A stretch of 64,000 nucleotides of DNA from Mucilaginibacter rigui. GTDB lineage: Bacteria > Bacteroidota > Bacteroidia > Sphingobacteriales > Sphingobacteriaceae. The translations under genes were made by a program, and so were the position numbers. The stretch covers positions 1 through 64,000 of the forward strand of contig NZ_JACWMW010000001.1 in assembly GCF_014773275.1 (NCBI RefSeq), given 5' to 3'. Position 1 is the first letter of the stretch; every line of letters starts with the position of its first letter. The notes beneath the pieces are model-generated. The model was not told the DNA's origin. It searched no databases and saw only the letters and a list, made by a program, of their open reading frames with translations. This document shows positions 1-64,000 of this stretch, piece by piece.

Positions 1-48
1 CCTTAAAACGCCCCCAAAACGTCCTTAAACGCCCTCGGACCTCACCGG

Positions 49-74
49 GTGTTCACGTTCACTGCCGTGAACAC
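49..74. promoter_or_regulatory. Perfect 9-bp dyad upstream of the RepA-like ATPase gene
   Basis: GTGTTCACG (49-57) and CGTGAACAC (66-74) are exact inverted complements around an 8-nt loop. It lies about 180 bp before the ATPase start and has no U-tract, so an operator or replication/recombination site is more likely than a terminator. The bound protein is unknown. Confidence 0.5.
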
Positions 75-144
75 TTGTCAATACCATCAATAGGCTTATT
101 ATCAGCTGTTTATTGTATGGGATACTGACAATGTTGCGCCACCA

Positions 145-194
145 TTTGTGTTGTTTACTATGAATATATTTGTATGTAAGGTACATCCTGTACC
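145..194 (+). promoter_or_regulatory. Candidate Bacteroidota promoter of the ATPase gene with a small dyad
   Basis: TTTG at 145-148 and TATATTTG at 165-172 match the -33 and -7 elements, but the 16-nt spacer is shorter than the usual 19-21. Just downstream, GGTAC (180-184) and GTACC (190-194) form a short dyad in the expected leader. The -7 box is convincing; the pair as a whole is tentative. Confidence 0.35.
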
Positions 195-254
195 ACTTGA
201 TAAGCAGGCCATTTCCGGCCCATTGTTTCATAACTCACAAATAATTCATACCAA

Positions 255-1328
255 ATGCCTGAAAACCACACCGCCGAACGCCCGGAATTTATCGAGAAGA
301 TCCGCGCGGAAGTAAGGGGCGTAAAATACCGCCCCGCTAAAAGACACAAACTTATTCCAAAACCTGCCGACCCGGAGGCGTGCCGATACCTGTTCTCGGT
401 TGCTACCGGTAAACGCTGGATGGAACTTGGCGAACGCCAACCCACTCCCAAAATGCTTTTTGGGGAACTTTGGCACGAGGGCGAGCTAAGCATCCTGTTT
501 GCCGATACCAACGTGGGTAAAAGCGTACTGGCAGTGCAAATTGGCAACAGCATAGCCTGTGGCAAACCTATTGCACCGTTTGCCATGGGTGCCGAACCCG
601 CCAACGTGCTGTATATCGACTTTGAACTTTCTACCAAACAGTTTTACCAGCGGTATACAGGTGCCGAAGGCGACCACCATTTTCCGTATGCGTTTTTACG
701 GGCGGAGTTTCGTCCTGATATTGCCATGAGCGACTCCTACAGTGATTACGACGAACAGATCATTGCCGGCATTGAGTATAAAATACGACTGACAAAGGCT
801 ACGGTGCTTATTATTGATAACATCAGCTGCCTGCGCGGCGGTATCGTAAACGCTTCTGTTGCGCTTAACCTGATCAAACACCTCAAGGCGCTTAAAGCCG
901 ATTACAACCTGTCTATCCTGGTGCTGGCCCATACGCCTAAACGCCGTAATCCCGGCTCGCCTATCTCTGCCGACGATATGCACGGCAGCAAGCTGCTCAT
1001 TAACCTGGCCGACAGCGCCTTCTCTATTGGTACAAGCGCCACCGACCCGCACCTGCGTTATCTTAAACAGATAAAACAGCGCAGCACCGCGCAGGTATAC
1101 GGCGAGGACAACGTTTGCCTTTGCCGCATTACAAAACCCGGTAATTTTTTGCAGATGCAATTTGAAGGTAACAGCCACGAACGACAGCATCTGCGTACCC
1201 GTGGGTTAAACCAGCATATATTAGCCCCAAAAGTAGCTGAACTGGTAGCCAATGGTTACAGCCAGCGCCAGATAAGTAAAGAACTTTGTGTTTCGGTGGG
1301 GTTGGTTAATAAGTTAATGCCCAAATGA
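255..1328 (+). CDS. AAA-family ATPase, RepA/DnaB-like, with C-terminal helix-turn-helix
   Basis: The product is 357 aa. A P-loop is visible at residues 83-90 (ADTNVGKS) after a charged N-terminal region, followed by a Walker B-like stretch (TVLIIDNISCL) and a RecA-fold segment with AHTPK. The last 35 residues (YSQRQISKELCVSVGLVNKL) read as a helix-turn-helix. The pattern fits RepA-like ATPases encoded on plasmids and integrative elements of Bacteroidota, where they act in replication or its control; that role is inferred from family. The gene is GC-richer than the restriction-modification genes that follow. No integrase, excisionase or relaxase gene is visible in the window, so the rest of any element would lie to the left. 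Confidence 0.7.
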   Translation: MPENHTAERPEFIEKIRAEVRGVKYRPAKRHKLIPKPADPEACRYLFSVATGKRWMELGERQPTPKMLFGELWHEGELSILFADTNVGKSVLAVQIGNSIACGKPIAPFAMGAEPANVLYIDFELSTKQFYQRYTGAEGDHHFPYAFLRAEFRPDIAMSDSYSDYDEQIIAGIEYKIRLTKATVLIIDNISCLRGGIVNASVALNLIKHLKALKADYNLSILVLAHTPKRRNPGSPISADDMHGSKLLINLADSAFSIGTSATDPHLRYLKQIKQRSTAQVYGEDNVCLCRITKPGNFLQMQFEGNSHERQHLRTRGLNQHILAPKVAELVANGYSQRQISKELCVSVGLVNKLMPK

Positions 1329-1397
1329 GCGGATGGCTATTTGATAGCGATACTATAATAATGAAGCCTCACCCTGAAGTAAGGCTCCTTTATAGCT

Positions 1398-2462
1398 TTA
1401 TTTTTTTTCTAAGCGGGCTACCGCGGTTAGCAGTGTTTCGGAATACTTATAGATTTCATCTAAGGATTGGATCTCATATTTAACCTCTTTCTTGGCTTCA
1501 TCCAAGACCACTAAATATTTCTTAACACCATCTAAATAAAGGCGGCTAATAGTTTTACGGTTATTGTCATCTAAAAGGATGGCAAAGTACGACTGTGCAT
1601 CCCTGTAAGTAATCCTTTTGGAATCTATATTTTGCCTCAATAAAGATTTAACGATATAAAAACCTTCCAGTTCTTCTTCTGTGGTAACAATAAGTGATGC
1701 CGGTTCTGCGTTTGCTTCTAATTTTACGGCTTCTGCAACTTCAATTTGTTTTTCTTGATTGAGTGCAGATTTAAGGCGTTCATTTATGGCGTCACTTATC
1801 AGCAGGTTAAAAGAGCGTTTGATTATCGGGCCGAATTGCTCTTTAACCTTAGCCGTTAAAACACCTGAATATATCTGCTTGGTAAAAAACGAAACAAAGT
1901 TTTCTGAAGGCAGGATCATCTCTTTATTTAACAGCGTTTTTAACTCGTTAAGATATTTGAGCTCGCTTGCGGTATTAGTGATGCTTTCCACATCGAAGTA
2001 TGACTTATGGAATTTCTTAAGCTCTACTAATTCAGTTTCCTTAATCTCGGTAATGTTAAACTCAAGAAATGGCGTACTATCCATCTTGTTCTTTTCCTCT
2101 AAGTCGGTATAGAAACGATAGTTTAAACCGTTTGTTAAAAGCCCAAATTTTGCTTTGGTGGTATGGAAATAACGAAATAACTGTGAGTTATGAGGATCTA
2201 GTTTTTCCAGGTGATGTTTGCACTCAATTAAAATGGTGGGTTCACCATCTTGCATAATAGCATAATCAACTTTCTCGCCCTTTTTGATGCCAATGTCAGC
2301 TATAAATTCAGGGTTAACCTCAAAAGGATTAAACACATCATAGCCTAAAACTTGAATAAATGGCATGATCAATGCGTTTTTTGTAGCTTCTTCTGTTTTA
2401 AGCTGGGGTAGGATTTTTTCTACACGCGAAGCTAATTGCGTGATTTGGTCTTTAAAGTCCAT
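1398..2462 (-). CDS. HsdR N-terminal-domain nuclease protein (lone, Type I-like)
   Basis: The product is 354 aa. The first 90 residues match the HsdR N-terminal nuclease domain: TEEATKNALIMPFIQVLGYD, then D66 in VDYAIM and E80-C-K82 in ILIECKHH, the PD-(D/E)xK metal and catalytic residues. The rest lacks the helicase motor of a true HsdR, and no hsdM or hsdS is nearby, so this is a stand-alone nuclease-like protein. It is divergent from the methyltransferase gene with about 210 bp between starts. Base composition is AT-rich, like the restriction-modification genes beside it, suggesting joint acquisition. Substrate and role are unknown; defence is an inference. Confidence 0.7.
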   Translation of the reverse strand: MDFKDQITQLASRVEKILPQLKTEEATKNALIMPFIQVLGYDVFNPFEVNPEFIADIGIKKGEKVDYAIMQDGEPTILIECKHHLEKLDPHNSQLFRYFHTTKAKFGLLTNGLNYRFYTDLEEKNKMDSTPFLEFNITEIKETELVELKKFHKSYFDVESITNTASELKYLNELKTLLNKEMILPSENFVSFFTKQIYSGVLTAKVKEQFGPIIKRSFNLLISDAINERLKSALNQEKQIEVAEAVKLEANAEPASLIVTTEEELEGFYIVKSLLRQNIDSKRITYRDAQSYFAILLDDNNRKTISRLYLDGVKKYLVVLDEAKKEVKYEIQSLDEIYKYSETLLTAVARLEKK

Positions 2463-2623
2463 AATTTATTGTAATAAAGGTTATTAGGTTAGTTAGAACA
2501 ATATACAATAATATCAGGGTTTTATATAATTATATTTACTACTGTACATCTGAAGTTCGAGTAAGGGTAAAGTTTGGGGTACTCTAAGTGCAAATATTAT
2601 TCCTGTATAAAAACTAAAAATGT

Positions 2624-2654
2624 TTTGCAAATCATTTGAAATGATTTATATTCG
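2624..2654 (+). promoter_or_regulatory. Promoter of the methyltransferase gene, overlapping an inverted repeat
   Basis: TTTG (2624-2627), 19 nt, then TATATTCG (2647-2654) match the Bacteroidota -33/-7 consensus with one mismatch in the -7 box. A perfect 9-bp inverted repeat, AAATCATTT (2629-2637) and AAATGATTT (2639-2647), fills the spacer. Transcription would begin near 2660, only about 12 nt before the ATG at 2672. Confidence 0.55.
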
Positions 2655-2670
2655 CATACTATAATTAGCA
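2655..2670 (+). promoter_or_regulatory. Element shared with the controller-gene operator (candidate C-box half)
   Basis: CATACTATAATTAGCA here differs by one base from CATACTATGATTAGCA at 4829-4844 upstream of the controller gene. It sits on the expected transcription start and ends one base before the methyltransferase ATG, a position suited to repression. Only one half of the controller operator is present; the mirrored half is absent. Confidence 0.55.
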
Positions 2671-2671
2671 A

Positions 2672-3574
2672 ATGAATAAACTAGTGTTGGGCGATTGTTT
2701 AGACGAATTGAAAAAGGTTGAATCTAGTTCGGTTGATTTAGTGATAGCCGACCCTCCTTATTGGAAGGTTATAGGAGAAAAGTGGGATTATCAATGGCGA
2801 ACCGAGCATGACTATGTGAAATGGGCAAATACATGGATAGAGGAAGTTTCAAGAGTTTTAAGATTCGGAGGAACATTTTATCTATTTGGGTATTTTAGAA
2901 CGTTAGCATTGCTAGTTCCTTATTTTGAAAAAGCTGGACTTGAACTAAGGCAACAAATCTTAGTTGACAAAGGTATTAGGTCTGTTGGAGGACGAGCTAC
3001 CAGGAATTACAAATTATTTCCAAATACAACAGAAAGTATATTATTCATAATAAAAGACAATAAAAAATTTATTAAGCCATATTTAAAAGATTTTCAATCT
3101 AAAAAGAAACTAACTGCAAAAGAAATTAATGAAGCTTTAGGAGTTAAAAGTAATGGTGGGGGAATGTGGAGTATTTATACAGGAAAAAATGTATGTGAGC
3201 AGTTTCCTACTAAAGAATTGTGGATGAAGCTTCAAGGAGTGCTAGAGTTCGATTTAAATTATGAAAAAGTAGCTCAAACATTTAATCCACAAATGGGACT
3301 GACAGATGTTTGGAGGGATATTGATTTTTATAAAGAAGATAGAGTCCATCCAACTCAAAAGCCTTTACCTTTAATCAAAAGACTTATACAAGCAAGCAGT
3401 AACGAAGGTGATTTGGTTTTAGATCCTTTCGCCGGAAGTGGGTCGACCGTCATCGCTGCAAAACAACTTAATAGAAATTATCATGCTATTGAGATAGACG
3501 AACCTTATTTTAAAGAAATTAAACTGAGAATTGAAACGATTGATAGCCCACTTAAAGCGTTTCTCGCCGTCTAG
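2672..3574 (+). CDS. Type II DNA methyltransferase (N4/N6, beta-type order)
   Basis: The product is 300 aa. Motif IV DPPY is at residues 27-30 and the SAM-binding motif I DPFAGSGS at 251-258, so the order is catalytic motif, target-recognition region, SAM motif, as in beta-class N6-adenine or N4-cytosine methylases. DPPY (not SPPY) favours N6-adenine. The C-terminal HPTQKPLPLIKRLI segment is typical of the family. It converges on the endonuclease gene with a 23-bp overlap of the 3' ends. It would protect the host from the MamI-like enzyme. Composition is AT-rich, consistent with transfer. The recognition sequence cannot be read from the protein. Confidence 0.88.
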   Translation: MNKLVLGDCLDELKKVESSSVDLVIADPPYWKVIGEKWDYQWRTEHDYVKWANTWIEEVSRVLRFGGTFYLFGYFRTLALLVPYFEKAGLELRQQILVDKGIRSVGGRATRNYKLFPNTTESILFIIKDNKKFIKPYLKDFQSKKKLTAKEINEALGVKSNGGGMWSIYTGKNVCEQFPTKELWMKLQGVLEFDLNYEKVAQTFNPQMGLTDVWRDIDFYKEDRVHPTQKPLPLIKRLIQASSNEGDLVLDPFAGSGSTVIAAKQLNRNYHAIEIDEPYFKEIKLRIETIDSPLKAFLAV

Positions 3575-4574
3575 AATAAATAGCATTTGCTTCAGCTACA
3601 ATATCAGTATCGCGTAATTTTAAATAGTTTCTCGTTTCTTCATTGATAAATGGTATAGATTGTAATAATCTTTCTTTATCTAACCTTAATTGCCTAATTA
3701 TATTTTGTACATCATTATATGTGTAGCCATTTGTAATTTGCGGCTCTATTATTTCTTTAGGGGCTTCTTCAATAAGTTTTGTTAATTCAGTAGGTAAGAG
3801 AAGACTAGATGGCATCGATTCAGCCTGTATTGTTGCTCTGTCTGTTGCAGGTTCTATATAATGATCTATAACGATTTCAGGATTACTATTTGCGTTAGTT
3901 ACTACACAATTGAACACTTTTACCGGGTTACAAAGATAGAATTGATATGAGTAAGGCCAAAAGTTCTTAGGCGCAGGTGTTTTGTTAGGATTTCGTTTAA
4001 TATGTTCTAAAAATATTTTATTGTAATAGTTAGTCATAAGCGTCTTGAAATGCTTGTGTCTATCGTTATTATTCCAAATTTCAAATGCTTGAAATCTAAC
4101 TTTGTCAAAATCATTTGATCTAAAATTGGGATAATCGGCAAGAGTGAGAAAAACTCTATCAATTGTTTCAGTTAATAAACTTAATTCGGTCTCAGAACGG
4201 ATTCCAAACAGCCATTTGCTATCGTCCATTCGTTTAATATTGGTTGAATCGCACTGGGGACAATTAGTTTCTATTCGTAAAACTTTAGCACCACAATATT
4301 TACATGTGTCTAATTGATCAACCCTACTGCAAGATTTCACTTCAGTTCCATCTCTTAAATCATCACCTCTTGCTCCTGTTCGCGCGCCCTCGACTCCAGT
4401 TATTAAAGACGCTAAATGTTGCCCCGGATAACCAATTTTCATGTTTGGGGTTTGCTTGGTAACCTTTGACCATTCAAGAGCTTTTAATCTGGGTTGTAAG
4501 ACTAAATCTTGTAGGAGTTTCAAGATTTTGTTTTTATTATCGTCAATTGTAATTAACTTCTTATTAGGAACCAT
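3552..4574 (-). CDS. Type II restriction endonuclease, MamI-like
   Basis: The product is 340 aa. The N-terminal third holds GDDLRDGTEVKSC (70-82), where D71/D72 or D75 with E78-x-K80 form a PD-(D/E)xK-like active site, followed by a zinc-ribbon motif C91-x2-C94 and C105-x2-C108. This combination recalls the MamI restriction endonuclease family; I recognise it from memory and cannot confirm by search. The start overlaps the stop of the controller gene by 11 bp, so controller and nuclease are one minus-strand operon, and the 3' end overlaps that of the methyltransferase. Being next to a methylase and a controller supports the call even if the exact family is wrong. Confidence 0.65.
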   Translation of the reverse strand: MVPNKKLITIDDNKNKILKLLQDLVLQPRLKALEWSKVTKQTPNMKIGYPGQHLASLITGVEGARTGARGDDLRDGTEVKSCSRVDQLDTCKYCGAKVLRIETNCPQCDSTNIKRMDDSKWLFGIRSETELSLLTETIDRVFLTLADYPNFRSNDFDKVRFQAFEIWNNNDRHKHFKTLMTNYYNKIFLEHIKRNPNKTPAPKNFWPYSYQFYLCNPVKVFNCVVTNANSNPEIVIDHYIEPATDRATIQAESMPSSLLLPTELTKLIEEAPKEIIEPQITNGYTYNDVQNIIRQLRLDKERLLQSIPFINEETRNYLKLRDTDIVAEANAIYSRRRETL

Positions 4575-4782
4575 TGAAAAGATCTTTAATAGTTACATTC
4601 AGTGCGGCAGCAATTTTTTCAATATTAATTAGAGTTATATTTTTTTCAGCCCTCTCAATCATCCCTATGTAGGTGCGATGTAAATTCGCCTTAAATGATA
4701 ATTCATCTTGAGAAAGTCCATTTTTTTTTCTTAACTCTCTAACTCTTTCCCCAAAAGACTTTAATATTTTTTCTTTGCTCAT
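4564..4782 (-). CDS. Controller (C) protein, XRE-type helix-turn-helix
   Basis: The product is 72 aa and almost wholly one XRE/Cro helix-turn-helix: FGERVRELRKKNGLSQDELS, then RTYIGMIERAEKNITLINIE. This is the size and sequence style of Type II restriction-modification controller proteins, which delay nuclease expression until methylation is established. It is the first gene of the C-R operon and overlaps the nuclease start by 11 bp. The start (MSKEKILK) follows a dyad at 4802-4843, its likely autoregulatory operator, and the same half-site recurs before the methyltransferase gene. The binding itself is inferred. Confidence 0.85.
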   Translation of the reverse strand: MSKEKILKSFGERVRELRKKNGLSQDELSFKANLHRTYIGMIERAEKNITLINIEKIAAALNVTIKDLFNGS

Positions 4783-4801
4783 ACAGCTAAAATCAAGTAA
4801 A

Positions 4802-4844
4802 GCTATCTATAGTATGCATGTTAGGCAACATACTATGATTAGCA
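4802..4844 (-). promoter_or_regulatory. Controller-protein operator dyad
   Basis: ATAGTATG (4809-4816) and CATACTAT (4829-4836) are inverted around 12 nt. The symmetry extends outward as GCTA (4802-4805) and TAGC (4840-4843) with 3-nt gaps. The dyad ends 20 bp before the controller ATG. The right half plus flank (4829-4844) is 15/16 identical to 2655-2670. Confidence 0.6.
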
Positions 4845-4894
4845 TTTTACTGTATATCTGTTGTTCCAATACTTTCACCTACAGACGAACCTTA

Positions 4895-4964
4895 AACCCG
4901 ATAGCAGCGATACCGGCCCCGCGACTAAGGCCTCGCGCAGTATAAGCGGATAGCGGGGCTACCG
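4895..4964 (+). repeat. Dispersed GATAGC/AGCGG element, copy 1
   Basis: Shares ACCGGCC, CTAAGGCC, GCGCAGTAT and AGCGGATAGC blocks, in the same order and spacing, with 7182-7254 (reverse orientation) and 61015-61085. It begins AACCCGATAGCAGCG and ends near GCGGGGCT. Confidence 0.6.
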
Positions 4965-5082
4965 CATCCGAAGCACCACTACAGCACCTTTTCTTATGGT
5001 TCATTAGTTCACCGGTTCATTAGTTTAGTGGTGCATGCTTCATTAACCTTGCAAACGCGGTGCCCAACCACACAGTATAAAG

Positions 5083-5300
5083 GCGGCATAGCGTAACGCA
5101 CGGGCATCACAACACCTGCTAAAGCACTCACTCACAAAGTGCGTTACCAAGCCGCGACTTTTATTAACTGTTGTTTTGTTTTTTATTGGTGTTAATGAGC
5201 TCGCTATCGCTCGGTTCTTTTTCGTTCTTTTTCTTTTGAGAGAAAAGAAAAAGAACATCCACAGGCTTGGCGTACACTCACTACCATTCCTAACAAGGCA
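5083..5300 (+). repeat. Long intergenic direct repeat, copy A
   Basis: GCGGCATAGCGTAACGCA, CACCTGCTAAAGCACTCACT, AAGTGCGTTACCAAGCCGCG and GCGTACACTCACT recur in the same order at 5572-5730. This copy carries about 60 extra bases before the TTCTTTT/AAAAGAA hairpin. Confidence 0.7.
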
Positions 5301-5571
5301 CTATTGAATGGGGTGTACTTCAATTGTCGTTAGTCCGCTCATTGCCGCGGGGGCTACTTCTTTTGTCTTGATACAAAAGGAAGCAAAAACCGAACGTAGT
5401 GAGCTCATGAACACCAAAAACAAATAATAAGTGAATAAATCAAGACAGAAAAAAGCTTCCCCCCACAGGCCTTTACCCTTGGCCCGCTTTTCTGTCGGGC
5501 CTTTACCCGCGTTCGATACTTACAGGGTCACAAACATTACAAACGTACTGGCCTAACGACACCTTAAAAAT

Positions 5572-5730
5572 GCGGCATAGCGTAACGCATGGCAGCACGA
5601 CACCTGCTAAAGCACTCACTCACAAAGTGCGTTACCAAGCCGCGACTTTTCTTTGGTTACTTTCTTTTGGGAGAAAAGAAAGTGACAATCACAGGCTAGG
5701 CGTACACTCACTGCCTTTCCCAACGAGGAA
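5572..5730 (+). repeat. Long intergenic direct repeat, copy B
   Basis: Shorter copy of the 5083-5300 repeat. The TTTCTTTT/AAAAGAAA hairpin and the GGCGTACACTCACTGCC segment are preserved. The copies are diverged, so the duplication is not recent. Confidence 0.7.
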
Positions 5731-5752
5731 CTGAAAATAGGCTACCTGTCGA

Positions 5753-5784
5753 TCGAAGATTGCCACGCTACGCTCGCAATGACG
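5753..5784. repeat. Half copy of a CATTGCGAG-type palindromic repeat
   Basis: TCGAAGATTGCC then a CGCTACGCTCGCAATGACG-like arm matches the right half of the complete element at 60909-61002. The left half is missing. Confidence 0.6.
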
Positions 5785-5859
5785 CGTGGGATACCATTTG
5801 CATATCTGCACATCTAACCCTATCTTAACCACTCATAAACCATTATAAATTTTACCGTT

Positions 5860-7047
5860 ATGAAAATTGCTATGCTTGGCTCGGGCTTTATCGCGCGTTT
5901 CTATGCCGATTCGCTGATCGGGCACCGCAGGCTTGATGTGCTGCACGCGGTGTACAGCAGGGATATTGCCAAGGCCAAAACTTTTGCGCACGATTATAAA
6001 CTCCCCGTATATAGCGACAATATGGACGAGGTGGTGAACCACCCCGAGGTGGATGTGGTAGTGATATCGCTCCCAAACGATTTGCACCTTGCCGCTGTTG
6101 CCGCCTGCGCCAAAGCGGGTAAACACGTGCTGTGTACAAAACCGCTTGGTCGTACGGCTGATGAAGCCAAACAAATGCTGGATATGGTAGAGCAGGCAGG
6201 CGTAATGGGCGGCTACCTGGAGGACTTGTGTTACACCCCCAAGTTCAACAAAAGTTTGGCCAGCGTAAAAGCAGGCGCGTTGGGCCGCATACTGTGGGCA
6301 AAAAGCCGCGAGGCGCACCCCGGCCCGCACAGCAACTGGTTTTGGGATAAGGAGCAAAGCGGCGGCGGGGCCATTGTTGACCTGGGTTGCCACTGTATAG
6401 AAATTGCCCGCAACTATATAGGTAAGGAGGTAAGGCCGGTAGAGGTGATGTGCTGGGCGGCCACGCAGGTGCACCCTATTGATGCCGAAGACAATGCTAT
6501 AGGCATGGTGAAGTACGCCAACGGCGCTATCGGGCAGTTCGAGGTGAGTTGGTGTTTCCGCGGCGGTATGGACCTGCGCGACGAGGTGATGGGCACCGAG
6601 GGCACCATCTGGATCAACAACTTCCTGCGCACCGGGTTCGATATGTTCAGCACCGGCAAGGGCGGCGGCTACGTTGCCGAAAAGGCCGAGAGCAGCCAGG
6701 GCTGGCTTTTCCCCGTGGGCGACGAGGTGAACGAGCTGGGCTACAACCACATGTTTACCGACATGTTTGAAGCCATTGAGCAAAACCGCCCGCCTGCCGA
6801 AACTTTCTACGACGGCTACGTGGTGAACGCCATTATCGACGCCGCCTACGCATCCGCCAAAAGCGGCGCATGGGAACCCGTTAAAATTGACGACTGGCGC
6901 GGCAGCACCAACACCAAAATAGCCGCCGACTTTGCCAGTTTTAACGAGCAGTATTACTTAATAAAAGAAGAGATACTGCCCCACGGCGAACGCAAACTGA
7001 TACTAAAAGACAAAACCACCGGCGAGGTAGTGGTAAGAGATATTTAG
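5860..7047 (+). CDS. Gfo/Idh/MocA-family NAD(P)-dependent oxidoreductase
   Basis: The product is 395 aa. An N-terminal Rossmann fold shows MLGSGFIA at residues 5-12. The conserved E-K-P catalytic lysine motif reads C92-T93-K94-P95, keeping Lys and Pro but not Glu. VDLGCHCIEIAR (173-184) supplies the D174/H178 pair of the substrate site. Members oxidise or epimerise sugars, inositols or sugar acids; the substrate cannot be told here. There is no export signal. The gene stands alone between repeat-filled spacers, with the sugar isomerase-like gene 0.8 kb downstream. GC content is higher than in the preceding island. Confidence 0.85.
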   Translation: MKIAMLGSGFIARFYADSLIGHRRLDVLHAVYSRDIAKAKTFAHDYKLPVYSDNMDEVVNHPEVDVVVISLPNDLHLAAVAACAKAGKHVLCTKPLGRTADEAKQMLDMVEQAGVMGGYLEDLCYTPKFNKSLASVKAGALGRILWAKSREAHPGPHSNWFWDKEQSGGGAIVDLGCHCIEIARNYIGKEVRPVEVMCWAATQVHPIDAEDNAIGMVKYANGAIGQFEVSWCFRGGMDLRDEVMGTEGTIWINNFLRTGFDMFSTGKGGGYVAEKAESSQGWLFPVGDEVNELGYNHMFTDMFEAIEQNRPPAETFYDGYVVNAIIDAAYASAKSGAWEPVKIDDWRGSTNTKIAADFASFNEQYYLIKEEILPHGERKLILKDKTTGEVVVRDI

Positions 7048-7181
7048 GAGAGGAGAGAGTTAAGAGATCAAGAGTCAGGAATCAAGACGGGAAAAGTTGA
7101 TTGGGGTTGCAAAGGGGTATCCTTCGGGTCTTGACTCCTGCTTCTAAATATTTTGCCTTTCTACCATGGCGTTCCCCTTGG

Positions 7182-7254
7182 GCCGGGCTATCCGCTCATA
7201 CGCCTGCAGGCCTTAGGCGCAAGGGCCGGTACCCGCTTTTATCCCTAACGCGGG
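7182..7254 (-). repeat. Dispersed GATAGC/AGCGG element, copy 2 (reversed)
   Basis: Read on the minus strand it shows CGCGTTAGGGAT, GTACCGGCC, CTAAGGCCTGC, GTATGAGCGGATAGCCCGG. The order matches 61015-61085 and 4895-4964. It is the main content of the 325-bp gap between 7047 and 7373. Confidence 0.6.
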
Positions 7255-7278
7255 GTGGCGGCGAGTATTAATAAACTA

Positions 7279-7352
7279 TGTCATTTCGAACGAGCGATAG
7301 CGAGGAGAAATCTTCTACGCGCAGTAAGTAAACGCTTGCATTCGAAATGACG
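7279..7352. repeat. CATTTCGAA-type palindromic repeat, left flank of the GIY-YIG gene
   Basis: TCATTTCGAA (7281-7290) and TTCGAAATGA (7341-7350) are exact inverted ends, extending to GTC/GAC. Internal AGAAATCTTCTAC and AGTAAGTAAACGC match the element at 7692-7800. It ends 20 bp before the nuclease start. Confidence 0.8.
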
Positions 7353-7372
7353 GATCTTTTACTTCAAACATT

Positions 7373-7675
7373 ATGTGGAACTATAATTATTATGTTTATA
7401 TCACCACAAATCACTATAAAACAGTGTTATACATTGGTGTTACAAACGATCTAAGCAGACGATTGTACGAACACAAAGAGAATAAAGGGACAAGTAAATC
7501 GTTTAGCGGCAAATATTATTGCTACAATTTAGTTTACTACGAACACTTTTCGAACATAGAACATGCCATTGAACGTGAGAAGGAACTAAAGAAATGGCGA
7601 CGGGATAAAAAAGATGCGTTGATCACATCTGTAAACCCCGGATGGAAGTTTTTAAATAGCGAAATAAATGAATAA
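7373..7675 (+). CDS. GIY-YIG nuclease-family small protein
   Basis: The product is 100 aa, a single GIY-YIG domain: VYI at residues 8-10 stands for GIY, YIG at 20-22, then the catalytic Arg region TNDLSRRLYEHK (R30, H34) and AIEREKELKKW with E69 as the probable metal ligand. It is the short YhbQ/UPF0213-like type. The gene is bracketed by two related palindromic repeats ending 20 bp upstream and starting 16 bp downstream, and it separates two sugar-metabolism-type genes. It is more AT-rich than its neighbours. The family has DNA endonucleases with varied roles; a link to repeat mobility is my inference. Confidence 0.85.
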   Translation: MWNYNYYVYITTNHYKTVLYIGVTNDLSRRLYEHKENKGTSKSFSGKYYCYNLVYYEHFSNIEHAIEREKELKKWRRDKKDALITSVNPGWKFLNSEINE

Positions 7676-7691
7676 CACATAATAAAATACC

Positions 7692-7800
7692 TGTCATTTC
7701 GGACGACAGAGAGAAATCTCCTACAAGCAATAAGTAAACGCCTTGCATCCGCAAAGGCAGGGTGCAGAAGATTTCTCCTCGTACCTCGTTCGAAATGACA
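7692..7800. repeat. CATTTCGAA-type palindromic repeat, right flank of the GIY-YIG gene
   Basis: TGTCATTTCGGACGA at the left end and CGTTCGAAATGACA at the right end are near-perfect inverted ends. AGAAATCT near the left and AGATTTCT near the right pair further. The internal AATAAGTAAACGC is shared with the left-flank copy, which lacks about 35 bp of this one. Confidence 0.8.
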
Positions 7801-7830
7801 ATCGGTTTTAATTAATACCAATAAACCAAT

Positions 7831-8694
7831 ATGAACAGACGAACATTCCTATACACCGGCGGTATGCTGGCCGCATCAGCATCCGCAATGGCCGCAACCA
7901 TAGCCGGGCGCACAAAACCCGCCCCCGGTATCCAGCTTTACATGGTGAAAGAAGATATGGAGCGCGACCCCATAGGTACCCTTAAACAGCTTGGCGCAAT
8001 GGGCTATACCCAGATAGAAAGCTACGGCAGCGATAAGGGCATCTTTTGGGGTAAAACCAATACCGAGTTCAAAAAAATAGCCACCGGCTTTGGCCTTAAC
8101 CTGGTAAGCACCCACTACAACCCCTGCACCCTGCCCGAGTTTGATAAACTGGCAGCACAGGCGGCAGAGGTAGGTATGAAGTACCTGGTATGCCCATGGC
8201 TCGGCCCGCAAAAATCTATCGAAACGTTTAAAACCTTTGCTGATGATTTTAACAAGCGAGGAGCTATCTGCAAAAAGCACGGCCTCAGGTTTGGCTATCA
8301 CCCGCACGATTACCCTTACAAACCGGTAAACGGACAACTACCTATCGACGTACTGCTTGCCGGTACGGATAAAGAACTGGTAGACTTCCAGATGGATGTG
8401 TACTACACCGTAACCGAGGGGGCAGACCCATACGCTTACATCACCAAACACAAAGGCCGCTTTAAACTGGCCCACATGCGCGATGTGCTCAAGAAACGCC
8501 TCCCCGCAGGCAGCAAGGACGAATCGGCCTGTGATATGGGCGAGGGCATTATTGATTTTAAAAAGTTTATCAGTGTTGGGCAGGATAACGGCATGCGTTA
8601 CTTTTTTGTAGAGCAAAGCCGTTTCTTCCACGAAACCCCGCTGCAAAGCGCGCAGAAGAATGCGGCGTATTTGAAACGGTTGAAGCTTGTGTAA
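7831..8694 (+). CDS. Exported sugar phosphate isomerase/epimerase-like TIM-barrel protein
   Basis: The product is 287 aa. It begins MNRRTFLYTGGMLAASASAM, a twin-arginine-style export signal. The remainder is a xylose-isomerase-like AP-endonuclease-2 TIM barrel: metal-ligand-type segments include QIESYGSDKG, VSTHYNP, RFGYHPHDY, VDFQMDVYY and FKLAHMRDV, near strand ends as in the family. Such secreted isomerases often accompany Gfo/Idh oxidoreductases in Bacteroidota, and one lies 0.8 kb upstream. The substrate is unknown. Catalytic residues appear present, but no assignment to a characterised enzyme is possible. Confidence 0.8.
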   Translation: MNRRTFLYTGGMLAASASAMAATIAGRTKPAPGIQLYMVKEDMERDPIGTLKQLGAMGYTQIESYGSDKGIFWGKTNTEFKKIATGFGLNLVSTHYNPCTLPEFDKLAAQAAEVGMKYLVCPWLGPQKSIETFKTFADDFNKRGAICKKHGLRFGYHPHDYPYKPVNGQLPIDVLLAGTDKELVDFQMDVYYTVTEGADPYAYITKHKGRFKLAHMRDVLKKRLPAGSKDESACDMGEGIIDFKKFISVGQDNGMRYFFVEQSRFFHETPLQSAQKNAAYLKRLKLV

Positions 8695-8705
8695 TAAAAG
8701 CAGTG

Positions 8706-8778
8706 GGTCATCCTGAGCTTGTCGAAGGGCGTGCGCAAAGGCATAGCCCGCAAATGGTTCGACAGGCTCACCATGACA
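8706..8778. repeat. GTCATCCTGAGC-type palindromic repeat
   Basis: GGTCATCCTGAGCTTGTCGA at the left pairs imperfectly with GGTTCGACAGGCTCACCATG and the following ACA at the right. A related partial copy lies just after atpG (55620-55668). Confidence 0.6.
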
Positions 8779-8787
8779 GATTGGGAA

Positions 8788-8892
8788 GTTCCCTCCCTTG
8801 GGAGGGTTAGGGAGGGGTTTGAGTGTCAGGTTTGCTAACACACCCCTGCCATTGCACGCATAGCCCGCTGCACCCCCTCTCAAGAGGGGAAT
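8788..8892. repeat. CCCTCCC-type composite repeat, copy 1
   Basis: Outer TTCCCTCCCTTGGGAGGG at the left and CCCCCTCTCAAGAGGGGAAT at the right form hairpins; AGGGAGGGGTTT and ACACACCCCTGCC lie inside. Copies occur at 21910-22041 and 62480-62603. Confidence 0.65.
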
Positions 8893-8954
8893 AGAGAGAA
8901 ACCGTCCGCGCCACGTCCACCATACCCTCTCCTGCGAACGGACGGACACCACAC

Positions 8955-8993
8955 AGAAAAGCCTGTACGGTAATAAACTGTACAGGCTTTTCT
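8955..8993. terminator. Strong bidirectional terminator
   Basis: AGAAAAGCCTGTAC (8955-8968) and GTACAGGCTTTTCT (8980-8993) are exact 14-bp inverted arms around an 11-nt loop, with T-rich and A-rich flanks. It serves the converging isomerase-like gene and the GLPGLI gene. Confidence 0.85.
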
Positions 8994-9025
8994 TTTTGTC
9001 TTAATTCTTGATTCTCGTCCTGCCT

Positions 9026-9802
9026 CTACAACAGGTATATCTTAAAAAACTTTTTACCGTATTCGCCCCAGCCTTCCATGGCTTTGCCGAGGGTGGTTTT
9101 AAGGCCTTCGTAGGTAACAACCTTACCTTTTGCCGGTGCTTTTAACGATGCTTCGGCTACGGGCAGGTCGGTAACTTTGGTGGCAAACCAGGTAACGTTC
9201 TCGTGCGGCAGTGCAAGGCCAAGTATCATGCCTGGCAACCCGGTGAATGATTCGGGGCCGCCCGATACCGGGATCTCTTCGCTGTAAAAGGCTACCACGT
9301 ATATGGAGTCCATTACCACGGCGTTGGCGCGGCGGCACATGTAACCGGCAATTTCGCGGGTTTCGTCGGTAATTTTCCAGGTGATCTTGCGGGTACTATC
9401 CTTCATCAAAAAACCTTCGTCGAACACCTTTTTACCGGTGATGCTGTAGTTGGTGTTCAGGTCGGTATAAACCGTGTTTATTTGCTGGGCAAGCGGCATA
9501 TCGCTAAACCAGCTGTTTGATGGCGGCGCATCCTCCACAACCGGGGAATACAGGGTTTTGTTGCCGCCAAAGGTTAACGTGCTTTTAAGGATTTTAAACT
9601 GCGGGTTGTTTTTCTTGTACGATTCAAAGGCAGGTGCGTACCAGCTTTCGTTATCCTTGTTTATTACCTTTTTAATAACGCCATACATGTTCACTTTTTT
9701 CTCGAACTCGATAGTGCCCGATGTTGTGAAATGCGTGTTTTGGGCAAACAGCAAGCTGCTTGCAAACATGCAGGTAAATAATGTTAACAGGTGCTTCTTC
9801 AT
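9026..9802 (-). CDS. GLPGLI-family periplasmic protein
   Basis: The product is 258 aa with a signal peptide (residues 1-20, cut before QNTHF). The family signature is at 188-196 (GLPGMILGL), preceded by a conserved FYSEEIPVSGGPESF segment and the single Cys of GYMCRRA. GLPGLI proteins are secreted proteins of unknown biochemistry found in Bacteroidota. They often follow TonB-type receptors, as here: the receptor gene ends only 33 bp upstream on the same strand, so the two are probably co-transcribed and may act together at the outer membrane. That partnership is inferred from neighbourhood only. Confidence 0.88.
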   Translation of the reverse strand: MKKHLLTLFTCMFASSLLFAQNTHFTTSGTIEFEKKVNMYGVIKKVINKDNESWYAPAFESYKKNNPQFKILKSTLTFGGNKTLYSPVVEDAPPSNSWFSDMPLAQQINTVYTDLNTNYSITGKKVFDEGFLMKDSTRKITWKITDETREIAGYMCRRANAVVMDSIYVVAFYSEEIPVSGGPESFTGLPGMILGLALPHENVTWFATKVTDLPVAEASLKAPAKGKVVTYEGLKTTLGKAMEGWGEYGKKFFKIYLL

Positions 9803-9835
9803 TGCTTGATATGTCTTTATTTATATATCCTTAAC

Positions 9836-12643
9836 TTATTTTTTTGGAGCGCCGCCGCCCATGCCGTTAAAATCCCAGGTTACCGATAGCATAAAGTACC
9901 GGCGGATGGTGGTGTACCGGTTCTCGGTGATCAGATTGCTTGATGCGCTGCGGGTAAAGCCCTGGTTTTGGTTTAGTAAATCGTTGCCGCTTATTGATGC
10001 CTTTAAGTTATCGCCTTTAAAAAACGCTCTGCTTATACGGGCGTTGATAATGGTTTGGCGGAAAGCGTTATCAAATGATTGCGTAGCGGCGGTATACTGG
10101 TATTGGCCATCGCTGCCTATCTCAATTTTACCCGGCAGGAAAATACTCAGGTAGTAGTCGGCATTAAAACCACGGCCGTTATTGTTTCTATCGGGCTGTA
10201 ACGAAGCCTGGCCAATAGTATAATTAGGCCCGCCGCTTATGTATATGGAGTATTTTTTCTCTTTGTATTTTGACAGGCCAATGGTGCCGCCGTAAGTGTT
10301 TGATTTTGTTTTGTTAAGCTCGTTATTTACCATGCTGTAATAAATGTTACCGCCGGTGTTTAGCCTTGCATTAATGTTAAGGCCTATAACGCTTAGTTTG
10401 CGGCTCATGTCCAAACCAAAGTTATAGTTGGATTGCTGTTTATCGTTCAGGTTTACCGACTGTATAATGCTCCTGCCTTCTTTATCGGTAACCACATTGC
10501 TTACAATGGGTTTGGTGGTAAAGTTATAACTACCATTTAACCAGATGGATTGATCGCTGATAACTTTATACATATTGTAATAGCCATAAAACCCGTTGGT
10601 GAACGATGGTTTTAGGTTAGGGTTACCAATGGTTTGGTTCACCGGGTCGGTATTTACGCGGATGGGCTGTAACTGATCAATAGTTGGCTGGGTTTGGTTA
10701 CCGTAGTAGCCAAAGTTTAAGCCGCTGTAATTAGATATTTTATACTGAAAATTTGCCTGCGGGCTCCAGTTGGTAAAGTTACGGTGGCCAGATAGGCCGG
10801 TTATCTCATCTACCTGTTTATAATCTATATTGGCAACGCGAGTACCAAAGCGCAGGGTGCTTTTTCCTTTTTTATAGTTGAAGTTGATACCCCCCTGGTT
10901 TGATGTTTGATCGAAAATATAATGGTTACTTAACGAGTCGTTCAGCAGGTTATAGTTACCGGGTGCCGATTGGTCGAACGATTTCCTATCAGCGTTGCTG
11001 TTGTTTTTACTAAACCCATAGTTAAAGATAACCGATAATGCCTTAGAGAGCGGCTCGGTATAGGTTAAATTGGAAATGAAACGCGATGTTTTGGTGTTGT
11101 CGGTTTTTAACTGGTCAACAATTTCGCTGCTTTTTGGCGTACCGTCGGTGTTAAATATTTCCAGGTCTGATTTTAGGAAACCGTGTGCTTTGCTTTCGGT
11201 AACACCGGCAATCACATTAAGTGATAGGGTACGGCCGGTTTTCTTCAGTTTTTTTGTGTATAAGGCCGATGCATTGAACAGTTGCTGATCTACCTTATTG
11301 CTCAGCGTACGGCTGTTGGTATTGATCAGTGTGCTGTCAATCCTGCGGCTTTCGGCATTGCTGGTAGTGTGGGTATCGCTATTTTTTATAGTTCCATCAA
11401 CAGATACTTTTAAGGTTGATGTGGTATCAAGCTTAACTGTGTATGTTGCATCCAGTTTTTGCCTGAACATGTAATTGTTAAACGTTTGGTCGGTATTGCT
11501 TTTGATAATATTGGTCGAGTCGCCGGGCAGGTTTTGCTGCTGTTTGTTATTGCGGGTGCCATCAACCTCTAATGAGCCTGCTTTGTAATTGGTGTTAAGG
11601 CTGTTTTTATCGTTATTCCATTTATTATCGTAGTGCACACCGCCGGTGTAAGCCTTAGGGATACCCTGCCCATCGTATCTGCCGCTAAAAGAGTCGAGGC
11701 CGCCATCGTTGCTGCCGCCGTCAAAAAAAGCGCTACCATCATCACCAAACTGTATGCCCCCGCCGGTGCCCAATTTGTTATTATCCTGCCAGCCCAGGCC
11801 TGTTTTACCCGTGTTGCCAACGGTGCCGTAAACACTGAATTTCTTTTTACCCTTAAACTTGTTATAAAGCCCCTGCCCCTGGTAGTAGCCATCTGTACCA
11901 ATGCCGCCATCCAGCTTACCAAAGTAGCCGTTCTTTTTATCCTCTTTTAGTTTAATGTTAATGGTTTTTGTTTTCTGCCCATCGTCAATACCGGTAAAGG
12001 CGGCCTGATCGCTCTTTTTATCATAAAGCTGCACCTTATCAACCATATCGCCGCGTATGTTTTTGGTAACCAGGGTGGGGTCGTCGCCAAAAAACTCTTC
12101 GCCATCGACCAGTACCTTTTGTACGGTTTGGCCCTGCGCGGTTATTTTACCGTCCTTATCAACCTGTATACCCGGCAGCTGCTTTAGCAGGTCCTCAACT
12201 TTAGAGTTGGGCTGTATGGTGTATGCTTTGGCATTAAACTCGGTAGTATCGCCTTTTATTTTGATGGCGGCAACGGTACCTTTTATCAGCACCTCGTTCA
12301 ATAACCTCGATTTAAGGTTCATGTTGATATTGCCAACATTATGGGTGGTTTTAGCAGAATCCAAGGTAAATTTCTCTACATAGTCGGCATAACCGGGATA
12401 GGTTACCAGTAATATAAACTTGCCTTTACCCAGGCCATTTATAGTGAATGAGCCATTTGCAGCGGCCCTGGTAAATTTGCGAAGGGTTGAGTCTTTTGCG
12501 TTTAGTACGCTGATAGAGGTGTTTACCAGTTTAATGTTGGCAACGCTATCAACCGAAGCCCCTTTAACCGAATAAGAATTTTGTGCAAAGGTAGAAAAAG
12601 AGCATAGGCATAGTAATACCAGTGCTGTAATTGTGAATTTCAT
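9836..12643 (-). CDS. TonB-dependent receptor-like outer-membrane beta-barrel protein
   Basis: The product is 935 aa. A signal peptide (1-20, ending TFAQ) is followed by a carboxypeptidase-regulatory-like domain (about 22-105), a plug-like region (about 115-215, with VEDLLKQLPGIQVDKDGKIT and VLVDGEEFFGDDP), and a long beta-barrel to the C terminus. This is the OMP_b-brl_3 type of receptor common in Bacteroidota, often with a GLPGLI partner; one lies directly downstream. No clear TonB box is visible and the ligand is unknown. No SusD gene is adjacent, so it is not a SusCD glycan pair. Confidence 0.85.
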   Translation of the reverse strand: MKFTITALVLLCLCSFSTFAQNSYSVKGASVDSVANIKLVNTSISVLNAKDSTLRKFTRAAANGSFTINGLGKGKFILLVTYPGYADYVEKFTLDSAKTTHNVGNINMNLKSRLLNEVLIKGTVAAIKIKGDTTEFNAKAYTIQPNSKVEDLLKQLPGIQVDKDGKITAQGQTVQKVLVDGEEFFGDDPTLVTKNIRGDMVDKVQLYDKKSDQAAFTGIDDGQKTKTINIKLKEDKKNGYFGKLDGGIGTDGYYQGQGLYNKFKGKKKFSVYGTVGNTGKTGLGWQDNNKLGTGGGIQFGDDGSAFFDGGSNDGGLDSFSGRYDGQGIPKAYTGGVHYDNKWNNDKNSLNTNYKAGSLEVDGTRNNKQQQNLPGDSTNIIKSNTDQTFNNYMFRQKLDATYTVKLDTTSTLKVSVDGTIKNSDTHTTSNAESRRIDSTLINTNSRTLSNKVDQQLFNASALYTKKLKKTGRTLSLNVIAGVTESKAHGFLKSDLEIFNTDGTPKSSEIVDQLKTDNTKTSRFISNLTYTEPLSKALSVIFNYGFSKNNSNADRKSFDQSAPGNYNLLNDSLSNHYIFDQTSNQGGINFNYKKGKSTLRFGTRVANIDYKQVDEITGLSGHRNFTNWSPQANFQYKISNYSGLNFGYYGNQTQPTIDQLQPIRVNTDPVNQTIGNPNLKPSFTNGFYGYYNMYKVISDQSIWLNGSYNFTTKPIVSNVVTDKEGRSIIQSVNLNDKQQSNYNFGLDMSRKLSVIGLNINARLNTGGNIYYSMVNNELNKTKSNTYGGTIGLSKYKEKKYSIYISGGPNYTIGQASLQPDRNNNGRGFNADYYLSIFLPGKIEIGSDGQYQYTAATQSFDNAFRQTIINARISRAFFKGDNLKASISGNDLLNQNQGFTRSASSNLITENRYTTIRRYFMLSVTWDFNGMGGGAPKK

Positions 12644-12825
12644 ACTTAGGGTTTATTGTGGAGCCAAGATATAACTAAAAGTTTAGTAATAAAAAGGCAG
12701 GGCATGTTAAAAAGTGTTAAATATGCCTTTAGAGTGGCATGGTCACACTATTGTTACTTATTAATAACAATTAAATTTAAACACACCGGGCCACACTAAC
12801 CCATTAAAAGTGGCTTTATAAATGA

Positions 12826-13386
12826 TCAGCGCGTGTAAATGAAAGGGCTATTGAAAGAGGAAAAACCCGGAAGTTCCTGATCTTTAGCAGAAAGTACAGC
12901 ATCTTTTTCAGCAATACCCCAGCCAATGGCCAGTTCAGGGTCGTTCCAGGCCAAACCAACTTCAGAGTCTTTACCAAGATAAGCTGTCACCTTGTAAGCA
13001 AATATGGTGTTATCTGCCAGGCTAACAAAACCATGCAGGCAGCCGGGCGGTATCCATAGCTGTTTTTTATTATCGGCAGTAAGCTCAACAGATACATGCC
13101 TGCCATAGGTAGGTGAGCCTTTGCGCACATCAACAGCAACATCCAGTACAGCTCCTTGCAATACCCTAACCAGTTTACCCTGTTCAAAAGGTGCTTTTTG
13201 GGCGTGCAGGCCGCGTACAATATTTTTGTGCGACATAGATTGGTTATCCTGCACAAAATCTACATCTACGCCAGCTTCCTGTAATGCCCGTTTATTGTAG
13301 CTTTCAAAAAAGTATCCCCTGTCGTCCGTAAAAACTTTTGGTTCAAATAATAATACACCGGGTATAGTAGTTTCTGTAATCTTCAT
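12826..13386 (-). CDS. rfbC: dTDP-4-dehydrorhamnose 3,5-epimerase
   Basis: The product is 186 aa, the usual length for RmlC. Family motifs are clear: DDRGYFFESYN (21-31), FVQDNQSMSHKNIVRGLH (44-61) with catalytic H61, then WIPPGCLHGFVSL and FAYKVTAYLG, which supplies the conserved Tyr. It epimerises dTDP-4-keto-6-deoxyglucose in dTDP-L-rhamnose synthesis for surface polysaccharide. The other rml genes are not in the window. Its start touches the stop of the DUF4286 gene by one base, so the two are co-transcribed. Confidence 0.93.
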   Translation of the reverse strand: MKITETTIPGVLLFEPKVFTDDRGYFFESYNKRALQEAGVDVDFVQDNQSMSHKNIVRGLHAQKAPFEQGKLVRVLQGAVLDVAVDVRKGSPTYGRHVSVELTADNKKQLWIPPGCLHGFVSLADNTIFAYKVTAYLGKDSEVGLAWNDPELAIGWGIAEKDAVLSAKDQELPGFSSFNSPFIYTR

Positions 13387-13691
13387 TATTCGTCAACCGT
13401 TTTCATTAATGTATTAAATAATACAAAGCGTTCATTAAATTGTTGCTGGTGTATTTCCTGGAATTTGAACAGGTGGGTGCGGTAATAATCCTGGAATTGC
13501 TCGATTGTATCAGCGTTAAATTGCAGGCAGTAGGTGATGCCATCGTTTGGCGAATCGATAATGGTAAGCAAACGGTACGAACTGAAGCAGCCGGTAGCCA
13601 TAACAGCAGGGATATGTACCTCTTTAATCCAGGCTAACCATTCCTGCTCAACGGTATCATCTAAAATCACGGTGTCGTTATATACAATCAT
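13386..13691 (-). CDS. DUF4286-family protein
   Basis: The product is 101 aa, compact and soluble with no signal peptide. It matches the DUF4286 style, beginning MIVYNDTVILDDTVEQEWLA, with HIPAVMATGCF and YCLQFNADTIEQF. Function is unknown; the fold is probably ferredoxin-like, as in small dimeric alpha-beta barrel proteins (inference). It is the first gene of a two-gene unit with rfbC (1-bp overlap), which says little about its job because such pairing may only be shared expression. Confidence 0.8.
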   Translation of the reverse strand: MIVYNDTVILDDTVEQEWLAWIKEVHIPAVMATGCFSSYRLLTIIDSPNDGITYCLQFNADTIEQFQDYYRTHLFKFQEIHQQQFNERFVLFNTLMKTVDE

Positions 13692-13780
13692 GCCGTAAAA
13701 GTACTATTTGATTTTTGGATTTCAACGGTTGGATTGATTTCACAGATTAGAGAATTTTATGCTACCAATTAACGTGTAAC

Positions 13781-15592
13781 CTAACTCGCATCATTCTTAT
13801 CACCCCTTAACAGCCTGAAGCGTTTACGGGCATCGTTTATCCAAAGGCTGCCGGGGTAATCGGTAATGATCTTCTGGTAGTAGGATTTAGCCTGGTTGGC
13901 ATCGTTTAGTTTGGTTTCGTAAATATCGCCCAACATGTAAACGGCATCATCCGCCCAAAGGTCAAATGCGTGTTTCTCCACTATCTCTTTTAATATGGTT
14001 ACGGCATTGGTAAAATCCTTTTGTTGTATCATAATGCGCGCTTTGGCCATCAATATATCTGCTTCGAGTGCGTTGCCCGGGTATTTTTTGTCGATGCTAT
14101 CCAGCGTAAGCATGGCTTTGGCGGGTTGTTCGGCAAATATCAGCAGATCAGCCCGCGAGTAAATTTTGAGTGCTTTACCCGCACTATCGGCATTCAGGTT
14201 ATCAGATATCAAAAGCGAAAGGTTCAGGGCATCGTTGGCAATAAGCTGCGTGGTAGCAGCTTTCAGGATATTCAATTGCCGGCGGGCCCAGTCAAAATCG
14301 CCGGTATAATAGGCCAGTTTAGCATTGCGCAATGCGGCATCCTGGGCAATTGGGGTGGCCGTGTTGTCTTTTTCTACCTGGCTGTATAGGAGGGAAGCAT
14401 CCCAGGGTTGGTTATTAAGCAGGTAAACGTCACCAAGGTCCAGCTTGCAAGCGGCCAGCAGGGCGGGCCTAACGCCTTGTATGGCAATGGCGGCTTCCAG
14501 TAAAGCCTGCGCATCTTTTAGCTTATGCAGTTTAAAGGTCTGCAGGTTGGCCAGCTTTTGCATGGCAAACACAGTTCCCCGGCCGCGCCCAAGCTCGTTC
14601 AGTAAATCAGTATAATCTTTCTCCAGCCCCAGCAGGTCGGCTTGTGTGTACTGGCCGTTTGTTACCTTCAGGTTTTTGGTGTTGATGAGCTCAATTTTGG
14701 CAGATATATAGTTCTGATTGTCTTTATAGCCTTTGCTCACAATGTATTCGTACCCGCGTATGGCGGCATCGTAAGCCTCGTTAGCTACCAGTGTGCGGCA
14801 AAGCTCAAATACGTTGCTGCCGTCATCATTTTGGCGGCGGCTTAAGGCCAGTGCCTGGTTCAGCGCCATATCAAACTCTTTTTGCTGCAAAAACTGCCAG
14901 GTAAGCAGGTTGGTGTAAACAATTTGCTGCGGGTCTTTCTGGATGCGTTTAAGTAACGATACCTTGAGCATATCATAATCCGCGGGGCCTTCGTAAACGG
15001 TAGCCAGCGTGCTTTCGGCCTGACTTAAAAAAACAGGGTTTGTGGGCAAAAAAGTAAGGTATTCTTCGGTAAGTGCGGCTTTATCGCGTTTGTAACGGTA
15101 CAGGGTTATCAGCTCAAAGGCAAAGGCATTATCATTATGGAGCAGCTTACGGCCCTGTAAAAATATTTTAATGGCGTAATCGGCATTGGCGCTTTGGTAA
15201 AACTGCGAGGCGATGTTGGCTATGGCCCCCTGGTCGGCAGGGAGGTTTTTGATCAGGTCGTTATACAGTGCATCGGCCTTGGCCGTATTGCCCTGCTGAG
15301 TGTAAACAGACCCAAGCGCAATGGTGTATTCATTATTGCCCGGGTATTTGCGCAGCATTTTTTTGGTAATGCTTTCTGCCTCATCAAATTTCTTAAATGT
15401 TAACAGGCTGGTGAAATACTGCTGATAGTACGCATCATTATCCTGTTTAAACAGCTTTTGGTATATATCAAGGGCCTTTTGCTGTTCGCCGTTTGCGGCG
15501 TATTGGCGGGCAAGTAAAAGATCGTTATTTTGGGCTAAAAGCCTTGTGCTGCAAATAAATAATACCAGTACCAACACATATAATTGCTTCAT
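13781..15592 (-). CDS. Exported tetratricopeptide-repeat protein
   Basis: From the preferred start at 15592 (MKQLYVLVLVLFICSTRLLA, a good signal peptide) the product is 603 aa; an earlier in-frame start would put charged residues ahead of the signal. The rest is helical repeats, with TPR-like units such as YAANGEQQKALDIYQKLF and YTQQGNTAKADALYNDLI. The C-terminal SYYQKIITDYPGSLWINDAR resembles the BamD/YbgF-type TPR end. It is probably a periplasmic scaffold for protein contacts. No partner is identifiable from its neighbours, which are rfbC/DUF4286 downstream. Confidence 0.8.
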   Translation of the reverse strand: MKQLYVLVLVLFICSTRLLAQNNDLLLARQYAANGEQQKALDIYQKLFKQDNDAYYQQYFTSLLTFKKFDEAESITKKMLRKYPGNNEYTIALGSVYTQQGNTAKADALYNDLIKNLPADQGAIANIASQFYQSANADYAIKIFLQGRKLLHNDNAFAFELITLYRYKRDKAALTEEYLTFLPTNPVFLSQAESTLATVYEGPADYDMLKVSLLKRIQKDPQQIVYTNLLTWQFLQQKEFDMALNQALALSRRQNDDGSNVFELCRTLVANEAYDAAIRGYEYIVSKGYKDNQNYISAKIELINTKNLKVTNGQYTQADLLGLEKDYTDLLNELGRGRGTVFAMQKLANLQTFKLHKLKDAQALLEAAIAIQGVRPALLAACKLDLGDVYLLNNQPWDASLLYSQVEKDNTATPIAQDAALRNAKLAYYTGDFDWARRQLNILKAATTQLIANDALNLSLLISDNLNADSAGKALKIYSRADLLIFAEQPAKAMLTLDSIDKKYPGNALEADILMAKARIMIQQKDFTNAVTILKEIVEKHAFDLWADDAVYMLGDIYETKLNDANQAKSYYQKIITDYPGSLWINDARKRFRLLRGDKNDAS

Positions 15593-15662
15593 TCTTTTTT
15601 TATATTTTAGCCCTGCGGGCATATATTATGTAACGTTACAAGCGGGTAAAATTGTAGTGACA

Positions 15663-15695
15663 TTTGTATAAACGTTAACTAAAATAAGTAATTTG
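15663..15695 (+). promoter_or_regulatory. Candidate promoter of the S9-like gene
   Basis: TTTG (15663-15666) and GTAATTTG (15688-15695) are 21 nt apart. The -7 box keeps TTTG but not the leading TA, so this is a partial match. Transcription would start about 20 nt before the ATG at 15724. Confidence 0.35.
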
Positions 15696-15723
15696 ACCTC
15701 TCTTAACAATTAGGATAAACCAA

Positions 15724-17613
15724 ATGCAGGGTCGTTTAAGATCATTTTTGTTCGTAGCTTTTATACTTGTTTTTTGCGCCTGCAAACAAAACCAAGTAAG
15801 GCAAATACCTGTAAGTGACTTTTTTAAGACACCCGAGAAAAGCTTTTTCAAAATCTCGCCCGATGGCAAATACATCTCTTATTTAAAGCCTTATAAAGAT
15901 AAACAAAATATATACATAAGGTCGTTAGCTACCGGCGCTGAGCAAATGGCAACCAATTTTACCGATTATTCGGTACGTGACTACTCCTGGACGTTTAACA
16001 ACCAGATAGTTTTTACGCAGGATATTATTGCGGTGGATGAATTCAGGATCTATACGCTTGATGTAGCTACATTAAAGGTGAAAAGCCTGGTTAACCTGGA
16101 GAAGGCGCGCATCCGTATACTGAACCGTAACCGCATGCAGCCCGATGTAATAACCGTGGCCATGAACAAACGCGACCCGGTTAACTTTGATGTGTACCGT
16201 TTAAATGTTAAAAACGGCGAACTAAAGCCTTATTTGCTTAACCCCGGCAATATCACCAAATGGTACCCTGATGCCAATGGTAACATCCGCCTGGTTAAGG
16301 TATCTGACGGGGTTAACGAGAGTATCCTGTATCGCGCAAACGATAAAGTGCCGTTTAAATCTATCATCAAAAATAATTTTAATGACAGGGTAGAGCCGAT
16401 TGCTTTTACAGGCGTTAAGAACGATTTTTATGCCCTATCAAACGTTAACCGCGATAAAACCGCACTTATAGAGATAAACGCCGAAACCGGTAAGGAGGCA
16501 AAGGTTGTATATGCCAGTGATAAGGCCGATATACTGGGTGTTGATTATTCAAAAGGCAAACACCGCTTAGAGCTTGTGGCATGGGAAGAAGCCAAACCAC
16601 AGAAGCATTTTTTGGATAATGATATAGCAAAACTTTACAAAAACCTTTCGGGTAAGATAAAAGGCAACGCCGTAGATATTGTTGACCGGGACAGCACCGA
16701 GAACAAGTTTATTATAGTTAGCTCTACCGATAAGAACCCCGGTTCGTACTACTTATATGAGCGGGGCGGCGATAAGCTTACCAAACTTGCCGATATTAAC
16801 CCTGAAATAAAACCCGAAGAGCTTTGCGATATGCAACCCATATCATTTAAAGCCAGCGATGGGATGACGATAAACGGCTATCTGACCATCCCGCAAGGGA
16901 AAGAAAGAAGGAACCTGCCGGTTGTAGTGATGCCGCACGACGGGATATGGGGCCGTAACTCATGGGATTATGATGCCGAGGTGCAGTTTCTGGCCAACAG
17001 GGGGTATGCGGTGTTCCAGGTAAATTTCCGTGGCTCTGCCGGGTATGGTAAAGCATTCCGTACGGCAGGCTTTAAGCAGGTAGGCGGCAAAATACAGCAG
17101 GATATTACTGATGGTGTAAAATGGCTTATTGCCAATAAAATAGCCAACCCCAAAAAGATAGCCATTTTTGGCGGTGGTTTTGGCGGGTTCTCGGCTTTGT
17201 ACGGTGTGTCATTCCACCCCGAAATGTATAATTGCGCGATTGTTAAATACGGACTGATCAACTTTTTCACCTACTTAAAAGATGCACCGCCATTTTTTAA
17301 ACCCTATTTAAAAATGACCTACGAGATGGTGGGCAACCCCGAGACCGACGCCGACCAGCTACGGGCCATATCGCCGGTTTTTCATACTGATAAAATAAAA
17401 AGCCCGTTGCTGATATTCCAGGGTGCTAAAGACCCCCGGGCCAATATCAGTGAGCTTAACCAGTTTGTGCGCGAATTGAATAAACGCAATGTGCCGGTAA
17501 TATACCGCCTTAAAGAAAATGAACGCGCTTATTTTAAAAGCGAACATAACCGTATGGAAATGTACGCCGAGATAGAAACCTTCCTGAGCAACAATATGCA
17601 GGTTAAACCCTAA
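15724..17613 (+). CDS. S9 prolyl-oligopeptidase-like protein, catalytic Ser and His missing
   Basis: The product is 629 aa: an export signal with a Cys-rich end (FVAFILVFCAC, possibly a lipoprotein), a beta-propeller-like middle, and an alpha/beta-hydrolase domain from about 385. The oxyanion segment VNFRGSAGYGKAF is present. The nucleophile elbow reads IFGGGFGG (481-488), with Gly485 where family members have Ser (GxSxGG). D570 of the acid loop (QGAKDPRAN) is kept, but the histidine loop reads NERAYFKSEHNR where active enzymes have EGHGF, so Ala602 replaces His. It is therefore probably not a peptidase. It lies 6 bp before a histidine kinase gene and may act as a sensory or binding partner (inference). 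Confidence 0.85.
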   Translation: MQGRLRSFLFVAFILVFCACKQNQVRQIPVSDFFKTPEKSFFKISPDGKYISYLKPYKDKQNIYIRSLATGAEQMATNFTDYSVRDYSWTFNNQIVFTQDIIAVDEFRIYTLDVATLKVKSLVNLEKARIRILNRNRMQPDVITVAMNKRDPVNFDVYRLNVKNGELKPYLLNPGNITKWYPDANGNIRLVKVSDGVNESILYRANDKVPFKSIIKNNFNDRVEPIAFTGVKNDFYALSNVNRDKTALIEINAETGKEAKVVYASDKADILGVDYSKGKHRLELVAWEEAKPQKHFLDNDIAKLYKNLSGKIKGNAVDIVDRDSTENKFIIVSSTDKNPGSYYLYERGGDKLTKLADINPEIKPEELCDMQPISFKASDGMTINGYLTIPQGKERRNLPVVVMPHDGIWGRNSWDYDAEVQFLANRGYAVFQVNFRGSAGYGKAFRTAGFKQVGGKIQQDITDGVKWLIANKIANPKKIAIFGGGFGGFSALYGVSFHPEMYNCAIVKYGLINFFTYLKDAPPFFKPYLKMTYEMVGNPETDADQLRAISPVFHTDKIKSPLLIFQGAKDPRANISELNQFVRELNKRNVPVIYRLKENERAYFKSEHNRMEMYAEIETFLSNNMQVKP

Positions 17614-17619
17614 CCTGTT

Positions 17620-19260
17620 ATGAAAGCGCAGAAAAATCTATACCGCAAAAATTTTTCGCTGATAACCGCATTCCTGGTGCTGATAACGGTGAGCCTTGTT
17701 ATCGCGATTGTTATATCATATAACCTTACTGCCAAATATGTAGAGAACGAGTTTGCCTCTAAAAAAATAGAGGTGCTTGATCAAACGGTTAAGCCTTATT
17801 ACGATTTCTTTCAGTTAAAGATCCCCGAGATTACCTCATACCAGGGTTTCCTGGATTCGGCATCGGCGGCAAACTATTCGGCTACGGTTTTTAAAAGTTA
17901 CCCGTTTGTGCGCAAGGTGTTGTTTTATGATATCCAGATTGGTAACCCCTCGTCTAAAAAGCTTGCCAATAAACAAGGCATCTCTGTAAAAACAGTTTAC
18001 CAGTATAAGCCTAAGCATGGCAGTGTAAAGGGGTATAAAGATTCTGTTTGGGCAAATGATGTTGATTTTAAAGACATGGCGATGAAGCTGAGTAACTTTA
18101 TCAGCGTAGCAGATACCTCGCGCCTGCCCACGCAGGACGAGATCTTCCGTACTTTTTATAACGTTACGCCCGATAAAATAAGTTACCTCAATATCCCCCG
18201 CCGCGAAGATATCCGCATCTATCAGTCGCTGTTAAAAAAAGGTGATACCAAAGCCTTTTATAAACAAAACATGCTTACCTTTTTGCTGGATGCACATCAG
18301 CTTAAAGTTAAAAACACCCACCCCGAGCTGTACCAGCAGGTTACCATACAGCCCGTAGTGTACGATCCGCTTGATGTGGAAGGTGATCGTAAGGTGACCG
18401 AGGCCGCGTTAACCGGTGCTTTTTCAAACTTTAAGCTGTATTTTATTTCAACAAACCAGCATCTTACCAAAGAGATTGACAGGCGTTTTTTGCCCATATG
18501 CGCTATTGTATTGCTTATTTACTTTTTTTTGGTGCTAATAAGCTGGCTTATATACCGCAACCTAAACATTAACCTAAAGGTGTTTAAGCTGCAGTACGAT
18601 TTTATAAACAACTTTACCCATGAGTTTAAAACCCCGGTGAGTGTTATAAAAATTGCTGGCTCGAACCTTAAAGGCGATGCCGAACTAAGCGAACGCCAGC
18701 GCCGCCATTACGGTAAAATACTGGATGAGGAGGCCGACAAGCTGAACGACCTGATGAACAAGCTGCTCAGTTTTACTCAGTTGGAAAACCGCTCTATTAC
18801 AGTAAAGCGCGAGGAAATAAACCTGCAGCAATTTGTAAAAGGGTATATTGATACCTTTAAGATAAAATACCCCGATTTTAAGCTTGACTTTAATATTGAG
18901 AATGTAAATAAGTTTTATAGCGACCCGGTACTGTTGGGTAGCGTGTTCCAGAATTTGATGGAGAACGCCTACAAATATTCGCACCCGGGTAAAAAAGAAT
19001 TATTTATAAATATTAAGCCCGAAAAACGCAATATTGTATTTTCATTTGCCGATAAAGGCATAGGCATGGCCCGGTATGAGCAAGGCGATGTATTTAAAAA
19101 GTTTTACCGAATAGAGAACCAGTACAACCAAAATGGGAGCGTAGGCCTGGGCCTTGCTTTTTGTAAAGAACTGGTTAACTTTATGGACGGGGAAATAGAC
19201 GTTACCAGCAAGCTTAATGTAGGGTCAACGTTTATTGTTACCTTGCCTTTAGGGCATTAG
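17620..19260 (+). CDS. Two-transmembrane sensor histidine kinase
   Basis: The product is 546 aa. TM helices are at about 12-34 and 288-310 (AIVLLIYFFLVLISWLIY), enclosing a periplasmic sensor domain of about 250 residues with no recognisable family. HisKA follows with H334 in NFTHEFKTPVS, then a HATPase_c domain with N, G1 and G2 boxes (NLMENAYKYS, FADKGIGMA, GSVGLGLAFC). It starts 6 bp after the S9-like gene and is followed, after a 285-bp repeat-filled gap, by an OmpR-type regulator, the expected partner. The stimulus is unknown. Confidence 0.92.
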   Translation: MKAQKNLYRKNFSLITAFLVLITVSLVIAIVISYNLTAKYVENEFASKKIEVLDQTVKPYYDFFQLKIPEITSYQGFLDSASAANYSATVFKSYPFVRKVLFYDIQIGNPSSKKLANKQGISVKTVYQYKPKHGSVKGYKDSVWANDVDFKDMAMKLSNFISVADTSRLPTQDEIFRTFYNVTPDKISYLNIPRREDIRIYQSLLKKGDTKAFYKQNMLTFLLDAHQLKVKNTHPELYQQVTIQPVVYDPLDVEGDRKVTEAALTGAFSNFKLYFISTNQHLTKEIDRRFLPICAIVLLIYFFLVLISWLIYRNLNINLKVFKLQYDFINNFTHEFKTPVSVIKIAGSNLKGDAELSERQRRHYGKILDEEADKLNDLMNKLLSFTQLENRSITVKREEINLQQFVKGYIDTFKIKYPDFKLDFNIENVNKFYSDPVLLGSVFQNLMENAYKYSHPGKKELFINIKPEKRNIVFSFADKGIGMARYEQGDVFKKFYRIENQYNQNGSVGLGLAFCKELVNFMDGEIDVTSKLNVGSTFIVTLPLGH

Positions 19261-19545
19261 CAATATTAGGGGCGTATTTTGCAAATGGGTAGCCCCGATG
19301 GGGCATAAAAATATTAATGGGGGTATTCTACAAAGCGATAGTCTCTACGGGACATGAAACAAGTAGTAATTACTTTGTAGAAACAACCGCTATGTCGCAT
19401 CAAATAAGTACTTTGTTGCTGCATAAGAGTTAGTTTATGGCAAACAAACAAGCAGTTGATTTGCTCCGTAGGAACTACCGCTTTGTAGATAAAACAAAAA
19501 CACAATTCATTTGCTCCGTAGGTGCAAAACATATTGATTAAGATA
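19261..19545. repeat. Inverted CTCCGTAGG/CTTTGTAGA repeat between kinase and regulator genes
   Basis: Gene-free. A 27-nt unit at 19463-19489 (GCTCCGTAGG, then ACTACCGCTTTGTAGA) recurs inverted at 19327-19353 with 22 of 27 positions matching. Partial copies lie at 19371-19390 (CTTTGTAGAAACAACCGC) and 19511-19528 (TTGCTCCGTAGGTGCAAA). The unit looks like a degenerate dispersed element inserted into a two-component operon. Confidence 0.6.
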
Positions 19546-20232
19546 ATGAACAAAGAAATTAAAATAGCACTGGTTGAGGACGATGAGAACTTAAGGTTTT
19601 TAGTGGCCGAACGCTTGCAAAGTGAAGGTTACAAAGTTTTAGAAAGCAATAACGGCGAAGAAGCCGAAAGCATGATACTGGCCGAGCAGCCAGATATTGT
19701 ACTGCTTGACTGGATGCTGCCCGGCAAACAAGGCAGCGAAGTATGCAGCAACCTGCGCGAAAAAGGTTTTGATAAGCTGGTTATTATGATGACCGCCAAA
19801 GCCCAGGATATTGATAAAATAGGCGCCTACAACTTTGGTGTGAGCGATTATATAACCAAGCCCTTTAACATGGATGTGCTGGTAGCGATGATTGACAGCA
19901 AGATCAAATTCTCGCTAAATAACGAGCGGGCCGAATCGCATAAGTTTGGGAATATGGAGCACCTGCCCAACACTCACCTGCTGATACGCGATGGCCGCAA
20001 AACCGAGCTGACTATTTTAGAGAACCGTATACTACTATACTTTCTTAAGAACAAAAACAAGGTTATAAACCGCGAAGAACTGATGATGGAGGTTTGGGGC
20101 TACAACGCCGATGTAAACACCCGTACGTTGGATATGCACATCGTTCGCCTGCGTAAAAAGATAGAGAACAACCCCGATTCGCCAACCTACCTGCAAACAG
20201 TTAGGGGCATAGGGTATAAGTTTGTTTATTAG
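19546..20232 (+). CDS. OmpR/PhoB-type response regulator
   Basis: From ATG 19546 (MNKEIKIALVEDDE) the product is 228 aa; a GTG 24 bp earlier lies within repeat sequence and is less likely. The receiver domain has the acidic pair at 11-13 (EDD), phospho-acceptor D55 in IVLLDWMLPG, Thr in MMTAKAQ and Lys in DYITKPF. A winged-helix DNA-binding domain ends the protein (NTRTLDMHIVRLRKKI, VRGIGYKFVY). It is the presumed partner of the kinase encoded just upstream. Target genes are unknown. Confidence 0.93.
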   Translation: MNKEIKIALVEDDENLRFLVAERLQSEGYKVLESNNGEEAESMILAEQPDIVLLDWMLPGKQGSEVCSNLREKGFDKLVIMMTAKAQDIDKIGAYNFGVSDYITKPFNMDVLVAMIDSKIKFSLNNERAESHKFGNMEHLPNTHLLIRDGRKTELTILENRILLYFLKNKNKVINREELMMEVWGYNADVNTRTLDMHIVRLRKKIENNPDSPTYLQTVRGIGYKFVY

Positions 20233-20242
20233 AGATTCCATT

Positions 20243-20321
20243 TGTCATTGCGAGCGATAGCGTAGCAATCTCAGCATATCCGCATGCTTATAAGGTTGCC
20301 ACGCTATCGCTCGCAATGACA
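20243..20321. repeat. CATTGCGAG-type palindrome, near-perfect copy
   Basis: TGTCATTGCGAGCGATAGCG at the left and CGCTATCGCTCGCAATGACA at the right, with one more T/A pair inward, form a 21-bp perfect stem. It lies between the convergent regulator and methyltransferase genes, so it may also stop transcription. Confidence 0.8.
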
Positions 20322-20329
20322 GGTTATTT

Positions 20330-20953
20330 TTAAACCGGCTTTTTGTAAACTTTACTCGCCACAAAATCTCCAAAGAAAGTTTTCTCCTCAGTAACCTCAT
20401 ATCCAAATTTGCTAAACTGTTTCCCTACATCAGGCAATCGCCATGCGGGTACGCCGCAAAGCACTTTAAAAAACAGCAGCATACTTTTCAGCATCAGATA
20501 TTGCCACCATTTGCCGGTAAGCTGAAAATCCGTATTTAACCACAAGCCGGTGGGTTTTAAGGTTTGATGGATGTGTTGAAATACGCCGGGCAGGTAATCT
20601 TCCGTAAAGTTATCGAAAAGAAAAGGGGTTATCGCCACATCAAAATCTACAGGCAAGCCTGCATCTTCAATTGCCTTGTTTATAAATTCAATATGATTAT
20701 TGCCGATGTTTCTTTTACGGGAAAGCCACATCATCTTGGCCGAGATCTCTACGTAAGTAAGACTTAAACCATCCGGATGCAACTTGGTTATCTCATCAAG
20801 CAGCCAGCCGGTACCGCCGCCAACTATTAAAACTTTTGCGTTTTTAGGGATGCGTGGTAAAAGCCATATTTGCGCGTTAACCAAAGCTTTGCCAAATACC
20901 AGCCGCGAAAGCTTATCATAAAAGGGGGCCGAGTTATCGTAATTAGCCGGCAT
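20330..20953 (-). CDS. Class I SAM-dependent methyltransferase
   Basis: The product is 207 aa. The SAM-binding glycine-rich loop is VLIVGGGTGWLLDEI (about 40-54), followed by the acidic strand end LTYVEIS. A hydrophobic stretch (YLMLKSMLLFFKVLCGVPAW) near 160-180 could sit on a membrane. The start overlaps the end of the UbiA-like gene by 11 bp, so translation is coupled. A methyltransferase with a UbiA prenyltransferase suggests quinone or another isoprenoid product, but this is not the standard UbiE/MenG sequence and the substrate is unknown. Confidence 0.75.
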   Translation of the reverse strand: MPANYDNSAPFYDKLSRLVFGKALVNAQIWLLPRIPKNAKVLIVGGGTGWLLDEITKLHPDGLSLTYVEISAKMMWLSRKRNIGNNHIEFINKAIEDAGLPVDFDVAITPFLFDNFTEDYLPGVFQHIHQTLKPTGLWLNTDFQLTGKWWQYLMLKSMLLFFKVLCGVPAWRLPDVGKQFSKFGYEVTEEKTFFGDFVASKVYKKPV

Positions 20954-21839
20954 AACTGTTGCCTAAAACAAGGCGGAAACCTACCAGTATCACGTACTGT
21001 AATATCAATACACCATCCATATAAAAGAAGTAGTAGTATTCATTCTTCTCCCATTTTGATTTAAATATCAGCCAGCCCATAAGTATGGCAGTTGTGGTAA
21101 GCCCCCAAAAATCCAGACTAAAACCATTGTTCCTGAAAAGGAATAGCAGCACAATATAACCCGCCAGCAGCACCTGGCAAAACAGGTATGCATTCTTTTC
21201 GCCCCATGCAACCGGGATGGTTCTAAGGCCAGCCTGGCGGTCGCTAAACAGATCGCGGATATCAAAGGGAATGGCAAGCGCGAATATAAACAGGAAACGC
21301 TTGGCTATCATGATGGTAATATCCCGCATGGAAATATCTGCCAGGTGCAAATCCTGCGCCTCCAATACGGGCAGCAGTACGCAGCTCATGGTCCAAACCA
21401 AAGCGATGAGGAAGGTTTTTAAGCCGGGTATATTGCGGAGGCCAAACTTTTGCTCGCCTACACTAAATATAGGCAGGCTATAACAAAATGAAAGAACAGA
21501 AAGGAATATGAGCAATATGCGCGATTCCATCGACAGTAAAAAGAACAATGGGATAAGCGATAACAGCGAGATCATGGTAAAGGTTACCATTAACCGGTAA
21601 TGAGCAAAAAACCAGCGTACACGTTTATAGGGCGATCTCTCGGGATGCTTTGGTTTACTAAGCAGGATACTAAAATTGTAAATACCCAGTGTTGAGGTGA
21701 ACAGCAACCCGGTAACAGTATAAACCGGTTTTGAACCGATAATGTGAAAAGTAACCAACGCTTGTGCCACTGCACATAACGACATGAATATGTTACTGAA
21801 AAGCAAAAAATCAAGCGCGCTTTGGAAGGCTTTTTTCAT
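20943..21839 (-). CDS. UbiA-family prenyltransferase-like membrane protein
   Basis: The product is 298 aa with about eight hydrophobic helices. The second aspartate motif of UbiA enzymes is clear (FDIRDLFSDRQAGLRTIPVA), but the first NxxxDxxxD motif is reduced to NFSILLSKPK, lacking its aspartates. Activity is therefore uncertain. UbiA enzymes attach prenyl chains to aromatic acceptors in membranes. It is coupled to the following methyltransferase by an 11-bp overlap. Confidence 0.7.
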   Translation of the reverse strand: MKKAFQSALDFLLFSNIFMSLCAVAQALVTFHIIGSKPVYTVTGLLFTSTLGIYNFSILLSKPKHPERSPYKRVRWFFAHYRLMVTFTMISLLSLIPLFFLLSMESRILLIFLSVLSFCYSLPIFSVGEQKFGLRNIPGLKTFLIALVWTMSCVLLPVLEAQDLHLADISMRDITIMIAKRFLFIFALAIPFDIRDLFSDRQAGLRTIPVAWGEKNAYLFCQVLLAGYIVLLFLFRNNGFSLDFWGLTTTAILMGWLIFKSKWEKNEYYYFFYMDGVLILQYVILVGFRLVLGNSYAG

Positions 21840-21909
21840 CGGTTTTGCTAAAATACGGCAATAGGAATAAAAATAAACAATTATTTTTTATCGTTGCTAA
21901 GATTGAAAG

Positions 21910-22041
21910 CAGTGGGGCTCGTGCGATCCCTTCCTTGGGGAAGGAGGAGGTAGGGGTTATGATATTGCAATCGGCAGTAGCTTGTACAACCCCTCCCTGC
22001 CACTACGCAAACCAACCGCGCCCCTCCCTGGGGAGGGAATA
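21910..22041. repeat. CCCTCCC-type composite repeat, copy 2
   Basis: CAGTGGGGCTCGTGCGATCC and TTCCTTGGGGAAGG at the left, AACCCCTCCCTGCCACTACG and CCCCTCCCTGGGGAGGGAAT at the right. The order matches copies at 8788-8892 and 62480-62603. Confidence 0.65.
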
Positions 22042-22081
22042 ATAGAAAACCTCAAACGCTTGTCATCCTTGCTTATATTAA

Positions 22082-23344
22082 TTAAGCTTTAAACGCCGGG
22101 TCTTCCCCTGCTTTTAAAGTAAACATCGTAATCTCCGGCAATATTCCAATCCGGCCGGGGTATGCTAAAAACCCATAGCCAACATTAACATAGATCTGCT
22201 GGTGTTTTTCGCGGTATAAACCGGCCCATTCCTGGTAAACATATTCTATCGGGCTCCATTGAAAATCATCAGTACGTACGCCAAACTGCATTCCATGGGT
22301 ATGGCCGCTAAACATCACATCTATCTGCGGATATTTCGGGATAACCTCGGCCCGCCAGTGCGATGGATCGTGCGAGAGTAATAGTTTTACTGGCAGGTCG
22401 TCTGTATTTACAACGGCTTTTTCCATTTTGCCATATTTGGGGAAACGGCTCATTTCGCCCCAGTTACCTATACCCAGGATGCCCAATTCATCGTTGCCAA
22501 CTTTTACACGGCGGTGCTCATCAATCAACAGGTCCCAGCCAAGGGTTTTGTGGGCCTGTATCATATCGGCAAAATTCCTGTCTTTATCGGCAGGGGTAGG
22601 CCATTGGCCGTAGTCGCCGTAATCGTGATTGCCAAGTATAGAATAAACCCCGTGCGGCGCACGCACTTTTTTAAATACATCAACCACACGGTTCACCTCT
22701 GATGTTTGCCCGTTCACCAGATCGCCGGTAAAAAATATCACATCGGCCTTTTGGTTCATCAGCATATCAACACCGCCATGCATATCATGCACGCTATGGA
22801 AACTGCCCGAGTGGATATCAGAGATCTGCCCTATGCGCATCCCATCAAAAGCTTTTGGCAGGTTGGGCAGGTAAAGGGTTACATTTTTTAGCTGATAATC
22901 ATACAAGCCTTTAGACATGTTGTGCTTAATGAGGTAAAGCGGCACAGCACCCGCCAGTATCCCGGCTTTCATCAAAAACTCCGACCGTGGGATGGCTTTG
23001 AAAGTAGCGGGAGCCGCATTAGTTGCAGGTTTTTTATTTTTACGGAATAGGTAAACAATAAACCGGCGTAGGTCATCCACGGCTATAAACAGCGCGTAAA
23101 ACAGCTTAAATATAAACGTAATGAAAAACAGGAACAGGAAGGCACCGCGGGCACCTACCGACATTTTGCTGTATATACCCAGCAATAAAACGGCTATTAA
23201 AAATACCGCGCCAAACCAATACAAACCCAAAAACCACTTTTTACGCGTAAACTTAAACGCGGTGTTTATGCCCCTTAACAGGTAATAATCAAGCGCTAAA
23301 AGTACAAGTGGTACCAGGATAAGGTATAGGGCGTTTCCCTGCAT
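22082..23344 (-). CDS. Membrane-anchored metallophosphoesterase
   Basis: The product is 420 aa. The first 150 residues hold several hydrophobic helices, then a calcineurin-like phosphoesterase domain with all metal motifs: QISDIHSG, FTGDLVNG, LGNHDYGDYG, LLSHDPSHW and FSGHTHGMQFG. This YkuE/YaeI-like layout is seen in enzymes acting on membrane-linked phosphates, such as UDP-2,3-diacylglucosamine-type lipids; the substrate here is unproven. It is the last gene of a minus-strand run after the MoxR and VWA genes, with 27 bp to the MoxR stop. Confidence 0.85.
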   Translation of the reverse strand: MQGNALYLILVPLVLLALDYYLLRGINTAFKFTRKKWFLGLYWFGAVFLIAVLLLGIYSKMSVGARGAFLFLFFITFIFKLFYALFIAVDDLRRFIVYLFRKNKKPATNAAPATFKAIPRSEFLMKAGILAGAVPLYLIKHNMSKGLYDYQLKNVTLYLPNLPKAFDGMRIGQISDIHSGSFHSVHDMHGGVDMLMNQKADVIFFTGDLVNGQTSEVNRVVDVFKKVRAPHGVYSILGNHDYGDYGQWPTPADKDRNFADMIQAHKTLGWDLLIDEHRRVKVGNDELGILGIGNWGEMSRFPKYGKMEKAVVNTDDLPVKLLLSHDPSHWRAEVIPKYPQIDVMFSGHTHGMQFGVRTDDFQWSPIEYVYQEWAGLYREKHQQIYVNVGYGFLAYPGRIGILPEITMFTLKAGEDPAFKA

Positions 23345-23371
23345 GAGGTGTTAAGCTGGTGAATAATTGCG

Positions 23372-24877
23372 TTAGTAACGGTCGTCAATGTCAAGGTCGT
23401 CTTCATCGGGCTCTAAATTAAACAAGCTGTTAAACATATCCGAAAAAGCGAAACCATTATCCAAAAAACCTTTATTCAGTTGCGAAAACTCGGCTAACCC
23501 GTGCAAAATAAACTCCATTAACAGTAATTGCTGGTTCTCGCTTAACCGCGGATGGAATTTTTTAACCACATCCTTTAATCCCGGTACGGCGTTCAGCGAT
23601 TTTTTATAATCTACTAACGAAAGGTCATCTACCAGCGATAGCGTGTTGCCATCACTAAACCAGTTAACGATATCGGCATAAGGGTTTGGCGCTTTTGCTT
23701 TCTTGGCCTTTTCCGGGTCGGGGAAAAATTGCAGCAGTAATGTTTTTATGGCTTTACCGATAAGGATATTGGCCACTTTGCCGGGGCCTTCCAGTTCGCC
23801 TTCGTAAACCAGCTCTATTTTACCGGTGATGGCCGGGATAACGCCTAAAAAGTCGGAAATGCGGACGAAGGTAGTAGCCTCGCCATTAATGATCATCCGG
23901 CGCTCGGCATTGCTAATCAGGTTCTCGTATGACGAGATGGTTAAACGTGCCGAAACCCCCGATTTTTTATCGATGTATTCGGAGTTACGCGCTTCAAAGG
24001 CAATTTGCTCTACCATATCTTTTACCAAACCATCGGCTTCGATATTGGCCCGTTGTTCAGCACTTAAAAGAGCTTCCTGCTGGGTAATTTTGCGTGAGAT
24101 CTCTACCGTGCGCGGGTAGTGCGTCAATATCTGGCTTTCTATACGGTCCTTCAACGGCGTAACTATAGAACCACGGTTGGTATAATCCTCGGGGTTGGCG
24201 GTAAACACAAACTGGATATCCAATGGCAGGCGTAGTTTAAACCCACGGATCTGGATGTCGCGCTCCTGTAAAATATTGAACAATGATACCTGGATGCGGG
24301 CCTGAAGATCGGGCAATTCGTTTATTACAAAAATGCCCCTGTGTGCACGTGGTATCAAACCAAAATGGATAACCCGCTCGTCAGAGTAGGTCAGTTTCAT
24401 GGTGGCTGCCTTTATCGGGTCAACATCACCAATTAAATCGGCTACGGTAACATCGGGTGTAGCCAGTTTTTCGGTATAGCGTTCGCTGCGATGGATCCAG
24501 CCGATAGGGGTATCGTCGCCCTTGCTTTCAACCGTGCTGTGGCCATACCAGCTGATAGGTGCCAAAGGGTCATCAAACAATTCAGATCCTTCTATATATG
24601 GCACGTACTCGTCAAGCAGGTTTACCAGCAGGCGGGCAATACGCGTTTTTGCCTGGCCGCGTAAGCCCAGCAGTAAAATGTTGTGGCGCGACAGGATAGC
24701 GGTTTGCAGGTCGGGGATAACGGTATCCTCAAAACCGATGATACCTTCAAAACCCCCTTCTTTTTTTTGCAGTTGTGTAATCAGGTTAGCCCTCAGCTCA
24801 TCCTTAACCGAACGGCTTTTGTAACCTGCCTTTTTAAGCTCGCCGAGTGTTTTTATATCTAATAGGTATTTGCTCAT
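23372..24877 (-). CDS. MoxR-like AAA+ ATPase (ChlI-related)
   Basis: The product is 501 aa. Walker A is GLRGQAKT (71-78), Walker B is GIFVINELPDL, and sensor 1 is FTANPEDYTNRGSIV with an arginine-finger-like PLKDRIES. It resembles magnesium-chelatase subunit I and MoxR ATPases, which remodel protein complexes together with VWA proteins. The VWA gene lies directly upstream on the same strand (88-bp gap), so the two probably work as a pair. The C-terminal acidic tail (LEPDEDDLDIDDRY) is distinctive. The client complex is unknown. Confidence 0.88.
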   Translation of the reverse strand: MSKYLLDIKTLGELKKAGYKSRSVKDELRANLITQLQKKEGGFEGIIGFEDTVIPDLQTAILSRHNILLLGLRGQAKTRIARLLVNLLDEYVPYIEGSELFDDPLAPISWYGHSTVESKGDDTPIGWIHRSERYTEKLATPDVTVADLIGDVDPIKAATMKLTYSDERVIHFGLIPRAHRGIFVINELPDLQARIQVSLFNILQERDIQIRGFKLRLPLDIQFVFTANPEDYTNRGSIVTPLKDRIESQILTHYPRTVEISRKITQQEALLSAEQRANIEADGLVKDMVEQIAFEARNSEYIDKKSGVSARLTISSYENLISNAERRMIINGEATTFVRISDFLGVIPAITGKIELVYEGELEGPGKVANILIGKAIKTLLLQFFPDPEKAKKAKAPNPYADIVNWFSDGNTLSLVDDLSLVDYKKSLNAVPGLKDVVKKFHPRLSENQQLLLMEFILHGLAEFSQLNKGFLDNGFAFSDMFNSLFNLEPDEDDLDIDDRY

Positions 24878-24965
24878 TTCTTATTCTTGATTTCACCGAT
24901 TTTTGTGATTTACCGATGATTAATTAATGATTTTTGTCTTGATTCTTGACTCTTGTTTCTTGAAT

Positions 24966-26066
24966 CTATCTAACGTTTTTTCTTCTGTTTTTGGCGTAAT
25001 CTTCAAAAATGTATTCGCCCAGGTTGTTTAGCGAGCTGTAGAACGCCTTGCCGCCGTTTGTTTCGGTAAACTGGCGTACAAACTGCTGCAGGTAGGGATC
25101 TTTTGCTATCATAAACGTGGTGATAGGTATTTTTAGCCTTTTACACTGCGCGGCCATGTTAAGCGTTTTGTTTACCACTTTCCTATCCAGCCCTATACTG
25201 TTTTTATAATACTTGGTGCCCTCCTTTAAGCAGGTGGGTTTACCATCGGTTATCATAAAAATTTGCTTGTTGTGCGTTTTACGGCGGCGCAGCAAATCGG
25301 TAGCCAGTTCAAGGCCTGCATAAGTGTTGGTGTGGTAGGGGCCAACCTGCAGGTAAGGCAAATCCTGTAGCGTAATAGGCCAGGCATCGTTACCAAAAAC
25401 CACAATGTCCAAAGTATCTTTAGGGTACTTGGTGCGGATAAGCTCGGCCAACGCCATAGCCACTTTTTTGGCCGGGGTTATCCTGTCTTCGCCGTAAAGT
25501 ATCATGGAGTGCGATATATCGATCATCAGCACCGTGCTGGTGAGGGTTTTGTAATCCATTTCCTCTACTTCCAGGTCGCGCTCGGTCATCATAAAATCGC
25601 CGCCTATGCCATGGTTAACCTGCGCATTCTGGATGGATTGCGTCATGTCTATCTGGTCAAGGCTGTCGCCAAACTCAAATTCGCGGCGTTCGGCATTTTT
25701 TTCATCGCCCTGCCCGCTTTGCGGCGAACGGTGGTTGCCCTTGCCCGATTTTTTTAACTTCCCGAAAATTTCTTCTAACGCCGCCTGGCGGATGCTTTGT
25801 TCGGCCTTGGCTGTAATATTGAACTCGCCGCTTTGGTTATCCTCGTTCAGGTAACCTTTTTGCTTTAGCTCATCAATAAAATCGCCCATGCCGTAATCGT
25901 CATTGGTAATGTTGTATTGCTTATCTAATTCGTTAAGCCATGCCAATGCCTCCCCGGCATCACCGGCGGTATAGTTCAACAATTCCAGGAATAACTTTAG
26001 TAATTCTTCAAATCCGCCCTTAGGGATCTGGTTTGGTTTAAACTGTGAAAATCCAAAACCACGCAT
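24966..26066 (-). CDS. VWA-domain protein, MoxR partner
   Basis: The product is 366 aa. The N-terminal half is mostly helical and charged. The von Willebrand A domain starts near 177, with the metal-ion-dependent adhesion site D183-I-S185-H-S187, a later Thr in HTNTYAGLELATDLL, and the Asp of MITDGKPTC. It has no signal peptide or membrane segment, so it is cytoplasmic. In MoxR/VWA pairs the ATPase uses the VWA protein as adaptor to reach its substrate; this pairing rests on adjacency here. Confidence 0.85.
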   Translation of the reverse strand: MRGFGFSQFKPNQIPKGGFEELLKLFLELLNYTAGDAGEALAWLNELDKQYNITNDDYGMGDFIDELKQKGYLNEDNQSGEFNITAKAEQSIRQAALEEIFGKLKKSGKGNHRSPQSGQGDEKNAERREFEFGDSLDQIDMTQSIQNAQVNHGIGGDFMMTERDLEVEEMDYKTLTSTVLMIDISHSMILYGEDRITPAKKVAMALAELIRTKYPKDTLDIVVFGNDAWPITLQDLPYLQVGPYHTNTYAGLELATDLLRRRKTHNKQIFMITDGKPTCLKEGTKYYKNSIGLDRKVVNKTLNMAAQCKRLKIPITTFMIAKDPYLQQFVRQFTETNGGKAFYSSLNNLGEYIFEDYAKNRRKNVR

Positions 26067-26172
26067 ATTTTACCCTTTCTTGAGTATAAAGTAACGCATT
26101 ATTCAGTTCAAAAGTTTTAAACCACGCTATTTAAACGCAATTGTTAACTAAGCATGACAATAGGGCCCGGCT

Positions 26173-27057
26173 TTACACCAAACTTTTCTTGATACGGCCA
26201 ATTTCATCGCGGTTGTAAACCGGGTTGGCGCCACGCTGGCTGGTTACATAAGCACCAATAGCGCATGAGTTAAGCAATATTTTAGGGATGGGGTTATTAG
26301 CTATAATACCTGCCACAAAGGTGGCCAGGAATGCATCGCCTGCACCAACGGTATCGGCAACATCAACGCAGAAACCCGGATGCTCAAAAAACTCATAATC
26401 GTGCCAGATGATAGCACCCTGATCGCCACGGGTTACGCAGATGGTTTTAGTATGATACTTTTTCTGAAACTCGGTGATCTTGCTTTTAAGATCGTTACTA
26501 CCGCCGCCAATAAGCAGGTCGGCTTCTTCCTCGTTCATTTTAATAACGCTGGCGCGGGCAGCAAGTGTTTCTATAGTTGCCAGCGTGTAATGTGGGTGGC
26601 GCAGGTTTACATCAAATATTTTGATGGCGTCTATCTCATCCAGCAGGTTTAGCAAAGTATCGTGCGTTTCTTTTTCACGACAGGCCAGGCTGCCAAAAAC
26701 AATGATAGACGAGCGTTTTGCTGCTTCTATCAGGTTTTTGTCAAGGTGGATCTTATCCCATGAAACAGGCTGGGGGATAATATAGGTAGCCTGGTTTTTG
26801 TCGTCAAGCTCAACCGTAACCTCGCAGGTAGGCAGGGTGTTATCGCGCTGTATGAGGGAGGAGTATAAGCCGTTGTTTTTCAGGAAATCAACCAGTTCAT
26901 TACCCGATGCGTCGTTACCAACACGGCTGGCAAAAACTACATCTACATGCTGCTGCACCAGGTGCCTTGCAACATTCATTGGCGCGCCGCCGGCTTTTTT
27001 TTCATCGCCGAAGGCATCCCATAAAACTTCTCCAAAACACAGTACCCTGTTTTTCAT
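26173..27057 (-). CDS. PfkB-family carbohydrate kinase (fructokinase-like)
   Basis: From ATG 27057 (MKNRVLCFGEVLWDAFGDEK) the product is 294 aa; an earlier in-frame start would add 31 hydrophobic residues foreign to the family. PfkB signatures are GGAPMNVARHL near the N terminus and DTVGAGDAFLATF near the C terminus, where the Asp of GAGD is the catalytic base. The opening CFGEVLWD is typical of fructokinases. It phosphorylates a sugar using ATP, probably fructose. It is monocistronic, and no sugar transporter is adjacent. Confidence 0.87.
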   Translation of the reverse strand: MKNRVLCFGEVLWDAFGDEKKAGGAPMNVARHLVQQHVDVVFASRVGNDASGNELVDFLKNNGLYSSLIQRDNTLPTCEVTVELDDKNQATYIIPQPVSWDKIHLDKNLIEAAKRSSIIVFGSLACREKETHDTLLNLLDEIDAIKIFDVNLRHPHYTLATIETLAARASVIKMNEEEADLLIGGGSNDLKSKITEFQKKYHTKTICVTRGDQGAIIWHDYEFFEHPGFCVDVADTVGAGDAFLATFVAGIIANNPIPKILLNSCAIGAYVTSQRGANPVYNRDEIGRIKKSLV

Positions 27058-27263
27058 ATATAGTGGAACGCTTAAAGGCTGTAAAGCTATAAAGGATTTA
27101 TGGTAAACAATGTTAAATTTATAATAAATGACCACACGATTTGTTAACAATTGTTTAACAATGAGTTGGGTTTTATTTTGTGCAAAGGCGCCAGGAAATA
27201 AAGTAGGTATTGCGTCTTTGCGTGAAATATCTTTAATTGTGATTAGATTGATATATTTATGCT

Positions 27264-27683
27264 ATGAAAAAGCTTATCCTCTCTTGCATGTTGCTTCTTA
27301 TATCTTGTGTATGCTTTTCACAGGATAGGGAAGCTATTATAAAACTTATGCGCAACCAGCAAACTGCCTGGAGCAACGGCGATATAGATGGTTTTATGCA
27401 AGGCTACTGGAAATCAGACTCGTTGATGTTCATTGGCAAGCGGGGGCCAACCTACGGGTGGCAGCAAACGTTTGATAACTACAAAAAGGGTTACCCCGAT
27501 AAAGCCGCTATGGGTAAGTTAACCTTCAGGATAGATAAGGTAGAGCTGTTAGGCAAACGTGACGCCTTTGTAATGGGCGCCTGGAGCCTTGCCCGCGAAA
27601 AGGATGCACCGGGTGGTTACTTTACGCTATGGTTCAGAAAGATAAACGGGGAGTGGAAGATAGTTTGCGACCACACCTCCTGA
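27264..27683 (+). CDS. Exported NTF2/SnoaL-like (DUF4440-type) protein
   Basis: The product is 139 aa. A signal peptide (1-19, MKKLILSCMLLLISCVCFS) precedes a single NTF2-like fold with the DUF4440 style: REAIIKLMRNQQTAWSNGDI, FMQGYWKSDSLMFIG, and the closing FTLWFRKINGEWKIVCDHTS. Such proteins are small cone-shaped barrels with varied roles, including ligand binding and enzyme activities. No catalytic residues can be pointed to, and the neighbours give no clue. Confidence 0.8.
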   Translation: MKKLILSCMLLLISCVCFSQDREAIIKLMRNQQTAWSNGDIDGFMQGYWKSDSLMFIGKRGPTYGWQQTFDNYKKGYPDKAAMGKLTFRIDKVELLGKRDAFVMGAWSLAREKDAPGGYFTLWFRKINGEWKIVCDHTS

Positions 27684-27861
27684 GGTTTGAGATGCTGATA
27701 GAAGACTATAGATAGATATTATTTTGCCGTCTTATACTAAATATCGCTTCCTTATATCGATTTGAAATGTTAGTTTTTCATTTTGGCAGATTGACTCATC
27801 GTTTTTAAATTATATAAAAAATCCTTATATTTAGTAACATTTTTGTTAAACTATACGGCAA

Positions 27862-29343
27862 ATGAAAAACAACCCGGAGCAGTTATACACCCTGTTACAA
27901 TCTATGGAAGGAGTAGTATGGCAAGCAGATGCGGGGATGCAGAAGTTTACCTTTATTAGCGGCCGTGTACAACATATAACAGGTTTTTCAGCAGAAGACT
28001 GGCTTAACAAACCGGGTTTTTGGGAAACACGCGTATATCCGGAAGACCTGCATGTGATAAATGACTATCGGGAGTTAAAAGATGGGGGTGTTAAAAGCCG
28101 TACGCTGGAGTACCGCATAATACGGGCCGATGGCCAGGTCATCTGGATAAAAGATAATGTTTCGCTGCTCGGGTGTGATAATGGTATATGCCTGTTAGGG
28201 GGTATTATGCTGGATAATACTGTTGCCGAAAAGTTAAAGGCGATTGAACGCCTGGAACGCGACGTACTTAAGCTCAATTCAGATATTACCGTACCTCTTA
28301 ATAACGTGCTGTTTAACTATTTGCAGGGACTGGAATCGCTTTTTCCGCAAATGCAATGCTCTATTCACAGGATAGAAAACGGGCGTATGGTAAACGGAGT
28401 ATCACCTTCGCTGCCTGTTGAGTATATGAACGGGATTACAGGCGTGCCTGTAGGCGAGGATGAGGGTTCATGCGGATCAGCAGCGGCAAGCGGGCAACAG
28501 GTTATTGTAAGTGATATAGCAACTGATGATAGGTGGGCGAAGTACAGGTCTTTGGCCCTAAGCCATCAATTGAGGGCCTGCTGGTCAAACCCGGTGATAG
28601 ATGCTGATGGTGAAGTGATGGCTACGCTGGCCATGTATTACCAGGAAACCAAAACCCCCACAGGCGAAGAACTGCAGGTGATGGAAAAGGCCACAGCCCT
28701 GTTGCGGATAATTATGGAGAACCGCGGGAAGACAGAGATCATCAGCGAAACCAATTTGCTGATGCTACAGAGCCAGGAGCTGGCACACTTTGGCAACTGG
28801 CGCTGGGATGTGCAACAGGATATTGTTAGCTGGTCGCCCACGCTGTATATCATCTATGGCCTTAACCCGCAAGATTTTAAGGCGACGTTTGCAGGTTACC
28901 AGGCACTGCTGCACCCCGAAGACCGGGCCCGTGTACGCCACATCATTGAAAACGTTTTGCAAAGTGGGGAAGGCGCCGAGTTTGAGGAAAAGATTATTCG
29001 GCCAAACGGAGATATACGCTACTTGCGCTCATGGGCTAAGTTGAAAACGGATGCGCAGGGTGCTCCTGTAGAAATGATCGGCGCCTGTTTGGATATTACC
29101 GAAACAGTTATCCAGATGCAGGCTATTGAGCAACAAAACCGAAAATTATTGGAGATTGCCTGGATGCAATCACATATGATCCGCTCACCGCTAACCCGAA
29201 TTATGGCGCTGGTTGAATTAATAAAAGATGCACGCGACAGTGACCCCGAAAAAGGCGAGTTGCTGAACCACTTGTTAACTTCTGCGCATGAACTTGATGA
29301 ACAGGTAAAGCGTATTAATAAAAAAGCAGAACAAACCAATTAA
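27862..29343 (+). CDS. PAS-GAF-PAS signalling protein with HisKA-like end and no ATPase domain
   Basis: The product is 493 aa, soluble. Domains in order: PAS (about 8-125, with FTFISGRVQHITGFSAEDW), GAF (about 155-290, GEDEGSCGSAAASGQQVIVS), PAS_3 (about 305-415) and a dimerisation/phospho-acceptor-like helix pair at 425-470 with H438 (MQSHMIRSPLTRIMALV). The protein stops about 50 residues after that histidine, so the HATPase_c domain of a kinase is absent and there is no remnant downstream. It may be phosphorylated by another kinase or act as a sensing adaptor. Confidence 0.8.
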   Translation: MKNNPEQLYTLLQSMEGVVWQADAGMQKFTFISGRVQHITGFSAEDWLNKPGFWETRVYPEDLHVINDYRELKDGGVKSRTLEYRIIRADGQVIWIKDNVSLLGCDNGICLLGGIMLDNTVAEKLKAIERLERDVLKLNSDITVPLNNVLFNYLQGLESLFPQMQCSIHRIENGRMVNGVSPSLPVEYMNGITGVPVGEDEGSCGSAAASGQQVIVSDIATDDRWAKYRSLALSHQLRACWSNPVIDADGEVMATLAMYYQETKTPTGEELQVMEKATALLRIIMENRGKTEIISETNLLMLQSQELAHFGNWRWDVQQDIVSWSPTLYIIYGLNPQDFKATFAGYQALLHPEDRARVRHIIENVLQSGEGAEFEEKIIRPNGDIRYLRSWAKLKTDAQGAPVEMIGACLDITETVIQMQAIEQQNRKLLEIAWMQSHMIRSPLTRIMALVELIKDARDSDPEKGELLNHLLTSAHELDEQVKRINKKAEQTN

Positions 29344-29374
29344 GGCCGTTCTGCGTACGTGTGTTCTTATCGTA

Positions 29375-30256
29375 CTAATACGGTTTGCCCGCTGCCAGTT
29401 CCCTGTTTGCCCATTTAATTGCAAGATCTTCGCGATACCGGGCATATTTTTCTTTAAAAGCCATTTTAAGCAAACTGTCTATACCTCCTTTTACAGCCAA
29501 ATTATATACGCTGGCAGCTTTACGGGTGATAGAAGCATCCCAGGCGCGTAAGCTTAAAGAGTACGAGCCATCTATATATTTCATCCAATGCCAGTAGCCG
29601 GTAGGCATAAATAAGGTATCGCCATGCTCTAAAAACACTTCGGTGCCTTCCACGCCATCAAGGGCCGGAAATTTTTTGGTGTCGGGGTTTAACACATCAT
29701 AATCTTCTAAAGCGTAAGTAGCGTTAGGGATACAGTATAAACGGCGTTTCCATTTATTCTCGAATAATATTACATGCTTACGGCCGCCAAAGTGTGTGTG
29801 GAATATATGCGGAAGGTCGATATCGTAATGTAAAAAGGTAACCGAGTTCGATCCACCAAAAAACATAGAAGGCATGCTCTCCAGGAAACCGCCCATCAAA
29901 TCTTTCGGGAATACGATGTCATCCAGCAGTTGCGGCGCTTGCTTAAATATGTTAAAGAAAAATATACGCAGCTCGGTAGGCTGTGATTTTATCAGGTCGA
30001 TGTATTCATCAAAAGGCATTTCTGCTGCTGATGAGTTGATAGGTTTTGACGGATCGGCTTTTGAGTTATCGTACAAAGGCACTACCTTTTTGCCAACCAC
30101 TTCTTTCAGGTATTCGGGCGTCCATTTATCGCGGGCGGGCCAGCTTTTGGTCATGCCTTTAATAACCAGGGGGCGGCGCGGATCAAGGTAGTTTTTCTTG
30201 AAATCCTCCGGACTTATATTCTCAACTGTATCTATGGGGTGTAGTATAAAGCTCAT
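29375..30256 (-). CDS. Cupin-like (Cupin_8/JmjC-type) oxygenase-like protein, paralogue 1
   Basis: The product is 293 aa. The cupin metal site is H143-Y-D145 in FLHYDIDLPHIFHTH, with the third ligand probably H223 in GYWHWMKY. HVILFENKW and GDTLFMPTGYWHW are typical of Fe(II)/2-oxoglutarate oxygenases of the FIH/JmjC type, which hydroxylate proteins or small molecules. A close paralogue lies 194 bp upstream on the same strand (30451-31329). No substrate gene is evident nearby. Confidence 0.8.
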   Translation of the reverse strand: MSFILHPIDTVENISPEDFKKNYLDPRRPLVIKGMTKSWPARDKWTPEYLKEVVGKKVVPLYDNSKADPSKPINSSAAEMPFDEYIDLIKSQPTELRIFFFNIFKQAPQLLDDIVFPKDLMGGFLESMPSMFFGGSNSVTFLHYDIDLPHIFHTHFGGRKHVILFENKWKRRLYCIPNATYALEDYDVLNPDTKKFPALDGVEGTEVFLEHGDTLFMPTGYWHWMKYIDGSYSLSLRAWDASITRKAASVYNLAVKGGIDSLLKMAFKEKYARYREDLAIKWANRELAAGKPY

Positions 30257-30450
30257 GTTTGGATATTATCGGATTTATAAAAATAGTATTGTTTGGACGC
30301 TACTATTATCCGAAAGTTATCAAAATAACAAAATAAAAAGCAGAAGTAGATATTAACAATTTGTTATCTGTTTTGTAAATAGGCTCGGGGTAGCGCCTAT
30401 TTACAGGCAAAATGTTGTAGGGGCGGCAATATCCAGTGCAAAATTTGGTG

Positions 30451-31329
30451 CTATGGCTTGCCTGCCGCAAGTGCCTTACCGGCACGTTTTACGGCAAGTT
30501 TTTCTTTCCAGTTCATGTAACTGGTTTTAAAATTCTTTTTCATTATGTCATCAAATTTGCGCTGTATGGTAAGGTTATACAAGCTTTTTGCCTTAATCCC
30601 CCATGAACTGTCCCAGGCACGCAACGATATAGAGAAAGATCCATCCAGGTACTTCATCCAATGCCAGTAACCTGTTGGCATAAACAGGGTGTCGCCATGC
30701 TCTAAAATAGCTTCCTGCCCTTCAATTCCGTCTAAAGCCGGGAATTTTTTAAAGTCGGGGTTTTCAATATCATAATCCTCCAGGGCGTAGGTTGCAAAGG
30801 GGATCTTGTACAGGCGCTCGCTCCATTTATTCTCAAAAAGTATTACGTGTTTGCGGCCGTTAAAGTGGGTATGAAAAATATGCGCCAGGTCTATATCATA
30901 ATGCAAAAAAGTAACCGAGCCTTTACCGCCAAAAAACATGTTGGGGTATTTATCCAAAAAACCGCCCATCAGATCGGTCGGCGATCGGTAATCATCCAGC
31001 AATTTTGGTGCATGCTTTATAGGGTCAAACAGGAATATACGCAGGTCAGTTGGCTGGGTTTGTATCAGGTCAATATAGTCACCAAACTTCATTTCGGCTG
31101 CTGATGCGTTAATTGGCTTGGCGGGGTCGGCTTTCGAGCTGTTGTACAAAGGCACAGTTTTATCACCCACGGCTTCCTTCAGGTAATCAAAGGTCCACTT
31201 TTGCAGGGCGGGCCAGCTTTGTGTAGCCTTGCGTATAATAAGCGGTTTGCGTGGCTTTAAGTAATTGTTGATAAAATCCTCTTTAGTGATATGACCAACT
31301 GTGTCTATCGGGGTAAGGGACAAGCTCAT
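30451..31329 (-). CDS. Cupin-like (Cupin_8/JmjC-type) oxygenase-like protein, paralogue 2
   Basis: The product is 292 aa and collinear with the neighbouring paralogue, sharing long segments (VTFLHYDIDL, HIFHTHF, GRKHVILFENKW, HGDTLFMPTGYWHWMKY). The metal-binding HxD and later His are intact in both. The differences concentrate at the C terminus (WKEKLAVKRAGKALAAGKP here) and in the 100-130 region. The two arose by tandem duplication and have diverged, suggesting separate substrates or regulation (inference). Confidence 0.8.
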   Translation of the reverse strand: MSLSLTPIDTVGHITKEDFINNYLKPRKPLIIRKATQSWPALQKWTFDYLKEAVGDKTVPLYNSSKADPAKPINASAAEMKFGDYIDLIQTQPTDLRIFLFDPIKHAPKLLDDYRSPTDLMGGFLDKYPNMFFGGKGSVTFLHYDIDLAHIFHTHFNGRKHVILFENKWSERLYKIPFATYALEDYDIENPDFKKFPALDGIEGQEAILEHGDTLFMPTGYWHWMKYLDGSFSISLRAWDSSWGIKAKSLYNLTIQRKFDDIMKKNFKTSYMNWKEKLAVKRAGKALAAGKP

Positions 31330-31425
31330 GTTACGGTATCTCCTTGAAAATAACTACAAAAATAAATTATTGCTACAAAAGCAATATTTAAAACACCAAT
31401 TTTGATATTTTTTTGACAAAAAAGT

Positions 31426-31452
31426 AAGCCCGGCGCTTTTGCAACCGGGCTT
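31426..31452 (-). terminator. Terminator of the fasciclin gene
   Basis: AAGCCCGG (31426-31433) and CCGGGCTT (31445-31452) form an 8-bp GC-rich stem. On the minus strand it is followed by a T-rich tract, 29 bp after the fasciclin stop. Confidence 0.75.
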
Positions 31453-31480
31453 TTGTTTTTAATTAATTAGGTAGGATGAT

Positions 31481-32029
31481 TTAGTTAGGCATTAACACTG
31501 CATTTACCACATGTATAACACCGTTGCTTTGGTTAACATCGGCTATGGTTACCCAGCTTTTGCCGCCTTTTTCGTCAACCAAATAAATTTTACCACCTTT
31601 TACCATGGCTTTTAAAACGCCACCGCTAACAGTTTTTAGTTCGGCGGTACCGTTACCGGCTTTAATTTTGGCCATTAATTGTGCAGCGCTCCATTTACCG
31701 CTAACTACGTGGTAAGTTAAAATTTTGGTAAGGGTTGCTTTGTTCTCTGGTTTTAATAAGGTTTCAACAGTCCCTTTTGGCAGTTTATCAAAGGCCGCAT
31801 TGGTGGGTGCAAACACAGTGAACGGGCCGGCCGACTCTAAAGTTTCTACCAGGCCAGCTTGTTTAACAGCTGCAACCAGTGTGGTATGGTCTTTTGAGTT
31901 TACGGCATTTTCAACAATGTTTTTTGTTGGGTACATGGCTGCGCCGCCTACCATTTTTGTTTGTGCATTTGCGTTAGGGGCAATTGCAATAGCTGCTAAT
32001 GCAAACGCCGCGATAATTAATTTTTTCAT
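31481..32029 (-). CDS. Exported fasciclin (FAS1)-domain protein
   Basis: The product is 182 aa. A signal peptide (1-22, ending PNANAQ) is followed by one FAS1 domain: VAAVKQAGLVETLESAGPFT, VFAPTNAAFDKLPKGTVETL (the H1 motif) and the closing NGVIHVVNAVLMP (H2 motif). FAS1 proteins mediate adhesion or bind small ligands at the cell surface. The gene is monocistronic with its own terminator. Confidence 0.92.
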   Translation of the reverse strand: MKKLIIAAFALAAIAIAPNANAQTKMVGGAAMYPTKNIVENAVNSKDHTTLVAAVKQAGLVETLESAGPFTVFAPTNAAFDKLPKGTVETLLKPENKATLTKILTYHVVSGKWSAAQLMAKIKAGNGTAELKTVSGGVLKAMVKGGKIYLVDEKGGKSWVTIADVNQSNGVIHVVNAVLMPN

Positions 32030-32209
32030 GTTTTTTAAGGTGTGTTATTTGAAAGAAGATACGCCGTAATTTTAATCGCGGTTTTTAAAGGCGGGCATAA
32101 TTCCAACAACAAAAAGCTATAACATGGTTGCATGGCATTTACTTATCCCGGCATTGCTACGTCCGGTGCTTCTCTACATTGTGTGGAAAGTGTGAAGAGA
32201 AATAAATGT

Positions 32210-33331
32210 TTAAAAGAATAACCCTGCGGCAACATTGTCGGCATAGAGCTTTCCGCGTGCCGTAAGGGTAATGATGTTGTTGTTTTGGGCGATGCTGCCA
32301 TCTTCAAAATATTGCCTGGCGGTTTTTAAAATTTCGGTTGATGCGCCCGGGGCGATGTTGTTAAGCTTATCCAGATCAAGCCCCCAGATGGTACGGAGCG
32401 AGGTCATGATGTATTCGTTCAGCCGGTTGGTTTCGGTAAGTACCTCAATTTCGGCAGGGATAGTGTTTTCTGTTAAGCTTTTAATGTACCTGGCATTATT
32501 GGCTATGTTCCACTGGCGTGTATCGCCGTTAAAGGAATGCGCAGATGGGCCTATGCCCAGGTATTGTATGCCACGCCAATAATTAGAGTTATGGCGCGAA
32601 TACTGGCCGGGCTTGCAAAAGTTCGAGATCTCGTATTGTTCAAAACCGTTGCTTTGCATAGCATCCAGCATTATATTAAACTGATTGGCGCTTTGGCCTT
32701 CGTTCATGGGGGGCTGTTTTTTTTTGCTGATGAAGGCAGCCAGCGCGGTTTGCGGCTCAACTGTCATGCTGTAGGCCGATACATGGGGTATGCCCAGCTC
32801 AAAAACTTTATTGAGGTTATGTTTCCATTTTATATCTGTAAGCAGGGGGTAGCCATATATCAGGTCGACGGTTATGTTTTCGAACCCTGCATCCTGCGCG
32901 CGTTTAACAGATGCTTCGGCCTCGTTGGCGCGGTGTACGCGGTTCATCCATTGCAAATCATCATCAAAAAACGATTGGATACCTATACTGAAGCGGTTTA
33001 CCGGTGTATGCCTGAAAGCATTTATCTTTTGGCGGTCAAGGTCGTCGGGGTTGGCTTCCAGCGTTATCTCGGCATCTGACGTAACGGTATGGATCCCGGT
33101 AATGGTATTGATGATGCGGATGATCTCATCAGCAGACAGTACCGATGGTGTGCCACCGCCAAAGTATATAGTTTGGATGGTTTCGCCGTTCAGGTAATTT
33201 TTTTGCAGGGTTATTTCCTGTATAAGCGCCTGCACCATCTCGTCTTTATACTTAGCAGATGTACTGAAATGGAAGTCGCAGTAATGGCAGGCTTGCTTGC
33301 AAAAAGGGATGTGAATATAAATACCGGCCAT
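32210..33331 (-). CDS. hemW: HemW-like radical SAM protein (heme chaperone)
   Basis: The product is 373 aa. The radical SAM cluster motif is C11-x3-C15-x2-C18 in IPFCKQACHYCDFHFS, preceded by GIYIHIPF as in HemW/HemN proteins. Further family segments are YFGGGTPSVL, EANPDD, RFSIGIQSFFDDDL and LIYGYP. HemW proteins lack coproporphyrinogen oxidase activity and carry heme to acceptor proteins; the length and N terminus favour HemW over HemN. It is monocistronic, about 180 bp downstream of the fasciclin gene start on the same strand. Confidence 0.88.
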   Translation of the reverse strand: MAGIYIHIPFCKQACHYCDFHFSTSAKYKDEMVQALIQEITLQKNYLNGETIQTIYFGGGTPSVLSADEIIRIINTITGIHTVTSDAEITLEANPDDLDRQKINAFRHTPVNRFSIGIQSFFDDDLQWMNRVHRANEAEASVKRAQDAGFENITVDLIYGYPLLTDIKWKHNLNKVFELGIPHVSAYSMTVEPQTALAAFISKKKQPPMNEGQSANQFNIMLDAMQSNGFEQYEISNFCKPGQYSRHNSNYWRGIQYLGIGPSAHSFNGDTRQWNIANNARYIKSLTENTIPAEIEVLTETNRLNEYIMTSLRTIWGLDLDKLNNIAPGASTEILKTARQYFEDGSIAQNNNIITLTARGKLYADNVAAGLFF

Positions 33332-33500
33332 TGGGGATTCTTGAACTGCAAAAGTAAGATAAGGATTGTTTAAATGGAAGGAGAGTTATTTCTTGTTAAA
33401 ATACCTGTCCGAACAAAGGAAGGATCATAGATTATACTGCAAATTATGTGTTTCCAAATTTTTTAAGATTATGTACATTGCTTAACTAAAACTTTATTAA

Positions 33501-34481
33501 GTGAAAAGGCAAATCATTACAGCAAACTTTATACAAACAATATGTTGGGAAGGGGACCTGATAGTCGATTGGTCTTCTGGAAGAAAATATTCTCTGGACG
33601 GTAAAGAAAAACAATTTGGAGTCCATTGGGGATGGGGTGACAGTGTCATTAATTCATCGGACGGAAAATATATTTTTATTTACAAAAAATTAGGCACAAA
33701 AGGCCTTATAATCAAAAATGGAGAGCTCTTAAGAGAAATCAATCGCCCATATTATTGCTCCAATGCCTTTGAATTTCCTGCAGCTTTTATAACGGTAGAA
33801 AATAGAACCTATTTAATTCATTGCCCAATTGCCTATAATCAGTTGGACTTCGAAGACGTCGAAACAGGAGAGATAATTACCAATATAGACAATAGAAAGC
33901 CAATAGATAGATTTCATTCGAGATTGGAAATTAGCCCCGATGGAAGATGGTTGATGAGTAAAGGATGGGTGTGGCATCCCTTAGATATGATTATGGTTTT
34001 TGATATAAAGAAGTGTCTCGTAAATCCTCAGCTGTTAGACGAACCCCGGCTTTATCCTAACGTAAACGTAGAGGTTTGCACGGCAAGTTTCGTCGACGAA
34101 AATATAGTCGTTATTGGTTCATCGGATGTGGTTTTGGACGAAGAGGAGGTTGGTGATTTACCACCCAAGCATATTTGTTTATGGAATTTAAGAACAGATA
34201 AACTTTCAAAACCAGTTGCGATAAAAGAAAACTTCGGCAATTTATTTGCTATCAACTCTAATTGTGCATGGGATTTGTTTGATTTTCCGAAAATAATTAA
34301 TCTCAATACCGGAGAAATTATAGAACAAAACGAGGAAATTAATAGCGGTAAACAGAATTCGTCTATTATAGATAATACAGATTCCTTCCCCTCAATAATT
34401 TTTAATAAAAAAACCGGTCAAATTGCAATAAAGGCCAATGAGAAAATTGAGCTTTTGACCCCGGGTGATCATCCTGTATAG
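33501..34481 (+). CDS. Unknown protein, beta-propeller-like, AT-rich
   Basis: The product is 326 aa from a GTG start; no usable ATG is near. I do not recognise the family. Repeating Trp/Asp-rich strands (SSDGKYIFIYKK, SPDGRWLMSKGWVW, ICLWNLRTDKLSK) and DMIMVFDI suggest a WD40- or YVTN-like propeller. There is no signal peptide. Codon use is AT-rich and differs from its neighbours, and a tRNA-3'-end-like fragment lies just downstream (34495-34516), both hinting at lateral transfer. It could be an immunity or accessory protein of a lost element, but nothing in the sequence shows that. Confidence 0.6.
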   Translation: MKRQIITANFIQTICWEGDLIVDWSSGRKYSLDGKEKQFGVHWGWGDSVINSSDGKYIFIYKKLGTKGLIIKNGELLREINRPYYCSNAFEFPAAFITVENRTYLIHCPIAYNQLDFEDVETGEIITNIDNRKPIDRFHSRLEISPDGRWLMSKGWVWHPLDMIMVFDIKKCLVNPQLLDEPRLYPNVNVEVCTASFVDENIVVIGSSDVVLDEEEVGDLPPKHICLWNLRTDKLSKPVAIKENFGNLFAINSNCAWDLFDFPKIINLNTGEIIEQNEEINSGKQNSSIIDNTDSFPSIIFNKKTGQIAIKANEKIELLTPGDHPV

Positions 34482-34788
34482 TTAATCAGGACGGGGCACA
34501 GAGTCGAACCGATGACCTCTGCATCCGATATAATCTGGTCGTTATTTTGATAACTGTCGTAAAATCCTTTGTTACTTATTTGTTACTTTAGATTGTAACT
34601 ATTTGTAAATCAAAGCAAAATTTAATACCGGCCATGAAGTGCAAAGGTATGGCAATTTTAGAGATTTATAAATAAAGATGATCTATCTGTAAGATGTAAC
34701 TTTTGTCGCATTTGCCCCCATAAATTGGCACACTAACCACCCTGTTTATTTTGTGCGAAGCTATAAGTTTGCTTAACTTACTAATAAA
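34482..34788. other. 307-bp spacer with a tRNA-3'-end-like fragment
   Basis: On the minus strand, GCAGAGGTCATCGGTTCGAC followed by TC (34516 down to 34495) reads like a variable loop plus T-arm of a tRNA. The pairing strand of the T-stem (CTGTG) does not match, and there is no anticodon arm. It is not a functional tRNA. The rest is AT-rich with TTGTTACTT words and no gene. Confidence 0.4.
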
Positions 34789-35238
34789 ATGATGAAAACC
34801 ATATTCGACAAAATAACAAGGGACGAGTTAATTAACCGCATTAATATGCTTAATGAGGATAAGAGCCCCGAATGGGGTAAAATGAATGCATATCAAATGA
34901 TAAAACATTGCGCTGTTTATGAGAATATGATGCTTGGCAAAATGCCATTTAAAAGAGTATTTCTTGGCTATATATTCGGTAAAATGGCTTTAAGGAGTTT
35001 AATTAAGGATGAATCGCCTTTAAAAAAGAATATGCCAACGGTTCCAAGCTTTATTATAAATGAAACTACCGGCGATATTTCCACCGCCAAAAAGGACTGG
35101 ATAGATTTGATTAAGCAATACGGCCATTATTCTAACCTGGAAATCACGCATCCTTTTTTCGGGAAAATTAACAAAGAGCAAATTGGTTATTTGGTTTATA
35201 AACATACCGACCATCACCTAAAGCAATTTAACGGTTAG
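34789..35238 (+). CDS. DUF1569/DinB-like small protein
   Basis: The product is 149 aa. It follows the DUF1569 pattern of DinB-like four-helix bundles: MNAYQMIKHCAVYENMMLGK near the N terminus, THPFFGKINKEQIGYLVYKH and TDHHLKQFNG at the end. H41, H138 and the closing HH (143-144) could bind a metal, as in DinB/YfiT hydrolase-like proteins. There is no signal peptide. Function is unknown. It is not overlapping with either neighbour. Confidence 0.75.
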   Translation: MMKTIFDKITRDELINRINMLNEDKSPEWGKMNAYQMIKHCAVYENMMLGKMPFKRVFLGYIFGKMALRSLIKDESPLKKNMPTVPSFIINETTGDISTAKKDWIDLIKQYGHYSNLEITHPFFGKINKEQIGYLVYKHTDHHLKQFNG

Positions 35239-35271
35239 GTATAAGTGAAAGCTTTAAAGTAATATCATAAG

Positions 35272-35304
35272 TTTGCATAAGCCGGTATAAATAAGGTAAA
35301 TTTG
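35272..35304 (+). promoter_or_regulatory. Consensus promoter of the DUF4271-hemD unit
   Basis: TTTG (35272-35275), 21 nt, then TAAATTTG (35297-35304): an exact match to the Bacteroidota -33/-7 consensus. It decides the start of the next gene, because an in-frame TTG at 35302 lies inside the -7 box. Transcription probably starts near 35311. Confidence 0.75.
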
Positions 35305-35325
35305 CGCCTTATACGGGTTTTATAC

Positions 35326-36312
35326 ATGCGCTGGATACTTTGCTTTTTATTTATGGTGCTCATGGGTTGTACGGCAGCCCATGCGCAGGCAGATACCACG
35401 GCGCAGGTAACCGATAGCATTCGGCCCAAACCACGCTTCAGGGGGCCGTTACCTTTTCTTGATTCGGTGGCACGTGCCACGGCAGCAAGGGAAAGATTCG
35501 TATCAGATTCGTTAGCAAAAGTTTTTGTTTTGGCACCCGATGCTGATCGCCGTAATGCATTTGTAGACAGTATTTTAAATGCAAATGCTTACAAAGGCGA
35601 TCATTATCTTAGTCTTTCGGCAAAGTCAAAAATAAAGCAGGGATACGGTCGCAGCCGCCCATCAAGGGATGTGTGGGTTATTGCTATAGTTATCATATTG
35701 CTATTGTTTACAGCTGTGCTCAATATCTGGTCAAGCAAGGATATGAGTAACGTTTTCCAATCATTTTATAACCGCAGAACCATTAGCCAGGCAGGCAAAG
35801 AGGATAGCCCTATTAACGTGTGGACATTCATCGGTCTGTTCCTTTTATTTGGCTTTACCTGCGGTCTTTTTTTATACCTGCTTACCACCGGTTACTATAA
35901 AGTTTATTACACCATTGGCGGGTTACAGCTTTTTATAACTCTTTCATTTGTAATAATTGCCCTGTTTGCCAGTAAGTTTCTGGTATTAAAGTTTTTAGGG
36001 TTTGTGTTTGATATTAATAAATTAGTAAGCGAATATATATCGGCGCTATCACTTACTTATTTTAATATTACCTTTGTTTTTTTGCCCGTGGCGCTGTGCT
36101 TCAGCTTAATAGCCGATAAATTTATTCCCTTTTTGCTAGCTGTTACCCTGCTGCTTGTGGTGGTGATTTTTATATGGCAGTACCTCAGAAGTAGTGTAAG
36201 TATCATTTCTAATTTTCGATTTCATAAATTTTATTTATTTATCTATCTTTGTGCCCTCGAAATTTGCCCAATATTAATACTAATTAAGGCGCTTAATATT
36301 GGATTTAGGTAG
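35326..36312 (+). CDS. DUF4271-family membrane protein
   Basis: From ATG 35326 the product is 328 aa. A cleavable-looking signal (MRWILCFLFMVLMGCTAAHA) is followed by a soluble segment of about 90 residues and then some seven membrane helices filling the C-terminal two thirds. This is the DUF4271 architecture, regularly found just before hemD and near gliding/type IX secretion genes in Bacteroidota. The biochemical role is unknown. hemD starts 9 bp after its stop, so the two share a transcript. Confidence 0.8.
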   Translation: MRWILCFLFMVLMGCTAAHAQADTTAQVTDSIRPKPRFRGPLPFLDSVARATAARERFVSDSLAKVFVLAPDADRRNAFVDSILNANAYKGDHYLSLSAKSKIKQGYGRSRPSRDVWVIAIVIILLLFTAVLNIWSSKDMSNVFQSFYNRRTISQAGKEDSPINVWTFIGLFLLFGFTCGLFLYLLTTGYYKVYYTIGGLQLFITLSFVIIALFASKFLVLKFLGFVFDINKLVSEYISALSLTYFNITFVFLPVALCFSLIADKFIPFLLAVTLLLVVVIFIWQYLRSSVSIISNFRFHKFYLFIYLCALEICPILILIKALNIGFR

Positions 36313-36321
36313 AACGAACGT

Positions 36322-37086
36322 ATGGCATTGGAAGATAGAAAGAAAAAGGTTAAGAGCATTTTAGTTACACTGCCCAAACCTGAAAATGACAAAAACCCCT
36401 ACGCCGAATTGGCCAAAAAGCTTAATTTGAAAATTGACTTTAGGTCTTTTATTCATGTTGAAGGGGTGCCTGCCAAGGATTTTCGTAAGGAAAAAATTAA
36501 CCTGGCTGATTTTACCGCAGTGATTTTCACCAGCCGTAACTCTGCCGATCATTTTTTCCGTATTTGCGAAGAAATGCGTTTTGAAGTGCCTGTAGAAATG
36601 AAATACTTCTGCCTTTCAGAAACTATTGCCCTTTATCTTCAAAAATATATCCAATACCGCAAGCGCAAGATATTTTTTGGCAAACAAACCGCTGCCGACC
36701 TGGCCGAGGTATTGAAAAAGCATTCTGCTGAAAAATTCCTTTACCCTTGCTCTGATGTAGCTGCCGAAGAAACCCAAAAGTTTTTGCTTGATAACGGCTA
36801 TGATTTTACCCCTGCGGTATTGTTCCGTACGGTTTGCAGCGATCTGAGCGATCTGGCCGAGGTTTTTTATGATGTTATCGCCTTCTTTAGCCCTTCAAGT
36901 ATCCAGTCATTATACAAGAACTTTCCTGATTTTAAGCAGAATAACACACGTATCGCGGCTTTTGGGGCAACTACCCACAAAGCGGTACTGGATGCCGGTT
37001 TAATTTTAGATATTCCGGCCCCTACGCCAGCCGCCCCTTCTATGACGATGGCTATCGATCAGTATGTTAAACAGGCTAATAAATAA
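36322..37086 (+). CDS. hemD: Uroporphyrinogen-III synthase
   Basis: The product is 254 aa, the usual size. It is the divergent Bacteroidota form: SILVTLPKPENDKNPYAELA at the start, AVIFTSRNSADHFF, YFCLSETIALYLQKYI, FLYPCSDVAAEE, and the closing IAAFGATTHKAVLDAGL. It closes hydroxymethylbilane into uroporphyrinogen III, with ring D inversion, in heme synthesis. There is no conserved catalytic residue to check in this family, so the call rests on overall pattern and on its usual place beside the DUF4271 gene and ahead of gld genes. Confidence 0.85.
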   Translation: MALEDRKKKVKSILVTLPKPENDKNPYAELAKKLNLKIDFRSFIHVEGVPAKDFRKEKINLADFTAVIFTSRNSADHFFRICEEMRFEVPVEMKYFCLSETIALYLQKYIQYRKRKIFFGKQTAADLAEVLKKHSAEKFLYPCSDVAAEETQKFLLDNGYDFTPAVLFRTVCSDLSDLAEVFYDVIAFFSPSSIQSLYKNFPDFKQNNTRIAAFGATTHKAVLDAGLILDIPAPTPAAPSMTMAIDQYVKQANK

Positions 37087-37259
37087 ATCAATATAACTGT
37101 TGCCTTGCCGCAACATTCCTTATTATTTCACGTATAACGGTGAAAGTATTTATGTAATAACGAAATATTTTTACCATCCGGCTGATTTTTATACCAGTAG
37201 AGAAAAGCGTTATTTTAACTGATAAAGTCGTTTATTGGATTTAAAAAACATTTTTTCGG

Positions 37260-37288
37260 TTTGGTTTAAAGTAAAAGTGATATATTCG
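37260..37288 (+). promoter_or_regulatory. Candidate promoter of the gldKLMN operon
   Basis: TTTG (37260-37263) and TATATTCG (37281-37288) fit the consensus boxes, but the 17-nt spacer is short. TATATTCG is also the -7 box proposed before the methyltransferase gene. The leader to the gldK ATG would be about 45 nt. The 255-bp gap after hemD holds no gene. Confidence 0.35.
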
Positions 37289-37341
37289 GAGGTGCGTTCT
37301 GTTGTATAAATTGATAGCATATTACTGATTTTGGATACAAA

Positions 37342-38667
37342 ATGAAACAAATATACTTTACAATAATAGTTTTGGCCGGTACTATCTTAACCGGTTGTGG
37401 TATAGGCGGTGGCGGCGGGGCAGGCGGCGAGGTTACGGGAGTAAGGCAGCGTTCGTTCAGGGCTACTACGCCGTTAAACATGGTTTATATTAAAGGCGGT
37501 ACGTTTTTAATGGGCCAAACAGACCAGGATGTAACCTTTGCACAAACATCACAGGTAAGGCAGGTAACTGTTCCCCCTTTCTTTATGGATGAAACGGAGA
37601 TATCAAACAGCAAGTACAAGCAGTTTGTATTTTGGGTACGCGATTCAATAGCCATCAGTAATTACTTAAACGATCCAAAATATTACCTGCAACCCAAAAA
37701 AGGTACAGCTGCCGATCCAAACGGCCGAAAATACATCAACTGGGATTATGTTGCAAAGAATGGTGTTTTTAGTACCCGTGGTAAAAACGCATCTGCCAAT
37801 CAGCAAAAGCTGCAGGGGATGTACTACCAGGGCGATGACAGGGTATTTGACCGTAACGAAATTGATGTACGCATGTTAAAATACAACTACGCGTTGTTCA
37901 CCCTGCGCGATGCATCAAACTATCGTAACGATAAAACAAAAAAACGTTCAGACTTTATTTTACGCGATACAGTAGCCGTTTACCCGGATACACTTGTATG
38001 GCTTAATGATTTTTCGTACGCGGCCAACGAGCCTATGGTTGAAGGTTATTTTTCGCATCCGGCATACCGTAACTACCCTGTTGTGGGGGTTACCTGGCGC
38101 CAGGCAAGGGCTTTTGCCGCATGGCGCACCCGCTTAAGCGATGGTTATAAAGATAAACGCAAATTACCACACAACTCGCCATATGCGTTACCAAATGATG
38201 CCGAGTTTGAATATGCTGCCCGCGGTGGCAGGGTGGGTACCGATTACCCCTGGGGCGGCCCATACATTAAAAATGCAAAAGGTTGTTTAATGGCCAACTT
38301 TAAGCCTGGGCGTGGTAACTATACAGATGATGGCGGTGCATATACCGTTAATGTACGCTCATATTTCCCTAACGATTATGGTTTGTACAACATGGCTGGT
38401 AACGTAGCCGAGTGGACATCATCAGCCTATGACGAATCGGCCTCTACGTTTGTGCATGACCTTGCACCAACATTTAATTACGAAGCTAAAGCAAGCGACC
38501 CTGAAGTAATGAAACGCAAAGTTGTACGTGGCGGTTCATGGAAAGATATCGGTTACTTCCTTCAAAACTCTACCCGTACCTTTGAATACCAGGATACGGC
38601 AAAATCTTACATCGGCTTCCGTTGCGTATCAGAATACCTGGGCCGTGACATCAAAGACAAACGCTAA
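37342..38667 (+). CDS. gldK: GldK, type IX secretion lipoprotein
   Basis: The product is 441 aa. A lipoprotein signal ends in LTGC (C19), followed by a glycine-rich linker and a formylglycine-generating-enzyme-like domain: VYIKGGTFLMGQTD (49-62), FMDETEISNSKYKQF, VTWRQARAFAAWRT, YNMAGNVAEWTSSA, VVRGGSWKD and YIGFRCV. GldK (PorK) with GldN forms the periplasmic ring of the type IX secretion system under the outer membrane. It is the first gene of gldKLMN. The catalytic cysteines of true sulfatase-activating enzymes are not evident, as in other GldK proteins. Confidence 0.95.
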   Translation: MKQIYFTIIVLAGTILTGCGIGGGGGAGGEVTGVRQRSFRATTPLNMVYIKGGTFLMGQTDQDVTFAQTSQVRQVTVPPFFMDETEISNSKYKQFVFWVRDSIAISNYLNDPKYYLQPKKGTAADPNGRKYINWDYVAKNGVFSTRGKNASANQQKLQGMYYQGDDRVFDRNEIDVRMLKYNYALFTLRDASNYRNDKTKKRSDFILRDTVAVYPDTLVWLNDFSYAANEPMVEGYFSHPAYRNYPVVGVTWRQARAFAAWRTRLSDGYKDKRKLPHNSPYALPNDAEFEYAARGGRVGTDYPWGGPYIKNAKGCLMANFKPGRGNYTDDGGAYTVNVRSYFPNDYGLYNMAGNVAEWTSSAYDESASTFVHDLAPTFNYEAKASDPEVMKRKVVRGGSWKDIGYFLQNSTRTFEYQDTAKSYIGFRCVSEYLGRDIKDKR

Positions 38668-38713
38668 ATAAAACAAAAAACTAATTATACAATAATCACA
38701 CTTACTAAAGTTT

Positions 38714-39520
38714 ATGGCTGGGAAAAAGAAACCTTACGGAATAGGTAATATAGTATCATGGGGAGCTACAATCGTTATTATAGGTTTGCTGTTTAAAATA
38801 CAACACTGGCCTTATGGCGGTACGTTTATCTCAATAGGGTTATTAGCAGAAGCTGCCCTGTTTTTCATACTTGGTTTTCAAAGGGAAGAGAAAGAAATTG
38901 ACTGGGTACGTGTATATCCCGAACTCAGCGAAGAATTTTCAGGCGAATTGCCAAAGGCATCAGCAAGGCCCGCAGTAGCACAAGGCAATTTTTCTAACAC
39001 AGCTGCACTGGATAAAATGCTGGAAGATGCTAAAATTGGCCCTGAGCTGATTAGCAGCCTGGGCGAAGGTTTACGCACTTTTGGCGATAAGGTTAACAGC
39101 ATATCAAGGGTTACCGATGCAGGTGATGCTACTTTAGCTTTTACCAATAAGGTAAAACAAGCTACAGCAAGCTACGATAATCTGAGTGTTTCTTTTGAAA
39201 AGGCATCAGCTAATTTGAATGAAATGGCTAACACCAATGTAGATTCAAAGGCATATCATGATCAGGTAACTAACCTGGCTAAAAACCTGTCTTCATTAAA
39301 CGCGGTGTACGAGCTGGAGCTTCAGGATTCAAGCGCGCATTTAAAAGCTATGAACAGCTTCTACAAAAACCTGTCATTAACGATGAATAACTTTAACGAA
39401 TCATTAGATGACTCAAAACAGTTTAAAGAAGAAGTTGGCCGTTTAGCTAAAAACCTTGCATCGTTAAATGCGATATATGGTAATATGCTAACAGCAATGA
39501 ACCAACCCCGGGTTAACTAA
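38714..39520 (+). CDS. gldL: GldL, type IX secretion motor protein
   Basis: The product is 268 aa. Two transmembrane helices lie near the N terminus (IVSWGATIVIIGLLFKI and FISIGLLAEAALFFILGF), with the short KIQHWPYGG turn conserved in GldL between them. The rest is a coiled-coil-rich cytoplasmic region. GldL with GldM forms the inner-membrane motor that uses proton-motive force to drive secretion and, in some species, gliding. It is 46 bp after gldK and 39 bp before gldM. Confidence 0.95.
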   Translation: MAGKKKPYGIGNIVSWGATIVIIGLLFKIQHWPYGGTFISIGLLAEAALFFILGFQREEKEIDWVRVYPELSEEFSGELPKASARPAVAQGNFSNTAALDKMLEDAKIGPELISSLGEGLRTFGDKVNSISRVTDAGDATLAFTNKVKQATASYDNLSVSFEKASANLNEMANTNVDSKAYHDQVTNLAKNLSSLNAVYELELQDSSAHLKAMNSFYKNLSLTMNNFNESLDDSKQFKEEVGRLAKNLASLNAIYGNMLTAMNQPRVN

Positions 39521-39559
39521 TCATATTTAATCAAACCATCAACAGAATAAATATACAGC

Positions 39560-41077
39560 ATGGCCGGAGGTAAAGAAACCCCAAGACAGCGGATGATCGG
39601 TATATTGTACCTGGTGCTTTTAGGGCTTATTGCGCTAAACGTTCCGGACAGTTTATTGGACTCGTTCAAGAATATTACAAGAAGTTTAGATGCATCAAGA
39701 ACCAATGTTACAACCAGCCTGACAACTACTTACAGTGCGTTTGAAGCTACCAAGTTAAAAGAACAGCCTGAAAAGGCCGCGATGTTGTTGGCGAAAGCTA
39801 AAGATGCAAGTAAGATAGCTAATGAGTTAAACTCATACATTGAAGAGATAAAAGCAGAGCTGATAAAAAAAGGCGGCGGCATAAACCCCGAGCTGGATGA
39901 TGTGAATGCAAGGGAAAGCCTTGATATATCGTCAGAGGTGATGATAAATGATAAAAAAGCCGACATTTTAAAAGAAAAAATAGAATCGACCAAAACCAAA
40001 CTGTTAAACCTTTTAGGTAAGGACGCACAGGGTGTTAATTTTTCACTTAACGCTAATGATCTTCCATCACGCCCCGGTTATACGAAAAAAACCTGGCAAC
40101 AAGCCTATTTTGGTGAAGGCATACCTTTAGGTGCTGCCTTAACTACATTGGCCAAAATACAGGCTGATAATAAGAACGCTGAAAATGAAGTTGTTAAAAG
40201 GATATTAGGTAAGGTAGACCAGGCACAGGTAACGCTTAACCAGTTCAAAGCGGTAGCGGTTGCACCAACAAGCTATGTTTTATCGGGCCAGCAATATAAA
40301 GCCGAAATATTTTTGACCGCTTACGATCAAAACTCAAACCCTACTATTACGGTAGGTGGCTCGGCAGTGCCAACATCTAATGGCGTTGGTACATACACCA
40401 CAACTGCAAGCGGCGAAGGCTTACGTACCTGGACAGGCCAGCTATTGGTTAAACAGGTTGATGGCCCGCCAAAGGCTTATACTGTAACCGGCAGCTACAT
40501 GGTAGCAAAACCATCAGCAGTAGTATCTCCGGATAAGATGAACGTACTTTATATAGGCATACCAAACCCTATTTCGGTTTCTGCGCCGGGGGTTCCTAAA
40601 GAAGCCATTAAGGTAAGCATGAGCGGTGGTTCGGTAAGTGGTTCAAACGGCCATTATACGGCTACTGTAAGTAGCCCGGGTACTGCTAAAGTTACGGTAT
40701 TAGGAGATAAAGGCATGGTGTTAGGAACATCAGAATTCCGTGTAAAACGTATCCCTGATCCTAAAGCGATGTTTGCTGGTAAAAGTGGTGGTAAAACCAG
40801 CGCGGCAAATATCCGTGCACAGGACAGACTTTTTGCCAAACTGGATAATTTTGAATTTGATGCCAAATTTAACGTTACCAGGTTTAATTTAATCATAATT
40901 AAGCCGCGCCAGGATGCAGCTACTTTTACTACAACCGGTGGTGAACTGTCAGGAGCTATGCGTGCGGCGATGAACGGTGTAACGCCGGGAACCACAGTTG
41001 TATTCCAGGATATTATCGCTGTTGGCCCGGATGGTACACAACGCGGACTTGACCCGATCATCATATCGGCTAATTAA
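39560..41077 (+). CDS. gldM: GldM, type IX secretion motor/periplasmic shaft
   Basis: The product is 505 aa. After MAGGKETPRQRMIG there is one transmembrane helix (ILYLVLLGLIALNVPDSLL), then a long periplasmic part with a helical first domain and three later beta-rich domains. This is the standard GldM (PorM) layout: the helix bundles with GldL in the inner membrane and the shaft reaches to the GldK/GldN ring. It lies 39 bp after gldL and 7 bp before gldN. Confidence 0.95.
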   Translation: MAGGKETPRQRMIGILYLVLLGLIALNVPDSLLDSFKNITRSLDASRTNVTTSLTTTYSAFEATKLKEQPEKAAMLLAKAKDASKIANELNSYIEEIKAELIKKGGGINPELDDVNARESLDISSEVMINDKKADILKEKIESTKTKLLNLLGKDAQGVNFSLNANDLPSRPGYTKKTWQQAYFGEGIPLGAALTTLAKIQADNKNAENEVVKRILGKVDQAQVTLNQFKAVAVAPTSYVLSGQQYKAEIFLTAYDQNSNPTITVGGSAVPTSNGVGTYTTTASGEGLRTWTGQLLVKQVDGPPKAYTVTGSYMVAKPSAVVSPDKMNVLYIGIPNPISVSAPGVPKEAIKVSMSGGSVSGSNGHYTATVSSPGTAKVTVLGDKGMVLGTSEFRVKRIPDPKAMFAGKSGGKTSAANIRAQDRLFAKLDNFEFDAKFNVTRFNLIIIKPRQDAATFTTTGGELSGAMRAAMNGVTPGTTVVFQDIIAVGPDGTQRGLDPIIISAN

Positions 41078-41084
41078 TAAAGTT

Positions 41085-42065
41085 ATGAAAACAAGATTTT
41101 TGATTATTGTACTTTGCCTGGCTTGCAGTGCTTCTTTTGCGCAAAGGAAAAGATCAACAAAAGCTAAGCCAACCACAACTAACCAAAACCCGGTTACGTT
41201 AAGGGTTAACCCTAATAAGCAGGTTGCCGGCGCTAACAGTGCTGCTAATGCGGGCCTACAGGGTGTTGATACAACAAAGAAAAAAGCTTTTGACCGACCA
41301 TTGGATGGTTATTATAAAAAGAACAATATACTTAGTGCTAAGGTAACCCCTTATGCTAACCTGCGCGAAGCCGACGTAATGTTTGCTAAACGTATTTGGC
41401 GTGAAATTGACCTGCGCGAAAAGATGAACCAATACCTGGCATCACCAAAAGGCAGGTTAATTGATGTACTGATGGCTGCAATTGATGCCGGTGAATTAAC
41501 GGCTTACGATCCGGCATCTACTAAAGATGACCCGGGAGGTGATAAATTTACCCAGCCTTTGGCGGCAGGGCAAGCCCGTGCCCGTATGGCTGATAGCTCG
41601 GTAGTTGATAAATTTGATAAGGATGGTAACAAAATAGGTTCATCGGTACAAGCTGGTGAGTTTAACCCGGATAGTGTTATTAAGTTCCGCATTAAAGAAG
41701 ATTGGGTATTTGATAAACAGCGCTCTATTTTTGAACCACGTATTGTGGGTATTGCTCCACTTTATAAACCTAAAGCAGGTGGTTTAGATCTTGATTATCA
41801 ACCCGCATTCTGGATCAATTTTCAGGAAGCAAGGCAGGTACTGGCTGTGCATGAGGCAGTAAGCCGTAATAACGATGCAACCGGTTTGAGTTTTGACGAT
41901 TGCTTTGTGAAGCGTCTATTCACCAGTTATATTGTAAAACAATCAAACGATAAAGACGAGCGCATCCGCGATTACGCGCAGGGTATTGATAAACTGTACG
42001 AAGCCGACAGGATAAAGAAAACCTTGATGGATTACGAATTTAACCTTTGGAAATACGGCGAATAA
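41085..42065 (+). CDS. gldN: GldN, type IX secretion ring component
   Basis: From ATG 41085 (MKTRFLIIVLCLACSASFAQ, signal peptide) the product is 326 aa; an earlier in-frame start would lie inside gldM and spoil the signal. The body matches GldN/PorN: FDRPLDGYYKKNNILSA, AKRIWREIDLREKMNQYLAS, DWVFDKQRSIFEPRIVGIAP and EARQVLAVHEAVSRNNDATG. It forms the periplasmic ring with GldK. It is the last gene of the operon and is followed 20 bp later by a clear terminator. Confidence 0.95.
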   Translation: MKTRFLIIVLCLACSASFAQRKRSTKAKPTTTNQNPVTLRVNPNKQVAGANSAANAGLQGVDTTKKKAFDRPLDGYYKKNNILSAKVTPYANLREADVMFAKRIWREIDLREKMNQYLASPKGRLIDVLMAAIDAGELTAYDPASTKDDPGGDKFTQPLAAGQARARMADSSVVDKFDKDGNKIGSSVQAGEFNPDSVIKFRIKEDWVFDKQRSIFEPRIVGIAPLYKPKAGGLDLDYQPAFWINFQEARQVLAVHEAVSRNNDATGLSFDDCFVKRLFTSYIVKQSNDKDERIRDYAQGIDKLYEADRIKKTLMDYEFNLWKYGE

Positions 42066-42084
42066 TAATCCGTTTAAAATTATC

Positions 42085-42114
42085 AAAGCCCGTTTGCATT
42101 TGCATACGGGCTTT
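42085..42114 (+). terminator. Terminator of gldKLMN
   Basis: AAAGCCCGT (42085-42093) and ACGGGCTTT (42106-42114) form a 9-bp stem with a 12-nt loop, and the right arm runs into TTTTTTT. Confidence 0.85.
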
Positions 42115-42132
42115 TTTTATAGTCCTGTACAC

Positions 42133-42169
42133 CCGCGTCATTGCCATGCTATCGCTCGCAATGACGCGG
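42133..42169. repeat. Miniature CATTGCGAG-type palindrome
   Basis: CCGCGTCATTG (42133-42143) and CAATGACGCGG (42159-42169) are exact 11-bp inverted arms. The interior keeps only CTATCGCT of the full element, so this looks like a deletion derivative. It lies 17 bp from the uvrC stop. Confidence 0.65.
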
Positions 42170-42185
42170 TTGAGGAATAAGGTGC

Positions 42186-44021
42186 TTATTCATTACTGCC
42201 AACAGGGCCGGCTATATCACTCGTAGCCGGGTTAAAGTATTGGGTAATGGCTCGGGCTTGTTTCAGGTTCACTACTTCCTGTAATTCGGTTTCGGTTGCT
42301 TCGCGGATCTTTTTAACCGATTTAAAGTATTTCAACAGTTTTTCGGCAGTGGTTTTGCCTATTCCTTCAATCAGTTCAAGTTCGGTAGCCAGGGTGCCCT
42401 TATCACGTTTTTTACGGTGGAAGGTGATGCCAAAACGGTGTGCCTCATCGCGCAGCTGCTGGATCACTTTGAGTGTTTCCGAGCGTTTATCAAGGTAAAG
42501 CGGGTACTGGTCGCCGGGGTAGTAAAGCTCTTCCAGCCTTTTAGCAATGCCAATAACGGTAACTTGCTTATCAATACCCAAAAGCTTTAAACTTTTCATA
42601 GCAGATGAAAGCTGGCCTTTACCACCATCAATAATGATGAGCTGTGGTAGTTCGGTTCCCTCGTCAAGCATACGGCGATAACGGCGGTGTACGGCCTCTT
42701 CCATGGTGGCAAAGTCATTAGGCCCTTCAACGGTTTTTACGTTAAAGTGGCGGTAGTCTTTTTTTGACGGTTTGGCGTCCTTAAACACCACAATTGCCGA
42801 TACCGGGTATTTGCCCTGGAAATTGGAGTTATCAAAACACTCAATGTGGCGCGGCAGGGTATTCATACGCAGGTCTTTCATCATCAGGCTTAACAGGCGC
42901 TCGGTACGTACCTCGGGGTTTAGTTTTTCATACTGATCTATCTTTTCCTTTTTAAAGAACATCACGTTCTTTTGCGACAGATCAAGCAGCTTACGTTTCT
43001 CGCCAAGCTTAGGCACCGTGAATTTTAGTTTAATGTCGTCTACATCTATCTTAAAAGGCACAATGATTTCTTTAGAAGTGCTGTTGTACCTGGTCCTGAA
43101 CTCGGTTATGGCAATGGTTAAAAGTTCCTCATCGGTCTCGTCAAGCCGTTTCTTAAGCTCGATAGTTTGTGTTTGGGTGATGGTGCCGTTCATCACCTTC
43201 AGGAAGTTTACAAAAGCATATTTCTCTTCGGATGCGATGCTGAAAACATCCACATCGGTAATAGATGAATTTACAACCGTGGATTTACTTTGGTAGTTCT
43301 CCAGCAGATCCTGCTTCCTTTTCAGCCGGTGGGCCAGCTCAAAGTTAAGCTCGCTTACAGCTTTGTCAAGGTCGCTTTTCAGGCTGCGTACAACGTTACC
43401 GATCTTGCCGTTCAAAACATCTGTTATCTCGCCAATGTTATGGTCGTAGTCGGCTTCTGACTGGTAGTCCTGGCAAGGGCCTTTACAATTGCCCAGCTGG
43501 TATTCCAGGCAAACCTTAAATTTGCCTTTTTCTATATTCTCGCGGCTTAAGTTGAGGTTACAGGTACGCAGGGGATAAGTTTCTTTTATCAGTCCTAAAA
43601 TAGTATGCATCATACTTACTGAAGCATAAGGGCCAAGGTATTTTGAACCGTCTTTAATGATGCGGCGTGTCCAGAAAATGCGGGGATAGTTCTCGTTCTT
43701 GATAATGATCCATGGGTAGGTCTTATCATCTTTCAGCATTACATTGTAACGCGGCTGATGCTTTTTGATAAGGCTGTTTTCCAGCAGCCAGGCATCCACC
43801 TCGGTATCAACAATGGTAAATGTGATATTGCGGATCTTGGATACCAGCACCCTTGTTTTGGCATTTATCTGGGTATCCTTATTAAAGTACGAGCCTACAC
43901 GGTTACGCAGGTCTTTAGCCTTACCAATATATATCAGCTCTTTCTCGCTGTCCCAATACTGGTATACACCCGGTTTGTGCGGTATATTTTTTAAAGCTTC
44001 CCTGTAATCGAATTTCTCCAT
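42186..44021 (-). CDS. uvrC: Excinuclease ABC subunit C
   Basis: From ATG 44021 (MEKFDYREALKNIPHKPGVY) the product is 611 aa, the usual size; a GTG 12 bp earlier lies in flanking repeat. The N-terminal GIY-YIG nuclease has GVYQYWD and LIYIGKAKDLRNRV; then a UvrB-binding UVR motif, the UvrC RNase H-like domain (HIECFDNSNFQGKYPVSAIV, LIIIDGGKGQLSSA, the second nuclease site), and a C-terminal helix-hairpin-helix pair (LELIEGIGKTTAEKLLKYF). It makes the dual incisions in nucleotide-excision repair with UvrA and UvrB. Confidence 0.96.
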   Translation of the reverse strand: MEKFDYREALKNIPHKPGVYQYWDSEKELIYIGKAKDLRNRVGSYFNKDTQINAKTRVLVSKIRNITFTIVDTEVDAWLLENSLIKKHQPRYNVMLKDDKTYPWIIIKNENYPRIFWTRRIIKDGSKYLGPYASVSMMHTILGLIKETYPLRTCNLNLSRENIEKGKFKVCLEYQLGNCKGPCQDYQSEADYDHNIGEITDVLNGKIGNVVRSLKSDLDKAVSELNFELAHRLKRKQDLLENYQSKSTVVNSSITDVDVFSIASEEKYAFVNFLKVMNGTITQTQTIELKKRLDETDEELLTIAITEFRTRYNSTSKEIIVPFKIDVDDIKLKFTVPKLGEKRKLLDLSQKNVMFFKKEKIDQYEKLNPEVRTERLLSLMMKDLRMNTLPRHIECFDNSNFQGKYPVSAIVVFKDAKPSKKDYRHFNVKTVEGPNDFATMEEAVHRRYRRMLDEGTELPQLIIIDGGKGQLSSAMKSLKLLGIDKQVTVIGIAKRLEELYYPGDQYPLYLDKRSETLKVIQQLRDEAHRFGITFHRKKRDKGTLATELELIEGIGKTTAEKLLKYFKSVKKIREATETELQEVVNLKQARAITQYFNPATSDIAGPVGSNE

Positions 44022-44027
44022 ACTCTG

Positions 44028-44060
44028 GTTCACTGGTTCATTTGCTCATTAGTTCATTGG
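44028..44060. repeat. Left inverted repeat of the four-helix-bundle cassette
   Basis: GTTCACTGGTTCATT (44028-44042), then an extra TGCTCATT, then AGTTCATTGG (44051-44060). Without the 8-nt insertion it is the exact inverse complement of 44457-44481. Confidence 0.75.
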
Positions 44061-44437
44061 TCTGCTTTGAGACCGGATGACTTACCAATAAACTTTAAAT
44101 AACTATTCAACTTAATGTGAATGGGTTGAAGATTTTCAATAAGTGTGTTGAATTGATCTTCGCTAATAAGGTTTCTCGTTCTTGCTTTTTTCAGCCAACC
44201 TTTCGTTTCTAAAATAGATCCTCGGCTAAAATAACAGAAGTTTCGGTTCTCTTTATAATGATATCTGCCGTACCCCTCGGCTATATTAGCGCCGATAGAA
44301 TCAGCTGATCTTACTATTTGCTTTCCAACTGTATCTTATGCTAAATAATCCCACTCGCTTACTAAAAACCAAATTTCGTTGCTAAAGGTTTCGGCTAACT
44401 GGTACAATTCTAAATCTTCAAGATTATAATAACTCAT
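44054..44437 (-). pseudogene. Four-helix-bundle (23S rRNA-intervening-sequence-type) protein with one in-frame stop
   Basis: Reading from ATG 44437, codons 1-33 give MSYYNLEDLELYQLAETFSN and EIWFLVSEWDYLA. Codon 34 is TAA (44338-44336), where relatives have Lys before DTVGKQ. The same frame then runs on cleanly through DTVGKQIVRSADSIGANIAE, GYGRYHYKENRNFCYFSRGS and ETKGWLKKARTRNLI to TGA at 44056-44054, 127 codons in all. This is the small four-helix-bundle family, close to S23 and the Avd accessory proteins. AAA or AAG to TAA by one base change is the simplest cause. Inverted repeats (44028-44060 and 44457-44481) bound the gene, and its stop lies inside the left one. Confidence 0.8.
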
Positions 44438-44456
44438 AATATATTGAACGATCCAA

Positions 44457-44481
44457 CCAATGAACTAATGAACCAGTGAAC
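44457..44481. repeat. Right inverted repeat of the four-helix-bundle cassette
   Basis: CCAATGAACT (44457-44466) followed by AATGAACCAGTGAAC (44467-44481). Its inverse complement equals the left repeat minus an 8-nt insertion, giving 25 matching base pairs. Confidence 0.75.
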
Positions 44482-44491
44482 GAATGAACAA

Positions 44492-46747
44492 TTAGAAATC
44501 TAACTTCTTATCCACATCGCTTGTTCCCGTTTGCTGCTGGCTGTAGGCGCCGCAATCAAGCGTGATAGATACCCCTGATTTTGGCGGCACAAAATCAACA
44601 TTCTTTTTAATGCCGAGCGCTGGGTTGGCATAAATGCGTTTCATATAACCGGCAAATATAGGCAGGGCCGTATTTGCACCCTCACCCAGGCGGGTTGTAC
44701 GGAAGTGGATATCGCGGTCTTCACAGCCTGTCCAGATGCCGGTAACCAGTTGTGGGGTTATCCCCATAAACCACCCGTCTGAGTTATCGTTTGTTGTACC
44801 TGTTTTACCACCGATGGGGTTGGTTAAACCATACTTGCCGCGTAACCTGTAGCCGGTACCTTCCTGTATAACACCTTTTAACATATAGGTCATTACGTAG
44901 GCGGTTTGGGGGTTCATGGCCTGTACAATTCGTGGGCTGTTATTATATAAAACGTTCCCGTTTTTATCTTCTATACGCAGCAGATAGGTGGGTTCTGTCC
45001 ACACGCCTTCATTTACAAATGCGGAGTAGGCACCTGTCATATCAAATACCGACGCATCAAAACTACCCAGGCAAATGGAAGGGTAAGGTGGCACGTTACT
45101 TGTTATCCCCATTTTTTTGATCAGTTCGGCAACAGGTTCGGGCTTAACCTCATTCATAACATAAGCTGTAACCCAGTTTTGCGAATTAGCCAAAGCCGTA
45201 CGCAGGGTAATTACACCGGGTATTGTACCCGTTTGCGACGAGCGGGGCGTCCAATCGGCACCGTAGCCTTTTATGGTGATGGGCTCGTTAGCTACCTGCA
45301 TACATGGCGAAATGCCATTTTCAATAGCCACGGCATAAGTAAACGGTTTAGCGGTTGAGCCAACCTGCCGCGTACCCATTTTTACCTGGTCGTATTTAAA
45401 ATGCTCAAAGTTGGTGCCGCCTACCCAGGCCTTAATGTAACCGGTTGTTGGGTCCATACTCATTAAAGCGTTACGCAGCATCATTTTGCAGTATACTATA
45501 GAATCGATAGGCTTCATCAGCGTATCAATATCACCACGCCAGGTAAACAGGTTCATCTTTACCGGGGTGTTAAAATCTTCGGTAATTTCTTCTTCCGATT
45601 TCCCCTGCGCTTTTAAAGCGATATACCTGTCTGAGCGGTGCTTGCCTTTTTCCAGTAAGTTTTTAAAGGTTGGGATGCTCTTCCAAAGGCTGATGCCTTT
45701 CCAGTGCGCGTTAAACTGAGCCTGCAGGGTACGCATATATTCTTTCTGGGCTTCCTCGGCGTATTGCTGCATGGTGGCATCAATGGTAGTGTATATTTTA
45801 AGTCCGTCGCGGTCAAGGTCATAAGGGGTAGTGCCATCCGGCTTCATGATAGATTTATCAACCAGTATTTTTTGCACCTCTTTTTTCAATACGGCCCTAA
45901 AATAAGTTGCAATGCCTTCATTATGGTCAATAGGCCTAAAAATTAAGCCGAGCGGTTTTGCTTTATATTCTTCAGCCTGTCCATCACTTAAAAGGCCCTC
46001 TTCGTTCATGCGGCGTAATACAAAATTGCGTCGGTTTTTTGCATTATCGGGGTGGTTAATAGGCGAGTAAATGCCCGGCCCGTTTATCATCCCTATTAAA
46101 AGTGCAGCCTGGTCTGGCGTAAGCTTATCGGGCGTGGTGTTAAAATATGTACGGGCTGCCGAGCTGATGCCATAAGTGTTATAAGCACCAAAATCAACAG
46201 TGTTTAAGTACAGGGTCAGGATCTCTTCTTTAGTGTAGTTGCGCTCAATTTTAACGGCGGTTATCCATTCCTGTAATTTTTGGATGATACGTTTAAATGG
46301 GTTGTGGGCCCGCTCTGAGAAAAGGTTTAGTGCCAGCTGCTGTGTAATGGTACTGCCGCCCTGTTTTTTACCTACCAGGTTGTACAATACAATGCTGAAC
46401 GTACGCTGAAAATCTATCCCGGAGTGCTGGTAAAAACGGGTGTCTTCGGTAGAGATGAGCGCGTTAATTACGTTTGGCGAGATCTGTTTGTAAGTTACGT
46501 TTGAGCGGTTTTTTATATAATATTTACCGATGATCTGCTTGTCAGACGATATGATCTCTGATGCCTGGTCGCTTTTGGGGTTCTCCAGTTCACGGAAAGA
46601 TGGAAGCGGGCCAAAGACCTGGAAAGCTATCAGCAATATCATGATCACAAAAAAGGCAAAGCCGGCTATAAACAACCGCCATATATACCAGTTGTAACGT
46701 CTTATATCCTGCGAGCTAATACTATTCTTATTGTTTTTGTTGATCAT
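44492..46747 (-). CDS. Class A penicillin-binding protein (PBP1A-like)
   Basis: The product is 751 aa. One N-terminal TM helix (about 23-46) precedes a GT51 glycosyltransferase with catalytic E101 in STEDTRFYQHSGID and GGSTITQQLALNLF. The transpeptidase domain has the acyl-enzyme Ser in S464-T-A-K (QVGSTAKPFTYA), the SQN-type motif in ANSQNWVTAY, and K648-T-G. It polymerises and cross-links peptidoglycan in the periplasm. It starts 4 bp after the PorW/SprE-like gene, so the two share a transcript. Confidence 0.94.
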   Translation of the reverse strand: MINKNNKNSISSQDIRRYNWYIWRLFIAGFAFFVIMILLIAFQVFGPLPSFRELENPKSDQASEIISSDKQIIGKYYIKNRSNVTYKQISPNVINALISTEDTRFYQHSGIDFQRTFSIVLYNLVGKKQGGSTITQQLALNLFSERAHNPFKRIIQKLQEWITAVKIERNYTKEEILTLYLNTVDFGAYNTYGISSAARTYFNTTPDKLTPDQAALLIGMINGPGIYSPINHPDNAKNRRNFVLRRMNEEGLLSDGQAEEYKAKPLGLIFRPIDHNEGIATYFRAVLKKEVQKILVDKSIMKPDGTTPYDLDRDGLKIYTTIDATMQQYAEEAQKEYMRTLQAQFNAHWKGISLWKSIPTFKNLLEKGKHRSDRYIALKAQGKSEEEITEDFNTPVKMNLFTWRGDIDTLMKPIDSIVYCKMMLRNALMSMDPTTGYIKAWVGGTNFEHFKYDQVKMGTRQVGSTAKPFTYAVAIENGISPCMQVANEPITIKGYGADWTPRSSQTGTIPGVITLRTALANSQNWVTAYVMNEVKPEPVAELIKKMGITSNVPPYPSICLGSFDASVFDMTGAYSAFVNEGVWTEPTYLLRIEDKNGNVLYNNSPRIVQAMNPQTAYVMTYMLKGVIQEGTGYRLRGKYGLTNPIGGKTGTTNDNSDGWFMGITPQLVTGIWTGCEDRDIHFRTTRLGEGANTALPIFAGYMKRIYANPALGIKKNVDFVPPKSGVSITLDCGAYSQQQTGTSDVDKKLDF

Positions 46748-46751
46748 TCCT

Positions 46752-49604
46752 TTAGTAGTGTTTTTGATAATAATCTATGTAATTATCTAATGTTTTTTGG
46801 TCTGCTAATTTATCCAGATTTTCTTGTGTTATGATAAAAAAGCTGTATTTATCCTTCGGTACCTTCATAATATCGGGCATAAGCGGGATTATAGCACGGG
46901 CATAATCTTTAACATTGGTAAGGTTTGCAAAACGGCCAACGTATATCAGCTGGTTATCGGTACCTACTGCTTTTAGCTGGTGTTTAATGGTATTGCCCTC
47001 AAAATTTACCCTGTTAAACTGCCCGATACCAAAACGCGAAGAGGATAAATTAGTTGTACCGGTACTCACATTTACCACAAAGTAATAGTTGGTACTATCG
47101 CGCATGTTAAATATCGATGGCGCTTCTTTAACGGGCTGTGCTGCCGGCTGGGTTGGTGGTACAATTACCTGTGCCGGTTGTGTAACAGTAGCCGGTGGTG
47201 TAATAGCCGTTATTGCCGAAGCTTTTTCTTCTATCACCGGCGGGGCAACAGGCTTGGGCTCGGGTTTGCGTACATCTGCAACGGGTTCGTATTTTTCAGC
47301 TTTAACCCTGTATTCTGTTTTCTGCTGATAAACAATAGGGATAGTAAACTGCGGGTCGTTCAATTCACGGTCTGATATTATTATCGGGCGCGCAGCCAGT
47401 TCTGCCTGGTTGGCGGTAATATAGGCCAGATGTTGGTTTACTAATGGCGTTATCAGCTTATCGGCAGGGTATTTGGTTACTATTTGTTGCAGGTCATTAT
47501 TAAACGGGGCCAAGGGTTCCTGGTGGCCTGCGGCAAAAGCACGCAGGTAATAGATCTGCGCGGCAAGCCTGTTGTTTGGGTATTGTGCCATTAACGCATC
47601 GGCGGCGGCTATTACCTGCGGATATTGTTTGGCGGCATACAGGTCATACACTTTATTATATAAGGTGCTGAAACCGCTATCCTCATCACTTATGTGTTTG
47701 GCGTAATCAGGGTCGAGGATGATTTTGGCGAATGGTGTTTGCGGATAATTTTTAACCAGCAACTGTTTATACTTATCAGACGATGCCGGCACGTTTGTTT
47801 CGGCGTATAAACGGTACAGGTTATAGTAAATGGCCGGTGTATTATCACTATCGGGGAAGCGATTCAGCAATAGTTCATAAGCGGCAATGGCTTCCTTCTT
47901 ATCGTCCAGTATGTCACGGTAAAAGTTGGCAATATCCAAATAGGCATCAAACATGCGTTTGTTTGATTGCGCCATTAATACAGGCGTAAGCGGCAGGTTT
48001 TGTATTAAGCTTTGCCTGTAATTACCCGCGGTGGCTTTGTTTTGGGCAGCATTATTTACTACATCATTCGCAGGTGCATCAGGGTCGCCAATTTGCTGTA
48101 TAGCAGCCGAATTGTTTTGGGTGATATCGCTGCTTGCACGATTGGCCCTGCGCCAGTTATCTTCTAAACGGCGGTTTCCCCACACGCGTTTAAAGTTGCT
48201 AAAGCCTTGGCTTATGGCATTGCTGCTGGCAAAATAAAAGTTATCGCCATTTGGTGTGCTTTCTTGCGGGGGCTGGTTTACATTAGCCATACCTTTGTTT
48301 TGTGCAGCACTTACCGGCGATGGTTGTGATTTAAGTACTTGCGCATCCACCATTTTATCAATACGTGCAAGGCGGGTGGGCTCGTCCAGTTTGGCCAGCA
48401 TCTGTAAAGTATCCTCGCGTGATATGGTTTGCAGCCTGTCGGCCAATATTTGCAGGTTATCGCTTTTCTTTTTAATGATGGCGTAATTAGGGTAATTGGG
48501 CGACAGGTTAACCAGCGCGCTATCATAATATTTACCGGCACCGGTGTAGTCGGCTTTATTTTTAAATAAAACATCGGCCATACGCAGGTAGGAGAGGCCT
48601 TTCTGGCTTTGGTTTTTTGTACTGCTGTTAACCGAGAGGCGATAGCTTTTCAAAGCGTTATCAATTTCGCCATCGTTGTATTGCAGTTGTGCTATCTGAA
48701 AGTATATCTGATCAATAAAATCTTTGTTGTTGGAGTTCTTAAGTAACGACCGCAAGCGGGTAAGCCTGCTTACTTTTACACCGCTCTGGCTATCCTCAAT
48801 ACGTATACGGTTTAGGTTGGCATTAAAGGCCATATCAAACTCTACGTTGCTTTTGCTAACACGGGTATAGTTTGCTATGGCGTCGGCGGGTTGGTGGTTA
48901 AGCTCCTGCAATTGCGCCAGGATAAAAGTCCATCGTAATTTTTGATCGCTTGAGCGGGCGTACTGTACAGCCATCTTTGCCATTTCTTCGGCATCCGTAT
49001 ATTCCTGTACGTTTATATCATACTGTAGTTTAGTGGCATAAACATCGGCTGTTATTTTTTTCTTTGGGTTGATGTTTTGCAGGGCGCTGTCTAAAGTGGC
49101 CTTAGCATCAGCAGGTTGATTGATGTATAATAGCGACCGTGCCTTGTAAACCAGGGCTTCCTGTTTCAGGTCGGCATTGGCACCAAATGACCGGATAACA
49201 TAGTTGGCATATTCAACTGCATCAAAATAATTCCCGTCGAGGTAGTTGGCCTTACTAAGCAGCAGGTAAGCATCGCCCAGGTAATGGCTTTGCTCTTTTA
49301 CACTAATAATGGTATTGGCCTTTGCTTTAACTTCATCAAGCTCTTTATCGGGCACATCGCTTTTGGCGACGGTATCGCGGTAAACGCTTAAAAGTTCGGT
49401 ATAATCATCTACGTAAGCTTCTTCGTAACCGGCTTGTTTTGCACGCAGTAGTTCGTTAGCGTTAAAAAGGATGTTGTATTTGGCGGTAAGGTTTTGCAGG
49501 CTACGGTTAAGGGCGCTCTTTTTTTCGAGCGAGCACCCCGCAATAACCATTACTATTGCAAGCAAAAAAAACTTTTGTACAGAAATGGTATAAGTGTGCC
49601 TCAA
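46752..49604 (-). CDS. PorW/SprE-like TPR lipoprotein of type IX secretion
   Basis: The product is 950 aa. The lipoprotein signal ends IAGC (C24). The mature start SLEKKSALNRSLQNLTAKYN and ILFNANELLRA matches the PorW/SprE opening, where an N-terminal motif on converting to a partly unfolded TPR scaffold is typical. Many TPR units follow, and a proline-rich linker near 790-830 leads to a C-terminal domain (YFVVNVSTGTTNLSSSRFGI). PorW/SprE proteins couple the GldKLMN motor to the outer-membrane translocon. gldKLMN lies 4.7 kb away on the other strand, an unusually close arrangement if not unique. Confidence 0.85.
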   Translation of the reverse strand: MRHTYTISVQKFFLLAIVMVIAGCSLEKKSALNRSLQNLTAKYNILFNANELLRAKQAGYEEAYVDDYTELLSVYRDTVAKSDVPDKELDEVKAKANTIISVKEQSHYLGDAYLLLSKANYLDGNYFDAVEYANYVIRSFGANADLKQEALVYKARSLLYINQPADAKATLDSALQNINPKKKITADVYATKLQYDINVQEYTDAEEMAKMAVQYARSSDQKLRWTFILAQLQELNHQPADAIANYTRVSKSNVEFDMAFNANLNRIRIEDSQSGVKVSRLTRLRSLLKNSNNKDFIDQIYFQIAQLQYNDGEIDNALKSYRLSVNSSTKNQSQKGLSYLRMADVLFKNKADYTGAGKYYDSALVNLSPNYPNYAIIKKKSDNLQILADRLQTISREDTLQMLAKLDEPTRLARIDKMVDAQVLKSQPSPVSAAQNKGMANVNQPPQESTPNGDNFYFASSNAISQGFSNFKRVWGNRRLEDNWRRANRASSDITQNNSAAIQQIGDPDAPANDVVNNAAQNKATAGNYRQSLIQNLPLTPVLMAQSNKRMFDAYLDIANFYRDILDDKKEAIAAYELLLNRFPDSDNTPAIYYNLYRLYAETNVPASSDKYKQLLVKNYPQTPFAKIILDPDYAKHISDEDSGFSTLYNKVYDLYAAKQYPQVIAAADALMAQYPNNRLAAQIYYLRAFAAGHQEPLAPFNNDLQQIVTKYPADKLITPLVNQHLAYITANQAELAARPIIISDRELNDPQFTIPIVYQQKTEYRVKAEKYEPVADVRKPEPKPVAPPVIEEKASAITAITPPATVTQPAQVIVPPTQPAAQPVKEAPSIFNMRDSTNYYFVVNVSTGTTNLSSSRFGIGQFNRVNFEGNTIKHQLKAVGTDNQLIYVGRFANLTNVKDYARAIIPLMPDIMKVPKDKYSFFIITQENLDKLADQKTLDNYIDYYQKHY

Positions 49605-49721
49605 TGGAATAATATTGTAATTATTAAACTGTAAAACATTAAAATAAAGCCTACAGTCAAGGTTTATAAATGCCTTGCTAAAATACTAAACATTATGCAA
49701 TAGGTTTAATAAATTTGCAGC

Positions 49722-49952
49722 ATGGCAGAAAATGAACAACCCGGTACTAATAAGGAAGGCAAGGCTATAAACGCTTATGCTAAATATACCGGCCTGGCTT
49801 TCCAGATGATAGCGATTATTGGCATCTTTGCATTCGCCGGTTATAAAATTGATGAAGCTACCCATCATGATACCAAATGGGTTACCGCAGCGCTTACATT
49901 GGCCGGTGTTTTTATATCATTGTTTATTGTTATCAGATCTGTAAGAAATTGA
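49722..49952 (+). CDS. atpZ: AtpZ/AtpI-like membrane protein
   Basis: The product is 76 aa with two membrane helices (LAFQMIAIIGIFAFAGYKI and AALTLAGVFISLFIVIRSV), joined by the conserved polar loop DEATHHDTKW. This is the AtpZ form of the ATP synthase assembly/ion-channel protein. It is the first gene of the ATP synthase operon. A TAAATTTG box (49710-49717) ends 4 bp before the ATG, so transcription would start at about the start codon and the mRNA may be leaderless; no clear -33 box is seen. Confidence 0.8.
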   Translation: MAENEQPGTNKEGKAINAYAKYTGLAFQMIAIIGIFAFAGYKIDEATHHDTKWVTAALTLAGVFISLFIVIRSVRN

Positions 49953-50033
49953 AACCATCATGAGTTACCGCTCAATAACCAACATAAATAAACTCATGAT
50001 AGCTTCATTGCCTTTAAAAAACAGATTACTGTA

Positions 50034-50420
50034 ATGAAAATACAACCTGCCCTTATCTCGTTTGCCATTTTTGTAGTGGTTTTGGCCATACTGCCGATAT
50101 GCCTTGCACTTACCGGCAACGCTAATTTATTGATACCGCATTTTTGGGGAATGTTCGCCTATATTACCGGCCTCACATTTTTAATAGTTATTGCAATATT
50201 ATTTACTCAAAAAATAAACCCCGAAAACTATGCCCAGGTTTTTTTGGCCGGCACTGTTTTTAAAATATTGGCCTGCCTGGCATTTATGGTGATATTTTTA
50301 CTCAAAAATAAGGTAGAAAAGGGTGTTTTTGCGGGCAATTTCTTTTACTTATATTTCTTAAATACGGCCTTTGAAGTTTACGTTTTGTTGCGTAACTTGC
50401 GCAACCAAAATTTAAAGTAA
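50034..50420 (+). CDS. Small membrane protein of the ATP synthase operon
   Basis: The product is 128 aa with four predicted membrane helices (for example ISFAIFVVVLAILPICLAL and FLAGTVFKILACLAFMVIFL). It occupies the AtpI position between atpZ and atpB and may help assemble the c-ring, but the sequence shows no motif that proves it. The atpB start follows 14 bp after its stop. Confidence 0.65.
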   Translation: MKIQPALISFAIFVVVLAILPICLALTGNANLLIPHFWGMFAYITGLTFLIVIAILFTQKINPENYAQVFLAGTVFKILACLAFMVIFLLKNKVEKGVFAGNFFYLYFLNTAFEVYVLLRNLRNQNLK

Positions 50421-50434
50421 AAAACTTTATTTAG

Positions 50435-51786
<1,352 letters not shown>

Positions 51787-51811
51787 TATTTCTCCTCAAG
51801 GACAAAAAAAT

Positions 51812-51848
51812 TAACCGTTCCCGTTGCGATTGGCCGCGGGCACGGTTA
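51812..51848 (+). promoter_or_regulatory. Hairpin between atpE and atpF
   Basis: TAACCGTTCCCG (51812-51823) and CGGGCACGGTTA (51837-51848) pair at all but one position across a 13-nt loop. No U-run follows at once, so partial termination or an RNA-processing site fits better than full termination. Confidence 0.55.
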
Positions 51849-51885
51849 TTAAATTGATTTTTTAAAATATATACATCATATAATA

Positions 51886-52380
51886 ATGAATCCATTAGTT
51901 ACCCCCGATATTGGTTTAGTGTTCTGGACAACGGTATCATTCCTGGTGCTGTTTTTCTTACTTGCCAAATTTGCCTGGAAACCTATTATGGGTGCCCTTG
52001 ACGAGCGTGAGCGCTTTATTGAAGATGCGCTTTCAAAAGCAGAGGCTGCTAAAGAAGAGATGTCTCGTTTAACAAATGAGAACGAAGTTTTAATAAAGCA
52101 AGCACGTTTAGAGCGCGATGCAATTTTGGCCGAAGCTAAAAAGGTTAAAGACCAAATTATAGCTGATGCCAAAGATGCGGCACACAAAGAAGGTGCCCGC
52201 CAGATTGAGCTTGCCCGTATAGATATACACAACCAAAAGGCAATTGCTATGGCTGATGTTAAAAACCAGGTTGCAGCTTTATCATTAGAGATTGCTGAGA
52301 AAGTATTGCGTAAGCAATTTGAAGACCAGGGCAAACAGGATGCATTAGTTGCTGACCTGCTTAAAGAAGTTAAGTTATAA
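51886..52380 (+). CDS. atpF: ATP synthase subunit b
   Basis: The product is 164 aa. One N-terminal membrane helix (IGLVFWTTVSFLVLFFLLAK) is followed by KFAWKPIMGALDERERFIED, the family hallmark, and a long charged coiled coil. It is the peripheral stalk that holds the alpha/beta hexamer against rotation. It lies between two hairpins (51812-51848 and 52390-52449). Confidence 0.95.
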   Translation: MNPLVTPDIGLVFWTTVSFLVLFFLLAKFAWKPIMGALDERERFIEDALSKAEAAKEEMSRLTNENEVLIKQARLERDAILAEAKKVKDQIIADAKDAAHKEGARQIELARIDIHNQKAIAMADVKNQVAALSLEIAEKVLRKQFEDQGKQDALVADLLKEVKL

Positions 52381-52389
52381 TTTAGACAT

Positions 52390-52449
52390 GAGATATTAGA
52401 ATTTAGACATGAGACAAAAAAACGTCTCACATCTAAATTCTAACATCTC
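52390..52449 (+). promoter_or_regulatory. Long word-repeat hairpin between atpF and atpH
   Basis: A 26-nt left arm (52390-52415, opening GAGATATTAGAATTTAGA) pairs with a right arm (52424-52449, closing CTAAATTCTAACATCTC) at 23 of 26 positions over a short A-rich loop. The stem fills almost the whole gap between the two genes. Confidence 0.7.
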
Positions 52450-52463
52450 AAATCTCAACAACA

Positions 52464-53012
52464 ATGTCAGAAATAACAGTAGCATTAAGATACGCGAAAG
52501 CACTAATTGACCTTGCCGAGGAGCAAAAAGCCCTTGAAACGGTTAAGACAGATATGGAGCTTTTTCTGAATACTGTAAAAGGTAGCTCGGAGTTGGCGGC
52601 TGTTTTAGCCAACCCTATTATATCGCACAGCAAAAAGATAAACATAATTGCTGATGTTTTTGGCAGCAAAGTAAGCAAGGTAACTTTGGCTTTCTTAAAT
52701 ATTATGGTTAATAAAGGCCGTGGCGAGGTGTTATATACTACCGCTAACGAATTTATTGGTTTGTATGATATTAAGAACCATATTACCAATGCTAAAGTGG
52801 TGACAGCATCGCCACTATCTGCCGAGAACAAGAAGAAAATGCTTGACGATGTGCAGAAAGTAATTGGCGGTACTGTTAAGCTTACTGATAAAGTTGACCC
52901 ATCACTAATTGGTGGTTTTGTACTTACTGTAGGCGACAGGCAGGTTGATACCAGCATTGCCCACAGCTTAAAACGAATGAAAAAGGATTTCGCACAAGTT
53001 GCGATCAAATAA
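52464..53012 (+). CDS. atpH: ATP synthase subunit delta
   Basis: The product is 182 aa. Family features are ALRYAKALIDLAEEQ at the start, KVTLAFLNIMVNKGRGEVL in the middle, and the closing LIGGFVLTVGDRQVDTSIAH. It joins the peripheral stalk to the top of the F1 head. It follows the atpF-atpH hairpin and precedes atpA by 34 bp. Confidence 0.94.
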   Translation: MSEITVALRYAKALIDLAEEQKALETVKTDMELFLNTVKGSSELAAVLANPIISHSKKINIIADVFGSKVSKVTLAFLNIMVNKGRGEVLYTTANEFIGLYDIKNHITNAKVVTASPLSAENKKKMLDDVQKVIGGTVKLTDKVDPSLIGGFVLTVGDRQVDTSIAHSLKRMKKDFAQVAIK

Positions 53013-53046
53013 TATTAAATTAAAAACTCTAAAATAAATTCAAAAA

Positions 53047-54621
53047 ATGGTAGAGGTAAGACCAGACGAAGTATCAGCAATTTTGCGTCAGCAATTAGCG
53101 GGCTTTAAGTCAGAATCTGAACTAGAAGAAGTGGGTACCGTACTCCAGGTGGGTGATGGTATTGCACGCGTTTACGGATTAACTAAAGTACAATCAGGTG
53201 AGCTGGTTGAATTTGATAACGGTTTACAGGGTATAGTACTGAACCTTGAAGAAGATAACGTGGGTGTGGTATTGTTGGGTAGGTCTGACGATATCAAGGA
53301 AGGTGACAATGTAAAACGTACTAACCGTATCGCATCTATCAACGTAGGCGAAGGCATGCTTGGCCGTGTTGTAGATACTTTAGGTAACCCAATTGACGGT
53401 AAAGGCCCGATACTTGGCGAAACTTACGAAATGCCTTTAGAGCGTAAAGCTCCGGGTGTTATCTATCGCCAGCCGGTAACCGAGCCATTGCAAACAGGTA
53501 TCAAAGCTATCGACGCTATGATCCCTATTGGCCGTGGCCAGCGTGAGTTGGTTATTGGTGACCGCCAAACAGGTAAAACTGCGGTTTGTATCGATACCAT
53601 CATCAACCAGAAAGAATTTTACGATGCCGGTAACCCGGTATATTGTATATATGTAGCTTGTGGCCAAAAAGCCTCTACAGTTGCAAACATTGTACGCACG
53701 CTTGAAGAGAATGGCGCTATGCCTTACTCTATAGTTGTTGCAGCTAACGCTTCTGACTCTGCTACCATGCAGTTCTTTGCCCCGTTTGCAGGTGCTGCAA
53801 TCGGCGAGTACTTCCGTGATACAGGCCGCCCTGCTTTGATCATTTATGATGATCTTTCTAAACAGGCGGTTGCTTACCGTGAGGTATCGTTATTATTACG
53901 CCGCCCACCGGGCCGTGAGGCTTACCCGGGTGACGTATTTTACCTGCACAGCCGTTTATTAGAGCGTGCCGCTAAAGTTAACAGCAACGATAGCATTGCG
54001 CAGCAAATGAACGACCTGCCGGAGTCTATCAAACACATCGTTAAAGGTGGTGGTTCATTAACCGCATTGCCTATTATCGAGACACAGGCAGGTGACGTAT
54101 CAGCATATATCCCAACCAACGTGATCTCGATCACTGACGGTCAGATCTTCCTGGAGTCGAACTTGTTCCTGGCTGGTATCCGTCCCGCAATTAACGTAGG
54201 TATCTCGGTATCACGTGTGGGTGGTAACGCGCAGATCAAATCGATGAAGAAAGTTGCGGGTACACTTAAGCTTGACCAGGCCCAATACCGCGAATTAGAG
54301 GCGTTCTCTAAATTCGGTTCAGATCTGGATGCATCAACCAAAAACGTAATTGACAAAGGTGCACGTAACGTAGAGATGCTAAAGCAAGGCCAGTTTTCAC
54401 CGGTAACGGTTGAAAAACAGGTAGCTATCATCTACTTAGGCACCAAAAACCTGATGCGTAACGTACCGGTTAACAAAGTGCGTGAGTTTGAAGCAGAATT
54501 TACCACTCAGTTAGAGCAACGCCACCCAGAAGTGCTGGCTGCCCTTAAAGCAGGTAAATTTGATGACCAGTTAACAGGTGTACTGGAAACAGTAGCTAAA
54601 GAACTGGCGAGTAAATATTAA
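53047..54621 (+). CDS. atpA: ATP synthase subunit alpha
   Basis: The product is 524 aa. The P-loop is GDRQTGKT (171-178). Other hallmarks are [39 protein letters not shown] and [20 protein letters not shown]. It forms the non-catalytic nucleotide-binding subunits of F1. Its partner atpD (beta) and atpC (epsilon) are not next to it, as is usual in this phylum. Confidence 0.97.
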
Positions 54622-54635
54622 TTAGTAGTAAGTAA

Positions 54636-54702
54636 TTAGTATCAAGTATCAAGTACTAGGACAGGAAAGTCTAAATACTTGATACTCGATACTTGATACT
54701 AA
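54636..54702 (+). promoter_or_regulatory. GTATCAA word-repeat hairpin between atpA and atpG
   Basis: TTAGTATCAAGTATCAAGTA (54636-54655) faces TACTTGATACTCGATACTTG plus ATACTAA (54676-54702). The right arm carries one 7-nt unit more, so tandem units also form the stem. It spans most of the 90-bp gap. Confidence 0.7.
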
Positions 54703-54711
54703 AACAAAAGA

Positions 54712-55617
54712 ATGGCTAATTTAAAAGAAGTAAGAAACAGGATAGCATCCGTAAGCTCAACACAGCAGATCACCAAGGCCATGAAAATGGTTTCGGCAGC
54801 AAAGCTGAAAAGGGCAACCAATGCTATTGTACAATTACGCCCGTATGCTGATAAGTTGAAAGATTTGTTAGCAAACCTATCGGCAAGTTTGGAGGATGGT
54901 GCATCGCCTTACTTGCAGCAGCGCGAGCCGGTACGTGTATTGGTTGTTGTTGTATCATCAAACCGTGGTTTGGCAGGTGCTTTTAATACCAATGTTATTA
55001 AAACAGCCAATAATCTTATTGCCGAAAAATATAGCGAGCAGTTAAGGAAAGGCAATGTATCTATCGTTGCTATCGGTAAAAAAAGCCAGGAGTTTTTTCA
55101 GCGCCGTAAGTTTAATGTTATTGGTAACAATAACGACTTATACCTTGACCTGAACTTTATTAATGCCTCAAAAATTACTGAAAGCATTATGCAGGGCTTT
55201 ATCAATGGCGATTACGACCGTGTTGAGCTGGTGTATAACCATTTCCGTAATGCGGCTGTACAATATCAGGTTGCAGAGCAGTTATTGCCTGTGCCACTAC
55301 CAGAAGCTAAACCAGCCGAAACAGTAAAAACTAAGGATGCTGTTATTGAAGCACAGGTTAACTACATATTAGAGCCTTCGCAGGAAGAGATTGTGGAGCA
55401 ACTGATCCCTAAGAATATAAAAATACAGTTATACCGTGCCGTTTTAGATTCAAACGCATCTGAACATGGCGCACGTATGACCGCGATGGATAAAGCGACT
55501 GAAAACGCAGGCGACTTGTTGAAAGCTCTGAAACTTTCATACAACCAGGCACGCCAGGCAGCCATCACTACCGAGCTTACCGAGATTGTGAGCGGTGCAG
55601 CAGCATTAGGTGGTTGA
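54712..55617 (+). CDS. atpG: ATP synthase subunit gamma
   Basis: The product is 301 aa. It begins MANLKEVRNRIASVSSTQQI with TKAMKMVSAAKLKRA as in all gamma subunits, then VVVSSNRGLAGAFN, and ends ARQAAITTELTEIVSGAAAL. It is the central rotor shaft. It is the last gene of the operon; atpD and atpC do not follow, and a strong terminator lies 64 bp downstream. Confidence 0.96.
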   Translation: MANLKEVRNRIASVSSTQQITKAMKMVSAAKLKRATNAIVQLRPYADKLKDLLANLSASLEDGASPYLQQREPVRVLVVVVSSNRGLAGAFNTNVIKTANNLIAEKYSEQLRKGNVSIVAIGKKSQEFFQRRKFNVIGNNNDLYLDLNFINASKITESIMQGFINGDYDRVELVYNHFRNAAVQYQVAEQLLPVPLPEAKPAETVKTKDAVIEAQVNYILEPSQEEIVEQLIPKNIKIQLYRAVLDSNASEHGARMTAMDKATENAGDLLKALKLSYNQARQAAITTELTEIVSGAAALGG

Positions 55618-55619
55618 TT

Positions 55620-55668
55620 GGTTCGACAGGTTCACCATGACAGGAATATCAGTCTGAGTTTATCGAAG
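55620..55668. repeat. Partial GTCATCCTGAGC-type repeat after atpG
   Basis: GGTTCGACAGGTTCACCATG (55620-55639) matches the right arm of the 8706-8778 element, and GTCTGAGTTTATCGAAG a little later is a degraded left arm in the other order. Confidence 0.5.
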
Positions 55669-55680
55669 ACACTATACAAC

Positions 55681-55713
55681 AAGAAAGGCTTTCCAATTTG
55701 GAAAGCCTTTCTT
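55681..55713 (+). terminator. Terminator of the ATP synthase operon
   Basis: AAGAAAGGCTTTCC (55681-55694) and GGAAAGCCTTTCTT (55700-55713) are exact 14-bp arms around AATTT, then GTTTGTTTT follows. Confidence 0.88.
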
Positions 55714-55730
55714 GTTTGTTTTAAATTATA

Positions 55731-55811
55731 TGTCATTGCGAGGAGCGTAGCGACGTGGCAATCTCAGCATATCCGCTTGTCCGCTGAGGTTGCCACGCTA
55801 TCGCTATGACA
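55731..55811. repeat. CATTGCGAG-type palindrome after the atp terminator
   Basis: TGTCATTGCGAGGAGCGTAG at the left and CGCTATCGCTATGACA at the right; AGCATATCCGC in the loop is also found in the 20243-20321 copy. Confidence 0.7.
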
Positions 55812-55823
55812 TGTTTGATTGTT

Positions 55824-56489
55824 TTATATCGCGGGGTTAGCGGAATAATCCTTCCACAACTCATCAACAGTTTTGCCGGTAAGTTTTTTCCATGATTCGG
55901 CTGTATATGTATGGTCGCGCATTTGGCTGTCGAGTTTTTTAACCGTGCCCTTTTTAATCTTGGTTTCTACCCAAACTAAGAACCGTGCGGTTATGCGGTA
56001 AGCGTTATCATAGTTTTGGGTTGGTTTATAATCGGGCAGTTTCCAGTTGGCAGCAGGGTTAGCTACGCCATGTTCATTACGTACGTAATCTGCAATGCCT
56101 TCGGTTAACCAGCCTGGCCCGTCAAAGCTGCCGTAATCCTGCGCAATGTGCATTACCTCGTGGGTAACCACATCAATATCATTTGGGTGTTTGGTCATGT
56201 AAGCAACGCTGAAAACAACGCGGCCATTATCAGTAGCGGCAACTCCATGGTAAGCCGTATCGATGAAAAAGTTTACCGTCTTCAGGCTCTTTTTGTTGTA
56301 CTCCTTAACAATTTTAGGGTACACGGTAAAAAATGTGCTGATGAGCTTCTGTTTAATACCCTCATCAAAATGCTCGTCATTGCCAGATACGATCAGCGTA
56401 TAACCGTCTTTTTTTATGGTATCTATACCTGCGGCAAAACCGGTGCCGCATATCAGGCTTGTAAGTAATAGTAATGCTAATTTTTTCAT
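55824..56489 (-). CDS. Exported basic-secretory-protein (BSP)-family metalloprotease-like protein
   Basis: The product is 221 aa. A signal peptide (1-20, CGTGFAA) is followed by a domain with the zinc motif H110-E-V-M-H114 and, 16 residues later, GWLTEGIADYVR, whose E130 can be the third ligand (gluzincin pattern). Together with NDIDVVTHEVMHIAQDYG and SGNDEHFDE it resembles the BSP family (plant basic secretory proteins and bacterial relatives). It is probably periplasmic or secreted. Substrate unknown; it converges on the atp operon. Confidence 0.8.
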   Translation of the reverse strand: MKKLALLLLTSLICGTGFAAGIDTIKKDGYTLIVSGNDEHFDEGIKQKLISTFFTVYPKIVKEYNKKSLKTVNFFIDTAYHGVAATDNGRVVFSVAYMTKHPNDIDVVTHEVMHIAQDYGSFDGPGWLTEGIADYVRNEHGVANPAANWKLPDYKPTQNYDNAYRITARFLVWVETKIKKGTVKKLDSQMRDHTYTAESWKKLTGKTVDELWKDYSANPAI

Positions 56490-56552
56490 AGGGCAAAAAT
56501 AGGCTAAATGAGCAATCGCAAGCCACAGTACCGTAAAAAGCCTGATACAATA

Positions 56553-56996
56553 CTATTCCTCGGCAACAGTTTTTAAAACCTCCAGCGCTATGGGCCAGGT
56601 TGCTGTAAAGTAATCCATAATACCCTGGTCCAGGTTTAATCCGCTCAAATCAACTGTTAACAGGGTTTTATCACCATCGGGCGTTAAAGTGTAATTTTCA
56701 AAAGCACCTGCAATTTTTTTGGCATTCTCGCTTGTATAATCTTCAACGCCATTAATAAGTTCGCCCAGCATTTTAAACGACATGTGTTCGTAAGGGATAT
56801 TTCGTACAATAACAGATATCATCCCACGGTCTTTACCATCGGCAAATAAAACCTTGCTGCCTTCCTGCCAGTCGGTAGTTACAGTAGACCCTTCGCAAAA
56901 TGTGGCTGTCCACACCGGATAAGTTGTTTCACCCCAAAGGGTTTCCCAAACCTTTTTACGCGTCGCATTTATAGTGATCTTAAATTGTTCTTTCAT
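56553..56996 (-). CDS. SRPBCC/AHSA1-like domain protein
   Basis: From ATG 56996 (MKEQFKITINATRKKVWETL) the product is 147 aa; an earlier in-frame start would add residues unlike the family. A single START-like SRPBCC fold is seen: PVWTATFCEGSTVTTDWQEG, SKVLFADGKDRGMISVIV, and the C-terminal helix YFTATWPIALEVLKTV. These cavities bind hydrophobic ligands; the ligand is unknown. It is divergent from the marR-hut operon with 158 bp between starts, where the palindrome at 57124-57147 lies. Confidence 0.8.
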   Translation of the reverse strand: MKEQFKITINATRKKVWETLWGETTYPVWTATFCEGSTVTTDWQEGSKVLFADGKDRGMISVIVRNIPYEHMSFKMLGELINGVEDYTSENAKKIAGAFENYTLTPDGDKTLLTVDLSGLNLDQGIMDYFTATWPIALEVLKTVAEE

Positions 56997-57123
56997 GATT
57001 GTAACTTTAATAACACAAAGGTGGGCAGCCAGATTAATAAGCGACGGGGGTAATAGCGACAACTTAAGAGGCAAATCAGGACAAATTGTGCCTGTCTTTC
57101 AATATTTTAATAAAAACGCTTGC

Positions 57124-57147
57124 ATTTATATAAGCACTTATATAAAT
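57124..57147. promoter_or_regulatory. Palindromic operator before marR-hut
   Basis: ATTTATATAAG (57124-57134) and CTTATATAAAT (57137-57147) are exact 11-bp inverted arms around CA. The dyad ends 7 bp before the marR ATG, a good autorepression site for the MarR protein; binding is inferred. Confidence 0.65.
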
Positions 57148-57154
57148 TGCATTC

Positions 57155-57658
57155 ATGAATTTATACCAAAGTTTAGGATACCTGGTTTTCGGCAGCAGGC
57201 TTAGGCGGATGAGCGAAACGTTTTTGGCCGAAATAAACCGCATTTATCAAAATGAGGGCATTGAGTTTGATGCCAGCTGGTTTCCGGTATTTTACCTGTT
57301 ATCGAAAAACGATTCTCTTTCTATAAAAGAGCTGAGCGAGCAAACTGAGGTTTCGCACCCGGCGGCAAGTCAGTTAATAACCAATTTAAGGAACCGTAAC
57401 CTGGTAGAAACCACCGTTAGTGCCGATGACGGCCGCAGGCAAATGGTGAAGTTTACTGATAAAGGCAGGGCACTGTTAACACAGATCTTACCCGTTTGGG
57501 ATGCCATAAGCGCAAGCATGGCCGAACTTGCTGAAAGCGACGAGGCGATCAAAGAGATACTGCCTGCCATATCAGCCATGGAGAATACCTTCCGTACCTA
57601 CAACCTTGCAGGTAAGGTAAGTGATAAATTAAAGCCGATGCGCAATGAAAAAGTTTAA
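57155..57658 (+). CDS. MarR-family regulator of the hut operon
   Basis: The product is 167 aa. The winged helix-turn-helix is at about 45-110: LSIKELSEQTEVSHPAASQL, ITNLRNRNLVETTVSADDGR and QMVKFTDKGRALL. Helices at both ends form the MarR dimer. Its stop overlaps the hutH start by 14 bp, so it is translated with the hut enzymes and most likely controls them; the usual hut regulators (HutC repressor, HutP) are absent. The palindrome at 57124-57147 is its likely operator. The effector is probably urocanate or histidine, by analogy only. Confidence 0.85.
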   Translation: MNLYQSLGYLVFGSRLRRMSETFLAEINRIYQNEGIEFDASWFPVFYLLSKNDSLSIKELSEQTEVSHPAASQLITNLRNRNLVETTVSADDGRRQMVKFTDKGRALLTQILPVWDAISASMAELAESDEAIKEILPAISAMENTFRTYNLAGKVSDKLKPMRNEKV

Positions 57659-59204
57659 TTACGGTACAGATCATCTTACTATTGGCATTTGCCTGGACAT
57701 AGCTGCCGGCAAGGTGCAGGGCGTTATTAATGAAGCTGCTGCCGCACGAATCCATGCTTCATGGAAAGAAGTAGAGAAGATAGTACACACACATTTACCG
57801 GTATACGGTATCAATACAGGGTTCGGGCCACTTTGCGATACCCGAATCTCTGAAGAGGACACCAGCCTGCTGCAAAGTAATATCTTAAAAAGCCATAGCG
57901 TGGGTGTGGGTAAACCCATCCGGCAGGAAATTGCCAAGCTGATGCTGATAACAAAGGTGCAGGCATTGGCGCAGGGATATTCGGGAATTGCACCCGCTAC
58001 TTTAGAGCGCATCATCTGGCATATTGATAACAATGTGATCCCGGTTGTGCCCGAGAAAGGTTCGGTTGGCGCATCGGGCGATCTGGCCCCATTGTCACAT
58101 TTATTCCTGCCGCTGATAGGATTGGGATATGTGAATGTGGGTAATGAAAAGCATCCGGCAGGCGAGATATTAAAACAACACAACTTAAAGCCATTGGTAT
58201 TAGGCCCCAAAGAAGGGCTTGCCTTAATTAACGGTACCCAATTTATATTGGCCTTTTCCATAAAAGCGGTTGAGCGTTTAAATAATTTACTGAACACTGC
58301 TGACCTGATCGGTGCGATGTCATTAGAAGGGCTTATGGGTTCTGCCCGTCCCTTTGATGCAAGGCTGCATGCCATTCGCCCGTATAAGGGTACAAAGCTT
58401 GTAGCGAAGCGGTTAGCTGCTCTGTTGCAAGGCTCGGCTATTGGTAACGCGCATGTAGATTGTGATAGGGTACAAGACCCATACTCCTTACGTTGTATGC
58501 CTCAGGTGCATGGTGCATCGCGTAATGCCTGGCTGCATTTAAAAGAACTGACGGAGATAGAACTAAACTCTGTTACCGACAACCCGGTAATTTTTAATGC
58601 CGATGATACCATAAGTGGTGGTAACTTTCACGGGCAGCCATTGGCTTTGCCTTTAGATTACGCCACCGTTGCCGCAGCCGAACTGGGCAATATTGCCGAT
58701 CGCCGCTGTTACCTGATGAGCGAAGGCCGTTACGGCTTGCCAAAATTACTCACAGAACATGCCGGCCTAAACTCGGGTTTAATGATACCGCAATACACCA
58801 CAGCAGCATTGGTTACCGAAAATAAAACCTTCTGTTTCCCGGCGAGTGCCGATAGTGTACCAACATCGCTTGGGCAGGAAGACCACGTTTCCATGGGTTC
58901 TATCAGCGGGCGCAAGCTGCACATGGTGCTTGACAATATTGAGTATATCCAGGCTATTGAATTGCTTTATGCCTCGCAGGCTATGGAGTTCCGCAGGCCG
59001 TTGCAAAGTACACCGATTATAGAAAGCCTGCACCAACTGGTGAGGCAGCATGTGCCCTACATAAAAGATGACAGGATCTTTGCAGATGATATCAACGCCC
59101 TGCATCAATTAATTATTAGCGGGCAATTCCAATCAACGGCATTGGAAACCGCCCAAAAACATAACATCCATATAAACGATGATGACGAGTTCGGAATTTA
59201 TTAA
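57645..59204 (+). CDS. hutH: Histidine ammonia-lyase
   Basis: The product is 519 aa. The MIO cofactor forms from A143-S144-G145 in [15 protein letters not shown]. Other family residues are in [10 protein letters not shown] near the N terminus and in [20 protein letters not shown]. It removes ammonia from L-histidine to give urocanate, the first step of degradation. It overlaps marR by 14 bp at its start and hutU by 26 bp at its end. Confidence 0.97.
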
Positions 59205-60858
59205 TACCTACGCCAACCACCCGGTATATTATGCCCCGGTTGGCAACCACTTGCACGCTAAAAGCTGGCAAACAGAAGCGCCGCTGCGTATGCTGCTAAA
59301 CAACCTTAACGGGCAGGTTGCCGAAAACCCGGATGAACTGGTGGTATACGGCGGCATTGGCCAGGCGGCCCGCAACCCGGAATCGCTCAGAAAGATCATA
59401 GAACTTTTATTGGAACTGGATGATGACCATTCATTGTTAGTACAGAGTGGCAAACCGGTTGGGATCATCCGCAGTCACCCGCAGGCGCCACGGGTTTTAA
59501 TAGCCAACAGTAATTTGGTACCCGCATGGGCCACCTGGGAGCATTTTAACAAGCTGCGTGCCGATGGCCTGATGATGTACGGGCAAATGACCGCAGGCAG
59601 CTGGATCTATATCGGTACGCAGGGTATTTTGCAAGGCACTTACGAAACCTTTGTGGAGGCAGGTCGACAGCATTTTAATAATGACCTTACAGGGAAGCTA
59701 ATTGTAAGCGCTGGCATAGGCGGTATGGGTGGCGCGCAGCCCTTAGCTGCAACTATGGCGGGCGCTGTGTTTTTAGGTGCCGATGTAGATGTTACCCGTA
59801 TTCAAAAAAGGATTGATAGCAAATACATAGATAAGTTAACCCACTCTTACGAGGAAGCCATTGGCTGGGTAAAGGATGCTATGGCTAAAGGCGAAACCCT
59901 ATCTGTAGGGCTGGTAAGCGATGCCGGTGATATGCTGGAAAGGCTAATAGCCGACGGCATTGTGCCCGATATGGTAACCGACCAAACATCGGCACACGAC
60001 CCGCTGAACGGATATATCCCTAACGGGTTAACGTTAAAAGAAGCTGCAGATCTGCGCAAAGCGGATGCGGAAGAATATAAACACCTGTCGTTAAAAAGTA
60101 TGGCCCGCCATGTTGGCTTTATGCTGGAATTGCAAAAACGCGGCTCGGTTACTTTTGATTATGGTAACAACCTTCGCGAGTTTGCCAAACAGGGCGGCGA
60201 GCAAAATGCCTATGATTTCCCGGGGTTTACCCCGGCGTTTATCCGCCCGTTGTTTTGCGAGGGGAAAGGCCCGTTCAGGTGGGTAGCCCTATCCGGCGAC
60301 CCTGAAGATATTTACAAAACCGACCGGGCATTGATGGAAGCCTTCCCGGAAAACAAACCATTGATCAACTGGCTGGAGAAAGCGCAAAAGCAGATAGCCT
60401 TCCAGGGCCTTCCTGCACGTATTTGCTGGCTGGGTATGGGCGAACGTGAAAAGGCCGGGTTGATTTTTAACGAACTGGTGGCAAGCGGCAAAGTAAAAGC
60501 GCCGATCGTGATCGGTCGCGACCATCTGGATTGCGGCTCGGTAGCATCGCCAAACCGCGAGACGGAATCAATGAAAGATGGTTCGGACGCTGTATCAGAC
60601 TGGCCATTGCTAAACCTGATGGCTAACACCTCGGGTGGTGCAACATGGGTATCCTTCCACCACGGCGGTGGGGTAGGCATGGGGTACTCGCAGCATGCCG
60701 GTATGGTAGTAGTTGCCGATGGTACCGAACGCGCCGCAAGCTGCCTGAAACGTGTACTGCATAATGACCCTGCGATGGGCATCTTCCGCCATGCGGATGC
60801 CGGGTATGATAAGGCGAAGGATTGGGCCGATAGGTTTGGGTTGAAGGTGTGGGGTTAG
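59179..60858 (+). CDS. hutU: Urocanate hydratase
   Basis: The product is 559 aa, the usual length. Motifs include [40 protein letters not shown], the catalytic Asp/Cys region [17 protein letters not shown] and [17 protein letters not shown], all typical of the NAD-dependent enzyme. It converts urocanate to imidazolonepropionate. The start overlaps hutH by 26 bp. After its stop the operon is interrupted by nearly 400 bp of repeats before hutI. Confidence 0.97.
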
Positions 60859-60908
60859 TCATTGAGTCATTAGGTCATTGAGTCATTTGACGGGTGCAAT
60901 AATAAGAT

Positions 60909-61002
60909 CGTCATTGCGAGCGCAGCGTGGCAATCTTCGATAGAAAAGTAGGCGACAAGCATGTCGAAGATTGCCACTTCGCTATCGCTCCTCGCAATGA
61001 CG
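60909..61002. repeat. CATTGCGAG-type palindrome between hutU and hutI
   Basis: CGTCATTGCGAG (60909-60920) and CTCGCAATGACG (60991-61002) are exact end repeats. GGCAATCTTCGA and TCGAAGATTGCC make a second 12-bp stem inside. Confidence 0.8.
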
Positions 61003-61014
61003 GGTAAGAAAAGT

Positions 61015-61085
61015 CGCGTTAGGGATTGCAGCGGCTACCGGCCATGTGGCTAAGGCCTGCGCAGTATGAGCGTAAAGCCCGGGCC
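61015..61085 (+). repeat. Dispersed GATAGC/AGCGG element, copy 3
   Basis: CGCGTTAGGGAT, AGCGGCTACCGGCC, CTAAGGCCTGCGCAGTATGA, GCGTAAAGCCCGGG, as in 7182-7254 (reversed) and 4895-4964. Confidence 0.65.
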
Positions 61086-61109
61086 GCAGGTAACGCACAT
61101 AAGGTGTTA

Positions 61110-61227
61110 ACTCACCCCGCTTCGCTGGCGACCCTCTCTGCTTCGCAAAAGGGTGAAGAGAAAAGCAAAGCCCTCTTTGCGCGCAGCGAAGAGAGGGCGG
61201 GTCGAGCGAAGCAATGACCGGGTGAGT
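61110..61227. repeat. ACTCACCC palindromic repeat
   Basis: ACTCACCC (61110-61117) and GGGTGAGT (61220-61227) are the ends. CTTCGCTGGCGACCCTCTCT at the left pairs with AGAGAGGGCGGGTCGAGCGA plus AG at the right, giving a long stem with few mismatches. This family is seen once in the window. Confidence 0.65.
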
Positions 61228-61254
61228 AAATTAGGGATAGGTAAGAAAACAAAA

Positions 61255-62475
61255 ATGAAAAAACTAATAGGTCCGTTTACACAGATACTCCCCTTAACAG
61301 GGCTGCCTTTAAAGGGGGCGCTTAAGGACGAGCAATTGCATATTATTGCCAACGGCGGTGTGCTGTTTGATGACGGACTTATTATTGAAGTTGGCGATTT
61401 TGAAGAATTACGAAAAGCCAACCCATTCATTCAAATTGAAGAAGTACAAAGCCCGCAAGTGCTGCTTCCCGGATTTATAGATTGCCATACGCACATCTGT
61501 TTTGGTGGTAACCGGGCTAAGGATTATGCCATGCGCATTGCCGGTAAAACCTATTTGGAAATTGCTAAAGCAGGTGGCGGTATATGGGATACCGTAACCC
61601 AAACCCGCGCGGCTGATGAAGCAATGCTTGTGGAAACATTGGTGCAACGGGCTAACCGCCATTTAGCTGAAGGGGTAACCACCATTGAGGTTAAAAGCGG
61701 GTATGGCTTAAGCATTACTGAAGAGTTAAAGCAATTACGTGCCATTAAAACCGCATCGGCACAAACTAAAGCCAAATTGGTGCCTACCTGCCTTGCCGCG
61801 CACATGGTGCCTAAGGATTATGAAGGATCGCAGGCGGGATATTTACAGCATGTGGTGGATGATCTGCTGCCTGTTATTAAGCGGGAAAACCTTGCCAACC
61901 GCGTAGATATATTTATTGAAGAAAGCGCCATAAACACCAAAAACGCTTTGATATACTTAAACAAAGCCAAACAAATGGGCTTTGATATTACCGTACATGC
62001 CGACCAGTTTACTACCGGTGGCAGCGCTGTTGCCGTAGAGGTTGACGCGGTATCTGCCGATCACCTGGAAGCCAGCGGCGAGCATGAAATTGACCTATTA
62101 GCTGACTCAAATATAGTTGCTGTTACGTTGCCCGGGGCGTCGATGGGGTTGGGTATGCCATACGCCCCGGCACGTAAATTATTAAACGCGGGCGCCTGCC
62201 TGGCCATTGCCAGCGACTGGAACCCCGGATCGGCCCCAATGGGCGATTTGCTGATGCAAGCCGCCGTAATGAGCGCATCCGAAAAGTTATCAGCTGCCGA
62301 AGTATTCGCGGGACTGACCTATCGCGCGGCATCAGCATTAAAAATGGAAGGTGGTATATTAGCACCGGGCATGCCCGCCGATATGCAGGCCTACCCATGC
62401 GCCGACTACCGCGAAATATTATATTACCAGGGTAAATTAAAGCCGGCCAAAGTATGGGTTGGAGGAGATAAATAA
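61255..62475 (+). CDS. hutI: Imidazolonepropionase
   Basis: From ATG 61255 (MKKLIGPFTQILPLTG) the product is 406 aa, the usual length; the longer frame upstream runs through repeat DNA and is not coding. It is an amidohydrolase with metal ligands in DCHTHICFGG (HxH), a His in CLAAHMVPKDY, HADQF and ASDWNPGSAP. It opens imidazolonepropionate to formiminoglutamate. It is third in the hut order but separated from hutU by repeats. Confidence 0.95.
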   Translation: MKKLIGPFTQILPLTGLPLKGALKDEQLHIIANGGVLFDDGLIIEVGDFEELRKANPFIQIEEVQSPQVLLPGFIDCHTHICFGGNRAKDYAMRIAGKTYLEIAKAGGGIWDTVTQTRAADEAMLVETLVQRANRHLAEGVTTIEVKSGYGLSITEELKQLRAIKTASAQTKAKLVPTCLAAHMVPKDYEGSQAGYLQHVVDDLLPVIKRENLANRVDIFIEESAINTKNALIYLNKAKQMGFDITVHADQFTTGGSAVAVEVDAVSADHLEASGEHEIDLLADSNIVAVTLPGASMGLGMPYAPARKLLNAGACLAIASDWNPGSAPMGDLLMQAAVMSASEKLSAAEVFAGLTYRAASALKMEGGILAPGMPADMQAYPCADYREILYYQGKLKPAKVWVGGDK

Positions 62476-62479
62476 AAGC

Positions 62480-62603
62480 GTCGGGCAGTGCGATTCCCTC
62501 CTACGGGAGGGTGCAGGGAGGGGTTTAATGAGCTTTGCAATTTGGCGAAACCCCTCCCTGCCACAACACAAGCCCTACACACCCCTCCCAAGGGAGGGAA
62601 TTA
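62480..62603. repeat. CCCTCCC-type composite repeat, copy 3, between hutI and ftcD
   Basis: Outer ATTCCCTCC and GGAGGGAAT ends with a perfect inner stem GCAGGGAGGGGTTT / AAACCCCTCCCTGC. It also contains CGGGCAGTGCGA and CCACAACACAAG words shared with 21910-22041. Confidence 0.7.
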
Positions 62604-62628
62604 AGAAAGGACTCAATGACATCGAAAT

Positions 62629-64000
62629 ATGAACCAACTAATTGAATGCGTACCAAATTTTAGTGAAGGTGTAAACCTGACTATCATTAAACAAATAACC
62701 GACGAGGTTGAATCTGTAGAAGGCGTTAGGTTGCTTAACGTTGACCCCGGCAAGGCCACCAATCGTACCGTGGTAACTTTTGTGGGCGAACCTGAAGCTG
62801 TGATACATGCGGCTTTCCTTGCGATAAAAAAGGCAGGTGAACTGATAGACATGAGCAAGCATAAAGGTGAGCACCCGAGGATGGGCGCTACTGATGTTTG
62901 TCCGCTGATACCGATCGCCAACATTAGCATGGAAGAAACTGCCGAATACGCAAAGCAACTGGCCAGGCGTGTTGGGGAAGAGTTAGGCATCCCGGCTTAT
63001 TTATACCAGCATGCGCAGGCAGATAAGACCCGCGATAACCTGTCGGTAATAAGGGCGGGCGAGTACGAAGGTTTTTTCAAAAAAATAAAAGAACCAAAAT
63101 GGAAGCCTGATTTTGGTCCTGCAGAGATGGATGTCAAACGTGGGGCTACGGTTATCGGTGCGCGCGATTTCCTGATCGCTTATAATATCAACCTCAATAC
63201 CACATCAACCCGTAGGGCAAATGCCATTGCTTTTGATGTGCGCGAAGCCGGGCGTGTAATGCGCGAAGGCGACCCGGTAACCGGTAAAATTATAACCGAC
63301 GAGAATGGCAAGCCGAAATCTATCCCCGGTACGCTGAAAAGCGTAAAGGCGATAGGCTGGTACATTGAAGAATATGGCGTTGCGCAGATCTCGATGAACC
63401 TGACGAACATCGAAGTTACCCCGATCCATATCGCGTTTGATGAGGTTTGCAATAAAGCGGCCGACCGTGGCATCCGTGTTACAGGCAGCGAACTGGTTGG
63501 CCTGATCCCGCTGAAAGCCATGTTGGATGCCGGTAAATACTTTCTGCGGAAACAGCAGCGCTCAACAGGGGTAAGTGAAAAAGAACTGATCAAGATTGCT
63601 ACCAAATCCATGGGCTTGGATGAGCTTGGCCCGTTTAACCCGGATGAACGTATTATTGAATATTTATTAAAAGATGCTGCCGCAAGTAAGCTGGTGAGCA
63701 TGAGCCTAACTGACTTTGCCGACGAAACCGCAAGCGAAAGCCCTGCACCGGGCGGTGGGTCTATATCGGCCTATATGGGCGCTTTGGGCGCTTCGCTGGC
63801 TACCATGGTAGCTAACCTTTCGTCGCATAAAAAGGGATGGGATAGCCGCTGGGAAGAGTTTGGTAACTGGGCCGAACAAGGGCAAAAATATAAAGATGAA
63901 TTACTACGCCTGGTTGATCTGGACACCACCGCCTTTAATAAAATTATGGAGGCATTTAGCCTGCCAAAAGGTAATGACGCTGAAAAAGCCGCTCGCGACC
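62629..64000 (+). CDS. ftcD: Glutamate formimidoyltransferase-formimidoyl-THF cyclodeaminase fusion, cut by window end
   Basis: The frame is open from ATG 62629 to the window end, 457 codons so far. It begins MNQLIECVPNFSEGVNLTII, the transferase signature, with HPRMGATDVCPLIPI (metal/substrate His region), and a second transferase domain (TSTRRANAIAFDVREAG, PIHIAFDEV). From about residue 350 the cyclodeaminase domain starts, with ETASESPAPGGGSISAYMGA. The fusion moves the formimino group from formiminoglutamate to tetrahydrofolate, yielding glutamate, and then releases ammonia. The start lies 26 bp after a CCCTCCC repeat. The 3' end is outside the window. Confidence 0.95.
   Translation, partial: MNQLIECVPNFSEGVNLTIIKQITDEVESVEGVRLLNVDPGKATNRTVVTFVGEPEAVIHAAFLAIKKAGELIDMSKHKGEHPRMGATDVCPLIPIANISMEETAEYAKQLARRVGEELGIPAYLYQHAQADKTRDNLSVIRAGEYEGFFKKIKEPKWKPDFGPAEMDVKRGATVIGARDFLIAYNINLNTTSTRRANAIAFDVREAGRVMREGDPVTGKIITDENGKPKSIPGTLKSVKAIGWYIEEYGVAQISMNLTNIEVTPIHIAFDEVCNKAADRGIRVTGSELVGLIPLKAMLDAGKYFLRKQQRSTGVSEKELIKIATKSMGLDELGPFNPDERIIEYLLKDAAASKLVSMSLTDFADETASESPAPGGGSISAYMGALGASLATMVANLSSHKKGWDSRWEEFGNWAEQGQKYKDELLRLVDLDTTAFNKIMEAFSLPKGNDAEKAARD

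Follow-up and report, generated by a model that had tools for sequence, protein, structure and literature searches.

A candidate mobile element composed of a lone S23 gene and inverted heptad arrays beside stop codons

Introduction

Intervening sequences (IVSs) that carry an S23p gene are known in 23S rRNA (PMC4990558). The IVSs with an S23p open reading frame, as in Coxiella and Leptospira, share three features with the elements described here: the protein family, a length of about 430 nt, and a gene placed between complementary ends that can form a stem. Unlike those IVSs, the present elements follow a stop codon between protein genes and do not lie in rRNA. A possible further difference is that the ends of the present elements are tandem arrays of 7- or 8-mers. 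Structures of S23/IVP proteins have been solved since 2006, and we know of no function for these proteins.

Heptamer repeats have been described in Beggiatoaceae, cyanobacteria and some Bacteroidetes (PMC4679880). Xanthomonas and Nostoc also have them, with convergent inverted pairs among them (PMC4692102). Among the periodic repeats of intergenic regions in prokaryotes, tandem heptamers are reported to be the most abundant, and what they do is described as lacking any clear clue (PMC6344855). LSSR/STRR, the TAACTGA repeats of Beggiatoaceae and the GGGAATC repeats of Xanthomonas and Nostoc resemble the ends of our elements in being tandem, intergenic, patchy in distribution and often arranged as convergent inverted pairs. 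Published units recur in several S23 arms; TCAGTTA, for example, is the reverse complement of TAACTGA. In contrast to the elements here, the published repeats are not connected with an S23 gene in any of these papers (PMC4679880, PMC4692102, PMC6344855). A literature search that covered sources other than subscription papers and preprints found no link between heptamer repeats and S23 genes, which is not proof of novelty. An element that combines the two is apparently undescribed so far.

Two further systems are related. MITEs and REP/RAYT elements likewise include gene-less intergenic hairpins with inverted ends. In the present elements, however, the ends are arrays of a short unit that varies by subfamily, and the gene encodes a four-helix-bundle protein and not a transposase. 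The Avd protein of diversity-generating retroelements (DGRs) has a similar fold, and a resemblance of PF05635 to Avd has been reported (PMC10053308). Unlike a DGR, the elements here have no reverse transcriptase (RT) and no TR/VR pair. RVT_1 has a single match in the genome under study, on another contig (C7:971660), and none at the element.

Here we analyse an S23 locus of Mucilaginibacter rigui in a window of 64,000 nt (the whole stretch of DNA examined) together with S23 copies from other genomes. Our analysis connects S23 genes with intergenic heptamers: the former would be the gene, and the latter the ends, of a single mobile element. Such an element would account for 7-base repeats found across bacterial genomes.

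Results

A broken S23 gene between inverted octamer arrays

A preliminary description of the window had read a broken four-helix-bundle gene of the rRNA-intervening-sequence type, set between inverted repeats, as a mobile cassette outside rRNA. The frame was confirmed on the minus strand. It runs from the ATG at 44437 to the stop at 44054 (127 codons) and contains a single in-frame TAA, at codon 34. The family assignment held as well: the broken copy scores 87.8 bits against TIGR02436 in a profile search, and an intact orthologue at the same junction of a relative matches PF05635 at 2.3e-26. The gene lies between uvrC (ATG at 44021) and a penicillin-binding protein (PBP) gene (stop codon 44494-44492), as had been stated. 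The PBP-side array starts 2 nt past the PBP stop codon. The features of the window are listed in Table 1.

Table 1. Features of the S23 element and of related repeats in the window
Feature	Position	Strand	Remarks
Lone GTTCATTR array, no gene	4990..5032	+	Remnant or solo end, family of the window element
Lone heptad array, AATCAAG type	24937..24967	-	Unit of S23 element L009, elsewhere in the genome
Outer array, uvrC side	44025..44061	+	Units GTTCACTG GTTCATTT GCTCATTA GTTCATTG GT, inward on +
S23/IVP four-helix-bundle gene (PF05635, TIGR02436)	44054..44437	-	Same strand as neighbours; TAA at codon 34
In-frame TAA breaking the S23 gene	44336..44338	-	Codon 34
Outer array, PBP side	44455..44491	-	Units GTTCATTC GTTCACTG GTTCATTA GTTCATTG GT, inward on -
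Gene-less AGTATCA-heptad hairpin	54622..54703	+	Between atpA stop (54621) and atpG start (54712); MITE-like relative
Lone octamer array, GTCATTGA/G type	60855..60888	+	Unit of the genome's S23 elements L013 and L015

The inverted arms (44028-44061 and 44456-44489) measure 34 nt and are 85% complementary without gaps. They are present as claimed, but to call them perfect was an overstatement. Both consist of tandem copies of the 8-nt unit GTTCAYTN (family pattern GTTCATTR), so that pairing over about 25 bases requires that one unit be skipped. The 8 extra nucleotides in one arm, described as an insertion, are one additional tandem octamer unit. Similar words noted near 4998-5023 belong to a real array, the first in Table 1.

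The element contains neither a transposase nor any other known enzyme of mobility. Searches of Pfam and NCBIfam found no domain besides S23 between the window arms, and no DDE, HUH, serine or tyrosine recombinase. Rfam gave no match for the element and no rRNA around it or around the seven other S23 copies of the genome. No 23S words were found near any S23 copy retrieved. The window element is outside 23S rRNA, unlike an IVS, and has the S23/IVP protein and stem-forming ends of an IVS.

Intact orthologues, for which the preliminary description had proposed a search, occur at the PBP-uvrC junction of four relatives. In three species, that of the window included, the gene is broken in differing ways. 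The breaks in the two relatives are independent, which lends plausibility to the stop codon at 44336-44338. The insertion in the window is old and common to relatives, and its gene was broken recently.

Inverted arms at S23 genes across phyla

Arms were detected in 220-nt flanks with one threshold (score of at least 13). Among the first 108 S23 copies, from the genus and the phylum, 80% reached this score. Of 454 control genes from these regions 2.9% did so, and of mismatched arm pairs 10%. In the set of 148 copies, inverted arms were present in 91% (genus) and 60% (phylum). The copies below threshold, about 10% in the genus and 40% in the phylum, probably include some genes used by the host. 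Of the 112 copies with usable arms, 86 had a best period of 7 and 23 a best period of 8; the window copy has period 8.

The arrangement extends beyond Bacteroidota. Arms were found at 88% of 52 loci from other phyla, with period 7 in 42. These loci include Clostridia, Planctomycetes, Acidobacteria, Chloroflexi, Proteobacteria, CPR and a Methanophagales archaeon. On viral contigs 30 of 34 S23 loci have arms, and in the class of a gammaproteobacterial genome 21 of 27. When 130 copies were aligned by phase, the inward heptads followed the skeleton R-G-W-N-N-H-N, with G at 94%; shuffled columns scored far lower. C makes up only 9% of the inward strand. Chance arms are ruled out by the control genes, the mismatched pairs and shuffles. 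A role of the heptads as stop-codon traps in all frames, by virtue of a period not divisible by 3, was also considered; the effect is weak, at 1.90 frames compared with 1.74 (2 of 200 shuffles). The tandem 7-/8-mer arrays, their generality over bacteria and one archaeon, and the separate unit of each gene subfamily had escaped the preliminary description.

Gene and repeat unit travel together

Each S23 gene subfamily has its own repeat unit, common to copies at unrelated sites. Among pairs of copies at non-orthologous sites, none share a unit below 40% protein identity, and 86% do above 80%. Within the genus alone, gene identity and unit identity are correlated (Mantel r 0.59), and the maximum of 2000 permutations was 0.10.

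The two arms of a given copy resemble each other only slightly better than they resemble arms from other copies of the family, and part of even this likeness is owed to the way in which arms were selected. Tight pairing within a copy was therefore rejected as an explanation. The arms are best seen as arrays of a subfamily motif and not as precisely matched stems, so precise arm pairing is not required.

Filled and empty sites

The PBP-uvrC junction was compared in 30 genomes, including that of the window. The element is present in seven and a lone array scar in one; most of the remaining genomes have unrelated hairpins or short spacers. Junctions lacking the element, whose existence had been left to be checked, are thus common. 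Orthologous sites do not always hold the gene without the repeats. Further sites in the genome of the window also give clean filled and empty pairs with relatives.

The sharpest cases were found in cyanobacterial plasmids. At site A, near-identical plasmids are either empty, reading AAAAAGTAATTAACAAATAAATATG, or filled, reading AAAAAGTAAT, the arrays and S23, then GTAATTAACAAATAAATATG. The insertion is flanked by a clean 5-bp target duplication, GTAAT, which includes the stop codon. This is the only unambiguous duplication: plasmid site B and junction 2 are ambiguous in this respect, and site C and the Bacteroidota sites are too diverged to be read. Further plasmids have a truncated element or a gene-less hairpin at site A. 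The nearest empty partner of the nrd plasmid site, with no closer one found, matches at 86%. Different plasmids also carry, at neighbouring junctions of a single Nostoc operon, two distinct S23 elements.

Filled and empty sites, the joint travel of gene and unit, and the 5-bp duplication support the earlier suggestion of a mobile cassette outside rRNA. We consider it probable that a lone S23 gene with heptad-array ends constitutes a mobile element that is targeted to stop codons. It is very improbable that S23 is instead an ancestral, non-mobile host gene for RNA or DNA handling, next to hairpin terminators or binding sites enlarged by replication slippage. Strong purifying selection on the protein would fit a host gene. 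Type I-D CRISPR loci repeatedly hold S23 between cas6 and cas4, which suggests a host role that keeps some copies. However, a non-mobile gene does not agree with the many sites that are filled in some close relatives and empty in others, the two different elements at adjoining junctions of one operon, the existence of decay products, or the coupling of unit and gene at unrelated sites. The precise plasmid sites contradict it, as deletions would be required throughout.

The target duplication also bears on a second alternative, in which the element is non-autonomous and moved by a host transposase such as a Y1 (RAYT-like) enzyme, with S23 as a passenger or a regulator of the ends. Across the genus, S23 number correlates moderately with PF01797 number (50 genomes, rho 0.44, p 0.001), and the sole S23-free genome also lacks PF01797; the correlation may merely mirror the load of mobile elements. 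Four of five genomes without PF01797 nevertheless have 2-7 S23 copies. To our knowledge, Y1 enzymes leave no target duplication, yet GTAAT is duplicated at site A. A passenger protein would also not account for the coupling between unit and gene. We regard a host transposase of this kind as quite unlikely.

Position relative to stop codons

For armed Bacteroidota elements, a gene on the same strand ends within 250 nt upstream in 108 of 113 cases, and the median distance from its stop codon to the array is 2.5 nt. Upstream-only elements number 61 and downstream-only elements 3. At 47 convergent sites, the array lies 2 nt from the upstream stop codon, compared with 42 nt for the opposite one (p 7e-6). 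The set from other phyla showed the same trend more weakly. Selection in short intergenic gaps could be a partial cause of the abutment.

The S23 protein and a possible mechanism

Four residues (Q30, S37, E44 and E67, in matched-domain numbering) do not vary among 223 sequences, which represent over ten phyla, and P20, E23, R33, N41, I42, G45 and S64 are conserved at 99%. The median dN/dS is 0.076. Purifying selection on the protein is thus strong across subfamilies, while individual copies break. A predicted S23 model (pLDDT 92.7) matches 2gsc (TM 0.84) and 2rld, each of which was solved with five chains. It also matches Avd of the Bordetella DGR (4dwl, TM 0.74) at a sequence identity of 4%.

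Each element consists of a single S23 four-helix-bundle gene and, on either side of it, an inverted array whose unit of 7 or 8 nt is specific to the subfamily. An S23 pentamer may bind the cognate arrays at both ends and would insert the element at stop codons, either alone or by recruiting a nuclease or transposase of the host. Read-through from the gene upstream would provide for expression, and gene-less hairpins would move in trans. This model predicts cognate binding, targeting of stop codons and an absence of arrays where S23 is absent.

Movement could instead occur at the level of RNA. The element would then be an mRNA hairpin with the gene in its loop, trimmed by RNase III and copied by an RT in trans, with S23 acting like Avd. 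S23 belongs to the protein family of 23S IVSs (PMC4990558), and its fold matches both Avd and the DGR RT complex. The window element is predicted to fold as a hairpin with paired arms (z -4.16), and elements almost always share the orientation of the upstream gene. However, arm mismatches in the sense RNA show no excess of G.U over A.C (95 vs 119), leaving covariation through G.U wobble unsupported. S23 copy number is unrelated to RT number (rho 0.01), which speaks against an RT in trans, and RT-free genomes have a median of 6 copies. An RNA-level element therefore seems unlikely.

We favour ends that act at the level of DNA and are bound by the S23 pentamer, which may also cut them. As a more tentative proposal, the pentamer might itself be the mobility enzyme, reading the heptad ends, inserting beside stop codons and giving rise to intergenic heptamers. 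The invariant Q/S/E/E and the near-invariant E/R/N/S would then form an active site or an end-binding surface. If S23 were the enzyme, it would represent a recombination fold not seen before, with transposition that uses no known recombinase fold. The end specificity of such an enzyme would shift naturally between subfamilies, and the class would span bacteria and at least one archaeon.

Arrays and S23 copies in the genome and its relatives

The genome holds eight TIGR02436 copies. Seven have inverted arms, two of them weakly scoring; L015 has none in the same test. The copies have units of their own: GTTCATTG, AATCAAG, AAGTCTTG/AGTCT, GTGGTGA, TCATTGAG, AAGGTTGG and AATTCTA. The octamer array pattern has 34 matches in the whole genome, compared with one for the reversed pattern. 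The window octamer is also found without a gene, as hairpins and single arrays.

The preliminary description had considered that the repeats might occur everywhere without the protein. Gene-less copies take the form of MITE-like hairpins or single arrays, and none were found in 400 kb of the S23-free relative, the one such genome of 61. In a comparison limited to four genomes, this genome and one with a single S23 gene (200 kb) had no arrays, whereas 12 were counted in 200 kb of a genome with 8 S23 copies and 10 in 400 kb of a genome with 15.

Additional observations

The AGTATCA hairpin at 54622-54703 has a unit carried by no S23 copy of this genome; relatives have many S23 copies with this unit. 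In L049, L050, L058 and L060, gene-less GCAGTTT-heptad hairpins occupy the PBP-uvrC junction that holds the S23 element in other species. The junction is thus a target that is hit repeatedly. In L067 and L073, the array includes the uvrC start codon (ATGAAC...), and the element may accordingly have altered the N-terminus of UvrC.

A 23S rRNA IVP appears in a published figure of CRISPR adaptation-module associations (PMC10910872). In two cyanobacterial plasmids (L412, 2471-2839; L413, 2477-2836), an S23 element with heptad arms fills the cas6-cas4 gap of a type I-D CRISPR locus. S23 elements in such loci may explain the reported association.

The window also contains GTCATTGCGAGCGCAGCGTGGCAATC at 60909-60940, a REP-like palindrome frequent in these genomes. 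Palindromes of this kind fill the PBP-uvrC junction in other species (L066-L076).
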